64,000 nucleotides of DNA from Indolivaga capnocytophagoides DSM 22835 (lineage in GTDB: Bacteria; Bacteroidota; Bacteroidia; Bacteroidales; Dysgonomonadaceae): contig NZ_AUFL01000004.1 of the NCBI RefSeq assembly GCF_000426485.1, positions 124,001 to 188,000 of the forward strand. The letters run 5' to 3'. The notes under the pieces were generated by a model. The model was not told the origin of the DNA. It saw only the letters and a program-made list of their open reading frames with translations, and did no database searches. The translations under genes were made by a program, and so were the position numbers. Positions 1 through 64,000 of the stretch are shown here, one piece after another (position 1 is the stretch's first letter; each line of letters opens with the position of its first letter).

Positions 1-1972
1 TCTCGGCAACATCAAACTTCCGCAGAAGAAAAGCAGTCCATGCTATCGGACGCCATGCTTTATTACTTTTGGTTTCGAGTACTTCTACCTTGAAATAGCA
101 GTTCAGAGCTTGTTCATATTCTCCTAATTCTAAATAACAGTGACCGATATTTAATTCAAGATTCAGATTGTTTGGATTTAATTGTGCTGCCCTTTGGTAA
201 TACTCAAGAGAATGTTTCGGATCTTTTAGAGAGCGGTATGTTTGCGCAATCCGCTTAATTATCCATGAATTATTAGGCGAAAATACTTCCGCTTGCAGAT
301 AAGCATCCAGTGCACCTTGCAAATCGTTTAATATCTGCTTACAGTATCCGATCTTTTGCCATATGTCAGAGTCTTCGATGTGAATTTTGACGAGTTTTTG
401 ATATACTGGTAAAGCATCCGAAAAGAAGTTTTTGTCGAAACAGAAATTAGCTATCTGCAGCATGTTTTCTTTTCCTGCAATGAGTGGGGATATCGAATTC
501 AGATCATAAAAATTTAATCGTAGAGTAAATATGTCAAAAAAGTTGCTCCGGTATGGATATAGTTTGAAAAATCGGTACAAATCCTGTATATATTGATTTG
601 AAATTACATCTTCGGCAATTGTCGGGTTAAGGGATTCTGCGTCCCTTTGTAATTCCTTCAATTGTTCGGATTCTTCATTGAATCGCATGGACATCATTTC
701 GCGTTGAGCTGAAGGAATTTGTAACAGGCTCAAAGCAAAAGAGTATTTATCCGAATTACACATGTGCCCGGAATTGAGAACAGCTGTTTGAAGGAATCCG
801 CTAGTGCCCTCTTTGCTCGAAAATATGGTTTGCAGTTCAGAATAAGTTGTATCGAAAGGTAAAAACCAGTTGCTCATATCTCCGAAGAATGTAAAATTCT
901 TGAGATTGGCAAAAGTCGAATGAAAAACATCGGCTCCTTCCATCTGAAGACTCGAATATTCTTGCAGTTTATTTGCCAATCCCGAGTTTTCGAGTTCCTT
1001 TTTCCAATCAGGATTCTTATCGGCAAAATCGGTTTCACCCATTAAGTCCTCCATATTGAGCTTTTTTCCTGCGAGAGAATTGAATTTCATCATTTCAGGA
1101 ATGATTTCCTCTGTCAATTTGCGGCTGATTTCTTCAGTCTCTCTTGATCTGATCAATTGCTTAACCACAGTTAGAATTGATTTTTTGAATGAATCATTTT
1201 CAATCAGCGCTTCAAGTCTGAAGTGGCATTCGGGATACAGTTTCCATCTCTTGTCATACATCTGTAGGACGATGATCAACCCGACTATCGCTCTTTGTCT
1301 GATGGTTATATCGCTGGCTTTACAAGCTTCGATAAGTACAGTTACTTTGCCTGAATCGAACCGATGAAAAAGACTCATCGTTATTGCTGATATAAATAAG
1401 CTCTTTTCACGGACAGGAACATCCTGATTAGATATAAAACTTAAATATTCTTCTTCGTCACCGACATTTGCTCTCGGTGAAGTAAATACAAAGTTAAACA
1501 TGTCAGAGCCTATTCGCTCTCTTTTGATTGCCAGATCTCTCTTCTGTATGCGTGAGGTTTCGCTGTCATCAAGTAATTCAAGGACAGATAAGGATGCTGA
1601 TATTTCTTTCAGCTGTTTTATGAAATCACTGAATGTTATAACCGGACGTGCAGCCATTATTCTCAAACGTTCATAGAATAAATTGGAAGAGTCTATCGAA
1701 AGCAGTTCGTCTGACGAATCATCTGTTATTTCATATAGTGTCCGCAGGATATTATTATATATAGTATCCTTTTGGGTATCTTCCAGTCCCTCGAACTGAT
1801 AATGGAGCATATAGGTGTAGTTGGTCTCAAGTTCCGACAATCTTTCGGATATTCTCCAGTCCTGTACATTTACAACCAATTTTGTTAATAGCTCAAAAGC
1901 ATCTTTCAACTGACGTTTTGACAGTTTATCGAGTATATTCTTTTTAATATTCAGTATTTCTGTACTGCTCAT
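1..1972 (-). CDS. Large TPR-repeat protein (C-terminus beyond window)
   Basis: The reverse strand is open from an ATG at 1972 to the window edge, giving 657 residues that begin MSSTEILNIKKN. No signal peptide or membrane segment is visible, so it is probably cytoplasmic. The N-terminal 500 residues are helical and I do not recognise them. The last 150 visible residues (positions 1 to about 460) form consecutive TPR-like helix pairs with A-x-x-x-Y/F-x-x-A/V spacing, for example EYYQRAAQLNPNN. A purine-rich stretch (GGGAGA) lies just upstream of the ATG. It is followed upstream by the antiporter gene, whose stop is only 33 bp away on the same strand, so the two are probably cotranscribed. A protein-protein interaction role is the only inference possible. 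Confidence 0.85.
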   Translation of the reverse strand, partial: MSSTEILNIKKNILDKLSKRQLKDAFELLTKLVVNVQDWRISERLSELETNYTYMLHYQFEGLEDTQKDTIYNNILRTLYEITDDSSDELLSIDSSNLFYERLRIMAARPVITFSDFIKQLKEISASLSVLELLDDSETSRIQKRDLAIKRERIGSDMFNFVFTSPRANVGDEEEYLSFISNQDVPVREKSLFISAITMSLFHRFDSGKVTVLIEACKASDITIRQRAIVGLIIVLQMYDKRWKLYPECHFRLEALIENDSFKKSILTVVKQLIRSRETEEISRKLTEEIIPEMMKFNSLAGKKLNMEDLMGETDFADKNPDWKKELENSGLANKLQEYSSLQMEGADVFHSTFANLKNFTFFGDMSNWFLPFDTTYSELQTIFSSKEGTSGFLQTAVLNSGHMCNSDKYSFALSLLQIPSAQREMMSMRFNEESEQLKELQRDAESLNPTIAEDVISNQYIQDLYRFFKLYPYRSNFFDIFTLRLNFYDLNSISPLIAGKENMLQIANFCFDKNFFSDALPVYQKLVKIHIEDSDIWQKIGYCKQILNDLQGALDAYLQAEVFSPNNSWIIKRIAQTYRSLKDPKHSLEYYQRAAQLNPNNLNLELNIGHCYLELGEYEQALNCYFKVEVLETKSNKAWRPIAWTAFLLRKFDVAE

Positions 1973-2005
1973 ACTTTTCTCCCTTATTGTTTTAACCGCA
2001 ATAAT

Positions 2006-4291
2006 TTATTCATTCAATAATAGAACCGATGGCATTGACTTGATCCATGACGGATGTTTTTCTTTTAGCGTACGCCAGCTGTTGAGACTGATCATTACCA
2101 AATTGTGCTTGTTGAAGATATCTCTGTCAACGGGGATATTATTGTTCCAAAGCTGGAACAGATAAGGATTTACAGCCTTGATTTCTCTGACACTTTTTAC
2201 AAAATCTATAGAACTGTCCATTAAGCCTATTCCGTCCCATAGGGTTATACGGACATACGAATGACGGGCAATCCGACCCATAAAATCACCAAGAAAAACA
2301 TCATTTTCGTCAAGTACGGGCACTATCACGTTCTTTATCTCTGTAAGACCTTTATCAATAAATATGCCAACAGGTGCATTGGCGTGGGTTAAAATAGAAC
2401 GTGTACCTTCGTCTAGTGATAAGATATTGGTTGTCGCAGCTTTTTTCGTTCTGGTTATCCACGAATAAATGTGCGAAGGAATGTGAAGTATTGTATTTGA
2501 GACTCCGAGTATATACCCCAGAAAATTCCCTTTACCTCCATAGATAGAGTTCTGGGCACTGATCAAGAGAAAATCATAATTGCCGTTATTACTCATCTGT
2601 GCAATCTTACGGGTTGGATTTGCAGCAACTTCAAAAATAGGTGTTATCGGTTGATTCAGAGCCTTGGATGCATATATTACCGGATCGAAAACATCGTGTT
2701 CTTCATCTTCCATATCGTGTTGGTACAAATTATTTCCCGGAGATATGTGTACCATATCTATTTCTGAATAAAGATGGTCTTTCTTTACAAAAGAACTGGC
2801 TATAAGCAGTAATTTCTTACCAACCACAGAATTCTCGAAAGAGATAAGTATTTTGTACGTCTTACGTTGTGATACTTCTGTTTCAACTGGTCTGTTTTTA
2901 AATATCCTTTCTATTAAATCCAGAATCGGACTTGTGAGAAATGTTGTCACCAAAGCCATTACGACCATCATAGCGAATATTTCGGGAGGGAGTATTCCCA
3001 GATCGTAACCGATATTCAATACTACAAGCTCCATCAATCCCCTTGTATTCATCAATGCTCCGATGGTCATACTCGATTTCCAGTCGAAACCTAAATATTT
3101 CGAAACAAGAGTTCCTCCTACCAGTTTGCCGAAAGTAGCGATAAATATAATGCATCCGCACAATGCCCAAAGTTCGGGAGTGTTGAGCAAGCCTATTTTA
3201 GTATTAAGTCCTGTATATACAAAAAACAGAGGTAATAAAACGACCAGCGAAATATCTTCGACTTTATCTACAAACAATTTTCTGAAATTGAGATTAGGAG
3301 GCATAATAACTCCTGCCAGAAACGCTCCGAAAAGAGGATGTATGCCGATTATACTTGTAAGATATGCCGATAAAAATAAGGTGAGAAAGAAAATTCCGAT
3401 AACGGATTTGCTTATAATATTATTCGAAGTCTGGAGATCTGCAATCCTTTGAAGGAAAGGTCTGACCAGTTTAAACATTACTATAACATACAATACGGCA
3501 AATGCAATCACGTACAAAGAGCTGATAAATGTTCCCGCTTTTGCAATAGCTATTACTGCAGCTAAGAGACACCAAGCGGTGATATCATCGACGGCCGCAC
3601 ATGTAATGACCATTGCCCCTAATGGGGTTTTGTTGAGTCCCCTTTCATGCACAATTCTAGCCAAAACCGGAAATGCAGTAATACTCATCGCTATACCCAT
3701 AAATAAAGCGAAAGGTAAAAAATGCACATCTGTAAACGTAAAATAAGGGTATATGAAGTAAGCGAATGTAGTACCCATGACAAAAAGCAGGCCTATACAT
3801 GAGTGGCTTATAATAACGGCATCATTTGCTCTGTTCTTCAATACCTTGAGATCGAGTTCCATACCTACGATAAACATAAACAGAATAAGACCGATCTCAC
3901 TCAGCAACTTTATATTATGGATTGATGATTCGGGAAATACAACAGCTGATATTTCCGGAAAATAAGCTCCTAGTAGTGAGGGACCCAATACCACGCCGGC
4001 AATAATTTCGCCAATAACTGTTGGTTGTCCTATGCGCTGGCATATCCATCCGAAGAAACGAACAAAAAAGAGTATTACTATGATCTGAAGAATTAGTAAG
4101 GCTGCCGAGCTTGTGGCTTCTTCTGCAACCGATCTTATAAAATCATTCCATGCTGAAGTGTTATTCGTTAATTCTGTAATATTCTTTCCTGCTTCCAGAT
4201 TGCCCTTTCCCAGACTGATTACCGTATATAAAAGTAGTGCTGTTATAGTTAGAACTGAAGTGTAAAAAATTAAGTTTTTATATTTTTTCAT
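2006..4291 (-). CDS. CPA2-family cation/proton antiporter with cytosolic tail
   Basis: This 761-residue membrane protein belongs to the monovalent cation:proton antiporter-2 (KefB/NapA-like) superfamily. An N-terminal hydrophobic segment (about 7-27) and a linker precede roughly 12 membrane spans (about 65-460). Family signatures are GEIIAGVVLGPS (94-105) and a paired aspartate in AAVDDITAW (D235-D236), the place where CPA2 exchangers bind ions. The last 290 residues are soluble and end in a region resembling a universal-stress-like domain (KNVIVPVLDENDVF), as in Bacteroidota CPA2 proteins, with no TrkA-N domain. The expected role is Na+ or K+/H+ exchange in the inner membrane. The ion specificity cannot be read from sequence. 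It probably heads an operon with the downstream TPR gene. Confidence 0.9.
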   Translation of the reverse strand: MKKYKNLIFYTSVLTITALLLYTVISLGKGNLEAGKNITELTNNTSAWNDFIRSVAEEATSSAALLILQIIVILFFVRFFGWICQRIGQPTVIGEIIAGVVLGPSLLGAYFPEISAVVFPESSIHNIKLLSEIGLILFMFIVGMELDLKVLKNRANDAVIISHSCIGLLFVMGTTFAYFIYPYFTFTDVHFLPFALFMGIAMSITAFPVLARIVHERGLNKTPLGAMVITCAAVDDITAWCLLAAVIAIAKAGTFISSLYVIAFAVLYVIVMFKLVRPFLQRIADLQTSNNIISKSVIGIFFLTLFLSAYLTSIIGIHPLFGAFLAGVIMPPNLNFRKLFVDKVEDISLVVLLPLFFVYTGLNTKIGLLNTPELWALCGCIIFIATFGKLVGGTLVSKYLGFDWKSSMTIGALMNTRGLMELVVLNIGYDLGILPPEIFAMMVVMALVTTFLTSPILDLIERIFKNRPVETEVSQRKTYKILISFENSVVGKKLLLIASSFVKKDHLYSEIDMVHISPGNNLYQHDMEDEEHDVFDPVIYASKALNQPITPIFEVAANPTRKIAQMSNNGNYDFLLISAQNSIYGGKGNFLGYILGVSNTILHIPSHIYSWITRTKKAATTNILSLDEGTRSILTHANAPVGIFIDKGLTEIKNVIVPVLDENDVFLGDFMGRIARHSYVRITLWDGIGLMDSSIDFVKSVREIKAVNPYLFQLWNNNIPVDRDIFNKHNLVMISLNSWRTLKEKHPSWIKSMPSVLLLNE

Positions 4292-4315
4292 ATTTTTCGT
4301 ACACCTTGGTTTTTT

Positions 4316-4330
4316 AAGGTCTCAGACCTA
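4316..4330. repeat. GGTC palindrome copy 1
   Basis: AAGGTCTCAGACCTA is a near-perfect inverted repeat (AGGTCT-C-AGACCT) 25 bp upstream of the antiporter start codon. It is one of the dispersed intergenic palindromes described in the findings. Confidence 0.75.
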
Positions 4331-4402
4331 TTAAAGATTTTGGTAAGATAAATAATCAAAGCCTGTTATAAACTAAAAGTATTTTCTGTTACTTAATCGG
4401 TG

Positions 4403-4410
4403 CAAAGATA
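4403..4410 (-). promoter_or_regulatory. -7 element for the CPA2 antiporter
   Basis: On the reverse strand this reads TATCTTTG, matching the Bacteroidota -7 consensus TAnnTTTG, about 110 nt upstream of the antiporter ATG. No clear -33 TTTG is visible. Confidence 0.5.
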
Positions 4411-4662
4411 AATATTTTGAATGTATATCGGGAGAGTTTCCTTTATTAAGATTTTTTTGCCTGCCTGCATTTAGTTTTTTCTTAACTTTGACTTTCGCTA
4501 TTTTTTAGCTCTCAGACGTATTTATTGACTTTCCCGAGCAAAATAATAAGAAAGATTTATGTCTTAGGAAAATATATCATTAAATATTTACTGTTGTTTT
4601 AAAATGCAATACATCGTTATACTTACAAATACATGTTTAATAAATAAAATTTCATTTGAAAT

Positions 4663-5217
4663 ATGAATGAAGAACTAAAACAAATTGGACTGCGCCTGAA
4701 AGGGTTGCGTGATGCCATGGATCTTTCGAAGAAAGAATTCGCTGCATCCTGTGATATCCCTTTGGAAGACTACATTAAGTACGAGGCTGGAGAAAAAGAT
4801 TTCTCTATAAGCATGCTTAAGAATATTGCGACCAAATACAATGTGGATATAACTACCCTGATGTTTGATGAAGAACCCCGCATGAGCAGTTATGCTCTTA
4901 CCCGCCGCGAAAAAGGTCTTGAGATAAAGCGTGTCGAAGATTATCAGTATCAGGCTTTGGCAAGCGGATTTACAAACCGCAAAGCCGATGTTTTTGTTGT
5001 TACGGTTCAGCCTAAGAGTGATGATACCCCAATACATTTAAGCTCGCACCCGGGACAGGAGTTTAACCTTGTGTTTAAAGGACGCTTACTAATCCGTATA
5101 AACGGAAAAGATTTGATTCTTGAAAAAGGAGACAGCTTGTATTTCGATCCGAGTCTGCCTCATGGGATGAAAGCTTTGGATGGCAAGCCTGTGAAGTTTT
5201 TAGCTGTAGTTGTTTAA
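4663..5217 (+). CDS. XRE-family regulator with C-terminal cupin domain
   Basis: A 184-residue transcription factor of the HTH-cupin type. Residues 5-68 form an HTH_XRE domain (LKGLRDAMDLSKKEFAASCD, then the recognition helix region and DITTLMFDE). Residues about 110-184 form a cupin_2 barrel with HPGQEFNLVFKG and DSLYFDPSLPHGMKAL. Cupin-linked XRE proteins usually sense a small metabolite. The next gene, 150 bp downstream in the same direction, is an acyl-CoA synthetase, and this pairing is common in Bacteroidota and clostridia, so the regulator probably controls that gene, perhaps in response to a carboxylic acid or its CoA ester (inference). A GGTC palindrome begins in the stop codon. Confidence 0.9.
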   Translation: MNEELKQIGLRLKGLRDAMDLSKKEFAASCDIPLEDYIKYEAGEKDFSISMLKNIATKYNVDITTLMFDEEPRMSSYALTRREKGLEIKRVEDYQYQALASGFTNRKADVFVVTVQPKSDDTPIHLSSHPGQEFNLVFKGRLLIRINGKDLILEKGDSLYFDPSLPHGMKALDGKPVKFLAVVV

Positions 5218-5229
5218 GGTTGCAGACCT
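5217..5229. repeat. GGTC palindrome copy 2
   Basis: AGGTTGCAGACCT begins in the TAA stop of the XRE gene. The arms AGGT/ACCT match. It lies between two genes that are probably cotranscribed. Confidence 0.6.
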
Positions 5230-5367
5230 CTTGGTAATCAATTAAAAGTTGAAGACGGAGAATGTTTTCAATTTAATAAAATCATTAAATATTTGCTTTT
5301 AATTTAAGTATAAGCAATGATAACAGAGTAGTTAGTCTACCTTAAACTTATCAAAAATAACAATACA

Positions 5368-7014
5368 ATGTTAGAAAAATTTTTAACAAAAACATCTTTC
5401 TCTTCCATAGATGATTTCAAGCAAAATTTTCATATAAATGTTCCCGATAATTTCAACTTTGCCTATGATGTTGTAGACGAATGGGCAAAAGCAGAACCGA
5501 ACAAAATAGCACTTTGCTGGGCTAATGAAGAAGGTGAACACATCAACTTTACATTCAAGGATATAAAGGAACAAAGCGATAAGGCAGCTTCTTATTTCCA
5601 GACTTTAGGAATCGGAAAAGGAGATATGGTGATGCTGATATTGAAACGCCGTTATGAGTTTTGGTTTTCCATTATCGGCCTGCACAAAATCGGGGCGATA
5701 GCTATACCGGCAACACACCTTCTGACCCCTAAAGATATTATATACCGCAATAATGCAGCTGATATAAAAGCCATCATCGTTACCGATGACGAATTTATTC
5801 ATCAGCATGTAGAGGATGCGCTGCCCAAATCGCCAACAGTAAAACATATTGTGGCTTGCGGAAAAATAATTCCTCCCGGATGGAAAGATTTTCATAAAGG
5901 ATTGAATGATGCTCCATTGTTTGAGCGTCCTGCTCATGTTAATAATAATGACGATATTTCATTGTTGTATTTTACTTCGGGCACAACTGGCGAACCTAAA
6001 ATGGTGATTCATAATTTTACTTATCCACTCGGACATATTGTTACGGCTAAATATTGGCATAACCTGAATGAAGATAGTATTCACCTGACAGTTTCCGATA
6101 CGGGATGGGCAAAAGCTGCATGGGGAAAACTCTATGGACAGTGGATTGTCGGAGCTACAATCGTTGCTTATGACCATGAAAAGTTTACTCCTGCAAAAAT
6201 ATTGAATCTGATTCAGGATTGTAAGATTACTTCCTTTTGTGCACCACCTACGGTATATCGGTTCTTGATTCGTGAAGATCTTTCTAAATATGACTTATCA
6301 TCTCTTGAGTATTGTACAACAGCCGGAGAAGCTCTTAATCCTTCTGTTTTTGAGACATTTTATAAGGCAACAGGAATTAAGATGATGGAAGCTTTCGGAC
6401 AAACCGAAACAACTCCTACCATTGTAACTTTCCCGTGGGTTGAACCCAAACCCGGGTCTATGGGGATTCCTAATCCCGTTTATGATATAGATTTGCTTAC
6501 CGGAGAAGGACGTTCGGCTGAAGAAGGAGAATCGGGAGAGGTGGTTATTCGTACCGATCATGGCAAACCTTTAGGATTGTTTATGGGATATTATCGGGAC
6601 GAGGAACTTACGAAATCTGTTTATGCCGATAATGTTTATCATACCGGCGATGTTGCCTGGCGCGATCAGGATGGGTATTATTGGTTTATCGGACGTATTG
6701 ATGATGTCATCAAAAGTTCAGGGTATCGTATCGGACCATTTGAGGTCGAAAGTGCATTGATGACACATCCTGCTGTTGTGGAATGCGCCATAACAGGAGT
6801 ACCCGATGAGGTACGCGGACAGGTTATAAAAGCGACCATTATATTAGCATCTGATTATAAAGATAAAGCCGGGGAGCATTTGATTAAAGAGATTCAGGAT
6901 CATGTGAAAAAAGTGACTGCTCCATATAAATATCCCCGTATTATTGAGTTTGTAGACGAACTGCCTAAAACAATCAGTGGAAAAATTAAACGAGCTGAGA
7001 TAAGAAAACAGTGA
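5368..7014 (+). CDS. Acyl-CoA synthetase (AMP-forming, ACS/ACSM-like)
   Basis: A 548-residue ANL-superfamily enzyme that activates a carboxylic acid to its CoA thioester through an acyl-adenylate. The A3 loop is YFTSGTTGEPK (201-211), the A5 motif is GQTETT, the hinge region reads YHTGDVAWRDQDGYYWFIGRI with GRIDDVIKSSGYRIGP following, and the catalytic lysine near the end is K539 in TISGKIKRAEIR. The length is typical of acetyl- or medium-chain acyl-CoA synthetases. The substrate cannot be fixed from sequence; a short- or medium-chain or aryl acid is likely. It follows the cupin-type regulator and is closed by a strong terminator, so the pair forms a self-contained unit. Confidence 0.92.
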   Translation: MLEKFLTKTSFSSIDDFKQNFHINVPDNFNFAYDVVDEWAKAEPNKIALCWANEEGEHINFTFKDIKEQSDKAASYFQTLGIGKGDMVMLILKRRYEFWFSIIGLHKIGAIAIPATHLLTPKDIIYRNNAADIKAIIVTDDEFIHQHVEDALPKSPTVKHIVACGKIIPPGWKDFHKGLNDAPLFERPAHVNNNDDISLLYFTSGTTGEPKMVIHNFTYPLGHIVTAKYWHNLNEDSIHLTVSDTGWAKAAWGKLYGQWIVGATIVAYDHEKFTPAKILNLIQDCKITSFCAPPTVYRFLIREDLSKYDLSSLEYCTTAGEALNPSVFETFYKATGIKMMEAFGQTETTPTIVTFPWVEPKPGSMGIPNPVYDIDLLTGEGRSAEEGESGEVVIRTDHGKPLGLFMGYYRDEELTKSVYADNVYHTGDVAWRDQDGYYWFIGRIDDVIKSSGYRIGPFEVESALMTHPAVVECAITGVPDEVRGQVIKATIILASDYKDKAGEHLIKEIQDHVKKVTAPYKYPRIIEFVDELPKTISGKIKRAEIRKQ

Positions 7015-7031
7015 TAGTTTTCTGTGTACAT

Positions 7032-7080
7032 AGATAAAAATAGAAAAGCGGCAACATGTGCCGCTTTTCTATTTTTATCT
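7032..7080. terminator. Strong intrinsic terminator after acyl-CoA synthetase
   Basis: A perfect 22-bp inverted repeat (arms 7032-7053 and 7059-7080) with a 5-nt loop ACATG. The core is GCGGCA/TGCCGC flanked by A-rich and T-rich arms. The arms also create a spurious small open frame here. Confidence 0.95.
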
Positions 7081-7197
7081 ATACACCAAGGGGCACAAAG
7101 ACTCTTGTTTATAGAACGTTCTTTAAACGATAGAGGGATGGAAAAGGTTTCATACAAGGATGAACATAAAGTGCGTAACTTTTGTTACCTTTTTCGA
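7081..7197 (+). repeat. GTTACC dispersed repeat, copy A
   Basis: A non-coding stretch sharing TTTATAGAACG and the 3' core GTAACTTTTGTTACCTTTT with copy B at 32131-32269 and, in reverse, copy C at 39363-39480. It sits directly after the terminator. The rest of the 7015-7426 spacer is AT-rich upstream DNA of htrA with several GTTAA words (7280-7320). Confidence 0.6.
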
Positions 7198-7365
7198 ATT
7201 ATATAGTTTTCCATTGATGACTGATTCTTAGTTTCTGCCAAAATGTCATTAATACTGTTTGGCTAATTATGAAGTGTCTTGTTAAACGCTGTTAAGCCTA
7301 ATTATAGCTGGTTAAAAGTGTTAAAAAAAGGTGATGTGGATGATTAAGTGAATGATTTTTGTGTA

Positions 7366-7373
7366 TAAATTTG
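7366..7373 (+). promoter_or_regulatory. -7 element for htrA
   Basis: TAAATTTG matches TAnnTTTG and lies about 54 nt upstream of the htrA start codon. No good -33 TTTG is seen at the usual distance, which may mean an activator or another sigma factor is used. Confidence 0.4.
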
Positions 7374-7426
7374 ATATAATTAAAAAGCAATAACAGATCA
7401 TTAGAAATTAATAAAACAGTTAGAAT

Positions 7427-8962
7427 ATGAAGAAACTTTGGAGGAATGCATCTACCTATATTGTAGCAGCGTTGATAAGTGTAGGTGCTTCATACGGAAC
7501 GTTCAGCTATTTGAATAGCAGATCGGGCTATAGTACATCTGATATGTACAGTTATGCAAAAGAATTTGACCAAAAAAATGTTCATCTGGCGTCTTTGACG
7601 GCTGATGGCTACCCCGATTTTACTAAAACGGCCGAGAGTTCGGTACATGCAGTGGTTCATATAAAATCGACAGTTAAGGCTGTTTCGCAGGAATCAAGAC
7701 GAGGAAGACAGCAAATGATAGACCCTTTTGAATACTTTTTCGGATTTGGTGATCGTGGCGGGCAAGATTTCGGGTATGGAACACCGCAGCCCAGTGTCGG
7801 TTACGGGTCAGGAGTTATCATCTCTAATGACGGATATATCGTGACTAATAACCATGTGATAGATAAGGCAACTGAAATAGAGGTTACAATGAACGATAAT
7901 TCGAAGTATATAGCTAAGCTTGTAGGTGCAGATCCTACTACAGACATTGCATTGCTGAAAATCGAAGGAAAAGAGTTTTCATACATTCCTTTTGGCAATT
8001 CTGATAATCTGAAAGTAGGAGAGTGGGTGCTGGCTGTTGGTAATCCTTTCAATCTCACATCTACTGTAACTGCAGGTATTGTTAGTGCAAAAGGACGTGG
8101 AGGTATTGGAGCCGGACAAGGTGGTGATATGACCATTCAATCATTCATTCAGACCGATGCGGCTATCAATCCCGGTAACAGTGGGGGAGCATTGGTGAAT
8201 ACCGAAGGACAGTTGGTCGGTATAAACACTGCGATATACTCACAAACCGGAAACTTTGCCGGTTATGGTTTTGCTGTACCTGTTTCTATTGCGGCTAAGG
8301 TGGTAGCAGATATTAAAGAATTCGGAACAGTTCAACGTGCTGTACTTGGAGTGATGATCAGTGACATTTCTGTTGCTCAGGATGCTAAATCAGAGAAAGC
8401 CAAAGATCTAAAGGTAAAAGAAGGTGCTTTTGTTGGAGGTTTTGCAGACCGGAGTCCGGCTAAAGAAGCTGGAGTATTGGAAGGAGACGTTATCATAGCC
8501 GTGAATAATACTAAGGTGAAAAGTGTTGGGGAATTACAGGATCAAGTAAATAGGTATCGTCCGGGTGATAAGGTCGAATTATTGATTGACCGTTATGGTG
8601 CTCAGAAGAAAATATCTGTAGTCTTGAAAAACAGTTCGGGCAGTACTGCTGTAATGAAAAAAACTGATGGCTTGGCAATAATTGGTGCGGCATTTAAAGA
8701 ACTAACAGCAGACCAGAAACGCCAGTACGGAGTAAGCTATGGGGTACAGGTTGCCGGAGTTGATAACGGAGGACGCTTCAAGAAAGAAGGAATTGAGAAA
8801 GGTTTCATTGTTATGAAAATCAATAATCAATCCGTATCTTCTGTAGAGGATGTTGAAGGCATTATTCAGGCAGTCGGAAAATCTCAGGATAAAGGTTTGT
8901 TTATATCCGGATTTTATCCAAACGGACGTACTAAATATTATGCTATAGATCTGGGAGAATAA
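7427..8962 (+). CDS. degP: HtrA/DegP-type periplasmic serine protease
   Basis: A 511-residue trypsin-like protease of the Do family. An N-terminal membrane anchor or uncleaved signal (about 8-28) exports it. The catalytic triad is H143 (TNNHVID), D173 (TTDIALL) and S252 in GNSGGA. Two PDZ domains follow (about 300-400 and 415-505), the first containing GAFVGGFADRSPAKEAG. It should degrade or refold damaged envelope proteins in the periplasm. It is a single-gene unit with its own upstream region and a hairpin terminator, next to the primary sigma factor gene. The length and domain order are normal for Bacteroidota DegP/DegQ. Confidence 0.95.
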   Translation: MKKLWRNASTYIVAALISVGASYGTFSYLNSRSGYSTSDMYSYAKEFDQKNVHLASLTADGYPDFTKTAESSVHAVVHIKSTVKAVSQESRRGRQQMIDPFEYFFGFGDRGGQDFGYGTPQPSVGYGSGVIISNDGYIVTNNHVIDKATEIEVTMNDNSKYIAKLVGADPTTDIALLKIEGKEFSYIPFGNSDNLKVGEWVLAVGNPFNLTSTVTAGIVSAKGRGGIGAGQGGDMTIQSFIQTDAAINPGNSGGALVNTEGQLVGINTAIYSQTGNFAGYGFAVPVSIAAKVVADIKEFGTVQRAVLGVMISDISVAQDAKSEKAKDLKVKEGAFVGGFADRSPAKEAGVLEGDVIIAVNNTKVKSVGELQDQVNRYRPGDKVELLIDRYGAQKKISVVLKNSSGSTAVMKKTDGLAIIGAAFKELTADQKRQYGVSYGVQVAGVDNGGRFKKEGIEKGFIVMKINNQSVSSVEDVEGIIQAVGKSQDKGLFISGFYPNGRTKYYAIDLGE

Positions 8963-8988
8963 TAAATTAAACATATTTAACAATGAGT

Positions 8989-9031
8989 AACGTTTAATTC
9001 TCTGATCAAAAAGGGGAATTAAACGTTATTA
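8989..9031 (+). terminator. Hairpin terminator after htrA
   Basis: AACGTTTAATTC (8989-9000) pairs perfectly with GAATTAAACGTT (9016-9027), leaving a 15-nt loop. The arms are AT-rich and the tail is a weak ATTAT run, so termination may be moderate. Confidence 0.7.
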
Positions 9032-9112
9032 TATTAGTGATAACAGTAACATCGTGTAGAGTATCGGAATATGTTTTTCAATTAGATATTAGCTAAATTG
9101 ATAATTATTTGT

Positions 9113-9120
9113 TACCTTTG
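9113..9120 (+). promoter_or_regulatory. -7 element for rpoD
   Basis: TACCTTTG matches TAnnTTTG, 39 nt upstream of the rpoD ATG and followed by CACACC. A TTG at 9098-9100 is closer than the usual -33 spacing. Confidence 0.6.
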
Positions 9121-9158
9121 CACACCCGTTTTAAATTAATATCTATACAATATAATAA

Positions 9159-10019
9159 ATGAGACAGTTAAAGATTACAAAATCGATTACCAATCGAGAA
9201 AGTGCATCTTTGGATAAGTATCTTCAAGAGATTGGTAGGGAGGATCTTATCACTGTAGAAGAAGAGGTTGAATTGGCTCAGGCTATCAAGAGAGGTGACC
9301 GGGCGGCATTAGAAAAGCTGACTCGTGCTAATCTTCGTTTTGTGGTGTCTGTGGCAAAACAATATCAGAATCAGGGATTAAGTCTGCCTGACCTTATCAA
9401 CGAAGGTAACCTCGGATTGATTAAGGCTGCGGAGAAATTTGATGAAACCAGAGGGTTTAAATTCATCAGTTACGCTGTATGGTGGATTCGTCAATCAATC
9501 TTGCAGGCTTTGGCCGAACAGTCTCGTATTGTCAGATTACCATTAAATCAGGTAGGTTCTTTAAATAAGATCAGTAAGGCTTTCTCTAAATTCGAACAGG
9601 AAAATGAGAGAAAACCTTCGGCAGAAGAACTTTCAGAACAATTGGATATTCCGGTTGATAAGATTGCCGATTCATTGAAAGTTTCAGGACGGCATATATC
9701 AATGGATGCCCCTTTTGTTGAGGGAGAAGACAATAGTTTGTTGGATGTATTGGTCAATGATGATGCTCCGATTGCAGACCGCTCATTGATTAATGAGTCT
9801 TTACAACAAGAGATTGAGAGAGCTTTGTCTACACTTACCGAAAGAGAAAGTGATATCATTAAAATGTTCTTCGGAATAGGATGTCAGGAGATGACATTGG
9901 AAGAAATTGGTGATAAATTTCAATTGACCCGCGAACGTGTAAGACAAATCAAAGAGAAGGCTATCAAAAGATTACGCCAAAATTCGAGAAGTAAATTGCT
10001 AAAAGGTTATCTGGGGTGA
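9159..10019 (+). CDS. rpoD: Primary sigma factor of RNA polymerase (RpoD, Bacteroidota type)
   Basis: A 286-residue sigma-70 protein lacking region 1.1, as usual in this phylum. Region 1.2 starts at [12 protein letters not shown]. Region 2 holds [17 protein letters not shown] and the -7-recognising helix [20 protein letters not shown]. Region 3 follows, and region 4.2 contains [20 protein letters not shown]. It directs core polymerase to TAnnTTTG promoters, the form found upstream of many genes in this window. It is monocistronic, with its own promoter and a terminator with a long U tract. Confidence 0.97.
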
Positions 10020-10046
10020 TATAATCCGGATAAAGTAAATAAAATC

Positions 10047-10079
10047 AAAGGCTATCTGTTATAGATAGTCTTTTTTTTT
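10047..10079 (+). terminator. Intrinsic terminator after rpoD
   Basis: GGCTATCT and AGATAGTC form a stem with loop GTTAT, followed by nine T residues. Confidence 0.93.
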
Positions 10080-10090
10080 GTTCTTACATG

Positions 10091-10120
10091 TTTGAAAACA
10101 AAATCGATTTTATATATTTG
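10091..10120 (+). promoter_or_regulatory. Consensus promoter for the CPA1 antiporter
   Basis: TTTG (10091-10094), an 18-bp spacer and TATATTTG (10113-10120) make a full Bacteroidota promoter. It shows that the upstream TTG at 10092, in frame with the gene, cannot be the start codon. Confidence 0.85.
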
Positions 10121-10163
10121 TTCCTCTTATTTATTAGGGTTTCTTATAAGTAAACACAACACA

Positions 10164-11420
10164 ATGGAATTATACTACTCTTTTTCGATCTTAATTGTTA
10201 TAGCTACAGTATTTTATTATTTGAACTTGCGGTTCTTAAAACTTCCGGCTACTATAGGTATTATGGTTATAGCCATGGTGTTATCAATAGCATTGGTTTT
10301 TATCGGTAATTTGGTAACAGCAGGTCCTTTACAGGATTTCTCGGTGCTAATCCGTAATATAGACTTTACGGAGATTCTGATGAACTGTATGCTTAATTTT
10401 CTTCTTTTTGCAGGAGCGATCCATATAAATATGAGTGACCTCAAAGAGCAGAAAGTCCCGATTATGGTTTTCTCTACATTGAGTGTTGTTATCTCTACAT
10501 TTGTGGTTGGCTTTACATTGTATTTTCTGTTAAATGTATTGTTGCCGGTTGGCTTACATCTGAAAATATCTCTGATATATTGCCTCCTCTTTGGAGCACT
10601 GATATCTCCAACCGATCCGATAGCAGTATTGAGTATACTAAAACAAGCCAAAGTTTCTAAATCCCTGGAGACAAAAGTTGCGGGAGAATCATTGTTTAAT
10701 GACGGGGTTGCTGTAGTTGTATTTGCGGTGATACTGAAAATTGCACAAGGAGAATCAATAGATTTGTCATTCACTCATATATCGTGGTTGTTTATAAAAG
10801 AAGCGTTGGGGGGATTTGTAGTTGGGGTTATACTCGGGTATATTGCGGCTCTGGCAATGAAAACAGCAAATGATTATAAACTTTCGGTGCTTGTGACTTT
10901 ATCTGTGGTAATGGGAGGAGCGATAGTTGCTCATTCAATGCATATTTCGGGTCCGTTGACGATGGTTGCGGCAGGATTGATAATAGGGGAGTCGAAACGA
11001 AAAAGATACGATCTGGAAGAAGGGAATATAAATCATGTTGGAGCCTTCTGGGAATTACTCGATGAGGTTTTAAACGCTATACTATTCTTGTTTATAGGTT
11101 TCGAACTTTTATTAATACCAAATTTGCATGAATATTGGCTGATTGGTGCTATCTGTATCTTTGTAGTTTTATTTGCCCGTTATATTTCAATAAAAATACC
11201 AACATTGATAATTCCTTTTAAGGAAAAATTCTCAAGTGGAACTATTAAGATCTTAGTTTGGGGTGGTTTACGTGGGGGTGTTTCCATTGCGTTGGCTTTA
11301 TCCGTACCCGAAGGTGATATGAAGCCGGTTTTGATTGCAGCAACCTACTTTGTTGTTGTCTTTTCTATAATAGTACAGGGGCTGACTATTGGTAAATTGG
11401 CAAATAAGATTAAGATTTAA
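10164..11420 (+). CDS. CPA1/NhaP-type sodium:proton antiporter
   Basis: A 418-residue polytopic protein of the NhaP/NHE (CPA1) family. It starts MELYYSFSILIV at the ATG at 10164, chosen because a consensus promoter occupies the upstream in-frame extension. About 12 membrane spans cover the whole chain. Key motifs are SPTDPIAVLSIL, with the paired polar residues of the ion site, and GESLFNDGVAVVVF, the conserved FNDG segment. It exchanges cytoplasmic Na+ (or K+) for H+. It is shorter than eukaryotic NHEs and has no regulatory tail. Its stop codon is 9 bp from the convergent ybaK stop codon. Confidence 0.92.
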   Translation: MELYYSFSILIVIATVFYYLNLRFLKLPATIGIMVIAMVLSIALVFIGNLVTAGPLQDFSVLIRNIDFTEILMNCMLNFLLFAGAIHINMSDLKEQKVPIMVFSTLSVVISTFVVGFTLYFLLNVLLPVGLHLKISLIYCLLFGALISPTDPIAVLSILKQAKVSKSLETKVAGESLFNDGVAVVVFAVILKIAQGESIDLSFTHISWLFIKEALGGFVVGVILGYIAALAMKTANDYKLSVLVTLSVVMGGAIVAHSMHISGPLTMVAAGLIIGESKRKRYDLEEGNINHVGAFWELLDEVLNAILFLFIGFELLLIPNLHEYWLIGAICIFVVLFARYISIKIPTLIIPFKEKFSSGTIKILVWGGLRGGVSIALALSVPEGDMKPVLIAATYFVVVFSIIVQGLTIGKLANKIKI

Positions 11421-11428
11421 GAATATAT

Positions 11429-11908
11429 TTATTCGGATAGTAAATAAAAGATATGGGCTTCGGTGATCTTTATAAGATCAGCCGGAGCTATTTTTATCTG
11501 TAGCCCTCTTTGTCCTGCACTGATGTATATAAACTCAAAATTGTTGCAGGTTTCATGTATGTATGTAGGGAATTTCTTTTTCATTCCGATAGGAGAACAT
11601 GCCCCTCGTATGTATCCGGTAATGCTTAATAGGTCTTTCATTAATATCATGTGACAACTCTTGTTTCCCGATGCTTTTGCCGCAACTTTCAGGTCTAATT
11701 CTTCGGCTCCTGGTATCACACATACAAAATAGCCCGATTTATCACCATGTAATACCAATGTTTTGAATACTTGTTCAATAGGTTCTTCAAGTTGTTCTGC
11801 TACATGTATAGCACTGAGATCTGACTCGTCAACATTATATGGAATGAGACTATAAGTTATTTTTGCCTGATCTAATAATCTGGCGGCATTTGTTTTATGT
11901 ATTTTCAT
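11429..11908 (-). CDS. ybaK: YbaK/EbsC-type Cys-tRNA(Pro) deacylase
   Basis: A 159-residue member of the aminoacyl-tRNA editing family that removes cysteine wrongly attached to tRNA-Pro. I take the start at 11908 (MKIHKTNAARLLDQ) because this matches the usual 159-residue YbaK; an upstream ATG at 11947 would add 13 odd hydrophobic residues. Conserved features are HVAEQLEEPIEQVFKTLV, the catalytic lysine region DLKVAAKASGNKS and the YIRGACSPIGMKKK loop. It acts in trans as a free-standing editing factor. It is a single gene, convergent with the antiporter, with its own -7 element. Confidence 0.92.
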   Translation of the reverse strand: MKIHKTNAARLLDQAKITYSLIPYNVDESDLSAIHVAEQLEEPIEQVFKTLVLHGDKSGYFVCVIPGAEELDLKVAAKASGNKSCHMILMKDLLSITGYIRGACSPIGMKKKFPTYIHETCNNFEFIYISAGQRGLQIKIAPADLIKITEAHIFYLLSE

Positions 11909-12022
11909 TAAGATGATAAATAGATAGCTGAAAGTGTATAATAGCATATCTTAAAGTGATAGCTATCCGTTGCTTTGATATGTTTATTTCGTAAATAACA
12001 AGGTCTAAAATCCTAATAGATG

Positions 12023-12030
12023 CAAAAATA
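12023..12030 (-). promoter_or_regulatory. -7 element for ybaK
   Basis: The reverse strand reads TATTTTTG (TAnnTTTG), about 115 nt upstream of the ybaK ATG. The 11948-12296 spacer holds only this and the divergent promoter of the RRM gene. Confidence 0.55.
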
Positions 12031-12135
12031 CGGATTTATTTCTGGGGAGCATGAAATTGATGTTAATAAAAGGCGTGAAGTATTAATTTTTAGTTAAAAA
12101 AGGCTTCGGGCTTAAACTTAATAACCTCAATAATA

Positions 12136-12165
12136 TTGAATGTAATTTTTTATTCTTTATATTTG
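12136..12165 (+). promoter_or_regulatory. Promoter for the RRM protein gene
   Basis: TTG at 12136-12138, a 19-bp spacer and TATATTTG (12158-12165). The predicted start site leaves an untranslated leader of about 125 nt that is very U-rich near the ATG. Confidence 0.75.
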
Positions 12166-12296
12166 CGATGCATAGAGATATTTTACAGACAGTATTAAAT
12201 TATTTTTCAAGTGACCTTGGTAAGTTTTTTCATTTCTCTCTGAAATTTGATTCTCTGCAAAACACAATTTTATTTATTTTTTTTAATTACATTTTT

Positions 12297-12632
12297 ATGA
12301 ACATTTTTATTGCAGGGTTAAGCTACAGTATCACAGATGCTGACCTAAATGATTTATTCGGAGAGTATGGCGAGATTACTTCTGCTAAGGTTGTTATGGA
12401 CAGAGAAACAAACCGTTCAAAAGGTTATGGCTTTGTTGAAATGAACGACGAAGCTGCAGGTCAAAAAGCTATCGATGAATTAAATGGTGCAGAATATGAC
12501 GGAAGAACTATTTCTGTATCTGTAGCACGTCCAAGAGCTGAAGGCGGACAACGCAGAAGCGGAGGCAACGGTGGTGGCTTCAACAGAAGAGGTGGTAACG
12601 GCGGTGGCGGTTACAACCGTGACAGATATTGA
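12297..12632 (+). CDS. Single-RRM RNA-binding protein with Gly/Arg-rich tail
   Basis: A 111-residue protein. The RRM covers residues 1-80 with RNP2 (IFIAGL) and RNP1 (KGYGFVEM), followed by a low-complexity tail rich in Gly, Arg and Asn (about 83-111). The start at 12297 (MNIFIAGLSYS) is the usual N-terminus of the family; an in-frame ATG at 12168 lies almost on the promoter and would add 43 residues unlike an RRM. Bacteroidota lack Hfq in many lineages, and RRM proteins of this kind (RbpB-like) are known as abundant single-stranded-RNA binders there. A post-transcriptional or cold-shock role is likely. It is monocistronic with a good terminator. Confidence 0.93.
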   Translation: MNIFIAGLSYSITDADLNDLFGEYGEITSAKVVMDRETNRSKGYGFVEMNDEAAGQKAIDELNGAEYDGRTISVSVARPRAEGGQRRSGGNGGGFNRRGGNGGGGYNRDRY

Positions 12633-12661
12633 TATTTAGATTTTTTAAAATATATGATATC

Positions 12662-12691
12662 AGAAGGGATAGTATTAACTATCCCTTTTCT
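12662..12691 (+). terminator. Intrinsic terminator after RRM gene
   Basis: AAGGGATAGT (12664-12673), loop ATTA, ACTATCCCTT (12678-12687), then a T-rich tail. Confidence 0.9.
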
Positions 12692-12819
12692 GTTGTAAAG
12701 CAGCTTTTTTTGTTAACTTTGTGGTCTAAAAGAGAATTTTTTTTTTAGATATTCCGATGCTTTTACAAGTATAGAAACTATTAAGGTATATTGTTGTAAA
12801 TCTTTCAGTTGCTTAATTA

Positions 12820-14649
12820 ATGCTACGTATAAAACGGTTATACTTATATATATTACAGACTTTTGTACCTGTGTTTTTTATGACATTTGCCATTTGTCTG
12901 TTTATTATCTTGATGCAGTTCCTTTGGAAATATGTTGAGGATCTTGTAGGTAAAGGGTTGGAGCCCCATGTTTTGGCGGAATTGTTTGCGTATGCTGCAC
13001 TTTCTTTAGTGCCTATGGCCTTACCGTTAGCTATTTTATTGGCATCTCTTATGACATTTGGTAATTTGGGCGAGAGATTTGAACTTACAGCTATTAAAGC
13101 TGCCGGTATCTCATTGTTGAAGGCTATGCGTCCTCTTATCTTGCTTATAGCCGCCGTTAGTGTGGGTGCCTTTTATTTTCAGAATGATGTAATACCAAGA
13201 GTCAATGTTAAGTTTCGGACATTGATGATCTCTATAAAACAAAAATCTCCGGAATTGCAGATTCCGGAAAATACATTTTCTTCGGATATTAATAATTACA
13301 ATCTTTTTGTAAAGGAAAAAGATAAAGAAACAGGAATGCTTCGGGATGTGATGATATATGATGTATCGAAAGGTTTCGATAACATGGCCGTGATTGTTTG
13401 TGATTCGGCTAAGATGCGGACATCATCCAATAAAGATTATCTTTCTCTGACATTGTATTATGGACAGCAGTTTTCGAACGTGAAGCAGTCCGGTTTTAGA
13501 GAAAATATGCCTTCTCGGAGTGAGTTTGTTCCATATTCTCGCGAAATATTCAAAGAAAAACAGGTTATTATTCCATTTGATGCGAATTTCAATCGTATTG
13601 ATGAATCAGCAATGGAAGGGACTCAGTTGGCGAAAAATGTAACTCAATTACGTTCGTCCATAGATTCGCTCAGTAAAATTGTAGACAGCCTTAATGTGAC
13701 CGACCGTAAGGTGATGGTTAAATATGCCTATGTGTCGTCTCGAAATAATACTCCGCAAGATTCGGTTACTGTAAAAAATAAAGCAGATATTATCCCGATG
13801 TCATTCGATTCTGTTGTCAACTCATTATCTATGCAGGAAAAGCAGAGAATCTATTCCGATGCTTTTTCATTAGCCGACAATTCGAAGAGTGATATGCTTT
13901 TCAGGTCTTTTGCTAAGATCGATTTGCAGAAAAAAATCAGAGGACATAACGTTGAATTGCAAAAGAAATTTACATTGTCATTTGCCTGTCTTGTCTTTTT
14001 CTTTATAGGTGCTCCTCTCGGAGCGATTATCAGGAAAGGAGGGTTGGGTATGCCGGTGGTTATCTCTGTCATTTTGTTCATTATTTATTATATAATAGAT
14101 AATGTAGGCTTTAAAATGGCCAGAGATGGAGTTTGGCCGGTTTGGCAAGGTGTTTGGTTAAGTTCATTTATACTGTTTCCGTTAGGAGCATTTATAACTT
14201 ATAAGGCAATTAATGACTCGGCATTGTTTAATGCTGATGCTTATAGGAATTTTTATATTCGATTGTTTGGCGAAAGGGCTGCAATGCCGCTCGAAGAGCT
14301 TTATAAAGCCTATAACCGCAATGTTAAATACGGACTTCTGGCTTTTGCCGGATGTGTATTATTTTTATTGATGCATTTTCTGACAAAAGGATTCTTATCT
14401 AATATGACAGCCGTACTGGCTTCGATTAGCGGAATTATATATCTGGTATTATTCAGTGAGTTTGTAAGGGAAAGATATGAGTTTTATAAAAAAGCTCAGC
14501 AGAAAATAAGGATAACAGTAAAAGAAATAGCCTTTGTCCTTACGATAGGTCTGTTTTTCTATTTTGTTTTGTATCTTTATTATAAAAATAGAATGGCTAA
14601 TATTATTGCTGAAAATGAAAGTAAAATGTCAACTGTTCAAAATATATAA
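12820..14649 (+). CDS. LptF/LptG-family lipopolysaccharide export permease (long form)
   Basis: A 609-residue inner-membrane protein of the YjgP/YjgQ family, a subunit of the Lpt ABC machine that extracts LPS from the inner membrane. It starts [19 protein letters not shown] after the first Met, the usual N-terminus. Three spans lie within about 15-125, a periplasmic beta-rich domain lies between, and a second group of spans starts near 385 ([22 protein letters not shown] is a family hallmark). The protein is longer than the 350-400 residues typical of proteobacterial LptF/G because of an extended periplasmic region and two further hydrophobic segments near 505-590. ribBA follows after 5 bp and is surely cotranscribed. 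Whether this is LptF or LptG is unclear; a shorter homologue is encoded at 49089-50165. Confidence 0.9.
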
Positions 14650-14654
14650 ATATT

Positions 14655-15872
14655 ATGTCTGGTTTTAAATTAAATACAATAGAGGAAGCTCTAGCAGAAA
14701 TCAAAAATGGCAATTTTGTAGTTGTTGTTGATGATGAAGACCGTGAAAATGAAGGAGACCTTATTATAGCTGCCGAAGCTATAACTCCCGAAAAAGTAAA
14801 CTTTATGGAGACCCATGCCAAAGGTCTCTTGTGTGTTCCTCTAACCGGTGAGCGTTGCGATGAATTGGATCTGCCTATGATGGTTACATCTAATACATCG
14901 GTGCATGCTACACCATTTACCGTGTCGGTTGATTTACTAGGTCATGGATGTACTACGGGTATATCTTCATTTGACCGTTCGCAAACTATATTAGCTCTAG
15001 CAGATAAAGAAACTAAGCCCGAAGATTTAGGGCGTCCCGGTCATGTTTTTCCTCTAAGAGCCAGAGATAAAGGCGTTCTAAGCAGGGTTGGACATACTGA
15101 GGCTGCTGTTGATTTGGCTAAATTGGCGGGAATGCAGCCTGCGGGAGTTTTGATTGAAATAAAGAAAGAAGATGGCGAAATGGCTCGTCTTCCCGAATTG
15201 ATAGAATTTTCGAAAGAACACAATCTGAAAATAATTTCAGTGGCAGATCTTGTTAAATACAGACTAGAACGTGAAACATTAATCGAAAAAGGAACAGAGG
15301 TAAAAATGCCTACCGAATTCGGAGACTTTCATCTTATCCCTTTCAGACAAAAATCGAATGGGCTGGAACATATTGCTTTGATTAAAGGTACATGGACAAA
15401 AGATGAACCGATTCTTGTTCGTGTTCACTCTTCATGTATGACCGGTGATATTTTTGGTTCGAAACGTTGTGAATGCGGAGAACAATTGCATAAAGCTATG
15501 GAAATGATTCAGAAAGAAGGTAAAGGAGCCATTGTGTATCTGAATCAGGAAGGACGAGGAATCGGACTTATGGCAAAAATGGAGGCTTACAAACTTCAGG
15601 AAGAGGGGCTGGATACCGTTGATGCTAATCTTCATTTGGGTTATAAAGCCGATGAAAGAGATTACGGAGTGGGAGCAGCTATTCTTAGGGATTTGAATGT
15701 TTGTAAGATGCGCCTGATGTCTAATAATCCCATCAAACGTGTAGGTCTGGAATCTTTCGGACTTGAAGTAGTTGAAAATGTACCTATCGAGGTAAAACCC
15801 AATCAATACAATATGTTTTATATGCATACCAAGAAAGAGCGTATGGGGCATACTTTGCATAATGTCGATTGA
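14655..15872 (+). CDS. ribBA: Bifunctional DHBP synthase / GTP cyclohydrolase II
   Basis: A 405-residue fusion that starts both branches of riboflavin synthesis. The N-terminal half (1-200) is 3,4-dihydroxy-2-butanone-4-phosphate synthase with the acidic active-site loop [11 protein letters not shown] and the HTEAAVDLA segment. The C-terminal half (about 207-400) is GTP cyclohydrolase II with its zinc cysteines in [20 protein letters not shown] and the QEGRGIGL loop. Both active sites look intact. It sits 5 bp behind the LptF/G gene, so translation is probably coupled. No FMN riboswitch is visible, and none fits in the 5-bp gap. Confidence 0.97.
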
Positions 15873-15992
15873 GAACTTTCTTTATTGGCTGACACCGGAT
15901 ATTATTTAGATTTATTGAATGTATTAATTACGGAAAGTTAGTCTTTGCTTTAGTTTAAACTTACTATTACTTATAAGAACAAATTTCAGAAA

Positions 15993-17186
15993 ATGGCACA
16001 AGTCGCAGATCGTATCGCCAATTTATCAGCATCCGAGACATTGGCAATGTCGCAAAAAAGCTCAGAGTTAAAAGCTCAGGGTATTGATGTAATCAACTTG
16101 AGTGTAGGTGAACCCGATTTTTATACACCCGATCATATAAAGCAGGCTGCTAAGGATGCGATAGATGATAACTTTTCATTTTATTCGCCTGTGACGGGGT
16201 ATTTATCTTTGCGAAAGGCTATTTGCGAGAAATTGTCAACGGAAAATAATTTGTTATTTGCTCCCGATCAGATTGTCTGTTCGAATGGAGCAAAGCAATC
16301 GGTATATAATACTCTGCTAAGTGTTGTGAATGCTGGAGACGAAGTGATTATACCTGCCCCTTATTGGGTTAGTTATGTAGAAATGGTAAAATTGGCAGAA
16401 GGAAAAAGTGTTATCATTTCTGCCGGAATAGATCAAAACTTTAAGATTACTCCTACTCAGTTGAAAGCGGCTATAACAGATAAGACCAGAGCTATTATTT
16501 TATGCTCTCCTTCTAATCCTACGGGTAGTGTGTATTCAAAGGACGAATTGAAAGGCTTAGCTGATGTTTTGTCTCAATACCCTAATATTATAGTATTAGC
16601 AGACGAGATATACGAACATATAAACTATATTGGAAAACACGAAAGTATAGCTCAATTCGAAAATATTCGCGAACGTGTGGTTATCATCAATGGTGTATCG
16701 AAAGGATATGCGATGACCGGTTGGCGTTTGGGATGGATTGCTGCTCCAAAGTGGATCGCTGCCGCTTGTAATAAACTTCAGGGACAATCCACTTCAGGTC
16801 CATCATCAATCACTCAGAAGGCAGCCGAAGCTGCTTATGTAGGAGATCAGACATGCGTGGAAACAATGCGTAAAGCTTTTGAGCGTCGCCGTGATTTGGT
16901 GTATAAGCTGACATCGGAAATAGATGGTTTTAAACTTGAAAAACCTGACGGTGCATTCTATGTGTTTCCGGATTGTTCATATTATTTTGGAAAATCATTT
17001 AATGGAAAGAATATAGCGACTTCAGGAGATTTGGCTATGTATCTTTTAGAGGAAGGGCATGTAGCATGTGTGGGGGGGCAAGCTTTTGGAGTTCCTGATT
17101 GCATCCGCTTTTCTTATGCAACTGCCGATGATTTATTGATAGAAGCTTTTAAAAGAGTAAAAGAAGCATTGGCAAAGCTGAAATAA
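15993..17186 (+). CDS. aspC: Aspartate-type aminotransferase (class I PLP)
   Basis: A 397-residue fold-type I aminotransferase of the thermophile-like subgroup (AAT I-gamma). It contains the PLP lysine K237 in NGVSKGYAMTGWRLGW, the CSPSNPTG segment and the aspartate of LADEIYEHI. It should interconvert aspartate/2-oxoglutarate and oxaloacetate/glutamate. Some members of the subgroup also use aromatic substrates or prephenate, so substrate range is open. It is a single gene, 120 bp after ribBA, followed by a strong terminator. Confidence 0.92.
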   Translation: MAQVADRIANLSASETLAMSQKSSELKAQGIDVINLSVGEPDFYTPDHIKQAAKDAIDDNFSFYSPVTGYLSLRKAICEKLSTENNLLFAPDQIVCSNGAKQSVYNTLLSVVNAGDEVIIPAPYWVSYVEMVKLAEGKSVIISAGIDQNFKITPTQLKAAITDKTRAIILCSPSNPTGSVYSKDELKGLADVLSQYPNIIVLADEIYEHINYIGKHESIAQFENIRERVVIINGVSKGYAMTGWRLGWIAAPKWIAAACNKLQGQSTSGPSSITQKAAEAAYVGDQTCVETMRKAFERRRDLVYKLTSEIDGFKLEKPDGAFYVFPDCSYYFGKSFNGKNIATSGDLAMYLLEEGHVACVGGQAFGVPDCIRFSYATADDLLIEAFKRVKEALAKLK

Positions 17187-17201
17187 CTTTACTGAAATAT
17201 A

Positions 17202-17249
17202 AAAATAAGAAAGACGGATCTGATATTCAGATCTGTCTTTCTTATTTTA
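17202..17249. terminator. Intrinsic terminator after aspC
   Basis: A near-perfect inverted repeat of about 22 bp (core AAGACGGATCTGA / TCAGATCTGTCTT, loop TAT) with A-rich and T-rich flanks. It is active-looking on both strands. Confidence 0.93.
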
Positions 17250-17349
17250 TAAATTAGCTATTATTTATGTGTTATAATATTGTATTGAAATGTAAAATTT
17301 AAATTTTGTGTTAAATAGATTTTTATTTAAATATAAATATGTCTTTTTG

Positions 17350-17380
17350 TTTGTTTTGTGGTCTTGGTTTTGTAATTTTG
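17350..17380 (+). promoter_or_regulatory. Consensus promoter for ald
   Basis: TTTG (17350-17353), a 19-bp spacer and TAATTTTG (17373-17380), 28 bp upstream of the ald start codon. Confidence 0.85.
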
Positions 17381-17408
17381 CACCCATTAAAAAATTAAAG
17401 ATAAAGTT

Positions 17409-18509
17409 ATGATAGTAGGAGTTCCAAAAGAAATTAAAAACAACGAGAACAGAGTTGGGATGACACCCGGAGGTGTAAAAGAATTTGTAAAAAGAGGACA
17501 CACTGTATATGTTCAGCATACAGCAGGAGAGGGCAGTGGTTTTGACGATTCCTTGTATTTAGCTGCAGGAGCGCAGATCCTTGATAATATAAAGGATGTG
17601 TATAATGTTGCTGAGATGATAGTTAAGGTCAAAGAGCCAATCGAAGAAGAGTACAAACTGATCAAAAAAGGTCAATTGCTTTTTACTTATTTTCATTTTG
17701 CATCAAACGAAAAGTTATTGAATGCAATGCTGCAAAGCGGAGTTACTTGTCTGGCATATGAAACAGTATTGAATAAAGAAGGTTTGCTTCCTTTATTGAT
17801 TCCAATGAGCGAAATAGCAGGTCGGATGGCTATTCAGGTTGGTATGCACTTTATGGAAAAATCTCATGGAGGTCGTGGTATATTGTTGGGCGGTGTATCA
17901 GGTGTGAGTCCTGCCAGAGTTTTGGTTCTGGGAGGCGGAATTGTAGGTTATAATGCTGCGGTTATTGCTGCAGGAGCCGGAGCTCAAGTTACTATAACTG
18001 ATATCTCTCTTTCGCGCTTACGCTATCTTGATGAAGTCCTGCCTGCAAATGTTCAGACTTTATATTCATCGGTGCAGAATGTCGAAGAAGTTCTTCCGTA
18101 TACCGATCTGGTTATAGGTTCGGTACTTATTCCGGGAGCTAAAGCCCCTCATTTATTAACTCGTGACATGCTTAAACTGATGAAAAAAGGAAGTGTCGTT
18201 GTAGATGTTGCAATAGATCAGGGTGGATGTTTCGAAACTTCTCATGCTACAACTCATACCGACCCTGTATACGAAGAAGAAGGTGTTATACATTATGCCG
18301 TAGCTAATATTCCCGGAGCTGTAGCTCGAACTTCTACTTTGGCTTTAACGAATGCAACATTACCGTATGCTCTTAAATTGGCAGATTTAGGTTGGGAGAA
18401 AGCCGTGGCTGAAGATGCCGGCCTTAAATCGGGTCTTAATATCGTAGATGGAAAAATTACATTCAAAGCTGTTGCGGAAGTCTTCGGGAAAGAGTGTCAT
18501 ATAATATAA
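17409..18509 (+). CDS. ald: Alanine dehydrogenase
   Basis: A 366-residue NAD-dependent enzyme that interconverts L-alanine and pyruvate plus ammonia. It starts MIVGVPKEIKNNENRVGMTP, the classic Ald N-terminus holding the pyruvate-binding Arg and Lys. The dinucleotide-binding loop is VLVLGGGIVGYNAA (about 172-185). The region AIDQGGCFETSHATTHTDP matches the family's active-site segment. Length is normal. It is transcribed alone from a consensus promoter and probably links amino-acid fermentation to central carbon and ammonia metabolism. Confidence 0.97.
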   Translation: MIVGVPKEIKNNENRVGMTPGGVKEFVKRGHTVYVQHTAGEGSGFDDSLYLAAGAQILDNIKDVYNVAEMIVKVKEPIEEEYKLIKKGQLLFTYFHFASNEKLLNAMLQSGVTCLAYETVLNKEGLLPLLIPMSEIAGRMAIQVGMHFMEKSHGGRGILLGGVSGVSPARVLVLGGGIVGYNAAVIAAGAGAQVTITDISLSRLRYLDEVLPANVQTLYSSVQNVEEVLPYTDLVIGSVLIPGAKAPHLLTRDMLKLMKKGSVVVDVAIDQGGCFETSHATTHTDPVYEEEGVIHYAVANIPGAVARTSTLALTNATLPYALKLADLGWEKAVAEDAGLKSGLNIVDGKITFKAVAEVFGKECHII

Positions 18510-18604
18510 GCTGTTTATTGTTTTTTCTATAAAAATTGACGTATTTCAAGAATCTTTTAGCTCTTAATAGATCTCTGTTTAGAGTTCACAATTAGAGAGT
18601 TGTA

Positions 18605-18672
18605 GAATAAAGATGCTGGTTTTGATTGTCTGTTATCGGCGATAATTGAAATCAGCATCTTTTCTTTATTCC
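18605..18672 (+). terminator. Hairpin terminator after ald
   Basis: GAATAAAGATGCTG and the downstream CAGCATCTTTTCTTTATTC pair with one bulge. The intervening loop contains GTTTTGATTGTC and TGAAAT, which extend the stem in part. Confidence 0.8.
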
Positions 18673-18690
18673 ACATTTATATAAAATCAT

Positions 18691-18721
18691 TTTTATTTGT
18701 TTTATATATAATCTATCTTTG
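18691..18721 (+). promoter_or_regulatory. Promoter for tdk
   Basis: TATCTTTG (18714-18721) with TTTT at 18691-18694, 19 bp upstream. A TTTG at 18696-18699 is an alternative at 14 bp. Confidence 0.6.
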
Positions 18722-18829
18722 CACCGCTTAAGAGGAAAAGAACAAAATAATCTTTGGATATTAATGATAGTATTTTTGATAAAGTAAGTGATCATTAATT
18801 ATCTGAAAAACCTGCTTGAAATAATAAAT

Positions 18830-18843
18830 GGGTCTGTGACCTT
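18830..18843. repeat. GGTC palindrome copy 3
   Basis: GGGTCTGTGACCTT has arms GGTC/GACC around TGT, in the leader of tdk. Confidence 0.6.
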
Positions 18844-18873
18844 CGATTTTTATCCGTTTATAGAAATAATAAA

Positions 18874-19455
18874 ATGATTTATTCTGAAAATACATTGCAC
18901 GAGACACCCCGAAGAGGAAGTATAGAAGTTATATGTGGTTCAATGTTTTCAGGAAAGACGGAAGAATTACTCCGAAGATTAAAACGGGCAAAAATAGCTA
19001 AGCAGGAAATTGAAATATTTAAACCGGCAATAGATACTCGCTATTCGGATGTTGAAGTTATTTCACATGATAAAAACTCCATACCTTCAACTGTTGTTGA
19101 ACATTCGAGTAATATCTTGTTATTATCTTCTAATATTGAGGTTGTTGGGATAGACGAAGCTCAATTCTTTGATCAGGGATTGGTTGATGTTTGTCAGCAG
19201 CTTGCTGATCAGGGGATAAGAGTAATTGTAGCTGGTCTGGATATGGATTTTAAGAGAAATCCTTTTGGCCCGATGCCGGCACTATGCGCTATTGCTGATG
19301 ATGTGAAGAAAGTGCATGCTATATGTGTTGAATGCGGCAGGTTGGCTAACTATTCATATCGCCTGATTTCGAACAACGATAAACAGGTGATGCTGGGAGA
19401 ACTTCAGGAGTATAAGCCTTTGTGTAGGCTTTGCTATACACGTCTTAGAAAATAA
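18874..19455 (+). CDS. tdk: Thymidine kinase
   Basis: A 193-residue type II thymidine kinase that phosphorylates thymidine (and deoxyuridine) for salvage. Walker A is GSMFSGKT (22-29), the catalytic glutamate lies in GIDEAQFF, and the zinc site is formed by CVEC and CRLC near the C-terminus. The lasso region [14 protein letters not shown]-like segment ([12 protein letters not shown]) is present. The length is normal. It has its own promoter and a long leader with a GGTC palindrome. Confidence 0.97.
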
Positions 19456-19586
19456 GGCGTTTAGGAAAAAAGTGTATTAATGGATACCTTTTTGCGAAAA
19501 AAAGATATTCATGATTAGCAATACATAAATAAAATGTTTTTCGGCTATAACGGGCTGTAAATGTTTTATTTGCCAAAGTCGTAGAT

Positions 19587-19600
19587 AGGTCAGCGACCTT
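19587..19600. repeat. GGTC palindrome copy 4
   Basis: AGGTCAGCGACCTT has arms AGGTC/GACCT around AGC and lies 31 bp upstream of the mgtE start codon. Confidence 0.65.
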
Positions 19601-19631
19601 TCCAGTATTTATTGATTAAAAAGGGCTCAGT

Positions 19632-21020
19632 ATGAAAAGAGAACTAAAGAACATTGTTCATCAAACCCGATCTCTGATTAAAGGCGGAGATAAAAAGAAA
19701 CTGAGAATTTATCTTGATAGCTTTGATATTTCAGCTATTGAAGATTTAATTGACGAGTTGCCCGATTATGCCCCTCTAATCATCGAGACGATGAGTGCGA
19801 ACAGGGCTGTCAACGTATTTAGGATTTTAGATGTTCCCACGCAGGAGCGAGTCATTAAAAAGTTATCCAAGTTAAAACTAAAGGAGCTTTTATCCATTTT
19901 GCCCCCTGATGATCAGACGGCATTATTGGGAGAACTAAAAGATGAAGATCTGGTTCAGGAATTAATGGCTTTATTGTCTCCGGAAGATAAACTGGAGGTA
20001 GCTGCTCTTTTAGCCTATCCCGAAGATAGTGTAGGTCGTTTGATGACACCCGACTATCTGGCTATCAATAAAAATATAACGGTACAGCAAACTTTGGATA
20101 CCATCCGGAAAAAAGGTAAAAATTCGGAGACGATAGACGTTATTTATATTCTTGATGATAATGGTGTCTTATTAGATGACCTTCGTATCAGGGATTTATT
20201 GATTGTAGATCCTTCGACCCCAATCTCCGATATTATGGATAACCGGTTAATATCACTGAATGCAGAAGATCCACAAGAAGAGGCTATTAAGATATTTAAG
20301 ATGAACAACCGGGTTGCTCTTCCTGTTATAAACACAGAAGGCTTACTCTTGGGTATTGTTACTATTGATGATATTCTATGGGTTGCAAATGAAGAGTATT
20401 CCGAAGACATGCAACGGTTTGGGGGTAGTGGAACGTTAGATGAACCTTATCTAGATGTACCCTTGCATAAGCTGGTTTGGAAGCGTGCCGGATGGTTGAT
20501 TGTCCTGTTTGTCGGAGAGTTACTTACAGCTTCGGTAATGCAGTATTATGAAGACCAACTGGCTAAAGTAATAGTATTGGCTATGTTCCTTCCTTTGATG
20601 ATCTCGAGTGGGGGAAACAGTGGTTCTCAAGCTTCAACCCTTATTATTCAGGCTATGGCTGTCGGTGATGTACGTTTATCGGATTGGTGGAGAGTGTTCA
20701 GACGTGAGATACTATCAGGTGCAAGCCTCGGTCTAATACTTGGTATTATCGGATTTATACGTATTTATGTGTGGCACTTTATATTCCCTCATTTATATGG
20801 TGAACATTGGATTTTGGTGGCATCAACTGTTTCTATGTCCTTAATCGGAATTGTGCTGTGGGGATCTTTAATCGGTTCTATGTTGCCGTTTATCTTAAGA
20901 CGTTTGGGTGCTGATCCTGCTACATCGTCGGCTCCTTTTGTTGCAACTATTGTTGATGTTACAGGTCTGATGATATATCTTTCTATAGCAGGTGTTGTTT
21001 TTGGTGCAATACTTCATTAA
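19632..21020 (+). CDS. mgtE: MgtE-type magnesium transporter
   Basis: A 462-residue Mg2+ channel/transporter. The N-terminal superhelical domain (about 1-130) with repeated LPPDDQTALL-like acid loops acts as the Mg2+ sensor. A pair of CBS domains (about 140-260) follows. Five membrane spans (about 285-460) include the pore segment FLPLMISSGGNSGSQAS, which is the family hallmark. It imports Mg2+ (and perhaps Co2+) at low cytosolic Mg2+. I see no M-box riboswitch in the 176-bp leader, only an AT-rich hairpin (about 19528-19575) and a GGTC palindrome. Confidence 0.96.
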   Translation: MKRELKNIVHQTRSLIKGGDKKKLRIYLDSFDISAIEDLIDELPDYAPLIIETMSANRAVNVFRILDVPTQERVIKKLSKLKLKELLSILPPDDQTALLGELKDEDLVQELMALLSPEDKLEVAALLAYPEDSVGRLMTPDYLAINKNITVQQTLDTIRKKGKNSETIDVIYILDDNGVLLDDLRIRDLLIVDPSTPISDIMDNRLISLNAEDPQEEAIKIFKMNNRVALPVINTEGLLLGIVTIDDILWVANEEYSEDMQRFGGSGTLDEPYLDVPLHKLVWKRAGWLIVLFVGELLTASVMQYYEDQLAKVIVLAMFLPLMISSGGNSGSQASTLIIQAMAVGDVRLSDWWRVFRREILSGASLGLILGIIGFIRIYVWHFIFPHLYGEHWILVASTVSMSLIGIVLWGSLIGSMLPFILRRLGADPATSSAPFVATIVDVTGLMIYLSIAGVVFGAILH

Positions 21021-21033
21021 CTTTAACCGGGCA

Positions 21034-21048
21034 AGGGCTCGCACCTTT
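21034..21048. repeat. GGTC palindrome copy 5 (degenerate)
   Basis: AGGGCTCGCACCTTT retains outer AGG/CCT arms but the core has drifted. It lies between mgtE and the next gene. Confidence 0.4.
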
Positions 21049-21094
21049 AAATCTTTTATATCGGTGCAAGGATGCCCCTTAAAATAAGTATGAT

Positions 21095-21604
21095 ATGAAA
21101 ACGGATGGATTTGAACATAAATCATTTGAGATCAATGGTCGTACAGTAGAGTATAAAACCAAGATTGTTGATAAGATTGAGCAAGATGTTGTTAATCTGA
21201 GTGACAAAGACAAGGAGTTTGTGGCTTATTGTCTTGTTGATGCGGAAATATTATTGAAACAATTAGATAAAGTCAAAGATCTTTCTGAATATTCAGCAAC
21301 TGATCTGGATATTTTGATATACTATTGGCTCCATAATCGGTCTTGGTTTAAACTGGTTGAAGAAGATGAATTTATTAATGCCTTGGGGGCAGCTTTTGGT
21401 TATTTGATGAATAAGGAATGCCACACCGTATGGTCTATAATAAATGATGAGTATGGTAGAGATTTCACTTGTGTTTCCGAAGTACCCAAGTTTCAGACTT
21501 TTCCTTTCAGTTCGGTTTGGAAGGCGGTCGAAGAGGGTAGAGAGGGATCTTTGCAGGATATAATTGATCTGGTAAAGAAGCATCTAGAGGATAATGATTT
21601 TTAA
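21095..21604 (+). CDS. DUF3806-like small cytosolic protein
   Basis: A 169-residue acidic protein without signal peptide or membrane segment. The C-terminal 90 residues resemble DUF3806 (LGAAFGYLMNKECHTVWSII, then DEYGRDF and FPFSSVWKAVEEG), a domain of unknown function found in many Gram-negatives. The N-terminus starts MKTDGFEHKSFEINGRTVEY. It follows mgtE by 74 bp on the same strand and is closed by a terminator, so cotranscription with mgtE is possible. No function can be assigned. Confidence 0.8.
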   Translation: MKTDGFEHKSFEINGRTVEYKTKIVDKIEQDVVNLSDKDKEFVAYCLVDAEILLKQLDKVKDLSEYSATDLDILIYYWLHNRSWFKLVEEDEFINALGAAFGYLMNKECHTVWSIINDEYGRDFTCVSEVPKFQTFPFSSVWKAVEEGREGSLQDIIDLVKKHLEDNDF

Positions 21605-21634
21605 AGTTTTACCCCTATTTTGATTTATAAATAT

Positions 21635-21663
21635 AAAAGTGATAGTTTTCTATCACTTTTTTT
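21635..21663 (+). terminator. Intrinsic terminator after DUF3806-like gene
   Basis: AAAAGTGATAG, loop TTTT, CTATCACTTTT, then further T residues (11-bp perfect stem). Confidence 0.93.
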
Positions 21664-21689
21664 CTTCCGTCTCTATTTTTAGACGGAAG
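21664..21689. promoter_or_regulatory. Inverted repeat, possible operator of the peptide gene
   Basis: CTTCCGTCT (21664-21672) and AGACGGAAG (21681-21689) are perfect 9-bp arms around 8 nt. They lie where the -33 element of the next promoter should be and have no U tract, which suggests a protein-binding site rather than a terminator. Confidence 0.5.
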
Positions 21690-21694
21690 GATCA

Positions 21695-21702
21695 TATCTT
21701 TG
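21695..21702 (+). promoter_or_regulatory. -7 element for the double-glycine peptide gene
   Basis: TATCTTTG, 66 nt upstream of the peptide start. The -33 position is taken by an inverted repeat rather than TTTG. Confidence 0.55.
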
Positions 21703-21768
21703 ATATATAAAATTGAACCGGTTGATTTTACAGAACTTAAAATAATTATTAATTAAAACTTTACTATT

Positions 21769-21957
21769 ATGAACGTATTAGATTTACAAAATCTTGGAGT
21801 AGAAGAGATGAATGAAGAGGATATAAGGGATGTGGATGGAGGAAGAAGAGGTTGGTTGCCTGGTTTAATTTATGAGGCGTATGAATTTGCTTGTGATTAT
21901 ATCGAATTTGGGAAAAAACATTCAGATATAGTTGAAGTTGGTGCTAATTGTATGTAA
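21769..21957 (+). CDS. Double-glycine-leader peptide precursor (bacteriocin- or signal-like)
   Basis: A 62-residue precursor. Residues 1-25 look like a GG leader: MNVLDLQNLGVEEMNEEDIR followed by DVDGG, with the amphipathic L-x-x-L-x-x-L/M pattern and a Gly-Gly end (24-25). Removal would leave a 37-residue peptide starting RRGWLPGLIYEAYEF, with aromatic residues and two cysteines (C42, C61). Leaders of this form are cut by the C39 peptidase domain of ABC exporters; no such exporter lies in the window, so it would act from elsewhere. A terminator follows and a CPBP membrane protein comes next, the usual type of bacteriocin immunity neighbour. The function (bacteriocin, signal peptide) is inferred. 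Confidence 0.75.
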   Translation: MNVLDLQNLGVEEMNEEDIRDVDGGRRGWLPGLIYEAYEFACDYIEFGKKHSDIVEVGANCM

Positions 21958-21964
21958 TATAATC

Positions 21965-22002
21965 AATAAGAAGTTCGCTGACCAAAAGCGAACTTCTTAT
22001 TT
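21965..22002 (+). terminator. Terminator-like hairpin inside the peptide cassette
   Basis: AATAAGAAGTTCGCT (21965-21979) pairs perfectly with AGCGAACTTCTTATT (21987-22001) across a 7-nt loop. The T-rich descending arm suggests partial termination between peptide and CPBP genes. Confidence 0.85.
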
Positions 22003-22015
22003 AAACTTGATATGA

Positions 22016-22486
22016 ATGTTAAAAGTATATAGATACTTCCTACAATTAAATCTCTCTTATGTATTTCTGATTTTATTGTTTACCTTATTAATATTTCCTA
22101 CTTTAATATGCAATATAATAACAGTTTTTACATCTTGTTCGGAAAATTGGGCAGAAATAGATTTACCATATAAAAGTTTATCACTTAATATTATAACAAT
22201 AATATTTATAGCACCTGTTGTGGAAACTTTTATATATCAATTTTTGCCATTTTCGCTATTATTTAGAGCTTTAAAAATTAGACCTATTTATGTCATTTTT
22301 TTCTCTTCTTTTCTCTTTGGAGGAATGCATTATTATAATATTATTTATGTAGTTTATGCTTTTTTATCAGGATGTATATTGATTTTTGCCTATATAATTT
22401 TTTATAAGAGGAAGTTTTATCCTTTTGTAATGGTTAGTATAATACATTTTATCATAAATTTAATAGCTTATATAAGATATATCTAA
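22016..22486 (+). CDS. CPBP-family membrane protein (degenerate CAAX-protease-like)
   Basis: A 156-residue integral membrane protein with about four or five spans. It matches the CPBP (Abi/CAAX) family by motif 2, FGGMH (F101, H105), and motif 3, HFIIN (H144, N148). Motif 1, normally EExxxR, reads ETFIYQ (E70, Q75), so the second glutamate and the arginine are missing. That weakens the case for proteolysis. CPBP proteins next to bacteriocin genes (as in plantaricin and sakacin loci) serve as immunity proteins, and this is the likely role here. It follows the double-glycine peptide by 58 bp and a hairpin, and precedes an unknown gene by 10 bp. The DNA is very AT-rich. Confidence 0.78.
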   Translation: MLKVYRYFLQLNLSYVFLILLFTLLIFPTLICNIITVFTSCSENWAEIDLPYKSLSLNIITIIFIAPVVETFIYQFLPFSLLFRALKIRPIYVIFFSSFLFGGMHYYNIIYVVYAFLSGCILIFAYIIFYKRKFYPFVMVSIIHFIINLIAYIRYI

Positions 22487-22496
22487 TAATAAATAA

Positions 22497-22847
22497 ATGA
22501 AAATAGATTCCATAATACTATTTGAAGAACAATCTTTGGAGTACAAAGGATGGCTTATCAATATTCAGAAGAAGAGTTTCATCTTGAATAATAAATTTTA
22601 TATTCAACTTTCAGTACCTGAAAATTCAGTATCAAAATTATCCGGTTTGACTCAATTTAATTCTAAAATACAGATTCAGAGAAGTATAAAATGGAAATGG
22701 ATTGATCTTTTGGGTAATAATAACAGAATGTTTGATAAATGCAGCGAAGAAATAAAATTGTATATTGATTCAGTACTAGGTGATGTGATATCTTATCTAA
22801 AGAATTATCAATCCCAAGATTTAGGTGTAAATATGGATGATAAGTAA
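22497..22847 (+). CDS. Small protein of unknown function in peptide cassette
   Basis: A 116-residue protein without signal peptide or membrane helix, basic and polar, with two Trp in IKWKWIDLLG (about 64-73) and an amphipathic C-terminal helix (SEEIKLYIDSVLGDVISYL). I do not recognise it. It lies 10 bp behind the CPBP gene on the same strand and is probably translated from the same mRNA, so it may be an accessory immunity factor or maturation partner (inference). Base composition is as AT-rich as the CPBP gene. It converges on the DUF4296 gene with a 41-bp gap. Confidence 0.7.
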   Translation: MKIDSIILFEEQSLEYKGWLINIQKKSFILNNKFYIQLSVPENSVSKLSGLTQFNSKIQIQRSIKWKWIDLLGNNNRMFDKCSEEIKLYIDSVLGDVISYLKNYQSQDLGVNMDDK

Positions 22848-22888
22848 ACATAAAGGTGATTTTTAGAAAATATCCCTTATGTTCTCTC

Positions 22889-23659
22889 TTATTTTCTTCT
22901 TTGTCCTTTTATCGAATCATTTTTTACAGTTTTCTCCAGATCTTCGGTATTCTTCAGATTTATATTATACAACAATACTTTACCATTGGTTTTCGAAAGG
23001 TCATTTATATGTATATACCCACTTATCTCCTTTATTGTATCCTGAACTTGGGGATTCACTATTTTGGGGGATATTCCATCCGTAAATTGTTGAACCTTTG
23101 TAATTGTTGTATCGGGATACTCAAATCGTACTGCCAGTTCGCCATTCATATCACCACGTATGCCTAATGTTTTTAGCGATATTTCGAACTTCGAAAAAGA
23201 TTTGCTTTTTATAGAGTCTATATCAAAATCAAGAAAAGTGTTAGAACTTGTAAGGTAAGTATAGTATGGTAACACATTGTGATTGTATTCACGTATTTTC
23301 CCAAAATTCGGAACTTCTTTAAGAAATTCATTCGATTCTCTCTTCAGTCTGGATGAAACGGAGTCTGTAATCCGCATATATTCTTCGGGATGATCGGCAT
23401 ACCATACTAATGACGAATCAAGTTGAGCTTGTGTTATTCCATGCTTTTCAAATACTCCTTCGAGTAAAGCTGTCTTTTTATCCGCTTGGTTGAAATCTTG
23501 ATAACGAGTTTGGTATATTGCATCAACTAGTTGCATATCATGCAATACATCCATCATTTTGTCTCTGGATAACTTTCCGTTATCGTTGCCGCATGCTGCG
23601 AAGCACAGGCATAATACCGGAAATGATGCATAATATATGAATCGATGATTTTTTTTCAT
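22889..23659 (-). CDS. DUF4296 lipoprotein
   Basis: A 256-residue lipoprotein with signal peptide and lipobox ending FAAC (C23). The N-terminal half matches DUF4296, a Bacteroidota family of unknown function (KMMDVLHDMQLVDAIYQTRY, then GVFEKHGITQAQLDSSLVWY). The C-terminal half is more variable. Its ATG overlaps the lspA stop by one base (TAATG), so the two are translationally coupled; lspA encodes the signal peptidase that would process this very lipoprotein. The mature protein probably faces the periplasm or sits at the outer membrane. Confidence 0.88.
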   Translation of the reverse strand: MKKNHRFIYYASFPVLCLCFAACGNDNGKLSRDKMMDVLHDMQLVDAIYQTRYQDFNQADKKTALLEGVFEKHGITQAQLDSSLVWYADHPEEYMRITDSVSSRLKRESNEFLKEVPNFGKIREYNHNVLPYYTYLTSSNTFLDFDIDSIKSKSFSKFEISLKTLGIRGDMNGELAVRFEYPDTTITKVQQFTDGISPKIVNPQVQDTIKEISGYIHINDLSKTNGKVLLYNINLKNTEDLEKTVKNDSIKGQRRK

Positions 23660-24282
23660 TATTCATTAGGTTTTTGCATTGTGTCCTGCAATGTTTTCCT
23701 GTAGAATATCAATAATAATATGATACCAACGGTTATTGCCGAGTCGGCAAAATTAAATATTGGTCTGAAAAAGATAAAATCTTCTCCACCCCATACTGGA
23801 ATCCAACTCGGGAAAGTTCCTTCTATTAGTGGAAAATAAAACATATCCACAACCTTTCCGTGTAACCAGCTCGAGTATCCTTGTCCGAAAGGAACAATGG
23901 ATGCTACATGCCCGGGATAACTTGCTGTAAATATTTCGCCATAGAATACACTATCTATAATATTTCCGATGGCCCCTGCGAGGATAAGGGCAATACATGC
24001 AATATATCCATGTTTAAAGTTGCGGGTAACTAACAGATAGAGATAATATCCGATGAAGCCTACAGCAATGATACGGAACAGGGACAGAAACAGTTTGCCT
24101 AAAACTTCTATTCCGAAAGCCATTCCGTTGTTTTCCACGAAATAAATTTTGAACCAGCTAGCAACATCAATAGTCTCATAGAGAGCCATATTTGTTTTAA
24201 CCCAAATTTTGATAACTTGATCAATAATGATTACGAGAAGTACAACTGTAATAGCTGTTGCTCCCTTCGGGAATTTTTGCAT
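23659..24282 (-). CDS. lspA: Lipoprotein signal peptidase (SPase II)
   Basis: A 207-residue aspartic protease of the inner membrane that removes signal peptides from prolipoproteins. Four spans are visible. The catalytic aspartates lie in GNIIDSVFYG and FNFADSAITVG. Compared with proteobacterial LspA (about 165 residues) it carries an insertion of around 40 residues between these motifs (HVASIVPFGQGYSSWLHGKV region), a usual Bacteroidota feature. It is followed by the coupled DUF4296 lipoprotein gene. Confidence 0.96.
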   Translation of the reverse strand: MQKFPKGATAITVVLLVIIIDQVIKIWVKTNMALYETIDVASWFKIYFVENNGMAFGIEVLGKLFLSLFRIIAVGFIGYYLYLLVTRNFKHGYIACIALILAGAIGNIIDSVFYGEIFTASYPGHVASIVPFGQGYSSWLHGKVVDMFYFPLIEGTFPSWIPVWGGEDFIFFRPIFNFADSAITVGIILLLIFYRKTLQDTMQKPNE

Positions 24283-24388
24283 AAAATATGACTAAATAAG
24301 TAAACACAAGTTATGAGATTCTCAAGTCTGTACAAGCTATTAAGCAATAATAACTACTTATTGCTGTTATACTTGGATGAACAATAAG

Positions 24389-24404
24389 AAGGTCTGGAGA
24401 CCTT
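24389..24404. repeat. GGTC palindrome copy 6 (best match)
   Basis: AAGGTCTGGAGACCTT is a perfect 7-bp inverted repeat around GG. Confidence 0.8.
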
Positions 24405-24431
24405 AAGTCTATACTTGTCTTGTTATTAAAT

Positions 24432-24444
24432 AGGTCGGAGACCT
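24432..24444. repeat. GGTC palindrome copy 7
   Basis: AGGTCGGAGACCT has arms AGGTC/GACCT around GGA, 43 bp (start to start) after copy 6. Confidence 0.75.
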
Positions 24445-24609
24445 TGATTTCAGAAGAAAAAGTAGTAAAACTATTGTGTAATCTCACTACTTTCTCTGGA
24501 TATTTTTTATTAATTAATACTATTTAAGTAACATAAGCACCTGATGCTATGTATTTAACATAACATGTTGTTTTTAAAGTTACTTCCTGATAAATAAAGC
24601 TTTACGACC

Positions 24610-24996
24610 TTATTTAGAGCCTCCGGTTTTAGCTTCGATGCTCAATGTTGCATGTGGCACAGCTCGAAGACGTTCTTTCGGAATCAATTTGCCGGTTTCG
24701 CGGCATATTCCGTAAGTTTTGTTTTCGATCCGGATCAACGCAGCCTGTAAATTTTGTATAAACTTCATCTGACGTTGAGCTAAGCGTCCTGCTTCTTCTT
24801 TTGATAGAGTGGCAGCACCTTCTTCAAGAACCTTGAATGTCGGAGATGTATCAGTAACATCATTTCCGTCTGAGTTTGTTATTGAAGCTTTAAGGGCTTC
24901 ATACTCATCTTTCGCCTTGTCCAACTTTTGTAAAATCAAATCGCGAAATTCATCCAGCTCTTCATCTGTGTATCGTGTTTTTTCTGTCATAGTCAT
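24610..24996 (-). CDS. DksA/TraR-family protein with degenerate zinc site
   Basis: A 128-residue relative of DksA, which binds the RNA polymerase secondary channel and acts with ppGpp. A charged coiled coil (about 8-95) precedes the finger region YGICRETGKLIPKERL, followed by RAVPHATLSIEAK. Only one of the four zinc cysteines remains, as is common in Bacteroidota members, so it probably folds without zinc. The start is uncertain between two Mets two codons apart (MTMTEK). It stands alone between ileS and lspA on the same strand and probably modulates transcription. Confidence 0.9.
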   Translation of the reverse strand: MTMTEKTRYTDEELDEFRDLILQKLDKAKDEYEALKASITNSDGNDVTDTSPTFKVLEEGAATLSKEEAGRLAQRQMKFIQNLQAALIRIENKTYGICRETGKLIPKERLRAVPHATLSIEAKTGGSK

Positions 24997-25108
24997 TTCG
25001 TTTTTAGAATTTGCAATTTAATTAATTATTTAAATAACAGAAAGTATTGAAACGCTATAAAAATAGGTTCTAATATTCTGCTGTTTCTATACAAAACCAA
25101 TTTACAAA

Positions 25109-25130
25109 AAAGGTCTGATATCTTAGACTT
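25109..25130. repeat. GGTC palindrome copy 8 (degenerate)
   Basis: AAAGGTCTGATATCTTAGACTT keeps GGTCT and AGACT arms with an enlarged centre. It overlaps the ileS stop codon. Confidence 0.45.
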
Positions 25131-28100
25131 TTTCTATTGAAATATTCAATACAATATCGTCCATATCTGTAATCTCAGTTCCTTTTACATCTGTTTCAAG
25201 CATAATACTGTCTGCCAGTACCTGTCCTGCAATATATTCTTTGTATTCCGATATTGCACCTTGTATTTGTTCTAGATCGGATATTTTTACTTTAATACGG
25301 TCTGTTATATCCAATCCGCTCGTTTTACGGATATTTTGTATCCGGTTGACTAATTCCCGGGCAATACCTTCTTTCTTTAAAGAATCGGTTATTGTAATAT
25401 CTAAAGCAACGGTCAAGCGTCCTTCGTTTGCAACCAGCCAACCTTCGATATCTTCTGAGATGATTTCAACATCAGCAGTTTCTATGGTTGCGGCTTGTCC
25501 GTCTATATCGAAAGTATATGAGCCGCTTTTTTCGAATTGCCCGATAGCTTCCTGGTCCATTGTTTGAACTGCTGCGGCCAGTTGTTTCATTATTTTTCCG
25601 TAGCGTGGGCCGAGTTTTTTAAAATCGGGTTTTACTTTCTTTACCAAAATACCAGCTGCATTATCGACATATCTCAACTCTTTGACATTTACTTCATTAA
25701 GAATCAAATCTCTCACGGCTTCGATAGCGCATTCCTGCTCTTTATCAAGTACAGGGATCATTATCTGTGTCAAAGGCTGGCGCACTTTGATGCTTACTTT
25801 ACGGCGCAAAGCCAATATCATAGATGATATACTTTGGGCTATTTGCATCCGTTCTTCCAAAGCCTTATCTACTACAGCCTCATTATAAACAGGGAAGTCA
25901 GCTAAGTGAACAGATACCTCTGGATTTTGTTCACAGGCCGATGTCAGGTCTATGTATAACTTATCGGCGTAGAATGGTGCTATTGGAGCAATCAGTTTCG
26001 ATATAGTTTCCAAACAAGTGTATAATGTTTGGTATGCCGAAAGCTTATCCTGAGTCATTTCACCTCCCCAGAAACGTTTACGGTTGAGACGCACATACCA
26101 GTTGCTCAGATTATCGTTAACGAAGTCTGATATGGCACGACCTGCTTTTGTCGGTTCATATGTATTATAATATTCATCTACATCGCTAACCAGTGTGTTT
26201 AACAGTGAGATAATCCATCTGTCGATTTCGGGACGTTCTGTAACCGGAATTTGAGGTTGTGAATTGTCAAACTTGTCGACATTTGCATATAACGCAAAAA
26301 ATGAATATGTATTATAAAGGGTTCCGAAGAACTTACGGCGAACTTCATCAATACCTTCAGTGTCGAATTTCAGATTATCCCAAGGCGAAGCATTGGTTAT
26401 CATATACCAACGAAGCGGATCGGAACCGTACTTTTCTATTGTAGCAAAAGGATCGACTGCGTTTCCGAGACGTTTCGACATTTTGTTGCCATTCTTATCC
26501 AAAACAAGTCCGTTCGAAACAACATTCTTAAAGGCAACACTTCCTCTGACCATTGTAGAGATGGCATGCAGGGTGAAAAACCATCCACGGGTCTGATCTA
26601 CACCTTCTGCGATGAAATCAGCTGGATATATCTTCACAAATTCTTCAGCACTGATATTGGGGAAGAAGACCTGTGCAAAAGGCATCGCACCAGAGTCGAA
26701 CCAAACATCGATAAGGTCTAACTCGCGTTTCATCGGTTTTCCCGATTCAGAAACCAAAATAATATTATCAACATAAGGACGGTGCAAGTCTATCTTTTCG
26801 TAATTATCTTTTTCCAGATTTCCGACTTCAAAATCTTTCCAAGGGTTTTCAGTCATGAATCCGACTTTGATCGATTTCTCGATTTCTGTATACAGTTCTT
26901 TTACCGATCCGATACATAATTCCTCTTTACCGTCTTCTGTTCTCCATATTGGAAGTGGAGTTCCCCAATAACGGCTACGGCTCAAGTTCCAATCTTGAAG
27001 GTTTTCGAGCCATTTACCGAAACGTCCTGTTCCTGTCGATTGGGGTTTCCAGTTGATTGTTTTGTTTAATTCTATCAATTGGTCACGGCAAGCGGTTGTA
27101 CGGATAAACCAACTATCAAGAGGATAGTATAGCACGGGTTTATCTGTTCGCCAGCAGTGAGGATAATTGTGCACATGTTTCTCTATGCGAAATGCTTTGT
27201 TTGCTTGTTTAAGCATTACACAGATATCTATATCGAGAGTCGGGTCGTTTTCGGTCAGAGTATCATCATAATCGTTTTTGACATAACGTCCGGCATACTC
27301 TTTATAAAGTTCTACATTGACGTTCTTCTTTACATATTCAGCGTCAAGGTCTTCTATCTTGAAGTATTTACCTGTAAGATCTACCATCGGGCGAAGATTT
27401 CCGTCCTTGTCGGTCAGCATCATTCCTGGTACCCCGTTAGCTTTGGCTACTTTAGAGTCATCCGCACCAAATGTAGGGGCAATGTGTACAATTCCCGTAC
27501 CGTCTTCGGTTGTAACGAAATCTCCTGTAACAACTTTAAACGCTCCTTCTCCCGGATTGACCCAAGGTATAAGCTGTTCGTATTCCATTTCTGCCAGATC
27601 CGAACCTTTCCAAGAGCCTACGATTTTGAATGGTATAAGTTTGTCTCCTGATTTGTAATCTTCCAGAGCAAGGTCTGCAGCCTTAGGATTGAACAGGCTC
27701 GATACAAGAGAATTGGCTACAATGGCAGTCATCTTCTCTCCTGTATATGGGTTGTATGTTTGTACAGCTACATATTCAATTTCAGAGCCTACGGCCAATG
27801 CTGTATTTGAAGGCAATGTCCAAGGCGTGGTAGTCCATGCAAGAAAATAAGCTATACCGAAATTATTCATTTCGGCCTTTGGACCTTTTATCTTGAATTG
27901 AGCCACACAAGTTGTATCCTTAACATCGCGGTAGCATCCGGGTTGATTCAGTTCGTGTGAACTTAATCCTGTACCGGCAGCAGGCGAGTAGGGTTGTATG
28001 GTATAACCTTTGTAAAGGTATCCTTTGTTATACAGTTCTTTAAGCAGATACCATAAAGTTTCGATGTAACGGTTGTCATATGTAATGTATGGGTCGTTCA

Positions 28101-28536
28101 TGTCTACCCAATATCCCATTTTAGTAGTCAGATCTTCCCACTCTTTGGTATATTTCATTACCTCTTTGCGGCAGGCATCGTTATATTCATCAACCGATAT
28201 TTTCTTTCCGATATCTTCTTTGGTTATTCCTAAAGCTTTTTCTACACTTAACTCAACAGGGAGTCCGTGTGTATCCCATCCGGCTTTGCGGTTTACCAAA
28301 AAGCCTTTCATTGTTTTATAACGGCAGAAAATATCTTTAATTGAGCGAGCCATTACGTGGTGAATACCGGGCATACCATTTGCCGAAGGAGGACCTTCAT
28401 AAAAAACAAAAGTAGGCGCACCTTTTCTTACATCAAGGCTTTTCTGGAATAAGTCTAATTTATTCCATTTTTCCAACATTTCTTTATTGATGTCAGATAA
28501 GTTGAAATTATTGTATTCTGTAAATTTTTTGCTCAT
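25123..28536 (-). CDS. ileS: Isoleucyl-tRNA synthetase with GIHH signature
   Basis: A 1137-residue class Ia synthetase. I choose the ATG at 28536 (MSKKFTEYNNF) because the gene's -7 element at 28570-28577 lies inside the longer open frame. The first signature, normally HIGH, reads GIHH (57-60, in SANGMPGIHHVMARS), with the first and third residues swapped. The second signature is KMSKR (about 685). The editing domain lies between, and the tRNA-binding and C-terminal domains complete a type 2 (eukaryote-like) IleRS. It charges tRNA-Ile and edits valine. It is single and flanked by its own promoter. The consequence for mupirocin binding is discussed in the findings. Confidence 0.97.
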   Translation of the reverse strand: MSKKFTEYNNFNLSDINKEMLEKWNKLDLFQKSLDVRKGAPTFVFYEGPPSANGMPGIHHVMARSIKDIFCRYKTMKGFLVNRKAGWDTHGLPVELSVEKALGITKEDIGKKISVDEYNDACRKEVMKYTKEWEDLTTKMGYWVDMNDPYITYDNRYIETLWYLLKELYNKGYLYKGYTIQPYSPAAGTGLSSHELNQPGCYRDVKDTTCVAQFKIKGPKAEMNNFGIAYFLAWTTTPWTLPSNTALAVGSEIEYVAVQTYNPYTGEKMTAIVANSLVSSLFNPKAADLALEDYKSGDKLIPFKIVGSWKGSDLAEMEYEQLIPWVNPGEGAFKVVTGDFVTTEDGTGIVHIAPTFGADDSKVAKANGVPGMMLTDKDGNLRPMVDLTGKYFKIEDLDAEYVKKNVNVELYKEYAGRYVKNDYDDTLTENDPTLDIDICVMLKQANKAFRIEKHVHNYPHCWRTDKPVLYYPLDSWFIRTTACRDQLIELNKTINWKPQSTGTGRFGKWLENLQDWNLSRSRYWGTPLPIWRTEDGKEELCIGSVKELYTEIEKSIKVGFMTENPWKDFEVGNLEKDNYEKIDLHRPYVDNIILVSESGKPMKRELDLIDVWFDSGAMPFAQVFFPNISAEEFVKIYPADFIAEGVDQTRGWFFTLHAISTMVRGSVAFKNVVSNGLVLDKNGNKMSKRLGNAVDPFATIEKYGSDPLRWYMITNASPWDNLKFDTEGIDEVRRKFFGTLYNTYSFFALYANVDKFDNSQPQIPVTERPEIDRWIISLLNTLVSDVDEYYNTYEPTKAGRAISDFVNDNLSNWYVRLNRKRFWGGEMTQDKLSAYQTLYTCLETISKLIAPIAPFYADKLYIDLTSACEQNPEVSVHLADFPVYNEAVVDKALEERMQIAQSISSMILALRRKVSIKVRQPLTQIMIPVLDKEQECAIEAVRDLILNEVNVKELRYVDNAAGILVKKVKPDFKKLGPRYGKIMKQLAAAVQTMDQEAIGQFEKSGSYTFDIDGQAATIETADVEIISEDIEGWLVANEGRLTVALDITITDSLKKEGIARELVNRIQNIRKTSGLDITDRIKVKISDLEQIQGAISEYKEYIAGQVLADSIMLETDVKGTEITDMDDIVLNISIEKV

Positions 28537-28569
28537 AATAGCAGACACTTTTCCGTTAAAAAATTGGCG

Positions 28570-28577
28570 CAAAGATA
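28570..28577 (-). promoter_or_regulatory. -7 element for ileS
   Basis: The reverse strand reads TATCTTTG, 34 nt before the chosen ileS start. It decides the start, since an upstream in-frame ATG at 28590 would precede the promoter. Confidence 0.75.
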
Positions 28578-28693
28578 ATAAAAAAAACACATATTGCGAA
28601 TATTTCGCGGGGTGGAGATATTAAAATATGGTGAATATGCAGTAGTTTTAAAACGGCTGTTCATTATATCCGATATAATAGTTCCTTTTTTAT

Positions 28694-28701
28694 TACATTT
28701 G
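28694..28701 (+). promoter_or_regulatory. -7 element for the Wzi-like gene
   Basis: TACATTTG lies 22 nt before the ATG at 28724 and covers a possible TTG start at 28703, which is therefore unlikely. Confidence 0.6.
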
Positions 28702-28723
28702 CTTGATTTTTAATATTAGGAAT

Positions 28724-30253
28724 ATGCGTATCGCTTGTGTTGCTTTTTTATTCTCGGTGTTGTCGATAACTCCTATTGTCAGCCAAAATCCAGAAAAGGA
28801 TTCTGATCAATCCCTTGATAGTACGGTTTTGCTGGATCCGGTAGTTTTGACCTGTTATATGAATCCGAATAGAATATCAATTAATATAGAAACTTTAGGC
28901 ACATTCACTGATGGTGATTTTGCTCCGTTTTGGCTTAGTAATAATAAATTCGGGCTAGGATCAGCTGAGAATAGTAATCAATATCTGAGGATTAATTCTT
29001 TAGGAAATCATTATTTCTATGTAGGAGGCTCACCCTTGAATGTGACGATGGGAGCAGATATATTGGTGTCTCATAATATGCAGTCCGATTTTAACTTTCA
29101 CCAGTTATATGCTGATCTTAAATACCGAAATACTGTATTTTCTGTAGGTGCTAAAGAAAGATATTCGCTATTCAAGAATAAGCTATTGAGTTCCGGAGGG
29201 ATGACACTTTCAAATAATGCACGCCCAATACCTCAGGTTGAAGTTAGTATTCCTGATTTTGTAACAGTACCATATACAAAAGGGTATTTGCAATTTATAG
29301 GTGGATTGTCTTACGGTTGGTTTGGCGATGATAAGTTCAAGAAAAGAAACGCAGCAGACGGATACTATGCCGAAAAAGTGTTGTATCATCGCAAATATGG
29401 GTTTCTGAAATTTGAAAAAGTACCTGCATGGAGTTTTATTGTAGGAGCCGAAATGGATACTCAGTGGGGAGGACGCTTTTATCATGCTGGAGAATACTGG
29501 GACAAAGGTTCAGCAAAATTGAGAGATTTTTTTAAGGTATTGATCCCGATGAAGGGTGGAGCCGAATCGAATCTTACCGATAGGCAGAACATTGTGGGAA
29601 ATGTGTACGGAAGTACTCATTTTATAGTTGAGCATAAGCGAAAAGAATTTTCGATAAAAACTTATCATGAGCATTTTTTCGAAGATCATTCAGGTATTAT
29701 TTTTAAGAATATTCCTGATGGATTATACGGTCTGGAATTGAATCTGAATAAGAAAGGATGGCTCACAAGTGTTTTATTTGAATATTTGCATACAAAAGAT
29801 CAATCTGGCCCTTTCCTTTGGGATGAGAATGAAGAAATACCTGTCCAGGTGAGCGGTGGCGATAACTATTATAATCATGTTGATTATGCTTCGCTTAGTA
29901 ACTACGGCTTTGTTTTGGGTAATCCCTTTCTTACATCTCCGATTTATAATAGAGGACAGTCCCTTACCGTATTTAATAATAGATTATCTACATTTCATGG
30001 AGGTATTAGCGGGTATATACTTCCAAGCCTGCAATACAGAGCATTGGTCAGCTATTCTAGAAGTTGGGGTACAGATCGTATTCCCTCGCGAAATATAAGA
30101 AATCAGTTTTCGAGTATGCTCGAGACCGTTTATATAGACCCTCGCTTGTCGGGGTGGAAATTCTCTGCGGCATTTGCTTTTGACAGATCCGGAATGGTCG
30201 GAGATAATACCGGAGTACAATTAAAAATTTCTAAGTGCTTTGAAGTACAATAA
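28724..30253 (+). CDS. Wzi-family outer-membrane capsule assembly protein
   Basis: A 509-residue exported protein with a signal peptide (MRIACVAFLFSVLSIT, cleavage near VSQ). The rest is rich in alternating hydrophobic/aromatic strands and ends in an amphipathic strand (GVQLKISKCFEV), as in outer-membrane beta-barrels. Overall layout and segments such as FAPFWLSNNKFGL match the capsule assembly Wzi family common in Bacteroidota. Wzi anchors capsular polysaccharide in Enterobacteria; here no capsule genes are adjacent, so the glycan bound is unknown. It has its own promoter, divergent from ileS. Confidence 0.82.
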   Translation: MRIACVAFLFSVLSITPIVSQNPEKDSDQSLDSTVLLDPVVLTCYMNPNRISINIETLGTFTDGDFAPFWLSNNKFGLGSAENSNQYLRINSLGNHYFYVGGSPLNVTMGADILVSHNMQSDFNFHQLYADLKYRNTVFSVGAKERYSLFKNKLLSSGGMTLSNNARPIPQVEVSIPDFVTVPYTKGYLQFIGGLSYGWFGDDKFKKRNAADGYYAEKVLYHRKYGFLKFEKVPAWSFIVGAEMDTQWGGRFYHAGEYWDKGSAKLRDFFKVLIPMKGGAESNLTDRQNIVGNVYGSTHFIVEHKRKEFSIKTYHEHFFEDHSGIIFKNIPDGLYGLELNLNKKGWLTSVLFEYLHTKDQSGPFLWDENEEIPVQVSGGDNYYNHVDYASLSNYGFVLGNPFLTSPIYNRGQSLTVFNNRLSTFHGGISGYILPSLQYRALVSYSRSWGTDRIPSRNIRNQFSSMLETVYIDPRLSGWKFSAAFAFDRSGMVGDNTGVQLKISKCFEVQ

Positions 30254-30268
30254 ACACTGATTTATTTC

Positions 30269-30276
30269 TATTTTTG
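30269..30276 (+). promoter_or_regulatory. -7 element upstream of the two-span membrane protein
   Basis: TATTTTTG lies in the loop of a weak inverted repeat (TTATTTC 30262-30268 / GAAATAA 30282-30288). The hairpin may also end the preceding transcript. Confidence 0.4.
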
Positions 30277-30312
30277 TAAAAGAAATAAGTTTAATCCTAG
30301 TTTTATCTTAAT

Positions 30313-31092
30313 ATGGATAACCTCAGGTCTGCGATTGCAGACAAAGTTCTGGATATATCGGCTTTTAATGGAGACGATATGAAAGCTAAACTCGAAAAGA
30401 TCAATCGTTTTCGGGATTTTGCAAATGCCTGTCAATTACTGATAAAAAAATATCCGGCAATAGAATCTGAATTACTACAGATGGTCGAAAATAATGATTT
30501 CGATACGCGGATTGCTTCTTCACGTGTGGATACCATTATAAGGCTATCCGAAAGAGAAAGTGATGGTGTACATACCGCATCGCAAGTTGTTGAAGATGAT
30601 ATTCATAATCTTGAAAAAATAACAGAAGAGATAATTTCTTCTGAAGAAGTGCCACCCGTTGCAACTGCTACCGCTGATCTTACAGCATCAGGTCGGTCTC
30701 AATCCTATGGAGAGTCTCAGGAATCAAAGTCCATAGGATCTCAAAAAGCAACTAACTTGCTCACTGAAGAGGGATGTGATGAACCCGAAAAAATAGGTCA
30801 ATACGTCGACTTTGAAGAAATCGATGAGAATGCAGCTAAACCTGTTGATAATTTTATTAACCCTGTGGTTGAACGTAAATCTTCTATCGTTATTGAGGAA
30901 GACAACAGGAAGAAGGACACTGTAAAGAAAATTATTCAGGTTTGCGGTATTATTGCGATTGTAGTGGCCTTGATTTTTATTATCAAATTCGTAATTAATA
31001 ATTGGGTTGCCATACTTTATGGGCTTGGAGCTCTTGTGCTGGTAGGAGGAATTGTTTATTTCTTACTGAAAAAGAAGAAATCTGACGAATAA
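30313..31092 (+). CDS. Membrane protein of unknown function with charged N-terminus
   Basis: A 259-residue protein. Residues 1-200 are soluble and acidic and begin with a short helical domain (MDNLRSAIADKVLDISAFNG). Two adjacent membrane helices (about 210-228 and 232-252) end in a lysine cluster (KKKKSDE). A low-complexity Ser/Glu-rich stretch (105-150) links the parts. I do not recognise a family. The first codons include an inverted repeat GTCTGC-GATT-GCAGAC (30330-30345). murB follows after 26 bp containing a GGTC palindrome, so it probably shares an mRNA with the peptidoglycan gene. Confidence 0.75.
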   Translation: MDNLRSAIADKVLDISAFNGDDMKAKLEKINRFRDFANACQLLIKKYPAIESELLQMVENNDFDTRIASSRVDTIIRLSERESDGVHTASQVVEDDIHNLEKITEEIISSEEVPPVATATADLTASGRSQSYGESQESKSIGSQKATNLLTEEGCDEPEKIGQYVDFEEIDENAAKPVDNFINPVVERKSSIVIEEDNRKKDTVKKIIQVCGIIAIVVALIFIIKFVINNWVAILYGLGALVLVGGIVYFLLKKKKSDE

Positions 31093-31106
31093 GGGTCTCA
31101 GACCTT
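31091..31106. repeat. GGTC palindrome copy 9
   Basis: AAGGGTCTCAGACCTT overlaps the stop codon of the upstream gene and lies 13 bp before the murB ATG. The core GGTCTCAGACC is perfect. Confidence 0.8.
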
Positions 31107-31118
31107 AAATAATGCAAT

Positions 31119-32126
31119 ATGTATCAATATAATATACAATTAAAGAAATATAATTCGTTTCGGACAGAGGCTGTCGCAAAAATATTTTTCGAACCGGAAA
31201 ATATAACGCAGCTAAAGCAATGCCTGTTGGACTTTCCGAACGAAAAAAAACTTTTGATAGGAAGCGGATGTAATCTTTTTTTTACCAAAGATTTCGATGG
31301 ATTGGTTATTCATCCTCAAATATTAGGAGTGAGAGAGATTTCTGATGTTTCAGATGAGTCTGATGATGTTTATCTGGAAGTTATGGCATCTGAAGATTGG
31401 GATAAACTGGTGGAATTTTGTGTTGATAAAGGATATTCGGGTCTCGAAAATTTATCATATATCCCCAGTACTGTCGGTGCGGCTCCTGTTCAGAATATCG
31501 GGGCATACGGAGCAGAAGTCAAAGACTGTGTGCATGAAGTGATAGCTTTGGACACTAATACACTCGATGTTGTTTCTTTTTCTAATGCAGAATGTGAATT
31601 TGCTTATCGTGACAGCGTATTTAAAAGAAATGCGGACAGGTATATAATTATATCTGTAGTATTTATGTTGAAAAGGTCATTTACTTATGTTGCGAAGTAT
31701 TTTGATTTAAACAAGGAGTTGGAAGATGTTGTAGTTCCTACAATCGAAGATGTCCGTGATGCTGTGATTCGTGTGCGTCAACGTAAATTACCCGACCATC
31801 TGGAATTGCCCAACTGCGGAAGTTTCTTTAAGAATCCGTATATTACAAACAAAGAGGCTGATAAAATAAAAGAAGAATATCCTGATTTGCCGATTTATCC
31901 CGTTAATGATAACTTGGTAAAGACGTCTGCGGCTTTTTTGATAGACAGAGCAGGTTATAAAGGAAAGCAGCTAGGACAAGTCGGCACATATCCGAAACAA
32001 GCTTTAATTATTGTTAATTATGGATCACCCGACGGAAACGATATTGTTTACTTTAAAAATGAAATCCAGAAAGCTGTCTTTGAAAAGTTTTCCATAGAGC
32101 TGGAGCCAGAAGTTAGGATTTTATAA
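31119..32126 (+). CDS. murB: UDP-N-acetylenolpyruvoylglucosamine reductase
   Basis: A 335-residue flavoenzyme that reduces the enolpyruvyl group to give UDP-MurNAc. FAD-binding segments are KLLIGSGCNLFF and LSYIPSTVGAAPVQNIGAYG. The catalytic serine lies in NCGSFFKNPY. The C-terminal segment ALIIVNYGSPDGNDIVYF is that of the E. coli-like (type I) enzyme with Tyr loop. It is followed at about 210 bp by murA, the preceding step in the pathway, but a dispersed repeat separates the two. Confidence 0.96.
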   Translation: MYQYNIQLKKYNSFRTEAVAKIFFEPENITQLKQCLLDFPNEKKLLIGSGCNLFFTKDFDGLVIHPQILGVREISDVSDESDDVYLEVMASEDWDKLVEFCVDKGYSGLENLSYIPSTVGAAPVQNIGAYGAEVKDCVHEVIALDTNTLDVVSFSNAECEFAYRDSVFKRNADRYIIISVVFMLKRSFTYVAKYFDLNKELEDVVVPTIEDVRDAVIRVRQRKLPDHLELPNCGSFFKNPYITNKEADKIKEEYPDLPIYPVNDNLVKTSAAFLIDRAGYKGKQLGQVGTYPKQALIIVNYGSPDGNDIVYFKNEIQKAVFEKFSIELEPEVRIL

Positions 32127-32130
32127 TATA

Positions 32131-32269
32131 GATCAGTAATTCGAAAATTTATCTATACGGAAAGTGGTGGAGATCCTCTTATTTATAGAACGATTTTTAG
32201 AAAAACAGGGAAAGAAAAAGGTGACCAATATAAAAGTGCAATTTTGGAGTAACTTTTGTTACCTTTTAT
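32131..32269 (+). repeat. GTTACC dispersed repeat, copy B
   Basis: A non-coding element between murB and murA. It shares the 5' block TCAGTAATTCGAAAATTTAT (with one or two changes) and the 3' block TGCAATTTTGGAGTAAC plus TTTTGTTACCTTTT with copy C. An AAAAGGTGAC/GTTACCTTTT inverted repeat marks its 3' half. Confidence 0.75.
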
Positions 32270-32292
32270 CAAATAAATATAAATTAATAGAT

Positions 32293-32307
32293 AAGGTCTG
32301 AGAACCC
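32293..32307. repeat. GGTC palindrome copy 10 (degenerate)
   Basis: AAGGTCTGAGAACCC carries one extra A in the right arm. It lies 28 bp upstream of the murA start. Confidence 0.5.
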
Positions 32308-32335
32308 CAAAGAATATTTAATCAATTAAAGATAC

Positions 32336-33640
32336 ATGGCATCATTTATTATAGAAGGCGGTTGCCGCCTGAAAGGTGAAATAACTCCTCAGGGAGCAAA
32401 AAACGAAGCATTACAGGTTATTTGTGCAGTTCTATTAACCCCTGAAGAGGTTATTATAGAGAATATACCCGATATTCTGGATGTCAATAATCTTATTTCT
32501 CTTCTTGGAGATATGGGAGTGAAGACCAGTCGCCTGAATGAAAATACCTGGTCGTTTAGGGCTGACGAGGTAGATTTGACTTATCTTGAGAGTCCCGAAT
32601 TTTTGAAGAAAAGTGCTTCATTGAGAGGTTCCGTAATGATTATCGGTCCTTTAGTAGCTCGTTTCGGCAAAGCATTGCTTCCTAAACCGGGAGGTGATAA
32701 AATTGGACGCCGTCGTCTAGATACACATTTTATCGGTATTCAGAAGTTAGGTGCAAACTTTGATTATGATAACGAACAGCAATTATATTCTATCACAGCC
32801 GAGAAGCTTACCGGAACTTACATGCTTTTGGATGAAGCTTCGGTAACAGGTACTGCTAATATTATAATGACTGCGGTTTTGGCCGAGGGTGAAACTACTA
32901 TATATAATGCTGCTTGCGAACCTTATTTACAGCAATTATGCAAGATGCTGAATAAGATGGGGGCTAAAATATCCGGAGTAGCATCTAATCTGATACGTAT
33001 TGAAGGTGTCAAAGAACTGGGCGGAACAACCCACCGTATTTTACCGGATATGATCGAGATCGGAAGTTTTATCGGGATGGCAGCAATGACCGGTTCTGAG
33101 TTGACAATCAAAGATGTATTTTATGATGATTTGGGTATTATACCGGATACATTCCGTCGTTTGGGCATTACACTCGAACGTCAGGGAGATGATATTCACA
33201 TTCCGGAGCATAAAGAATATACAATTGATACATTTATAGATGGTTCCATATTAACTATCGCTGATGCTCCATGGCCGGGGTTGACTCCCGACCTTATAAG
33301 TGTATTATTGGTTGTGGCAACACAGGCAAAAGGTAGTGTATTGATCCATCAGAAGATGTTTGAAAGTCGCTTGTTCTTTGTTGATAAACTGATAGATATG
33401 GGTGCTCAGATAATACTTTGCGACCCGCACCGTGCAACAGTTATTGGTACAGGACGCCGTTCTATGCGCGCTACAGTCATGACGTCACCTGATATCCGCG
33501 CCGGTATTGCTTTGCTTATCGCTGCAATGTGCGCAGATGGAAAGAGTGTGATACATAATATAGACCAGATAGACAGAGGATATCAGAATATTGATGTCCG
33601 TCTGAATCAATTGGGTGCTAATATATTAAGAATGAACTAA
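32336..33640 (+). CDS. murA: UDP-GlcNAc 1-carboxyvinyltransferase, Cys-to-Asp form
   Basis: A 434-residue enzyme that makes the first committed step of peptidoglycan synthesis, transferring enolpyruvate from PEP to UDP-GlcNAc. It starts MASFIIEGGCRLKGEI with the conserved KNEAL (substrate lysine) region. The flexible active-site loop reads LLPKPGGDKIGRRRLD, so the residue equal to E. coli Cys115 is Asp (D121). That form is active but is not alkylated by fosfomycin. The C-terminal RGYQNIDVRLNQLGA segment is typical. iron-ADH follows after 28 bp and is probably cotranscribed. Confidence 0.96.
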   Translation: MASFIIEGGCRLKGEITPQGAKNEALQVICAVLLTPEEVIIENIPDILDVNNLISLLGDMGVKTSRLNENTWSFRADEVDLTYLESPEFLKKSASLRGSVMIIGPLVARFGKALLPKPGGDKIGRRRLDTHFIGIQKLGANFDYDNEQQLYSITAEKLTGTYMLLDEASVTGTANIIMTAVLAEGETTIYNAACEPYLQQLCKMLNKMGAKISGVASNLIRIEGVKELGGTTHRILPDMIEIGSFIGMAAMTGSELTIKDVFYDDLGIIPDTFRRLGITLERQGDDIHIPEHKEYTIDTFIDGSILTIADAPWPGLTPDLISVLLVVATQAKGSVLIHQKMFESRLFFVDKLIDMGAQIILCDPHRATVIGTGRRSMRATVMTSPDIRAGIALLIAAMCADGKSVIHNIDQIDRGYQNIDVRLNQLGANILRMN

Positions 33641-33668
33641 TCATTAAAAGAAGAAAGGGATACACATA

Positions 33669-34826
33669 ATGGAAAATTTTAGTTTTGTTAATCCTGTAAA
33701 AATTATATTTGGTAAGGATACCATAAAGTCTTTATCGAAGGAGATTCCTGCCGGAAGTAAAGTTCTTATAACTTATGGAGGGGGAAGTATTAAGCATAAC
33801 GGAGTTTATGATCAGGTCATAAAAGCTTTATCAGCTTTTGATTTTTATGAGTTTTCAGGAATTGAGGCTAATCCTCATTACGAGACTTGTATGAAAGCCG
33901 TGGAGTTGATCAAAGAGAAAAACATTGATTATGTACTTGCTGTAGGAGGTGGTTCGGTAATTGATGCTACTAAATTTATTGTTGCAGCCGCTTGTTTTAA
34001 AGGTGATGATCCATGGGATATCCTGAGTAAGCAAGCGCGTATCGAAAGAGCATTGCCTTTTGGTACAGTATTGACTATATCGGCTACAGGGTCGGAAATG
34101 AATAGTGGAGCTGTTATAACCAAAGCTGAAACTCATGATAAGTTGGCTTTCGGCTCATCTAAGTTATATCCTAAATTTTCAATTCTTGATCCGGAGGTAA
34201 CTTATTCATTGCCATTGAAGCAAGTAAGTAATGGGGTAGTGGATGCATTTGTGCATGTGATAGAACAATATGTTACGTATCCTTCACAGGCAATGATTCA
34301 GGATAAGTTTGCGGAAGCCGTTTTAGTGACTTTGATAACCGAAGGTCCGAAGGCGTTGGAAACTCCTCGTGATTATGATGTTCGTGCCAATCTGATGTGG
34401 GCATCTACTTGGGCTTTGAATGGATGGATCGGTTGTGGTGTTCCCGAAGATTGGGCAACACACCGTATTGGTCATGAGCTCACAGCCTTGTATGGACTAG
34501 ATCATGCTCAGACTTTAGCCATTGTTCTCCCTGGTGTATTGAGTGTCTTGAAAGATCAGAAAGCAGATAAGATACTTCAATTAGGAGAGATGGTTTTCGG
34601 CATCTATAATAATATGTCGAAAGACGAACGTATTGATGAAACTATTAGAGCTATAATTCATTTCTTCGAAGAAATGCAGCTTAAGACCCGTTTATCGGAT
34701 TATGGATTGGGACAGGAGGCTGTAGATGCCGTTTCGAACCGAATCAAGGAGAGAGGTTGGAAACTTGGTGAAAAGGAAAATATAACAGCAGATGTTGTGA
34801 AAGAGATTCTGACTTTGAGAATGTAG
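33669..34826 (+). CDS. Iron-containing alcohol dehydrogenase (YqhD/BdhA-like)
   Basis: A 385-residue group III alcohol dehydrogenase. The nucleotide-binding part has GGGSIKHNGVYDQV and AVGGGSVIDATKFI. Metal ligands fall in DAFVHVIEQY (Asp, His), THRIGHEL and GLDHAQTLA. The pattern TYGGGS with an NADPH-type loop suggests a YqhD-like aldehyde reductase, though butanol dehydrogenases look the same. It should reduce aldehydes to alcohols for fermentation or detoxification. It lies 28 bp after murA, an unusual neighbour, and is followed by a terminator shared with mutB. Confidence 0.9.
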   Translation: MENFSFVNPVKIIFGKDTIKSLSKEIPAGSKVLITYGGGSIKHNGVYDQVIKALSAFDFYEFSGIEANPHYETCMKAVELIKEKNIDYVLAVGGGSVIDATKFIVAAACFKGDDPWDILSKQARIERALPFGTVLTISATGSEMNSGAVITKAETHDKLAFGSSKLYPKFSILDPEVTYSLPLKQVSNGVVDAFVHVIEQYVTYPSQAMIQDKFAEAVLVTLITEGPKALETPRDYDVRANLMWASTWALNGWIGCGVPEDWATHRIGHELTALYGLDHAQTLAIVLPGVLSVLKDQKADKILQLGEMVFGIYNNMSKDERIDETIRAIIHFFEEMQLKTRLSDYGLGQEAVDAVSNRIKERGWKLGEKENITADVVKEILTLRM

Positions 34827-34914
34827 TATCAACTAATGAGCAGAGAGAAGGTAAAAACACTTAAGGTTGTTTCAGTGATATTAAATTGAGGTGCTAGTCT
34901 TCTTTTGGATAAAC

Positions 34915-34950
34915 AAAAAAAATCGCTTCTCTTTCGGGAAGCGATTTTTT
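34915..34950. terminator. Bidirectional terminator, adh / mutB
   Basis: AAAAAATCGCTTC and GAAGCGATTTTTT form a perfect stem, loop TCTTTCGG. It serves the convergent genes on both sides. Confidence 0.93.
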
Positions 34951-34971
34951 ATTGTTGATTATCAGCTGATC

Positions 34972-37119
34972 TTACTCTGCTAATAATATCTTCATGATTT
35001 CAACAGCAGCTTTGGTTACAGGAGAACCTGGTCCAAAGATCGCTGCCACACCTGATTTGTACAAGAAGTCATAATCCTGTGCTGGAATAACACCTCCGGC
35101 AATTACAATAATGTCCTCACGTCCTAGTTTTTTGAGTTCAGCAATAACTTGAGGTACAAGAGTTTTGTGACCAGCAGCCAGAGAGGATACTCCAAGAACA
35201 TTAACGTCATTTTCTACAGCTTGACGGGCAGCTTCTTCCGGAGTTTGGAACAATGGCCCCATATCCACATCGAATCCACAGTCAGCATAACCTGTTGCAA
35301 CTACTTTTGCTCCACGGTCGTGTCCGTCCTGACCCATTTTAGCAATCATGATACGAGGTTGACGACCTTCTTTCTTAGCAAATTCTTCAACAAGTCTACA
35401 AGCTTCCTGGAATGTAGGGTCTTTTTTAGTTTCTGATGAATACACGCCTGAAATAGTTCTGATTATAGCTTTATAACGTCCTACTACAACTTCGCAAGCA
35501 TCGGATATTTCACCCAGAGTGGCACGTAAACGAGCTGCTTCTACTGCAAGTTCAAGTAGGTTACCTTTTTTAGTTTTTACGCATTCAGTGATTGCTTCCA
35601 ATGCTTTCTTAACAGCAGCATTGTCACGCTTAGATTTCAGATCATTCAATCTTTCGATTTGTTGACGGCGCACTTCAGTGTTGTCAACATCAAGAATATC
35701 AATAGGATCTTCTTTTTCGAGACGGTATTTATTAACACCGATGATTGTTTGATTTCCAGAGTCGATCTTAGCTTGAGTACGAGCAGCAGCTTCTTCTATA
35801 CGCATTTTAGGAATACCGGTTTCAATAGCCTTAGCCATTCCTCCTAATTTTTGTATCTCTTGGATAAGCTCCCATGCTTTATGTACAAGTTCATTGGTCA
35901 GAGACTCTACATAATAAGAACCAGCCCATGGGTCGATTTCTTTACAGATCTGAGTTTCTTCCTGTATATATATCTGAGTATTACGTGCAATACGAGCAGA
36001 GAAGTCTGTTGGTAATGCAATAGCTTCATCCAAAGCATTGGTGTGAAGAGATTGTGTATGACCAAGAGCTGCAGCCATCGCTTCGATACAAGTACGGCCG
36101 ACATTATTGAACGGATCTTGTTCGGTCAATGACCAACCCGAAGTTTGAGAGTGAGTACGTAATGCCAGAGACTTTGGATTTTTAGCACCAAAGCTCTTAA
36201 CTATTTTAGCCCACAATAAACGACCTGCACGCATTTTGGCGATTTCCATGAAGTGGTTCATCCCAATAGCCCAGAAGAATGATAGACGAGGAGCAAATGC
36301 ATCAACATCAATACCTGCGTCGATACCAGCTTTCAGGTACTCCATACCGTCAGCTAAAGTATAAGCCAACTCAATATCAGCAGTAGCACCAGCTTCTTGC
36401 ATGTGGTAACCGGAGATAGAAATAGAGTTGAATTTAGGCATCTTCTGAGATGTATATTCGAAGATATCAGCGATAATCTTCATAGAGAATTCCGGTGGGT
36501 AAATGTATGTATTACGCACCATAAATTCTTTAAGGATATCATTCTGGATTGTACCCGCCATTTCTTCCAATTTAGCACCTTGTTCAAGTCCTGCATTGAT
36601 ATAGAAAGCAAGAATAGGAAGTACAGCTCCGTTCATTGTCATAGATACAGACATCTTATTCAATGGAATACCATCAAAAAGAACTTTCATATCTTCAACC
36701 GAACAGATAGATACACCGGCTTTACCTACGTCACCAACAACACGAGGGTGGTCGGCATCGTATCCACGGTGTGTAGCAAGGTCAAATGCTACAGAAAGAC
36801 CTTTCTGTCCTGAAGCAAGGTTACGGCGGTAGAATGCATTTGATTCGGCTGCTGTAGAAAATCCTGCATACTGACGGATTGTCCATGGACGCATGGCATA
36901 CATACCTGAATATGGTCCGCGTAGGAATGGAGGAATACCGGAAGCATAGTTCAGATGTTCCATTCCTTCCAGATCGTCTTTTGTATAAACAGGTTTAACA
37001 GGTATCAATTCCGGTGTGATCCAGTTTGCTTCGATACCATTTTGAGCAGACCATTCGGCAGCATTTACTGCCTCAAATCCTGCGTTTTTTATATCTATAT
37101 TTTTGAAATTTGGTTTCAT
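34972..37119 (-). CDS. mutB: Methylmalonyl-CoA mutase, large (catalytic) subunit
   Basis: A 715-residue B12-dependent mutase subunit that isomerises succinyl-CoA and (R)-methylmalonyl-CoA on the way to propionate. The N-terminal TIM barrel contains the CoA-binding segment [17 protein letters not shown]. The C-terminal cobalamin domain has the DxHxxG motif in [20 protein letters not shown] and the [11 protein letters not shown] and [12 protein letters not shown] segments. The length is normal. mutA lies directly upstream with a 51-bp gap, forming the heterodimer operon. No meaB/argK chaperone or epimerase is present in the window. Confidence 0.97.
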
Positions 37120-37157
37120 TATTATTCTTTTTTGTATAAAACAAAGTCAATACTTAA

Positions 37158-37172
37158 AAAGGCTCGACCTTT
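37158..37172. repeat. GGTC palindrome copy 11 (degenerate)
   Basis: AAAGGCTCGACCTTT lies in the mutA-mutB gap and touches the mutA stop. AAGG/CCTT arms are kept. Confidence 0.45.
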
Positions 37173-39033
37173 AATTGATACCTAGTTTAGCATTAAAACC
37201 TTTCAATGTTTCAAGAACGTTGCTCTTCACATTGATGAAGTTTTCAATACCAACAGCTTTAAGATCATCTGTAGAAGCAGGAGCACCGGCAACAACAAAT
37301 ATCTCTTTTCCGCCTTTTACCAGTTCATAAGCTTCGGGAGCCAGAGTTGTGTATTCATCATCGCTTGAACAAATAACAATAATATCGGCGTTCTTTTCAC
37401 GAGCAGCTTTTATTCCGTCTGCAACAGTTTCGAAACCAAGGTTGTCTATAACTTTATATCCTGCACAGGCAAGGAAGTTGCAAGAGAACTGAGAACGAGC
37501 CAAACGCATTGCCAAATTACCTATAGTCAACATGAATGCGACAGGTGTTTTTCCCGATTTTTCGGTAGATAAGCGCAGGTTTTCGAATTCAGTAGCCAGA
37601 CGTGTTGCAGGTAGTGCAAGTAAATCTCCGTCTTTGTGAGAACATCCGCATCCGCACGCATTGTCTTTTTTGATTTTGTTAGCTGCAACTTCTGTAAAGT
37701 TAGGGAATTGGTTAGTACCAAGAAGAACCTCGCGGCGTGTAGCTAATGCTTTGAAACGAGCATCAGAAGATGCTTTGATTGCATTTTGTACAGTTCCGGC
37801 TTTAAGAGCTGCGTAAAATCCGTTTTCGTCAATTTCAAGGAAAAGCTTCCAAGCTTCTTCTGCGATAGATGAAGTTAGGTTTTCGATATAATATGAACCT
37901 GCTGAAGGGTCGGTGATTTTATCGAAGTGACATTCTTCTTTCAATAATAGCTGTTGATTACGAGCTATTCTTTCAGAGAAATTGTCTGAATCTTTGAAGC
38001 TTTCATCAAAAGGAAGTACAGTTAAAGAGTTTACTCCGGCTATAGATGCAGACATTGCTTCTGTTTGCGAACGAAGTAAATTTACATGAGCATCAAATGT
38101 TGTCATGTTGTATGTAGATGTTTCTGCGTGTGCATATATTTTAGCTGCACATCCGCATTCTGCATTAGGTGTGTAAGCTTTAACTATTTCAGCCCATAAC
38201 CAGCGGGCAGCTCTAAATTTAGCTACTTCCATAAAGTAGTTTGAGCCGATACCGAAGTTAAATTTGATTTTTTTAGCAACAAGTGTTGCATCCAATCCTT
38301 TTTCTACCAGTTTGCTAAGTATTTCGTTCCCGTTAGCAAGAGCAAAACCAAGTTCCTGATATATGTAAGCTCCGGCATTATTAAATTTAGTAGCATTTAC
38401 ATTTAATACTCTGAAATTAGGAAGAGATTCAGCAGCAAGCACCACTTCAGCTGCTTTTGCAGCCCATTCGCTATTGTCCGTACCATGTTTTAGGATTGGT
38501 TTAAACGGATCATAATTTACCGAACCGTAACATTCCGATAGGTTTACATCTTTTGATTTCAGGTAATCAACAAGGATTTTAACCAGTTCCAAAGATTTTC
38601 TGTTGCAGGTACTGAAGTTTAATTCTACAGCTTCGGGGCAGATGTCATTTAGTAAGGTTTTGATATTTTCGGCATTTACATCATCACCTGCGATAATGAA
38701 TCCCAAGGATGTAATACCTTTATTCAAAATATCCAATGCTTTAGCATTAGCTGCTTTGAAGTCGACTACAGTAATGTCTTGGCGAACATACCAGTCATTG
38801 TCTTTTTTAGTACCTCTTACATAAGGGAATTCTCCGGGTAGAGCATCTGTGGTTTTTAAGCCTTCGATGTTTTCACTTCTGTAAAAAGGATTTACTTTAA
38901 ATCCCTCGTTTGTTTTCCAAACAAGTTTCTTTTCGAAATCAGCGCCTTTTAGATCAGCTGTGATTTTTGCCATCCACTCTTCAGTAGAGATAGCAGGAAA
39001 ATCTGTAAAAAGCTTTTCTTTTAGATTTGCCAT
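37171..39033 (-). CDS. mutA: Methylmalonyl-CoA mutase, small subunit
   Basis: A 620-residue partner of the catalytic mutase subunit. It retains the barrel and the C-terminal flavodoxin-like domain but lacks the DxHxxG cobalamin motif, as known for small subunits, and so is structural. An odd feature is a cysteine cluster CGCGCSHKDGD (about 456-466) at the linker between the domains, together with ECGCAAK near residue 293. I cannot say whether these bind metal. It is the first gene of the mutA-mutB operon, with a -7-like element 138 nt upstream. Confidence 0.95.
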   Translation of the reverse strand: MANLKEKLFTDFPAISTEEWMAKITADLKGADFEKKLVWKTNEGFKVNPFYRSENIEGLKTTDALPGEFPYVRGTKKDNDWYVRQDITVVDFKAANAKALDILNKGITSLGFIIAGDDVNAENIKTLLNDICPEAVELNFSTCNRKSLELVKILVDYLKSKDVNLSECYGSVNYDPFKPILKHGTDNSEWAAKAAEVVLAAESLPNFRVLNVNATKFNNAGAYIYQELGFALANGNEILSKLVEKGLDATLVAKKIKFNFGIGSNYFMEVAKFRAARWLWAEIVKAYTPNAECGCAAKIYAHAETSTYNMTTFDAHVNLLRSQTEAMSASIAGVNSLTVLPFDESFKDSDNFSERIARNQQLLLKEECHFDKITDPSAGSYYIENLTSSIAEEAWKLFLEIDENGFYAALKAGTVQNAIKASSDARFKALATRREVLLGTNQFPNFTEVAANKIKKDNACGCGCSHKDGDLLALPATRLATEFENLRLSTEKSGKTPVAFMLTIGNLAMRLARSQFSCNFLACAGYKVIDNLGFETVADGIKAAREKNADIIVICSSDDEYTTLAPEAYELVKGGKEIFVVAGAPASTDDLKAVGIENFINVKSNVLETLKGFNAKLGIN

Positions 39034-39170
39034 GGTCTATTAAATAATGTTTTAGTATATTGGTTTATCATATTGACTATGAATATATTCTGATCTATAT
39101 TTTCTATCAGGAAATAGATTTTTTCTTACTATATCTGAAACTGACATACTTATATCACCAAAAAGCATTA

Positions 39171-39178
39171 CAAAAATA
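39171..39178 (-). promoter_or_regulatory. -7 element for mutA-mutB
   Basis: The reverse strand reads TATTTTTG. A TTTG equivalent lies 24 bp further upstream (39203-39206), slightly beyond the usual range. Confidence 0.5.
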
Positions 39179-39362
39179 GCTTTTTTGTTTGGGATATACA
39201 GCCAAAATACAATTTAATTAACACTCCTGGTTTTTATTTTTATTTTAGCACAAGCTGTCCATCCGTCTGTTTATTTGCAAAAGGTAACAAATCAGTGGTC
39301 AGTTAACAGTTATCTAAAATCAGTTCGAAGTTACCATTGTTCATTTTTAATTATCCATTTTC

Positions 39363-39480
39363 TCAAAAGGTAACAAAAGTTACTCCAAAATTGCATTTTT
39401 TTATTGGTTACCTTTTTCCTGCTTTATATTATAAAAGGTCTGCGATCATTTCTCTATAGATAAATTTTTCAATTACTGAT
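39363..39480 (-). repeat. GTTACC dispersed repeat, copy C
   Basis: In reverse orientation this closely matches copy B over its two ends: the block AATTTTGGAGTAACTTTTG plus TTACCTTTT, and the block CAGTAATTGAAAAATTTATC. It includes a GGTC half-palindrome (AAAAGGTCTGCGATC on the plus strand). The inverted arms AAAAGGTAAC and GTTACCTTTT bracket its core. Confidence 0.75.
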
Positions 39481-39523
39481 ACTCTTCCCATAAAGCACTT
39501 TTCCTGATAGTGAAACTTCTGAT

Positions 39524-40444
39524 TCATGTTTTGTCGGATCTGTAGTCCGAAAATCTTTTATAAGTATTCATTATGATCATTTCTTTGGCTTTCCAATATT
39601 CTGTTTTTTTGTTGTTTTTTCTAAAGCTAAAGTAAATAATAGCTATATTTAATTTCAGCTTATATATACTGTGCAGCGTTTGGAGTTGGAATATACCTTT
39701 CGTTTTGTGAAAAAATAAATATTTGCTATACCAATGTTCACTATACGACCACTTGTTTAATTCCTCGCTTTTGTTTTCCGCCGAACCACCCTGTAAATGG
39801 ATGATTTCAGCATTAGGAACTGAAACTATTTTATAGCCCGTTTTACGGACTCTGTAACATAATTCAACTTCTTCGAAGTACATGAAAAAATCAGGATCGA
39901 ATCCTTTAAGGTCATCAAATATATCTTTTCGTATTAGTAAATCCGCTCCGACTATCACTTTTACTTCTTTGGGAATTTTAGAATAATTAAATCCCGGTGT
40001 ACGCTTTATGTTGAATATAATTTTATATTCATAAGTAAGAAAATCGGTATTGTATAATGAGGATGCCGGATTCATGTCTTTTCTATACATGTTACCTCCA
40101 CAAATTCCAGTTTTTGGATGTGATTCCATGTAGTCGGCTAGAATACCTACAGCATTATTTAATAACAAGGTATCGGGGTTGAGAAAAAACAGGTATTTAC
40201 CTGATGCCAGGGTTGCACCGAGATTATTCGCTTTACCGAATCCAAGATTTTCTCCCGCAAAATGAAATATTACGGTTGGATATTTTTTTATCAGATTATT
40301 TATAGAGCCATTGGTCGAATTATTGTCTATTACAATAGTTTCGAACCGGATGCCTGATGTTTTCTCGTAGATCGAAGAAAGGCAGTCGTCTAATAATTTT
40401 TCTGTATTATAATTGACAATGATAATGCTTACCAAATTTTCCAT
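39524..40444 (-). CDS. Family 2 glycosyltransferase (rhamnosyltransferase-like)
   Basis: A 306-residue GT-A fold enzyme. It starts MENLVSIIIVNYNTEKLLDD, the standard GT2 opening. The nucleotide-binding acid pair is in DNNSTNGS and the NPD (DXD-like) motif in YLFFLNPDTLLL. The acceptor-side FEEVELCYR follows near residue 190. It has no membrane span. The layout is that of rhamnosyl- or related transferases acting on surface glycans; donor and acceptor are unknown. It stands alone, divergent from the topoisomerase gene, and no other glycan gene is adjacent. Confidence 0.9.
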   Translation of the reverse strand: MENLVSIIIVNYNTEKLLDDCLSSIYEKTSGIRFETIVIDNNSTNGSINNLIKKYPTVIFHFAGENLGFGKANNLGATLASGKYLFFLNPDTLLLNNAVGILADYMESHPKTGICGGNMYRKDMNPASSLYNTDFLTYEYKIIFNIKRTPGFNYSKIPKEVKVIVGADLLIRKDIFDDLKGFDPDFFMYFEEVELCYRVRKTGYKIVSVPNAEIIHLQGGSAENKSEELNKWSYSEHWYSKYLFFHKTKGIFQLQTLHSIYKLKLNIAIIYFSFRKNNKKTEYWKAKEMIIMNTYKRFSDYRSDKT

Positions 40445-40507
40445 TTAAGCAACAGCAAGTATTTAATGATATATTATACATATAATAAAGATGCCTGAGA
40501 TGTATAT

Positions 40508-40575
40508 CAACTCATTTACTAGTCAGCTTATAAACTCGTTTACTGATCTTCTTTACTTGTCAAAATTAGTAAATA
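40508..40575. repeat. Imperfect tandem motif upstream of parC
   Basis: Variants of AACTCATTTACTAGTC recur about every 25 bp (AACTCGTTTACTGATC, then TTTACTTGTC), followed by an inverted half (ATTAGTAAAT). The repeat lies just upstream of the parC promoter and may be a protein-binding region. Confidence 0.4.
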
Positions 40576-40592
40576 TTCGGATATAAACTCTT

Positions 40593-40622
40593 TTTGAAAT
40601 CCGCTCAAAAAAGTTATCTTTG
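40593..40622 (+). promoter_or_regulatory. Consensus promoter for parC
   Basis: TTTG (40593-40596), 18 bp and TATCTTTG (40615-40622), 45 bp before the start codon. Confidence 0.82.
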
Positions 40623-40667
40623 GATAATTTTAAGAATTTGTAAGGTCTATTTATACCAAAAGCGTAT

Positions 40668-43394
40668 ATGTTTCCAGAAGATATAATTGACGATGTGAAT
40701 AATGAGGAAGAGAATCGTTCTTCCGAAAATGAAATGAATGAGGAAGAAGGAACTGAGTCTTCTGTTCATTCAGAATATAAGGTTCCTGTTAAAGACTCGG
40801 AAAATCAGCTCCATTTGTCGGGGATGTATCAGAATTGGTTTCTCGACTATGCTTCGTATGTAATACTGGAGCGTGCTGTTCCTCATATTGCCGATGGTCT
40901 GAAGCCTGTACAGCGTCGTATTTTGCACTCGATGAAACGAATGGATGACGGACGTTATAATAAGGTGGCTAACATTATCGGACATACCATGCAGTTTCAC
41001 CCTCACGGGGATGCGTCCATTGGTGATGCCTTAGTACAGCTGGGACAGAAAGATATGATGGTCGATTGTCAGGGTAACTGGGGTAATATTCTTACCGGTG
41101 ACGGTGCTGCTGCTCCCCGTTATATTGAAGCACGATTGTCTAAATTTGCTGTAGAGGTAGCCTTCAATCATAAAACAACCGAATGGAAACCTTCTTACGA
41201 CGGGCGTAATAAGGAGCCTATAACATTACCCATCAAGTTTCCTTTGCTTTTGGCACAAGGAGTTGAAGGTATTGCCGTAGGTTTATCATCAAAGATATTG
41301 CCCCATAATTTTAATGAATTGTGCGATGCTTCTGTTGCATACTTGCAAGGCGAAGAATTTACTCTTTATCCCGATTTTCAGACAGGCGGATTTATTGATG
41401 TAAGCCGTTATAATGACGGAGAAAGAGGTGGGGCTGTTAAGGTTCGTGCAAAAATATCTAAGCTGGATAATAAAACGCTGGTAATTACTGATATTCCTTA
41501 CGGACGTACAACTTCTTCATTAGTAGAGTCTATACTCAAAGCCAATGATAAAGGTAAGATCAAGATACGTAAAGTTGATGATATTACGGCCGGTAATGTA
41601 GAAATACAGATACATCTGGCAGCAGGAGTTTCTTCCGATAAGACAATTGATGCATTGTATGCGTTTACTGACTGCGAGATAAGTATTTCGCCTAACTGCT
41701 GTGTTATTGAAGATAGCAAACCTCACTTCCTGACTGTAAGTAATATTCTGAAACGTTCGACAGACAATACATTATATTTGTTGAAATGGGAGCTTGAGAT
41801 TCATAAAAGCGAGCTGGAAGAAAATTTGCATTTCTCTTCATTAGAAAAAATATTTATCGAAGAGCGCATATATAAAGATAAGCAATTTGAGGAAGCACCT
41901 AATATGGATGCTGCTGTACAACATATCGGAAAACGACTTGAGCCATTTACTAAACTCTTTATTAGGGAAGTAACCAATGAGGATATTCTGAAATTGATGG
42001 AGATCAAGATGGGGCGTATTCTCAAGTTTAATTCGGACAAAGCAGAAGAACTTATTGCCCGTTATAAAGCCGAAATTGAAGAGATAGAGCATGATCTGGC
42101 AAACATTGTAGATTATACAGTTTCGTGGTTTGTAATGTTGAAAGAGAAATATGGAAAAGCTCATCCGAGAATGACCGAAATACGTAATTTCGATACCATT
42201 GTGGCTACTAAAGTGGTAGAAGCAAATGAAAAGTTATATATAAATCGAGAAGAAGGTTTTATCGGAACGTCTCTTAAAAAGGACGAATATATATGTAACT
42301 GTTCTGATATAGATGATATTATTCTTTTCTATAAAGATGGTAAATATAAGATCGTAAAAGTAAGCGATAAGATGTTTATTGGGAAAAATATATTGTATGT
42401 CAATGTATTTAAAAAGAATGATAAGCGTACTATATATAATGTTGTATATCGTAGCGGAAAGGTAGGACCTTATTATATGAAGCGTTTTGCTGTAACCGGT
42501 GTCACTCGAGATAAAGAGTATGACGTGACTATGGGCGACGAAGGTTCTAAGATTGTTTATTTCAGTGCTAATCCTAATGGCGAAGCTGAAACAATCCGTG
42601 TATTACTGAAACCTCGTCCTCGTCAAAAAGTGCAGTTATTTGAAAAAGACCTGAGCGAAATAGCGATCAAGGGGCGTCAGTCTATGGGTAATATGCTCAC
42701 AAAAGCAGAAGTTCATAAGATTACCCTTCGTCAGAAAGGTAAATCTACTTTAGGTGGTCGAAAAGTATGGTATGATCCGGATGTATTGCGTTTGAATTAT
42801 GATAACAGAGGGCAGTATCTGGGCGAATTCCATAGTGATGATCAAATTCTGGTTGTAAAAGAAAACGGCGATTTTAATACAACAAACTTTGATTTAAGTA
42901 ACCACTTCGAGCCGGGTATCATCAAAATCGAAAAATTTGATGAGCATAAGATTTGGACAGCTGTATTATTCGATGCCGATCAGGAATATATGTATCTGAA
43001 ACGCTTTACTTTTGAGACTAGTAATAGGGTTCAGAATTTTTTAGGAGAGAATTCCAAATCTAAATTGTATATTCTTACCGATATTGTGTATCCAAGAATC
43101 GAATTAGCATTCGGTGGAAATGATTCATTCCGGGGGACTCAAGAAATAGATGCAGAAGAGTTTATAGCGGTTAAGAGCTTTAAAGCGAAAGGAAAGCGTC
43201 TGTCTACATTTGAAATTGGAGTTGTAAGAGAACTTGAGCCTATTCGATTTCCTGAGAAAAAAGAAGAATCGGAAGATGGAGATGAAGATCAAGATGGTTC
43301 TGTAAAGATCGAAATAGATGACGATGATTCTTCTGCTTCGGATACTGATATTATTGATGATATGACAGGACAGCAACAGATTGATTTTGAGTAA
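40668..43394 (+). CDS. parC: DNA topoisomerase IV subunit A
   Basis: A 908-residue type IIA topoisomerase subunit. An acidic N-terminal tail (1-45) precedes the winged-helix domain with PVQRRILHSM and the catalytic tyrosine Y152 in APRYIEARLS. The quinolone-region sequence is HPHGDASIGDALV, in which E. coli ParC Ser80 and Glu84 correspond to Ala116 and Asp120. A coiled-coil tower and C-terminal beta-pinwheel follow, ending in a strongly acidic tail. The absence of a GyrA-box and the Bacteroidota-type length favour ParC over GyrA. parE is not adjacent. It decatenates chromosomes. Confidence 0.9.
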   Translation: MFPEDIIDDVNNEEENRSSENEMNEEEGTESSVHSEYKVPVKDSENQLHLSGMYQNWFLDYASYVILERAVPHIADGLKPVQRRILHSMKRMDDGRYNKVANIIGHTMQFHPHGDASIGDALVQLGQKDMMVDCQGNWGNILTGDGAAAPRYIEARLSKFAVEVAFNHKTTEWKPSYDGRNKEPITLPIKFPLLLAQGVEGIAVGLSSKILPHNFNELCDASVAYLQGEEFTLYPDFQTGGFIDVSRYNDGERGGAVKVRAKISKLDNKTLVITDIPYGRTTSSLVESILKANDKGKIKIRKVDDITAGNVEIQIHLAAGVSSDKTIDALYAFTDCEISISPNCCVIEDSKPHFLTVSNILKRSTDNTLYLLKWELEIHKSELEENLHFSSLEKIFIEERIYKDKQFEEAPNMDAAVQHIGKRLEPFTKLFIREVTNEDILKLMEIKMGRILKFNSDKAEELIARYKAEIEEIEHDLANIVDYTVSWFVMLKEKYGKAHPRMTEIRNFDTIVATKVVEANEKLYINREEGFIGTSLKKDEYICNCSDIDDIILFYKDGKYKIVKVSDKMFIGKNILYVNVFKKNDKRTIYNVVYRSGKVGPYYMKRFAVTGVTRDKEYDVTMGDEGSKIVYFSANPNGEAETIRVLLKPRPRQKVQLFEKDLSEIAIKGRQSMGNMLTKAEVHKITLRQKGKSTLGGRKVWYDPDVLRLNYDNRGQYLGEFHSDDQILVVKENGDFNTTNFDLSNHFEPGIIKIEKFDEHKIWTAVLFDADQEYMYLKRFTFETSNRVQNFLGENSKSKLYILTDIVYPRIELAFGGNDSFRGTQEIDAEEFIAVKSFKAKGKRLSTFEIGVVRELEPIRFPEKKEESEDGDEDQDGSVKIEIDDDDSSASDTDIIDDMTGQQQIDFE

Positions 43395-43489
43395 GATTCT
43401 CGTTCTGTTTTGATATTCCGATTGTAATATGGTAAAATGGCATAAATAGGAAATGAGATATTAATCTTTAGAATAAACACCTTTGTACT

Positions 43490-44338
43490 ATGGGCACATA
43501 TAGGTTAATAATTGTATTACTGAGTTTAATTTGTATTACGAATTTCAATACTGTATGTGCACAAGATGAAGATTCGCTGCGTTATTATTCAACCAACAAA
43601 GCGACATCGTTTGCCATTGGACGAGCTAATATGTATGATACATATTTATCGCCATTAAAATACAAGGGGACTTCCTTTCGGTTGATGGATGAGCGTATGA
43701 AACGGACATCGTGGTTTAACCATCGTTTTACACGTCAGCAAATCATTGATCTCGAAGTGACCAGTACCGAAAATCCGGCAGGCAATGCCCGCGAATATTC
43801 TATAATAGGACAGTATAGCTGGGGAGGACATTATAATTTATACAGGACAGAAAAATTTCGTTTATCCGTAGGAGCATTGTGGAATATAACCGGAGGAGTG
43901 ATATACAATCAGCGAAATTCGAACAATCCGGCATCGGCAAAAGCTCATTCTAACATCAATTTATCTTTGATAGGTTTCTATAATTGGAAAAATATTACTT
44001 TCAGAGGACAATTAGATACTCCTTTATTTGGAATTTTATTTTCGCCGCATTATGGGCAGTCATATTACGAGATATCTTTAGGGAATAGTGTAGGTGTTGT
44101 CAATTTTGCATCAATACATAATCAAAGGGCTTTGCGAGGTTTTTTTACGGCAGATATCCCAATTTCGAAAATATCATTGAGGATAGGTTATTTGGGGTCT
44201 TTTTATCAAACAAAAGTCCATGATATAACCTCACATATTTATTCGAATAGCTTTGTTATCGGCTTTGTTTCCGAATCAATAAATCTGAGCGGCAGTAAGA
44301 TCAAGACAAACAAAATAATCAACAGCAGTTATTATTAG
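43490..44338 (+). CDS. DUF3316-like exported protein
   Basis: A 282-residue protein with a signal peptide (about 1-24, ending VCAQ). The mature part is rich in beta strands with alternating aromatic residues (GQYSWGGHYNLYRTEKFRLS) and resembles DUF3316, a Bacteroidota family presumed to be outer-membrane. The function is unknown. It has an unusually short upstream region: TTTG sits only 7 bp before the ATG. It lies between parC and a large membrane protein on the same strand, with gaps of 95 and 36 bp, so it may form an operon with the latter. Confidence 0.75.
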   Translation: MGTYRLIIVLLSLICITNFNTVCAQDEDSLRYYSTNKATSFAIGRANMYDTYLSPLKYKGTSFRLMDERMKRTSWFNHRFTRQQIIDLEVTSTENPAGNAREYSIIGQYSWGGHYNLYRTEKFRLSVGALWNITGGVIYNQRNSNNPASAKAHSNINLSLIGFYNWKNITFRGQLDTPLFGILFSPHYGQSYYEISLGNSVGVVNFASIHNQRALRGFFTADIPISKISLRIGYLGSFYQTKVHDITSHIYSNSFVIGFVSESINLSGSKIKTNKIINSSYY

Positions 44339-44374
44339 AACTGTGATGAATAAAATAAGTAGTTAATTAATTTA

Positions 44375-46132
44375 ATGGAGAGACTATCTTCCAGTAAGAG
44401 CTTTTTAGGGATTCAGAATTTTATTATAGCTGGAATAATACGGAATTCATTATACCAATTTTGTCTTTTTATGGTCATTTTGGTTATCCTCTCAGTAGGA
44501 ATGATTTACTGGTATTTTCCGGATACCGGAATTGTGACCTCCGGCGGCAGTGATTTACAATTTCATGCTAATCGTTTTTATGCGATTGTACAGGCTATAG
44601 ATTATAATACATTTCCTTTTTATATCAATACCGAAGCCTTAAATCATTACGGATATGCTGCTAATTTATTTTATCCCGATTTAATGCTTATTCCTTTTGC
44701 TTTATTGGCTCCGTCAATAGGTTTCGCGACAGCCTATAAGCTTATGATTTTTGTTTATACCCTTTTGTGTGGCATTTTCTCTTTTTGGAGTTTAAGCAGG
44801 ATAACAAAAGACAACCTGATTGCCTGTTTGTTCTCCTTATTATACACTTTTGCTTTGTACCGCATAATTGATATTTCGTATCGGGGAGCATTAGGCGAAT
44901 TTATCTCTTTCACGTTTGTGCCACTTGTCTTTTGGGGACTGTATGAGATTTTATATGGAGATTTCAAGCAGAGGTGGTATATTATCTCGATAGGCTTTAT
45001 TTGTTTGATATATACCCATTTATTATCTGCTTTATTGATATTTATAACAGTCTGTATAGGGCTTGTAATTTGTTATAAATCAATAAAAGAGAATCCTTAT
45101 AGGTTATTATATCTTGTTTTGGCTGGAGCGGTTTCAGCGATTGTATCTTCAGCCTTCTTACTTCCAATGTTCGAGCAATTAAACGACAATTCATTTTATT
45201 TTCAAACACACCCTTTGGCTGAAGCTATAGGACCTCAATCTGTAGAATTGAAACGAGTGCTTTGGGGGGTATTTAATGGTTTGACTGATAATAGACTGCG
45301 TATAGAAACTATTGGGATAATATTAATAATTCCTTTGTTTTTTCGTTTGGCGATCATTGGTAATCATCGTTATCTTCGTGTTGCAGATAGCTGTACGTTT
45401 GTTTCTTTCATATTGATATTTGCTTTGTCTGATATTTTTCCGTGGTATATATTTCCGTTTAATAAGCTGGCTATCTTACAATTTCCATTTCGATTATTGC
45501 AGCCTGCCAGTTTTCTGCTAGCCTTTTCAGGAGCGGTTTACCTATCTATTATAAGCCGGCAAACTAATCGTAGGATAATAATTGTTGCATGTCTTATTAT
45601 TATAATTGGGTATAGTATACGTCTAACAGGAGGAGTTTATCAAGGGTATATAAAGTATACTGTGAATAATACAGTAACCCATAATCTGGATCAACTGGAG
45701 ATAGTTGGTGCTGAATATTTATCAAGCAAAGTGCCTTCTGTTCCGACGGAAGATATACGTTATCGAATAGATTATGTTGTTAATCGTAAAGATTCAGTAA
45801 AAGCAGAAAGGAATACTATAATAAAAAATATATCAAGGGAAAAAGATAAATTGAGATTGGAAACAGAACAATCTGAACCCGGTAATCTTGTATTACCTTT
45901 GCTTTATTACAAAGGATATAGAGCAGTTTTTGATAATAGTAAAGAATTAACTGTATCTCAATCCGAAGATGGTTTGATTGAAATAGAAAGCCCCGCGTCT
46001 TCTCAAATAATAGTTTGGTACGATGGTACATTAGCACAGCGTGTCGGTTTAAGTGTGTCTTTGGTGTCATTATTGGCACTGTTATTATATATTGTTTACA
46101 TTGAAAGACAATCAAATAAATTAAAAAAATAA
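44375..46132 (+). CDS. Large polytopic membrane protein (PTPS-related, YfhO-like)
   Basis: A 585-residue protein with about a dozen spans and a periplasmic C-terminal domain (about 425-555). The first external loop (GGSDLQFHANRFYAIVQAI, then FPFYINTEALNHYGYAANLF and YPD) matches the 6-pyruvoyl-tetrahydropterin-synthase-related membrane domain, which has the plan of GT-C glycosyltransferases (acidic residue in the first loop). It may transfer sugars to lipids or proteins at the outer face of the inner membrane (inference). No TPS enzyme activity is implied by the name. It is closely followed (15 bp) by the small ABM protein. Confidence 0.78.
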   Translation: MERLSSSKSFLGIQNFIIAGIIRNSLYQFCLFMVILVILSVGMIYWYFPDTGIVTSGGSDLQFHANRFYAIVQAIDYNTFPFYINTEALNHYGYAANLFYPDLMLIPFALLAPSIGFATAYKLMIFVYTLLCGIFSFWSLSRITKDNLIACLFSLLYTFALYRIIDISYRGALGEFISFTFVPLVFWGLYEILYGDFKQRWYIISIGFICLIYTHLLSALLIFITVCIGLVICYKSIKENPYRLLYLVLAGAVSAIVSSAFLLPMFEQLNDNSFYFQTHPLAEAIGPQSVELKRVLWGVFNGLTDNRLRIETIGIILIIPLFFRLAIIGNHRYLRVADSCTFVSFILIFALSDIFPWYIFPFNKLAILQFPFRLLQPASFLLAFSGAVYLSIISRQTNRRIIIVACLIIIIGYSIRLTGGVYQGYIKYTVNNTVTHNLDQLEIVGAEYLSSKVPSVPTEDIRYRIDYVVNRKDSVKAERNTIIKNISREKDKLRLETEQSEPGNLVLPLLYYKGYRAVFDNSKELTVSQSEDGLIEIESPASSQIIVWYDGTLAQRVGLSVSLVSLLALLLYIVYIERQSNKLKK

Positions 46133-46147
46133 CAAAAAAATAAAACG

Positions 46148-46438
46148 ATGAAAGAGTTGAAAATTGTAGCTACTATTATTCTGAAACCTAAATACAAAGA
46201 CGAAGTATTAAAAGCTTTACACAATGTGGTAGACGCTACCCGAAAAGAAGAAGGGAATGTGTCGTATGACTTGCATCAGAGTACTTCCGAAAGTTTATCT
46301 TATACTATATTAGAGGTTTGGAAATCAGAAGAAGCAATAGCTATACACAATGCCAGCACTCATTTCGATGAATTTAAGAAAGCAATCGATGGTAAAATTT
46401 CCGATCTCCAAATAGCAATTATAAAACAGGTGTACTAA
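46148..46438 (+). CDS. ABM-domain protein (YgiN-like putative monooxygenase)
   Basis: A 96-residue ferredoxin-like dimeric alpha/beta barrel protein. It begins MKELKIVATIILKPKYKDEV and contains NVSYDLHQSTSESLSYTILE and WKSEEAIAIHNASTHFDEF, the conserved block of the antibiotic-biosynthesis-monooxygenase family with His and Glu residues near the pocket. Members oxidise quinols or small aromatics, but many are uncharacterised. It starts 15 bp after the membrane-protein stop codon and is probably the last gene of that operon. Confidence 0.88.
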   Translation: MKELKIVATIILKPKYKDEVLKALHNVVDATRKEEGNVSYDLHQSTSESLSYTILEVWKSEEAIAIHNASTHFDEFKKAIDGKISDLQIAIIKQVY

Positions 46439-46483
46439 GTATATTGTTACAAGATCTAACATAAAATATAATAATTTGATTCG

Positions 46484-46512
46484 TTGCAAATGGACATTTG
46501 TATGTATCTTTG
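46484..46512 (+). promoter_or_regulatory. Promoter for the CNNM-type gene
   Basis: TTG (46484-46486), 18 bp and TATCTTTG (46505-46512). It lies within an in-frame TTG extension (46498) and so fixes the start at 46537. Confidence 0.75.
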
Positions 46513-46536
46513 CACCATCATCATTTTAATAGATAT

Positions 46537-47850
46537 ATGATATCTAATATTCTTATAACTTTTCTATTCGTTTTTCTGAATGGCTTCTTTGTTGCAGCCG
46601 AATTTGCAATAGTAAAAGTGAGAGGTTCGCAACTCGAACTAAAAGCACAGGAAGGGAATCGTTTTGCAATTCTTTCCAAGCGTATTGTAAGCCATCTTGA
46701 CGCATATCTAGCAGCCACTCAGTTAGGAATTACTTTATCCAGTCTTGCATTGGGATGGATTGGGGAGCCTGTTGTTTCTAAGATGATTATAAGTTTGATG
46801 GAGCTCGTGAATGTAAATGTAAGCCCAGAATTGGCGCATAGTATTGCACTGCCTGTTGCATTCCTTATTATCACAGTACTGCATATTGTGTTTGGTGAAT
46901 TGGCTCCAAAGTCTCTGGCAATACAAAGTCCAGAGAAAACTACGTTGTTTATATCTTATCCGTTACAGGCATTCTATTGGATTTGTCGCCCGTTTATCTG
47001 GCTGCTTAATGGATTAGCGAACTTGATACTTCGTATGTGTGGACTGCACACTGTGTCTGAAGCTGAAACATACAGCAGTGATGAGTTAAGGTATTTGGTG
47101 GATCAGGTAAGGGAGAGCGGAAATTTTGAAGATACTAACTATGATATAATAAAAAATGCGTTTGATTTTTCGGAGCGTACTGCCCGTCAGGTAATGGTTC
47201 CCCGTACGCAGGTTTTAGCCATAGATGTAAACGATTATGATGAAAAAACTCTCGAAACTGTTATTGAAGACGGATTTTCCCGCATACCATGTTATGAGGA
47301 TAATATCGATAATATTATAGGTATCGTTCACCTAAAGGATATTCTGAAAAAAATGCGTCAGAATGATCATGTTGATATTCGTTCGATAGTTCGTCCTGTA
47401 TCGTTTGTTCCAGAGAGTAAACGCATCGGAATTATACTGAAAGAATTTCAGGTGAAACATCAGCAGATAGCTATGGTGTTGAATGAATACGGTGGTATAG
47501 AAGGTATTATAACGATGGAAGATATTCTAGAAGAACTTGTCGGAGAAATTCAGGACGAGTATGACAATGAGATTCCATTTGTTGAACAAACATCAGGTAA
47601 TACCTACTCCGTGATTGCTACAGCTGCCATTTCGGATATAAACGATCAACTTCCCCATACTATAGACAAAGCCAAGCAATATGATACATTGGCCGGGTAT
47701 TTGATCGATAAATTCGGTCGTATTCCTAATACCCATGATAAACTTGAAGCTGAAGGGTATGAGTTTTCAGTGTTGAAAAAAAATAAAACATCTATTGTTT
47801 TGGTGCAATTGAGAGATCTGGAAGAAATCTCTGAAATTGCAGATAATTGA
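46537..47850 (+). CDS. CNNM/CorC-type membrane protein (hemolysin-like family)
   Basis: A 437-residue protein starting MISNILITFLFVFLNGFFVA. A DUF21 membrane domain (about 1-190, four hydrophobic segments, with AAEFAIVKVRGSQLE) is followed by two CBS domains (about 205-325; RQVMVPRTQVLAID and GIEGIITMEDILEELVGEI) and a CorC_HlyC transporter-associated domain (about 340-425). Relatives export Mg2+ or act in divalent-cation and antibiotic tolerance. The hemolysin label of older annotations is not supported. tgt follows after 18 bp, so cotranscription is likely. Confidence 0.92.
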   Translation: MISNILITFLFVFLNGFFVAAEFAIVKVRGSQLELKAQEGNRFAILSKRIVSHLDAYLAATQLGITLSSLALGWIGEPVVSKMIISLMELVNVNVSPELAHSIALPVAFLIITVLHIVFGELAPKSLAIQSPEKTTLFISYPLQAFYWICRPFIWLLNGLANLILRMCGLHTVSEAETYSSDELRYLVDQVRESGNFEDTNYDIIKNAFDFSERTARQVMVPRTQVLAIDVNDYDEKTLETVIEDGFSRIPCYEDNIDNIIGIVHLKDILKKMRQNDHVDIRSIVRPVSFVPESKRIGIILKEFQVKHQQIAMVLNEYGGIEGIITMEDILEELVGEIQDEYDNEIPFVEQTSGNTYSVIATAAISDINDQLPHTIDKAKQYDTLAGYLIDKFGRIPNTHDKLEAEGYEFSVLKKNKTSIVLVQLRDLEEISEIADN

Positions 47851-47868
47851 TTTCCGCTAATAATTTAA

Positions 47869-48999
47869 ATGAAATTCGAATTACAATATAACGATTCACA
47901 ATCTAATGCGAGAGCTGGATTGATTACTACAGATCACGGTCAGATCGAAACTCCTATATTTATGCCGGTTGGGACTCAGGGAGCAGTAAAAGCTGTGCAC
48001 ATGCCCGAATTGGTAAATGATATTCAGGCACAGATTATTCTCGGTAATACATATCATTTGTATTTGCGTCCGGGGCTTGATATATTGAAACAAGCAGGAG
48101 GATTACATAAATTCAATAGCTGGGATAAACCTATTTTAACAGATAGCGGTGGTTTTCAGGTATTCTCATTGGCTCATAACCGAAAGTTGACGGAGGATGG
48201 GGCTATTTTCCGATCTCATATCGATGGATCTAAGCATATATTTAGCCCTGAGCGTGTGATGGATATCGAACGGACAATTGGGGCGGATATAATGATGGCC
48301 TTTGATGAGTGTACACCCGGAGATGCTGAATACTCTTATGCGAAGAAATCGCTTGATCTCACCGAACGCTGGCTTGATCGCTGCATAGCGCGTTTCAACG
48401 AAACAGAATGCGAGTATGGATACAAACAGGCATTATTTCCCATCGTTCAAGGATGTGTTTATCCGGATTTAAGAAAGCGTGCAGCCGAAAATGTAGCATC
48501 TAAAGGAGCCCAAGGTAATGCTATAGGTGGATTGGCTGTAGGTGAACCAACGGAGAAGATGTATGAAATGATAGAGGTTGTAAATGAAATATTGCCTAAA
48601 GACAAGCCTCGCTATCTGATGGGAGTTGGTACTCCTGCAAATATACTTGAGGCAATTGAGCGTGGAGTAGATATGTTCGATTGCATTATGCCTACCCGTA
48701 ATGGACGTAATGGACAGTTGTTTACAAAATATGGCATATTGAATATGCGTAATAAGAAATGGGCAACTGATTTTTCACCGATTGATCCCGAAGGAACTTC
48801 TTTTGTCGATACTTTATATTCTAAAGCCTATTTGCGCCATTTATTTATTGTTAACGAAATTCTTGCACTACAAATAGCGTCAATACATAACTTAGCATTT
48901 TATTTGTGGCTGGTAAAAGAAGCGCGTAAACATATAATAGCGGGAGATTACTACCTGTGGAAGCGTTCTATAATAGATGATGTTACACGACGATTATAA
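47869..48999 (+). CDS. tgt: Queuine tRNA-ribosyltransferase
   Basis: A 376-residue TIM-barrel enzyme that exchanges guanine 34 of GUN anticodons for preQ1. Conserved parts are MPVGTQGAVKAVHMPEL, TDSGGFQVFSL with the catalytic Asp, GVDMFDCIMPTRNGRNG with the nucleophile Asp, and a C-terminal zinc region in which the usual CxCxxC is not seen: the segment after PTRNGRNGQLF reads NMRNKKWATDFSPIDPEGTS instead. Such a Cys-less zinc region is known in some Bacteroidota Tgt. The first bases overlap no other gene. An LptF/G gene follows. Confidence 0.95.
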   Translation: MKFELQYNDSQSNARAGLITTDHGQIETPIFMPVGTQGAVKAVHMPELVNDIQAQIILGNTYHLYLRPGLDILKQAGGLHKFNSWDKPILTDSGGFQVFSLAHNRKLTEDGAIFRSHIDGSKHIFSPERVMDIERTIGADIMMAFDECTPGDAEYSYAKKSLDLTERWLDRCIARFNETECEYGYKQALFPIVQGCVYPDLRKRAAENVASKGAQGNAIGGLAVGEPTEKMYEMIEVVNEILPKDKPRYLMGVGTPANILEAIERGVDMFDCIMPTRNGRNGQLFTKYGILNMRNKKWATDFSPIDPEGTSFVDTLYSKAYLRHLFIVNEILALQIASIHNLAFYLWLVKEARKHIIAGDYYLWKRSIIDDVTRRL

Positions 49000-49088
49000 T
49001 AAGGGCAAGGTCTTTTATTAACATTCGGAGCATAACAGAAACAGGCGAAATATATTATTAAATATTTTAGATTACTTAAATAGCCTAA

Positions 49089-50165
49089 ATGCTTAGTATA
49101 CTAGATAAATATATAATACGGAAATTTTTGGGAACTTATGTGTTCTCCATTCTGTTGATAATTTCCATAGCGGTAGTTTTTGATATAAATGAGCAATTGG
49201 ATAAATTTCTGAAAAATGATGCGCCACTTAAGGCTATTATTTTTGCCTATTATATGAATTTTATTCCTTATTATGTTAACTTGTTTAGTCCTCTGTTCGT
49301 TTTTATATCTGTAATCTTTTTTACCTCCAAGCTGGCCGATAATTCAGAGATTATATCGATGTTGGCAGCCGGAATGAGTTTTAAACGGTTGATGAAACCC
49401 TATATGATTTCTGCTGCTATTATAGCATTGGCTAGTTTTCTACTTACCGGTTTTATCATACCGCCTGCAAATGTGGTCAGGATAAAATTCCAGAATAAGT
49501 ATATTAAGAATAAGGCTGTTACTTATGCGGAGAATATACAGGTACAGATTGAACCCGGAGTCATTGCCTTTTTTAAAAGATACGATGACAGAGATAAGAT
49601 GGGATCTTCTTTTTCTTTGGATAAATTTGAAAATAAAGAGTTGGTTTCTCGCTTGACTGCACGGACTATTCAATATGATTCAGCTTATCATTGGACTGTT
49701 AATGAGTATTCGATTCGTGAATTTCAGGGAATGAAAGAGCATATATCTTCGGGATCTAAATTGGATACTACTTTGACTATTGTGCCAAGTGATTTCCTTA
49801 TATCGAGCAACGATTTTGAGCAGATGACTACTCCCCAATTACACAAACATATTTCCCGGCAAAAGGATAGGGGGATCGGTAATATTCAATCATTCGAGAT
49901 TGAGTACCACAAACGTTTTGCATCTATTGCTTCGGCTTTTATCTTGACTCTGATAGGTGCCGCCCTGTCATCACGTAAAGTCAAAGGCGGAATGGGGTTA
50001 AACATTGGTATTGGATTATTACTTAGTGTATCGTATATCTTATTTATGACCGTAAGTTCAACCTTTGCTGTTTCAGGATTAGTAAGTCCGCTTATTGCAG
50101 CTTGGATTCCTAATGTAATTTTTATCGGAATAGCTGCATTCCTTTATAGGAAAGCCCCCAACTAA
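49089..50165 (+). CDS. LptF/LptG-family permease (short form)
   Basis: A 358-residue YjgP/YjgQ-family inner-membrane protein of standard length. It starts MLSILDKYIIRKFLGTYVFS, followed by three spans, a periplasmic domain and three C-terminal spans with FILTLIGAALSSRKVKGG, the family hallmark. It is expected to pair with another LptF/G subunit and the LptB ATPase to move LPS outward; the long homologue at 12820-14649 is a candidate partner. It lies 89 bp after tgt and is closed by a strong terminator. Which of the two is LptF or LptG is not settled. Confidence 0.92.
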   Translation: MLSILDKYIIRKFLGTYVFSILLIISIAVVFDINEQLDKFLKNDAPLKAIIFAYYMNFIPYYVNLFSPLFVFISVIFFTSKLADNSEIISMLAAGMSFKRLMKPYMISAAIIALASFLLTGFIIPPANVVRIKFQNKYIKNKAVTYAENIQVQIEPGVIAFFKRYDDRDKMGSSFSLDKFENKELVSRLTARTIQYDSAYHWTVNEYSIREFQGMKEHISSGSKLDTTLTIVPSDFLISSNDFEQMTTPQLHKHISRQKDRGIGNIQSFEIEYHKRFASIASAFILTLIGAALSSRKVKGGMGLNIGIGLLLSVSYILFMTVSSTFAVSGLVSPLIAAWIPNVIFIGIAAFLYRKAPN

Positions 50166-50180
50166 TGCTGATTTAAAATA

Positions 50181-50222
50181 AAAAAACGGAGGAGCATAAG
50201 ATATTATGCTCCTCCGTTTTTT
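50181..50222. terminator. Bidirectional terminator, lptF/G and MFS
   Basis: AAAAAACGGAGGAGCATAA and TTATGCTCCTCCGTTTTTT form a perfect stem with a short loop (GATA region). It serves both convergent genes. Confidence 0.94.
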
Positions 50223-50234
50223 ATATCAGAAATT

Positions 50235-51386
50235 TTAAGCTTTAGCTTTCGATATCTTGGTATAATAAAGAAAAGTAATAAAGCCTATTGCAGCAAGAAA
50301 TATCCCGGGAATAGTGGAGTATCTTTCTGAATAATTTTGTTCAATAGGAATTCCTCCAAGAAATGCACCGATTGCATTACCAAGATTGAATGCGACCTGT
50401 ACACAAGCAGCTCCTAACATTTCTCCACCTTTAGAATTTTCTAACAAAAGGATTTGTTGTGGAGCCGATAATGCGAACAAACAGCCTGTTGTCAAAAACA
50501 TTAAAAGGAATGAGGCCCATTGAATTTCTGCTAAAAGGAATATTGCAGCTAGTAATATCACAACTAATCCTTGTGTTGCTGTTCCTACTTTTGCTGGAGA
50601 GAATTTATCGGAGAGTCCTCCACTTATAATATTTCCTAAAACCATACCTAATCCTGCAAACATCATCACTCCTGTCATCGAAGACTCGGCAAATCCGCTG
50701 CAATTAGTCATCACAGGATTGACATAACTGTACCAGCAGAATATACCTCCATTTCCCATAATAGTGGCTATTATAATAAGCCAGGGGGCTTTATTTTTCA
50801 AGAAACGGAATTGACCTTTCAATCCGGTATCTGGAAGAGGGGCTAGTGCCGGAATCCACTTATATATAAAGTAGAAGATGATTAAGGCAATAAAAGCTAT
50901 AATCGAATATGTAATCTGCCACGAGAACTGATGACTGATAAATGTCCCCATCGGTACGCCTACAAGATTGGCAAATGTCATACCGGAAACCATTCCGGCG
51001 ACAGCAGATGTTTCCCGTCCCTCTTTTGCTACCTTTTGAGCAACAATTGATCCCACACCGAAATATGCTCCATGTGGAAGTCCTGATATGAACCGGAAAA
51101 CTAAGTTGAGCCAGTAATTAGAAGATAACGCAAAACAAAGATTTCCTATAAAATAAATGCAGACCAGCATTAATAGGGTTTTCTTTAGAGATATATTACG
51201 GGCGAATAGAACTAAAATTGGTGCACCTACTGCTACTCCGATGGCGTATGCCGATATAAAATGACCTGCCTGTGGTATGCTGATACTTAAGTCTTTTGCT
51301 ATATCCGGAAGCATACCCATCATTCCGAACTCGGACATTCCCAAACCTAATGTACCTAAGGCTAGGGCAAAAATCGATTTTCTCAT
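50235..51386 (-). CDS. MFS efflux transporter (AraJ/DHA1-like)
   Basis: A 383-residue, 12-span major facilitator. It begins MRKSIFALALGTLGLGMSEF and has the DHA1-type features GHFISAYAIGVAVGAPI and FRFISGLPHGAYFGVGSI. The sixth-to-seventh-span loop (PLPDTGLKGQFRFLKNKAPW) separates two halves. This is the sugar-efflux/AraJ and chloramphenicol-type branch, but the substrate is unknown. It has its own -7 element just before the ATG and a possible operator further upstream. Confidence 0.92.
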   Translation of the reverse strand: MRKSIFALALGTLGLGMSEFGMMGMLPDIAKDLSISIPQAGHFISAYAIGVAVGAPILVLFARNISLKKTLLMLVCIYFIGNLCFALSSNYWLNLVFRFISGLPHGAYFGVGSIVAQKVAKEGRETSAVAGMVSGMTFANLVGVPMGTFISHQFSWQITYSIIAFIALIIFYFIYKWIPALAPLPDTGLKGQFRFLKNKAPWLIIIATIMGNGGIFCWYSYVNPVMTNCSGFAESSMTGVMMFAGLGMVLGNIISGGLSDKFSPAKVGTATQGLVVILLAAIFLLAEIQWASFLLMFLTTGCLFALSAPQQILLLENSKGGEMLGAACVQVAFNLGNAIGAFLGGIPIEQNYSERYSTIPGIFLAAIGFITFLYYTKISKAKA

Positions 51387-51405
51387 TTAATTCATAAAAT
51401 ATGAA

Positions 51406-51413
51406 CAAAATTA
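51406..51413 (-). promoter_or_regulatory. -7 element for the MFS gene
   Basis: The reverse strand reads TAATTTTG, 20 nt upstream of the MFS ATG. This means the candidate RNA further upstream need not be its leader. Confidence 0.6.
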
Positions 51414-51443
51414 CATAATTATTAGAAACGAAAGCCTGTTTCA

Positions 51444-51466
51444 GTAAACGAATGTAGTAAGTTTAC
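51444..51466. promoter_or_regulatory. Inverted repeat upstream of the MFS gene, possible operator
   Basis: GTAAAC and GTTTAC are perfect arms separated by 11 bp, located upstream of the MFS -7 element. A regulator site is possible; no regulator gene is adjacent. Confidence 0.35.
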
Positions 51467-51500
51467 GATTGAAATTAGGAAATTCAGTAAGATTGGTAAT

Positions 51501-51602
51501 AATAAGAAAGCCTCCAGGTGGAGGAGGCTGATATTCTTTTAAGTGTGTAGTAAGAAATATCACCCCGGTTTCACAACTAAGATGAGTTTGTTATAAAAAG
51601 TA
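51501..51602 (-). ncRNA. Candidate small RNA 1 (promoter + ~100 nt + terminator)
   Basis: On the reverse strand a full consensus promoter is followed by about 100 nt without a convincing reading frame, containing GTTGTGAAACCGGGGTGAT, and ending in an AGCCTCC-N7-GGAGGCT hairpin followed by TTCTTATT. The MFS gene downstream has its own -7 element, so this looks like an independent transcript. The exact ends are estimated. An attenuating leader is the alternative. Confidence 0.55.
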
Positions 51603-51608
51603 ATAATT

Positions 51609-51639
51609 CAAATATATGCATCTTAAATGGAAAAACAAA
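51609..51639 (-). promoter_or_regulatory. Consensus promoter for candidate small RNA 1
   Basis: On the reverse strand TTTG (51636-51639), exactly 19 bp and TATATTTG (51609-51616). It is one of the best promoter matches in the window, yet no gene start follows. Confidence 0.75.
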
Positions 51640-51804
51640 CTGTCTTTGTTGCTTTTTTTGATAAAGTGTATGATATCGTAAAAGGATGGCAGATATTTGT
51701 AATATTGTTGAATATAAGTCTATTTATCTAATACTGCAGAACCAGAAGGTCTTTGTTTTGTTATATTCAGTATACAAAACTACCAAATAGAAATAATTAG
51801 TAAA

Positions 51805-52785
51805 ATGATACTTGAATCTACATTTTTTTATAATTCTTCATTGGAATTGAAGAATGATGAAACGATCAAATATTTTGAAGCGCAAAATATTCCTATCTGC
51901 AAAATTCAGGCATCGTTAGGGCGGAAAAAACGTTATATCATTGATTCTGCTAATGGGCAAAAGGAAACAGTGATATCTATGGCTGTAAAGGCTGCTAGAG
52001 GAGCTATCGAGGAGTCAACCATTGATGTGAACGATATTGATCTGGTTATATTTGTAACCAGTTTTCCTGAACAGTTGGTTCCTTGTGGTGCTTTATTTCT
52101 GCATAAAGCGATTGGATCCAATCCTTATACCCAATGTTTTGACCTTAATGCAAGTTGTATCGGTGCTTTTATAGCTTTAGATCATGCCAGTAAATATCTA
52201 AAGTTAACACGTGGTGCGAAAAAGGCACTCATAGTTAGTGCTGAACATTTTTCACGAGTCGAAGATCTTGATAATCCGGTGACAGCATTTAGTTTTACTG
52301 ACTCAGCTTTTGCTATGATTATTGGAAATAGTATAAATAATGAAGGTTATATTGACAGCCGTTATTATTCCGATCCTTCATTTAGTCAAACGATTCGTTT
52401 CCCTGAACATGGATTCAGTAAAACCGAATCGGCAACTCCCAAGCTTTATTGGGATCGGTTTGATGGGAGGGGGAGTGTCAATTTTATGAGAAATGAACTT
52501 TTGGGTTTTCTTGAAGAAAATGGACTGTCTTTTAGTGACATCTCTCTGTTTTTATTCTCTCAATTTTCTTATCATAATATACGGTTGATACAAGAGCATT
52601 TTGAAATTCCAGATGACAAAATACCTTTGGTTTGTTTTGATATTGGTTATACAGGAGCCTCAAGTCCTTTTCTTGCATTACATGAGTATTTACGAAAAGG
52701 AGGAGAGTTGAATACAGGAGATTATTTGCTAATTTGGACATTGGGGGCCGGTTATCAGGCTGGAATGATGATTTGGCGTTTTTAG
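51805..52785 (+). CDS. KAS III-like ketoacyl synthase with altered active site
   Basis: A 326-residue thiolase-fold protein related to FabH. The acyl-accepting cysteine is present (C118 in DLNASCIGAF), as are the phase-typical RKKRYI and TDSAFAMIIGN segments. The region that should hold the catalytic His (HQAN in FabH) reads SYHN (255-258), so by my alignment His is replaced by Ser, with a His two residues later. The Asn of GNT is replaced by Tyr (GYTGASSPF, Y282). It may do acyl transfer without decarboxylation. It stands alone, without ACP or other fab genes, flanked by the two candidate small RNAs. Confidence 0.82.
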   Translation: MILESTFFYNSSLELKNDETIKYFEAQNIPICKIQASLGRKKRYIIDSANGQKETVISMAVKAARGAIEESTIDVNDIDLVIFVTSFPEQLVPCGALFLHKAIGSNPYTQCFDLNASCIGAFIALDHASKYLKLTRGAKKALIVSAEHFSRVEDLDNPVTAFSFTDSAFAMIIGNSINNEGYIDSRYYSDPSFSQTIRFPEHGFSKTESATPKLYWDRFDGRGSVNFMRNELLGFLEENGLSFSDISLFLFSQFSYHNIRLIQEHFEIPDDKIPLVCFDIGYTGASSPFLALHEYLRKGGELNTGDYLLIWTLGAGYQAGMMIWRF

Positions 52786-52825
52786 CAATCTTGTCTTTAA
52801 ATGGTATAAATAATACAATATGGGA

Positions 52826-52887
52826 ATAAAAAAGGTTGTCATCACGACAACCATCTTCATAACCTTAAATCTAATACCATGAAAAAT
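52826..52887 (-). ncRNA. Candidate small RNA 2 (promoter + ~60 nt + terminator)
   Basis: On the reverse strand TATCTTTG is followed by about 60 nt that contain GGTATTAGATTTAAGGTT bracketed by TTCAT/ATGAA, and then a GGTTGTC-N5-GACAACC hairpin with six or more U residues. No protein gene fits. The ends are estimated from the promoter and terminator. Confidence 0.55.
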
Positions 52888-52893
52888 ATGTTA

Positions 52894-52922
52894 CAAAGAT
52901 AAATTATTGAAAACACTGGAAA
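52894..52922 (-). promoter_or_regulatory. Promoter for candidate small RNA 2
   Basis: The reverse strand carries TATCTTTG (52894-52901) with TTTC at 52919-52922, 17 bp upstream, a near-match to the -33 TTTG. Confidence 0.55.
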
Positions 52923-52953
52923 ATACCATTAAATAGGTATTTCTCTAAAATAA

Positions 52954-52985
52954 CCAAAGGCTTTCAATATCTTGAAAGCCTTTGT
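52954..52985 (-). terminator. Terminator of the tRNA operon
   Basis: Perfect inverted repeat AAAGGCTTTCAA / TTGAAAGCCTTT with a 4-nt loop, directly after tRNA-Leu, followed on the reverse strand by GGTTATTTT. Confidence 0.88.
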
Positions 52986-53068
52986 ACACACGAGGGGATT
53001 TGAACCCCTACGCCCTTGCGAGCACTACCCCCTCAAAGTAGCATGTCTACCAATTCCACCACGTGTGC
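52985..53068 (-). tRNA. tRNA-Leu (GAG)
   Basis: The reverse strand folds as a class II tRNA: acceptor GCACACG pairs with CGTGTGT, D arm GGTGGAATTGGTAGACA, anticodon stem CTACT/GGTAG with loop TTGAGGG (anticodon GAG), long variable arm and T loop GGTTCAAATCC. CCA is not encoded. Confidence 0.93.
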
Positions 53069-53109
53069 AGGTGTATTTAGAAAAAAAAATGTGACCATTG
53101 CCACATTTG

Positions 53110-53182
<73 letters not shown>

Positions 53183-53193
53183 GATTACGGGTG

Positions 53194-53225
53194 CAAATAT
53201 AAAGTCATTTTTTATTATACACAAA
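53194..53225 (-). promoter_or_regulatory. Consensus promoter for the tRNA operon
   Basis: On the reverse strand TTTG (53222-53225), 20 bp and TATATTTG (53194-53201), 12 bp before the tRNA-Gly 5' end. Confidence 0.88.
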
Positions 53226-53246
53226 TTTTTATCCAAAAGATTTCAA

Positions 53247-53254
53247 TATCTTTG
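53247..53254 (+). promoter_or_regulatory. -7 element for dprA
   Basis: TATCTTTG lies 18 nt before the dprA start codon, divergent from the tRNA promoter. Confidence 0.65.
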
Positions 53255-53272
53255 ATGATATAAATACGAGCA

Positions 53273-54391
53273 ATGAACAACAACACAACAAAGCTATTCT
53301 TTCAGATAGCACTTACTCAAATAAACGGAGTTGGTGATGTATTAGCCCGCAATTTGTTAGATGAAATCGGAGATGAAGAGCGCATATTTAAGTCTTCTAG
53401 AAAAGAGTTAATGTCAATTCCCAATTTTTCCACACATTTAGCGAATGAAATCTTAAATCCGGAGGTATTGCGAAAAGCAGAGAAAGAACTCGACTTTATA
53501 ACAAAGAATAATATCCGAACATTCTTTTATAAAGATCAGAATTATCCATATAGATTGAAAGAATGCATAGATGCACCTATTTTATTCTATTACAAAGGGA
53601 ATACAAATCTGGATAATACTAAAGTGATCAGTATTGTTGGAACCCGTAAATCAAATGGTTATGGCAATGATTTCTGTGATCGGTTTCTCGAAGATATAGC
53701 GTCTTCTTTTCCTGATGCATTAATTGTTAGTGGACTGGCTTATGGAATAGATATTCAGAGTCATAAATCTGCAATCAGGGTTGGACTTCCTACTGTTGGT
53801 GTTTTGGCACATGGTTTAGATCGTATTTATCCGTCAGTTCATCGTCAGATTGCAATAAATATGTTAGACAATGGAGGACTGCTTACCGAGTTTGTGAGTA
53901 TGACAGAACCTGACAAGTATAACTTTGTCAAACGAAACCGGATTGTTGCAGGATTAGCTGATGCTACTGTTGTTGTACAATCTGATATGAAAGGAGGGTC
54001 GCTTATTACAGCTGATTTAGCGTGCTCTTATGACAGAGATGTCTTCGCTCTTCCCGGGCGGATTACTGATAAAGAATCAGGAGGGTGTAATATGCTGATT
54101 GAACAGAATAAAGCGGTTATGCTACTGTCTGCCGAACAGTTTATCCAATATATGCAATGGGATGTTAAGAATAAAGTTCAACCTCGTCAACAAGAGTTAT
54201 TCCTTAATTTATCTCCTGATCAGCAGGCGGTTTACGACTTGTTGCTTGAGAATGATTCTTTGCACATCAATGCCTTATCAATGCAAAGCAATATGCCTCT
54301 GACTTCTTTACTTCCATTATTGTTGATGATGGAGATGAAGGATATAATACGTACCTTACCTGGAAATAATTATGAACTGGTATATAAATAA
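53273..54391 (+). CDS. dprA: DNA-processing protein DprA
   Basis: A 372-residue protein that binds incoming single-stranded DNA and loads RecA during natural transformation. An N-terminal helix-hairpin-helix-like region (about 5-75) precedes the Rossmann-like domain with VGTRKSNGYG, SGLAYGIDIQSHKSA and LAHGLDRIYP. KGGSLITADLA and LPGRITDKES follow, and a C-terminal winged-helix (DprA_WH, about 305-370) ends the chain. All expected parts are present. It has its own promoter and converges on pfp. Confidence 0.95.
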   Translation: MNNNTTKLFFQIALTQINGVGDVLARNLLDEIGDEERIFKSSRKELMSIPNFSTHLANEILNPEVLRKAEKELDFITKNNIRTFFYKDQNYPYRLKECIDAPILFYYKGNTNLDNTKVISIVGTRKSNGYGNDFCDRFLEDIASSFPDALIVSGLAYGIDIQSHKSAIRVGLPTVGVLAHGLDRIYPSVHRQIAINMLDNGGLLTEFVSMTEPDKYNFVKRNRIVAGLADATVVVQSDMKGGSLITADLACSYDRDVFALPGRITDKESGGCNMLIEQNKAVMLLSAEQFIQYMQWDVKNKVQPRQQELFLNLSPDQQAVYDLLLENDSLHINALSMQSNMPLTSLLPLLLMMEMKDIIRTLPGNNYELVYK

Positions 54392-54429
54392 TAGAACACC
54401 GAAGATTGAAGAACCTTCGGCGTTTCTAT
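54390..54429. terminator. Bidirectional terminator, dprA / pfp
   Basis: ATAGAACACCGAAG pairs with CTTCGGCGTTTCTAT with one bulge. The loop is ATTGAAGAAC. Flanks are T-rich on the plus strand. Confidence 0.75.
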
Positions 54430-54439
54430 GAAGTATATT

Positions 54440-56086
54440 TTATTTACCTAGCTCTAATTTTAGAGTTATCGTTGGTTGATCACATACTTCTGTTGGTCCA
54501 AAATATTGAATTGGTCCCGGATATACATATTCAGTACCCACAGCCCATTTCTCGCGGTTTGCAGCGAAAAATTTAAAAGGAGCACCATCTAATTTAACTA
54601 ATGCTTTTTGGATAACCGGTTTCATCTCTCCATGACGGCGTTCCATATTCATCATCATTGTTACAGGTACACCTCCGGCAATCCACTGATCAGCGGGAGC
54701 TGTTGTATTGCGTACAGATGACATATATCCAGTTTTACCTGCAGCAATAATAGCAGAAGCTGTATATCCCAAAGAATAACAATAATCGGCATCATAATTA
54801 GAAGGAGCAGCACAACGTCCTTCATATCCGAAGAAGTGAACCTGAGAAGCGAATTTACCTGAATATTTTCCGGCTTTTTTCCATTCTGCAAGTTTGTTTC
54901 CAACCATTTCAGCCAATAGCTTTTCTGTTTCGATCAAAGAAACCTGAACATTGCCATGAGGGTCACGATCTAAAGTCAACTGACGGGCAACACCTTCCGG
55001 TAAGCTTTCGTATATAGCAGCATTGACTGCAGATAGGTTTTTGATAATATATTGACGTTTTTCGTCTTTTGCAACAGCGTTGAATTCATCCTGATGATGA
55101 GCTAGGAAGTCATTCAATTCTGCAATAAGAGCCTTCATAGCAGGGATAAATTCAATAAGGCCTTCTGGGATAAGAACTGTACCGAAGTTATTTCCATTAG
55201 CAGCACGGTTTGCAACAGCTGTAGCTATTTCAGTTACAATATCATCCAAAGATTGGTTTTTAGCTTCTACTTCTTCTGAAATAATGCAGAAGTTTGGTTG
55301 GGTCTGAAGCGCACATTCTAAAGCGATATGAGAAGCTGAACGACCCATTAGTTTGATGAAGTGCCAGTATTTACGGGCAGAGTTACAGTCTCTTTCGATG
55401 TTTCCAATAACTTCCGAATAAACTTTACATGCAGTATCGAACCCGAAAGAAGTTTCGATCATTTCGTTTTTCAAGTCTCCATCGATTGTTTTAGGACACC
55501 CAACGACTTGTACTCCCGCATTAATAGCTGCATAATATTCAGCTAGTACACAAGCGTTTGTATTAGAGTCATCACCTCCGATAATAACAAGAGCTTTGAT
55601 GTCTAATTTTTTTAATATTTCAAGGCCTTTGTCAAATTGTTCTTTAGTTTCAAGTTTGGTACGACCCGATCCAATAATATCAAAACCACCTGTGTTACGG
55701 TATTCATCAATAATTTCAGAGGTTAACTCCTGATATTTATGATCTACCAATCCTCCCGGTCCCATTAGGAATCCGTATACTTTGCTATCTTTATTTAGAC
55801 TTTTAATTCCATCAAAAATACCAGCGATAACATTGTGTCCACCTGGAGCCTGTCCTCCAGATAGAATAACACCAACATTCATAGCTGGAAAATTAGCTTT
55901 TTCAGCTGATTCAACGAATTTTAGAATAGGCATTCCATAGGTGTTAGGAAAAAGTTTTTTTACTTCATCCTGATCTGCAACAGATTGTGTTGCAGCACCT
56001 TCTTCTACTCTCACTGAACCATACAATGCTTTAGGCATTTTAGGCTTATAAGCAGCTCTGGCTACTTGTAATGCGCTTTTTGTCAT
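54440..56086 (-). CDS. pfp: PPi-dependent phosphofructokinase
   Basis: A 548-residue long-clade enzyme that phosphorylates fructose-6-phosphate reversibly with pyrophosphate. The GGDDS motif (170-174) with Asp at the second D position marks PPi rather than ATP use, and the catalytic base lies in PKTIDGDL (D202). The helical insertion typical of the plant-like and Bacteroidota long form is present near residues 330-450. It sits alone with a shared terminator downstream and a 448-bp spacer upstream. It is the likely glycolytic entry enzyme of the organism. Confidence 0.96.
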   Translation of the reverse strand: MTKSALQVARAAYKPKMPKALYGSVRVEEGAATQSVADQDEVKKLFPNTYGMPILKFVESAEKANFPAMNVGVILSGGQAPGGHNVIAGIFDGIKSLNKDSKVYGFLMGPGGLVDHKYQELTSEIIDEYRNTGGFDIIGSGRTKLETKEQFDKGLEILKKLDIKALVIIGGDDSNTNACVLAEYYAAINAGVQVVGCPKTIDGDLKNEMIETSFGFDTACKVYSEVIGNIERDCNSARKYWHFIKLMGRSASHIALECALQTQPNFCIISEEVEAKNQSLDDIVTEIATAVANRAANGNNFGTVLIPEGLIEFIPAMKALIAELNDFLAHHQDEFNAVAKDEKRQYIIKNLSAVNAAIYESLPEGVARQLTLDRDPHGNVQVSLIETEKLLAEMVGNKLAEWKKAGKYSGKFASQVHFFGYEGRCAAPSNYDADYCYSLGYTASAIIAAGKTGYMSSVRNTTAPADQWIAGGVPVTMMMNMERRHGEMKPVIQKALVKLDGAPFKFFAANREKWAVGTEYVYPGPIQYFGPTEVCDQPTITLKLELGK

Positions 56087-56300
56087 TTGATTACTTGTTT
56101 GATTATTTTAATTAATTATCTGATGATGTTGCTATTTAGGGAATCTTTATATAGACTCATGCTTTACAAATTTCGTTATTTTTTTTGAATAATAAAAAGG
56201 TTACAAACTAAATAGCGAACAATTATTATTGAATACAGCCTGCTTTTCTCTTACTGTTAAATATATTGTGATTCTTGGATTGTCAATGTTTGATATTATA

Positions 56301-56416
56301 AAAGGTAGCAAAGTATACACAAAATTTGTAACTTTTCCGATGTCTATTTTTTTGATTATAGACCTTCTTATATAAACTCCATTTTCAATAGAATGAAAAA
56401 GGTAACAAAGGTTACG
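56301..56416 (+). repeat. GTTACC dispersed repeat, copy D (diverged)
   Basis: AAAAGGTAGC at the left and AAAAAGGTAACAAAGGTTAC at the right bracket a block with AGACCTTCTTATATAAA, which lines up with the AGATCCTCTTATTTATA of copy B. Similarity is weaker than between B and C. Confidence 0.5.
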
Positions 56417-56478
56417 TAGATATTCCATTTTCAGGTCGCTTCCCTTAATTATCCTGTTTTACTTATAGATAAAAGAAC

Positions 56479-56518
56479 AAAAAAACTTCCGGTTATACAT
56501 AAACCGGAAGTTTTTTTA
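56479..56518. terminator. Terminator downstream of the M48 protease gene
   Basis: AAAAAACTTCCGGTT and AACCGGAAGTTTTTT form a perfect stem with a loop ATACATA, and a U-run follows on both strands. Confidence 0.94.
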
Positions 56519-56534
56519 GAGTGAAGCCAGAGTA

Positions 56535-57395
56535 TTAGAATTTCCATTGTTCGGATGTTTTTGCATTCGAATTTGATGTATTCTTCGTAGTTCCACCTTT
56601 ATAATATTGCATTGCTTCAGGCAATTCTTCTTTTATTTTTTTGATTCGCGTTTCGTCTGATGGGTGGGTGCTCTGAAATTCGGCAACACTTTGACCTCCG
56701 GTTTTTTGAGACATTCTTACCCAAAAGCTTTCAGCTAACTGAGGATTATACCCTGCCATTGCCATAAAGATTAGCCCAAGCTTATCTGCTTCTAATTCCT
56801 GTTTGCGGGAGTAGGGGAGCATTACTCCATACTGAGCGCCAAGCCCGTATACCGAAGATGCTACAGTCTGCACAGTAGATGATGCCCCGCCCAAGGCCAC
56901 ACCTAGAGCTGCATTACCGTATTGTGCAGCTACTTGTTGGCTCATTCGCTCATTCGCATGTTTTGCAACAGCATGTGCCACTTCATGCCCGAGTACAACA
57001 GCCAATCCGGTTTCGTCTTGAGTAACAGGCAAGATGCCTTCATAGACAACTATTTTACCCCCCGGCAAACAAAAGGCGTTGACATCAGCACTTTTTACCA
57101 GGTTGAATTCCCAAGAATAGCTTGATATAAGACTTTCCATACCATTGGCTTTCATGTAGGTTTCAACGGCGTTTGCTATGTTTCTACCTACTTTTTGTAC
57201 AAGAGCTGTATTAGCTTTATCCGTAGACTTAGGTGCGGTCTTTATAAATTCATTGTATTGTTGTAGACTAAGTGTCAACACTTCCTGATCGGATACAAGC
57301 AGCATTTGTTTACGTCCGGTGACAGGAACACTACCGCATGAGGATAACAATATAGCGGTCGTTAGTAAAGTTAGTAGTGAATAGTAGTATTTCAT
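56535..57395 (-). CDS. M48-family metalloprotease lipoprotein (LoiP/BepA-like)
   Basis: A 286-residue lipoprotein with lipobox LLSSC (C20). The zinc-binding HExxH is H137-EVA-H141 in VVLGHEVAHAVAKHAN, and the third ligand lies in RKQELEADKLGL. The short spacer and lack of TPRs resemble LoiP/YcaL rather than BepA. It should degrade misfolded outer-membrane proteins in the periplasm. It stands on the same strand as the metal ABC genes, 241 bp downstream, and has its own terminator. Confidence 0.93.
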   Translation of the reverse strand: MKYYYSLLTLLTTAILLSSCGSVPVTGRKQMLLVSDQEVLTLSLQQYNEFIKTAPKSTDKANTALVQKVGRNIANAVETYMKANGMESLISSYSWEFNLVKSADVNAFCLPGGKIVVYEGILPVTQDETGLAVVLGHEVAHAVAKHANERMSQQVAAQYGNAALGVALGGASSTVQTVASSVYGLGAQYGVMLPYSRKQELEADKLGLIFMAMAGYNPQLAESFWVRMSQKTGGQSVAEFQSTHPSDETRIKKIKEELPEAMQYYKGGTTKNTSNSNAKTSEQWKF

Positions 57396-57432
57396 ATTAA
57401 ATAACTATATGTTTCTAATAAATTTTGCATTT

Positions 57433-57479
57433 GCTCTCGCTGCTTGAAATGTTGACTTTGCAAGAATAACAGCAAGAGC
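57433..57479. other. Imperfect inverted repeat upstream of the M48 gene
   Basis: GCTCTCGCTG (57433-57442) and CAGCAAGAGC (57470-57479) pair with one mismatch, and CTTG/CAAG extend the stem internally. It lies 38 bp upstream of the M48 start, so it could be a leader structure or an operator. Confidence 0.4.
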
Positions 57480-57636
57480 AGGTTATCGCTTTTAAATCTG
57501 TCATTAAATACTTTCAGTTACTTGATACATAATCGTAAGTAAACAAAAAAAAATTTCCTTAACTTCGGTATTATAAGTTCTTAAGACTTGAACACTTATT
57601 GAATAAAAAAAGTTTAATGGTTATCTCCCTCAATGT

Positions 57637-58425
57637 TTATTCTTCATCTGTGTTACAACACTTACAGCCTTCGTGTTTTTCAAGTACGCGATGTGGAAAA
57701 TCGCCATGTCCAACAATCTCTATCGGACAGGTTGTATATGTTTGCTCGAGCCAATTTGTTGAGATATTTGACCCTGCATGATAGTGTAATCCTTCGTTAA
57801 CGCAAGCTATATTTTTAACCATAGAAACGACGGTACCTACATCGTGCGAAACCAGTATAATGGCTGTATTCTTGTTGATCTCCTCCAGTATTTTGTAAAA
57901 GTCTGTTTCGAATCGTTTATCGACATAAGAACTCGGCTCATCAAGTATCAATAAATCAGGGTCATCAACAATTGCTCTACCTAAAAGTGTACGTTGTAAT
58001 TGTCCACCCGAAAGATTTCCGATAGGTCTCTCAAGAAAAGTACTTAACCCCATTAAATCAGCTGTTTGTCTAGCCTTGTTTCTCTGCTCTTCAGTATAAT
58101 AAGAAAAAAGCTTTCTTTTTGCTGTTAATCCGGATAGAATTACATCAAAGACAGATATAGGAAAATTTCTGTCTATTTTATTAATCTGAGGTAAATATCC
58201 CAGATTAATTTTACTTTCTATATTATTCTTGTAGAATTTTACAGAACCCTCGGTTGGTTTTATTAAACCTAAAATAGTCTTGAGTAAGGTTGTTTTTCCG
58301 CCTCCATTCGGACCAATGATACCCAAAAAGTCGTTTTCATAAACAGTAAGATCTACATTTTTCAATATAGGCTTATTGGCTTCATATCCAACTGATATTT
58401 CTTTTATTTCGAGAATCTTATTCAT
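57637..58425 (-). CDS. znuC: Metal (zinc/manganese) ABC transporter ATPase
   Basis: A 262-residue ABC ATPase. Start at 58425 (MNKILEIKEISVGYE) is the usual N-terminus; the longer frame runs into the upstream gene. Walker A is GPNGGGKTT, the signature LSGGQLQR, Walker B LLILDEPSS and the switch His in LVSHDVG. The C-terminal tail is rich in His and Cys (HGDFPHRVLEKHEGCKCC) and could bind metal. The upstream gene is a ZnuA-like binding protein, 68 bp away. No permease gene adjoins, which is unusual for this transporter class. Confidence 0.9.
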   Translation of the reverse strand: MNKILEIKEISVGYEANKPILKNVDLTVYENDFLGIIGPNGGGKTTLLKTILGLIKPTEGSVKFYKNNIESKINLGYLPQINKIDRNFPISVFDVILSGLTAKRKLFSYYTEEQRNKARQTADLMGLSTFLERPIGNLSGGQLQRTLLGRAIVDDPDLLILDEPSSYVDKRFETDFYKILEEINKNTAIILVSHDVGTVVSMVKNIACVNEGLHYHAGSNISTNWLEQTYTTCPIEIVGHGDFPHRVLEKHEGCKCCNTDEE

Positions 58426-58480
58426 TTTAGTAAAGCATATATATATGCAAGAGCTTATTCTGAAAGTAATAGTTCTAAAA

Positions 58481-58494
58481 AAGTCTGAGACCTT
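58481..58494. repeat. GGTC palindrome copy 12
   Basis: AAGTCTGAGACCTT overlaps the znuA stop codon (58493-58495), between two genes of one operon. Confidence 0.7.
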
Positions 58495-59335
58495 ATTTGC
58501 CGGCAATAGCTTTCGCTATTTTTATTAGCTCTTGATCCCAGTTATACGATAATGGGTTTATAATAACAATTCTGGCTCCTGTTTCTTTAGCTATTGGTTC
58601 AGCATTTTTTATATCATATTCTTCTTGCATGAATATAACTTTTATATTCTCTTGCTTCGCTTTTTTCACCAATTCGGCTATCTGTCTTGGTGTAGGGTTT
58701 TTACCATCTACTTCTATACTGTATTGGTGTAACCCATACTGTTCTGCAAAATAGCTAAGTGCCGGATGAAATATAATGAAAGATTTGGTAGGAGCTTCTG
58801 CAACATAGCTCTTTACTATACTGTCGGTTTGTTGAATTGATTTTTCTAAAGCTTTGAAATTATCCAGATAATAATCTTTATGTTTAGTATCATGCTGTAT
58901 AAGCGCATTGTACATATTGGTCGCTACAGTAAGAGCTGTTTGTGTCGAACTCCATATATGTGGGTCTCCGTTGGCATGACCATGATCGTCATGTATTGTC
59001 TGGATTCCGAGCGAACAATCGATTATACTCATCTGAGGATTATTTATACTGATGTTTTTCAGCCATGTATTTTCAAAACCCAGATTTCCGATTTTAAAAT
59101 AGATCTCGCTTTTGCCAATATTTACCATCTGCGCCGGGGAAGGATCGTATGTCTCTGGATTAGAGCCTATCGGTATCGCAGTATTTACAGTATATTTATT
59201 GCCAACCAGCTTATCTAATAAATATTTTTGAGGTTCTATTGATACCGATACTATTTTCTCTTCAGATTTCTTAGGAGGAGTGCAAGCCTGAAAAACAGAT
59301 ATGCAGAGAATAGATATAAATAGCAGATGTTTCAT
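58493..59335 (-). CDS. znuA: ZnuA-like metal-binding lipoprotein
   Basis: A 280-residue cluster A-I solute-binding protein. The signal peptide ends in a lipobox (VFQAC, C18), so it is membrane-anchored. A His/Asp-rich loop (DDHGHANGDPHIW) typical of zinc-binding ZnuA lies near residue 115, followed by further ligands in FHPALSYFAEQYG. It delivers Zn2+ (or Mn2+) to an ABC permease. The ATPase gene follows after 67 bp. The permease is missing here. Confidence 0.93.
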   Translation of the reverse strand: MKHLLFISILCISVFQACTPPKKSEEKIVSVSIEPQKYLLDKLVGNKYTVNTAIPIGSNPETYDPSPAQMVNIGKSEIYFKIGNLGFENTWLKNISINNPQMSIIDCSLGIQTIHDDHGHANGDPHIWSSTQTALTVATNMYNALIQHDTKHKDYYLDNFKALEKSIQQTDSIVKSYVAEAPTKSFIIFHPALSYFAEQYGLHQYSIEVDGKNPTPRQIAELVKKAKQENIKVIFMQEEYDIKNAEPIAKETGARIVIINPLSYNWDQELIKIAKAIAGK

Positions 59336-59405
59336 ATTTAGTAATAATAGCTTTAGATTATTTGCTTTGACTTTATACTATTGCCAAAAGCAGTAAAAAA
59401 TTGAT

Positions 59406-60047
59406 TTATCCTAATCGGAAAATGTTATGTATTCGTTCGAACTCTTTTTCACAATTAACATCCATATCTGTCAATGAGCCATCCTGTAAATCGTAAACCC
59501 ATCCTACTATACGAGGATATCCTGTTTTTTCGAATGATTCCCTAACTTCTCTTATTTTGATTACATTAATACATTGTTCGTAGATGTTGATTTCCACAAA
59601 ACGGCGATAGCGTTGTTCAAAATCCTGTATCTGGCTAAGTTCTTTTTCATGCAATCTGTATACATCACGGATACTTCTTAACCAAGGGCTTATAATCCCC
59701 GAATCGGTGAAATTCATAGCAGCCTTGATGCCGCCACAGTTATAGTGTCCGCATACAATAATGTATTTTACCCGTAGATTTTCCACTGCATAATTTATTA
59801 CAGACAAAGCATTCAGATCAGTGTTCAGTACCATGTTGGCTATATTACGGTGGACAAAAACCTGACCGGGTTTCAAACCCATGATCTCGTTTGCATGTAC
59901 CCGACTGTCGGAACATCCGATATATAGAAAATCAGGATTCTGTTCTTCTGCCAGATGGTGGAAGAAGTCGGGATTTTCGGCTAATTTTTGTTCTACCCAA
60001 CGTTTATTAGCCTCAAAAATATCATTATATAAATTGTCTTCAATCAT
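59406..60047 (-). CDS. can: Beta-class carbonic anhydrase
   Basis: A 213-residue zinc enzyme that interconverts CO2 and bicarbonate. Zinc ligands are C45 (CSDSR), H101 and C104 (HYNCGG), with the D47-R49 dyad of CSDSRVHANE. Length and motifs match the E. coli Can type. It supplies bicarbonate for carboxylations. It lies on the same strand as the metal transporter genes, and zinc dependence gives a loose functional tie (inference). It has no obvious promoter element. Confidence 0.95.
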   Translation of the reverse strand: MIEDNLYNDIFEANKRWVEQKLAENPDFFHHLAEEQNPDFLYIGCSDSRVHANEIMGLKPGQVFVHRNIANMVLNTDLNALSVINYAVENLRVKYIIVCGHYNCGGIKAAMNFTDSGIISPWLRSIRDVYRLHEKELSQIQDFEQRYRRFVEINIYEQCINVIKIREVRESFEKTGYPRIVGWVYDLQDGSLTDMDVNCEKEFERIHNIFRLG

Positions 60048-60117
60048 TGTACGTAAAACTAGTATTTGATAATTTTTTTTATTTAACTGCCTGTTGCATT
60101 TATGCTTATCAACGCAG

Positions 60118-60708
60118 TTACAAGGTCTGAGACCTCAATATATTTATTAAATCAGTACATTGCTGTATTAATGATTTTTTTTCATCGTTGTATATTATAT
60201 AATCAGCCATTTCCGCTTTCTTCTCATCTGGCATTTGGCTTGATATTCGTTCTTCCACTTTTTGTCGGCTTGTTTTATCACGAAGCATGGTTCGCCTTAT
60301 CCTTTCTTCCAAAGGGGTGTATACCATCAACACTTTATTCGTAAAACGGTTCATTCCCGATTCAAATAAAATTGCCGTTTCTACTGCAACGACAGGCATG
60401 CTGTTTTGGTCTTCGACCCACCTACAGAAGTCTTTATCTACTTCAGGATGTATTATGGAGTTAGTTATTGTGAGTTTTTGTTTGTCATTGAATATATACG
60501 ATGCGAGAAGAGGTTTATTTAGTTTTTCTCCATCATATAAATCTTCGCCGAAAGCTTCAATCAATTTTTTTCTGATAACCGGAGATGATTCTGTTATTTT
60601 TTTACTTTCGATATCAGCAATATATACAGGCACATCCAACAATTTTATTATCTCGCTGACTGTAGATTTTCCGCTGCCTATTCCTCCTGTGATACCTAAT
60701 TTAATCAT
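60118..60708 (-). CDS. coaE: Dephospho-CoA kinase
   Basis: A 196-residue kinase that makes CoA from dephospho-CoA and ATP. The P-loop is GGIGSGKS (8-15). The CoA-binding part contains VAVETAILFESGM, and the LID region contains RTMLRDKTSRQKVEERISSQ. The C-terminus RSQTL is encoded by a GGTC palindrome that runs into the stop codon, an odd extension. The start overlaps the ybbR-like gene stop by 8 nt, so the two are coupled. Confidence 0.95.
   Translation of the reverse strand: MIKLGITGGIGSGKSTVSEIIKLLDVPVYIADIESKKITESSPVIRKKLIEAFGEDLYDGEKLNKPLLASYIFNDKQKLTITNSIIHPEVDKDFCRWVEDQNSMPVVAVETAILFESGMNRFTNKVLMVYTPLEERIRRTMLRDKTSRQKVEERISSQMPDEKKAEMADYIIYNDEKKSLIQQCTDLINILRSQTL
60122..60136. repeat. 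GGTC palindrome copy 13, inside coaE
   Basis: AAGGTCTGAGACCTC forms the last codons of coaE (Arg-Ser-Gln-Thr, then Leu-stop). It is a perfect AGGTCT-G-AGACCT repeat. Confidence 0.8.
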
Positions 60709-61702
60709 TGTTTATGATTTCGTTTTTATATTCGAAAATATATTGAACATTAGGTGGTGTGATAGTGAGGTTTCGGACAAATCCTGGGCTCGATGTTATT
60801 CGTACAGGTACTGAAGCCTGTTTTGATTCTTGCAGTCCATTATAATCTATGGCAACGGAGAAGTCTTTTTCACGGATCGAATCAACTTCCGAAACTCCTA
60901 CAAAAAATGTAAGTTTAACCTTGGATGGGAAAAACTTAATCGTCAGTTTTTCCGGTAGATTGAGACATTCTACCGGGACCTCTACAGTCTTTTGTGTATA
61001 GGCCTCTATCGGTACATCGACATAAATATAAGCAGGGGAAAACTTGATACGCTCTTTATTCGCTAATGAGTATTTGAGCCGCTTATTTGCACTCAACCCA
61101 CTAACGGTATCATTAGACGTATATGCAAACATAATTTTATTCAAATCTGCCTGCGATCCATATGCTGTAATACTATCTGGGGTTATTTTCAGATCGTTAT
61201 TCAGAAAATATCCGGGAGATAAGTTCAGTTGTCCGTCAAATATTACCGGTATTTTTTTACTTTCGAGAGCTGCATATACAAATGAAATGCGTATAGGATC
61301 ATATGCTAGTACTTGCGTAGATATTGGTAGCGATTTTCTGATGAAAAGATCAAAACTGCTGCCTTGTAGAACTTTTGAGTTCCCGTTTTTGATAATCGAT
61401 TGTACATCTATCCTCAAAGTATCTCTTTTTTTGAAATAATACCTGAACATCGCAAAACCGTCATCCTTGATTCGCATAGTGATGTTTGATGGCAGTGTAT
61501 CCTGAAATATAATACTGTCGGGAATAGATATATACTTGATGGGGATGTTAATCGTTGTCTCGAAATTCTTATTATATATCTGCATGAACCATAAGATCGT
61601 AGCTATTAAAGTAAAAAAGGAAAAAGTCAGAATTTTTTTCCACGATATTCGTTTAAAAAAAATCCTGACCCCTTTCCATATTTGTTCTTTAGCACTGCTC
61701 AT
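60701..61702 (-). CDS. YbbR-domain membrane protein (CdaR-like)
   Basis: A 333-residue protein with one N-terminal membrane helix (about 24-42, ILTFSFFTLIATILWFMQIY) and a long extracytoplasmic region of beta-rich YbbR repeats. In Firmicutes the related CdaR regulates the diadenylate cyclase CdaA; that partner is not in this window. The stop overlaps the coaE start by 8 nt, so this gene leads a small operon. The function in Bacteroidota is not established. Confidence 0.85.
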   Translation of the reverse strand: MSSAKEQIWKGVRIFFKRISWKKILTFSFFTLIATILWFMQIYNKNFETTINIPIKYISIPDSIIFQDTLPSNITMRIKDDGFAMFRYYFKKRDTLRIDVQSIIKNGNSKVLQGSSFDLFIRKSLPISTQVLAYDPIRISFVYAALESKKIPVIFDGQLNLSPGYFLNNDLKITPDSITAYGSQADLNKIMFAYTSNDTVSGLSANKRLKYSLANKERIKFSPAYIYVDVPIEAYTQKTVEVPVECLNLPEKLTIKFFPSKVKLTFFVGVSEVDSIREKDFSVAIDYNGLQESKQASVPVRITSSPGFVRNLTITPPNVQYIFEYKNEIINND

Positions 61703-61820
61703 TTGCTTATGCTTCTGTATAAGTTGTACATTAATATATCAGGGTGTTGATTCCCTAAAAAGCTTAGAACAATAGTGCCGAAAATTCAGATTATCGCCAC
61801 TTTCTTTAACCTGAAACGGT

Positions 61821-62153
61821 TTATGCATCTTTCTTTACTTCTGTTGCAGCCGGAGTTTCGCCTGCTGCGAATACAGATGCTTTATCTATTTTAATTCTTA
61901 CATTATCTGCAATTTCTACAATAAAGAAAGTTTCTCCAACTTCTTTTATACGGCCGTGTATACCGCCTGCAGTAATTACTTTATCTCCGTTTTTCATAGC
62001 ACTACGAGCTTCTTGCAATGCTTTTTGTTTCTTTTGTTGTGGACGGATCATGAAAAAGTAAAATACAACAATAATCAATCCAAACATAAGGATTGTACTC
62101 CATGCTCCACCTCCGGGACCTGCTGCTTGTAAGAATACGAATAATGAATTCAT
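61821..62153 (-). CDS. yajC: Preprotein translocase subunit YajC
   Basis: A 110-residue protein with one N-terminal membrane span (about 17-36: WSTILMFGLIIVVFYFFMI) followed by RPQQKKQKALQEA and a small soluble domain with KNGDKVITAGGIHGRI. These are the hallmarks of YajC, an accessory subunit of SecDF-YajC. It lies 118 bp from the ybbR-like gene and downstream of nusB on the same strand, with its own -7 element. Confidence 0.96.
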   Translation of the reverse strand: MNSLFVFLQAAGPGGGAWSTILMFGLIIVVFYFFMIRPQQKKQKALQEARSAMKNGDKVITAGGIHGRIKEVGETFFIVEIADNVRIKIDKASVFAAGETPAATEVKKDA

Positions 62154-62220
62154 AAGTTTTATTTCTTATATTTTATATAAACTAAGGTAAAAGTCAGATT
62201 AAATTCTGATACTTCTTTTA

Positions 62221-62228
62221 CAAAGATA
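62221..62228 (-). promoter_or_regulatory. -7 element for yajC
   Basis: The reverse strand reads TATCTTTG, 68 nt upstream of the yajC ATG. Confidence 0.6.
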
Positions 62229-62263
62229 CTTTATTTTGTAAAATATGAAAGTATATAACCTTC

Positions 62264-63208
62264 TTACTTTCCTTGTTGTTCTATTTTTTTTAATAACTTG
62301 TTTTCTGCTTTTAGCTCCGATACAATTGCATCCAAAATACCATTAATAAACGAAGAACTCTTCTGTGTACTATATGATTTCGCAATATTTATGTACTCGT
62401 TCATAGTCACATTTATAGGTATTGACGGGAATGAAAGTATTTCTGTAATAGCAGCCTGCATAATGATCATATCCATAAATGCAATACGTTCCGATTCCCA
62501 GTTTTTCGCATATTTATTAATCATGTCTCGTGAGCTTTTCACATTGAACATCGACTCACGTAAAAGTTTTACAGCGAAAACACGATCTTCTTCATCTTTG
62601 AACATCGAAAGCAATTCTTGCTTTTCTCCGTTTTCATATTCGAATTTTTTGATTGTTTTCAGAACAAAAGACTGAACGATTTCAATGTCATCGTTCCAGT
62701 AAACGCTCTCTTCTTCAAGAATATCGTCTAATTTCTCATCACAATAAACCATCGACTTGAATATTTTCCGCCAAAATTCACGATCACTTTCATAATCAGA
62801 GATCACATTTTGCGAATATTCAGCATAAGTGTCCGATTTCAGGATGTTTTCAAGTAATCCTTTTACATAATTATCATACTCATCCCACGATAAGGGTCTT
62901 TCTTCCAAATATTCGTTGAATTGAATATTTGATTTCAGCTGTTTTATAAATAGATTGTCAATTAGCTTTGTGTTTGGATTCAGATCTTCGTCTGTAGGAA
63001 GTAGTTTGGCTTTACGGGCTTCGACGCGTTTAGCATAAGCATCGGTGGTTTCTACAAGTAGCAGTAGTAAAAAATAATAGAGGTCATATGATTTTTGTAA
63101 GCTGAACATGAGTTCGTTTTCAGCTTTTTTCAAATCTCCACTACCATTCTGGTAAGTTGAATACAGAATTTGTATAACTCTAATACGGATAAGAACGCGA
63201 TTAATCAT
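62264..63208 (-). CDS. nusB: Transcription antitermination factor NusB
   Basis: A 314-residue NusB-family protein. The conserved start MINRVLIRIRVIQILYS and the C-terminal NusB fold (MIIMQAAITEILSFPSIPIN, SYSTQKSSSFINGILDAI) are clear. It is about twice the length of E. coli NusB because of an N-terminal half of some 170 residues, as in other Bacteroidota. It binds rRNA leader boxA with NusE. It has its own -7 element and precedes yajC. Confidence 0.95.
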   Translation of the reverse strand: MINRVLIRIRVIQILYSTYQNGSGDLKKAENELMFSLQKSYDLYYFLLLLLVETTDAYAKRVEARKAKLLPTDEDLNPNTKLIDNLFIKQLKSNIQFNEYLEERPLSWDEYDNYVKGLLENILKSDTYAEYSQNVISDYESDREFWRKIFKSMVYCDEKLDDILEEESVYWNDDIEIVQSFVLKTIKKFEYENGEKQELLSMFKDEEDRVFAVKLLRESMFNVKSSRDMINKYAKNWESERIAFMDMIIMQAAITEILSFPSIPINVTMNEYINIAKSYSTQKSSSFINGILDAIVSELKAENKLLKKIEQQGK

Positions 63209-63228
63209 TGATCAAATAATTTGGATTG

Positions 63229-63236
63229 CAAAGATA
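63229..63236 (-). promoter_or_regulatory. -7 element for nusB
   Basis: The reverse strand reads TATCTTTG, 21 nt upstream of the nusB ATG. Confidence 0.65.
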
Positions 63237-63285
63237 AGTATTCCTTGTTATATTTCGATCAGTTACGACATCTCTTTTTTATAAG

Positions 63286-63316
63286 AAAAAAGGACTTTAT
63301 TGACAAAGCCCTTTTT
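63286..63316 (-). terminator. Terminator of the YiaA/B-like gene
   Basis: AAAAAGGACTTT and AAAGCCCTTTTT form a stem with one mismatch and loop ATTGAC. On the reverse strand it ends with a T-rich tail. Confidence 0.8.
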
Positions 63317-63343
63317 ATATGGTTTTCAGATATACCTATTCCC

Positions 63344-63766
63344 TTAGGATTCACTGTTCTGTGTTTCTCTTTTATTTTCAATATCAGCATTGTCTCTGGT
63401 GTTTTTTTGTACCGATATGGCTCCAAATAGAGCTAAAATAAATCCAAAAGCGTAAAATCCTTTTTCGCTTGGTAAAATTTCAGCATTAATAAGTCCAATA
63501 GCTAATAGTACTATAGAAATAACTATTGACGCCCAACTGATGCCATAAAATATATCGCTGACTGGAATTCCATCGATGCGGTCCCGTACACTTTTTTGAA
63601 CTGCTACCGCTGAAAATAATCCATATAACAAGATCGTAAAGTAATAGCCTTTTTCACTTAATAGCATCTCGGCTCTCCATAATCCAACCAAAAATCCGGC
63701 CATACCTAAAAGGAGCGCAGCCCATGAGGCGAAACCAAAGGCGAGTGATGTTTTTTCTTTTTTCAT
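63344..63766 (-). CDS. YiaA/YiaB two-helix membrane protein
   Basis: A 140-residue inner-membrane protein starting MKKEKTSLAFGFASWAAL at 63766. This start is preferred because a -7 element (63796-63803) lies within the longer open frame. It has four helices arranged as two YiaA/B repeats, each ending SEKGYY/SEKGFY then a span and AVQKSVRD/SVQKNTRD. The role is unknown. It diverges from purM. Confidence 0.9.
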   Translation of the reverse strand: MKKEKTSLAFGFASWAALLLGMAGFLVGLWRAEMLLSEKGYYFTILLYGLFSAVAVQKSVRDRIDGIPVSDIFYGISWASIVISIVLLAIGLINAEILPSEKGFYAFGFILALFGAISVQKNTRDNADIENKRETQNSES

Positions 63767-63795
63767 AAATTCGAGTGTTGTGATTAAAATACGGG

Positions 63796-63803
63796 TCAAA
63801 GAT
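63796..63803 (-). promoter_or_regulatory. -7 element for the YiaA/B-like gene
   Basis: The reverse strand reads TATCTTTG, 30 nt upstream of the chosen ATG. Confidence 0.65.
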
Positions 63804-63816
63804 ATATTAATTTTTG

Positions 63817-63824
63817 TTACTTTT
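63817..63824 (+). promoter_or_regulatory. -7 element for purM
   Basis: TACTTTTG lies 41 nt upstream of the purM ATG, back to back with the promoter of the YiaA/B-like gene. Confidence 0.55.
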
Positions 63825-63865
63825 GTACGAAACATGTCTAAGACTATCTTATATACAATAACATA

Positions 63866-64000
63866 ATGAGCGATCAGAGATACAATCAGAGAGGAGTGTC
63901 GGCATCTAAAGAAGATGTGCATAATGCGATAAAAGATATTGATAAAGGCTTATACCCCAAAGCTTTTTGTAAAATAATACCTGATGTGCTGGGAGGAGAT
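63866..64000 (+). CDS. purM: AIR synthase (PurM-like), N-terminal fragment
   Basis: The frame from the ATG at 63866 is open to the window edge (45 residues). It begins MSDQRYNQRGVSASKEDVHN, followed by AIKDIDKGLYPKAFCKIIPD and VLGGD, the opening of the Bacteroidota phosphoribosylformylglycinamidine cyclo-ligase (AIR synthase) family, which closes the imidazole ring in purine synthesis. The rest of the gene is outside the window, so catalytic residues cannot be checked. Confidence 0.85.
   Translation, partial: MSDQRYNQRGVSASKEDVHNAIKDIDKGLYPKAFCKIIPDVLGGD

Follow-up and report, generated by a model that had tools for sequence, protein, structure and literature searches.

The window, that is the whole stretch of DNA analysed here (64,000 nucleotides, G000:C2:124001-188000, from a genome of 4.38 Mb in 38 contigs), carries a small three-gene cassette that we read as encoding a class II bacteriocin-like peptide and a self-protection module made of a CPBP-family membrane protein and a 116-residue protein, with export of the peptide in trans. 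We assign this reading a probability of about one half. It is supported by the double-glycine (GG) leader of the peptide, by the recurrence of the CPBP subfamily beside GG peptides and by the presence of an exporter in the genome, and also by the linkage of the CPBP and 116-residue genes in one other species and by the absence of the cassette from the corresponding gap of the nearest congener. Against it stand the acidic core, the lack of a match to any bacteriocin model, the lone peptide and a closest CPBP homologue, in G017, without a GG peptide. The partly circular association test, the G046 locus without CPBP and an exporter available only in trans weigh further against it.

According to this reading, the cassette would be a variably present unit whose precursor is translated from its own putative promoter, and the hairpin after the peptide gene would stop part of the transcription. 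A C39 exporter (PCAT) encoded elsewhere would recognise the leader and cut after the GG, and the 37-residue core would leave through the PCAT and HlyD proteins; its two cysteines may be joined by a disulphide. The CPBP protein, predicted to be an inner-membrane protease-like protein with intact motif residues, and the presumably soluble 116-residue protein would be made by read-through and protect the producer, the core acting as an antimicrobial.

Organisation of the cassette and of the precursor peptide

Three tandem open reading frames occupy the plus strand at 21769-21957, 22016-22486 and 22497-22847. The features of the region are:

21095-21604, DUF3806 gene, upstream neighbour of the cassette
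21635..21660, plus strand, terminator-like hairpin 3' of the upstream DUF3806 gene, left boundary of the cassette
21695..21702, plus strand, possible Bacteroidota-type -7 promoter box TATCTTTG, read from the sequence
21769..21843, plus strand, GG leader of 25 residues, from a profile of other genomes' leaders
21844..21957, plus strand, 37-residue core with two cysteines, plus stop codon, from the list of open reading frames
21965..22001, plus strand, hairpin with a 15-bp stem in the gap between the peptide and CPBP genes, from folding compared to shuffles
22016..22486, plus strand, CPBP (Rce1-like) membrane protein of 156 residues, PF02517
22497..22847, plus strand, 116-residue protein with no predicted membrane segment and one homologue found
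22889-23659, DUF4296 gene, convergent, downstream neighbour of the cassette

The GC content, measured in 600-base windows, is 22-27% within the cassette compared to 33-41% outside. The initial annotation had described three small AT-rich genes, namely a 62-residue GG precursor with a 37-residue, two-cysteine core, a CPBP-family membrane protein and a 116-residue protein without family; reading frames, lengths, base composition, the position of the GG (residues 24-25) and the family models, with PF02517 over its cut-off for the second protein and no Pfam or NCBIfam model over its cut-off for the third, all agree with this description. Bacteroidota promoters follow the consensus TAnnTTTG, and the putative box at 21695-21702 agrees with it. 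The hairpin that follows the peptide gene, which the initial annotation does not mention, is far more stable than expected from its composition (-20.7 kcal/mol compared to a shuffled mean of -5.5, z -6.4, none of 200 shuffles being equally stable), and is reported by a consensus scan on the minus strand only. It is likely to be a terminator or attenuator that keeps expression of the CPBP and 116-residue genes lower. Elsewhere in the window, an FopS sRNA (RF04319, 64.3 bits compared to a gathering score of 56) lies at 52824-53182 on the minus strand and adjoins tRNA-Leu and tRNA-Gly.

The leader of the precursor, MNVLDLQNLGVEEMNEEDIRDVDGG, was compared with a profile built from five leaders that all belong to genomes other than this one and to loci without CPBP. 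Among 738 small open reading frames (566 from the window and 172 from the exporter region L014), this profile placed the window peptide first with an E-value of 8.9e-13 while the runner-up reached only 2.5, indicating that the leader is more than a chance resemblance. A search of the 101 genomes of the family at E<=0.1 gave leader matches in eight of them, own genome included. G093, G011, G035 and G046 have leaders of this type, whereas the matches in G091, G016 and G021 do not resemble GG peptides. When a nine-leader profile was run on the own genome, the window peptide was accompanied by a single other match (E 2.5), and neither the window nor, at E<1, the genome gave a second leader match that could represent a partner peptide.

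The core carries its cysteines at positions 17 and 36 and a net charge of -2, and its helical moment is not significant, the best value being reached by 37% of shuffles. Typical class II bacteriocins are cationic whereas this core is acidic and not amphipathic. The window peptide exceeds the cut-off of none of the bacteriocin models, and it has no match at E<=1 to either TIGR03949 or TIGR04149. By eye its core resembles the second peptides of other loci, but when it was tested against six cores chosen by eye the similarity was not significant (p 0.10 to 0.93). A pattern scan of genome_contigs (84,980 species) matched 174 stretches, none of which encodes a relative. Conservation in relatives, which the initial annotation had proposed as a check, was thus found for the leader, through the profile in other genomes, and not for the core in the pattern scan or among the six cores.

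The CPBP subfamily and its association with GG peptides

The second protein of the cassette matches PF02517 (E 1.3e-8, 35.4 bits compared to a cut-off of 22.4) and has four hydrophobic segments by hydropathy. CPBP proteins are recognised by a conserved E and by the motifs FxxxH and HxxxN, which correspond here to E70, to F101 and H105, and to H144 and N148. All eight aligned relatives share P67, E70, T71, Q75, F101, H105, G119, H144 and N148, and this invariance of the motif residues makes it plausible that the window protein is an active protease. A search for relatives gave matches in 7 of 101 genomes of the family, at least 35 of 393 of the order and at least 14 of 395 of the phylum, own genome included in each count, the order and phylum figures being lower bounds obtained with up to nine candidates scored per genome.

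The association of this subfamily with GG peptides was assessed with a leader profile free of leaders from CPBP loci, clusters scoring over 60 bits being counted as the subfamily. A GG leader was detected at E<1e-3 in 6 of 12 subfamily clusters compared to 1 of 31 distant CPBP clusters (Fisher p 0.0009). This test is partly circular, since GG-linked members had gone into the CPBP profiles. The window's own cluster and L111, which is the same place as L076, were left out of these counts, as were those 8 of the 38 order-search matches for which there was no locus (the weakest matches and second matches per genome); L113 was merged into L101, and L102 and L116 into L114. The sole positive among the distant clusters is G759 (L106). 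The negative subfamily clusters are those of G017, which holds the nearest CPBP homologue and has no GG peptide nearby, G221, G697, G512, G540 and G842:C6; of these, G540 becomes positive when the nine-leader profile is used, and in G842:C6 a GG peptide can be recognised by eye. The phylum search by itself gave 3 of 7 subfamily clusters compared to 1 of 7 distant clusters with a GG leader, which is not significant. In related genomes, GG peptides are repeatedly found next to CPBP proteins of this subfamily.

Reading of the neighbourhoods, about 1.5 kb on each side, with HlyD proteins and linked exporters recognised by reading, revealed the following loci. A GG peptide, a CPBP and an HlyD protein are found in G265, two GG peptides and a CPBP in G336, and two GG peptides, a CPBP, an HlyD protein and a 716-residue C39 exporter in a row in G035 (L017). 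In G052 and G314, a protein with a helix-turn-helix (HTH) domain and a GG-leader-like segment accompanies one and two GG peptides, respectively, and a CPBP. Four genomes of the same class but outside the order (G540, G661, G770 and G842) have GG peptides, mostly paired, with CPBP. One locus of G770:C12 (L114, L116 and L102) contains in a row, by eye, a GG pair and a CPBP, then another GG pair, two further CPBPs and an HlyD protein, which looks like one CPBP for every peptide pair. Of the 10 other CPBP clusters that bear GG peptides, 7 have at least two of them, recognised by profile or by eye. Among nine related peptides, four reach the cut-off of TIGR03949 (class IIb bacteriocin), two of them in G336, one in G265 and one in G046, and two others, in G035 and G011, reach that of TIGR01847 (bacteriocin signal). 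The G046 locus that holds the TIGR03949 peptide has an exporter and an HlyD protein by reading, and no CPBP was seen there.

The 116-residue protein and the origin of the cassette

For the third protein, neither PHROGs nor PADLOC gave a match at E<=1, phage records gave none and solved structures a single one (E 0.78), and no membrane segment was predicted by hydropathy. Weak but repeated matches to C39-ABC transporters were dropped, as other proteins that are non-transporters by eye score alike (16 to 18 bits) and the matched segment looks transmembrane. The searches gave matches in 16 of the 101 family genomes (E<=0.1) and in 12 of the 393 order genomes (E<=0.01), own genome included in both; apart from one homologue, their other weak matches were likewise set aside as chance. 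The one homologue found, 44% identical, is encoded by G033, a metagenome-assembled genome of the same genus (Dysgonomonas sp. UBA10850). Directly 5' of it (L065) lies a 23-codon remnant of a CPBP 3' end, of which 13 of 23 residues are identical and whose ungapped score is 82 compared to 24 at the next best place on the same contig. Since remnant and homologue adjoin each other and the flanking genes are unlike those of the window, the CPBP and 116-residue genes form a unit at two places. The homologue itself is intact. In this one case, the 116-residue gene was kept while the CPBP gene was lost, as would fit an immunity gene retained after loss of the toxin.

The same locus, with the remains of the pair and no peptide gene in view, also bears on a different organisation in which the CPBP and 116-residue genes form an independent immunity or defence pair directed against the peptides of other strains, the GG peptide being a separate gene. 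Such an arrangement would agree with the hairpin that parts the peptide gene from the other two; we hold it to be very unlikely, as against it other genomes repeatedly have peptide and CPBP genes side by side on the same strand. The PADLOC defence models gave no match for the pair, a result that is neutral for a new pair.

The structure of the 116-residue protein was modelled from a two-sequence alignment with low confidence (mean pLDDT 53.8). A search of the PDB with this model returned 147 matches at E<=10 and none at E<=0.001, the best being 0.59; the many PUR/PC4 nucleic-acid-binding folds among them give a weak lead as to the fold. This trend, together with the acidic and non-amphipathic core, would suit a signalling cassette in which the exported peptide is a pheromone, the CPBP protein acts on either this peptide or a membrane regulator as a processing enzyme, and the 116-residue protein is a cytoplasmic responder. 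Also in its favour, in G052, G093 and G314 the GG peptides are accompanied by HTH proteins with GG-leader-like tails, hinting at regulation through the GG pathway. In these proteins an HTH domain of about 70 residues is followed by the GG-leader-like segment and a short tail (L042:799-1131, L004:1113-1469 and L073:95-436). A profile of the family, GG part included, matches in at least 52 of 393 Bacteroidales genomes; of 30 such loci (L117-L146), 29 have an open reading frame, and the GG falls at residues 71-105 in 15 of these 29. The HTH-GG proteins may be regulators controlled by C39 cleavage. By contrast, the profile has no match in the own genome, the cassette contains no regulator or sensor kinase and the confidence of the model is low, and we regard a signalling cassette as improbable.

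The place of the cassette was compared among congeners. In G031, the closest congener by DUF4296, an mgtE-like gene, DUF3806, DUF4296 and lspA follow in the same order (by reading), and the gap measures 64 bp compared to 1284 bp in the window, the cassette being absent. A different gene adjoins DUF4296 at that place in G030, G032 and G034, and the contig of G033 ends short of the gap. Because of the low GC content of the cassette, its insertion seems likelier than its loss elsewhere. No target-site duplication was seen by eye at the junction in the single alignment with G031, and the cassette DNA has no match in plasmids.

Export in trans and comparison with known systems

The own genome encodes C39 domains at two places, both on contig 16, and none lies in the window, in keeping with the initial claim that no C39 exporter is nearby. 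One of them belongs to a 731-residue C39-ABC protein with a DCG motif (C39 E 5e-33, plus ABC domains), whose residues 2-726 align as a single segment to 4ry2, a bacteriocin transporter of solved structure (E 5.6e-98). The C39-ABC protein is followed by a 435-residue HlyD protein and is preceded by a 141-residue C39-like protein lacking the catalytic cysteine. The order Nudix-like gene, C39-like gene and exporter is common to contig 16, G031 and G034. A C39-like protein without catalytic cysteine thus adjoins a full C39-ABC exporter at L014:12359-16709 as well as at L147 and L148 of two congeners. A C39 match exceeds the cut-off in all six genomes of the genus. The check proposed at the outset, a search of the genome for any C39 exporter, was therefore positive, and the presence of this full-length exporter makes export in trans possible. 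The initial proposal of such export is supported to that extent. The locus of the exporter contains no such peptide gene: the leader profile gave nothing better than E 2.5 in L014, in the G031 and G034 loci or in three other exporter loci examined. The window peptide could use the resident exporter.

These results also bear on whether the cassette is a decayed remnant, derived from a former two-peptide bacteriocin locus, perhaps with an exporter, and encoding a peptide that is now neither exported nor active. Most of the related loci examined have two peptides and that of G035 a linked exporter, while the window has one peptide and no exporter; moreover, the related locus L065 retains its CPBP as a remnant, and no conserved core was found in the pattern scan or among the six cores. 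Decay is nonetheless doubtful, given that all three reading frames are open, that the leader and the CPBP motif residues are conserved, and that an exporter with the expected domains is present in the genome.

Returning to the bacteriocin-like reading, lactic acid bacteria have GG bacteriocins that are accompanied by CPBP/Abi immunity proteins. The cassette resembles these systems in that a GG peptide adjoins a CPBP protein with intact motifs, and differs from them by its two-membraned Bacteroidota host, its second, unrelated 116-residue gene and its putative exporter in trans. With the class IIb lactobin A/cerein 7B family (TIGR03949), whose cut-off is reached by the G336 and G265 peptides beside the same CPBP subfamily, the window peptide shares the GG leader; unlike that family, it is acidic, has no partner and does not match the model. 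Bacteroidetocins, as described in the accessible part of PMC6671954, have a leader of 15-16 residues and a 42-residue core with four cysteines, and their neighbours are a thiol oxidoreductase and a five-TM protein, no immunity protein having been found (PMC6671954). Compared to that partial description, the window peptide has a 25-residue leader, a 37-residue core with two cysteines and a CPBP neighbour.

No description of CPBP beside GG peptides in Bacteroidota was found in the literature searched, which left subscription journals mostly outside. CPBP is absent from the accessible parts of PMC10352776 and PMC6671954; in the corresponding parts of the other sources, it is mentioned once as a distant relative of PrsW (PMC3482391) and for a Treponema miniprotein (PMC9200625), and CAAX is not mentioned in that of PMC13289728. 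The initial annotation had proposed an undescribed system. This is too strong, because the cassette is one of a larger group of GG-peptide/CPBP loci, and four of the nine related peptides scanned reach TIGR03949; what holds is that the literature searched gave no description of a CPBP-GG pairing in Bacteroidota. A broader proposal, to which we give little credence, is that a distinct CPBP subfamily marks class-wide undescribed GG-peptide systems in two-membrane bacteria, cut down here to one acidic peptide that would borrow the resident chromosomal C39 exporter and have a new soluble 116-residue partner, with signalling or kin recognition rather than killing as its role. The cassette names a candidate self-protection gene for GG-leader peptides in Bacteroidota, and if the CPBP subfamily protects, peptide loci could be found through the CPBP gene instead of the fast-changing peptide.

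The TIGR04149 radical SAM-modified GG RiPPs have a GG leader, as does the window peptide, which itself does not match their model. The same genome does encode a GG peptide of this second kind, at G000:C5:68850-68984 (L098:1501-1695), which scores 32.3 bits compared to a cut-off of 25 and has a core rich in Ser, Cys and Asn.
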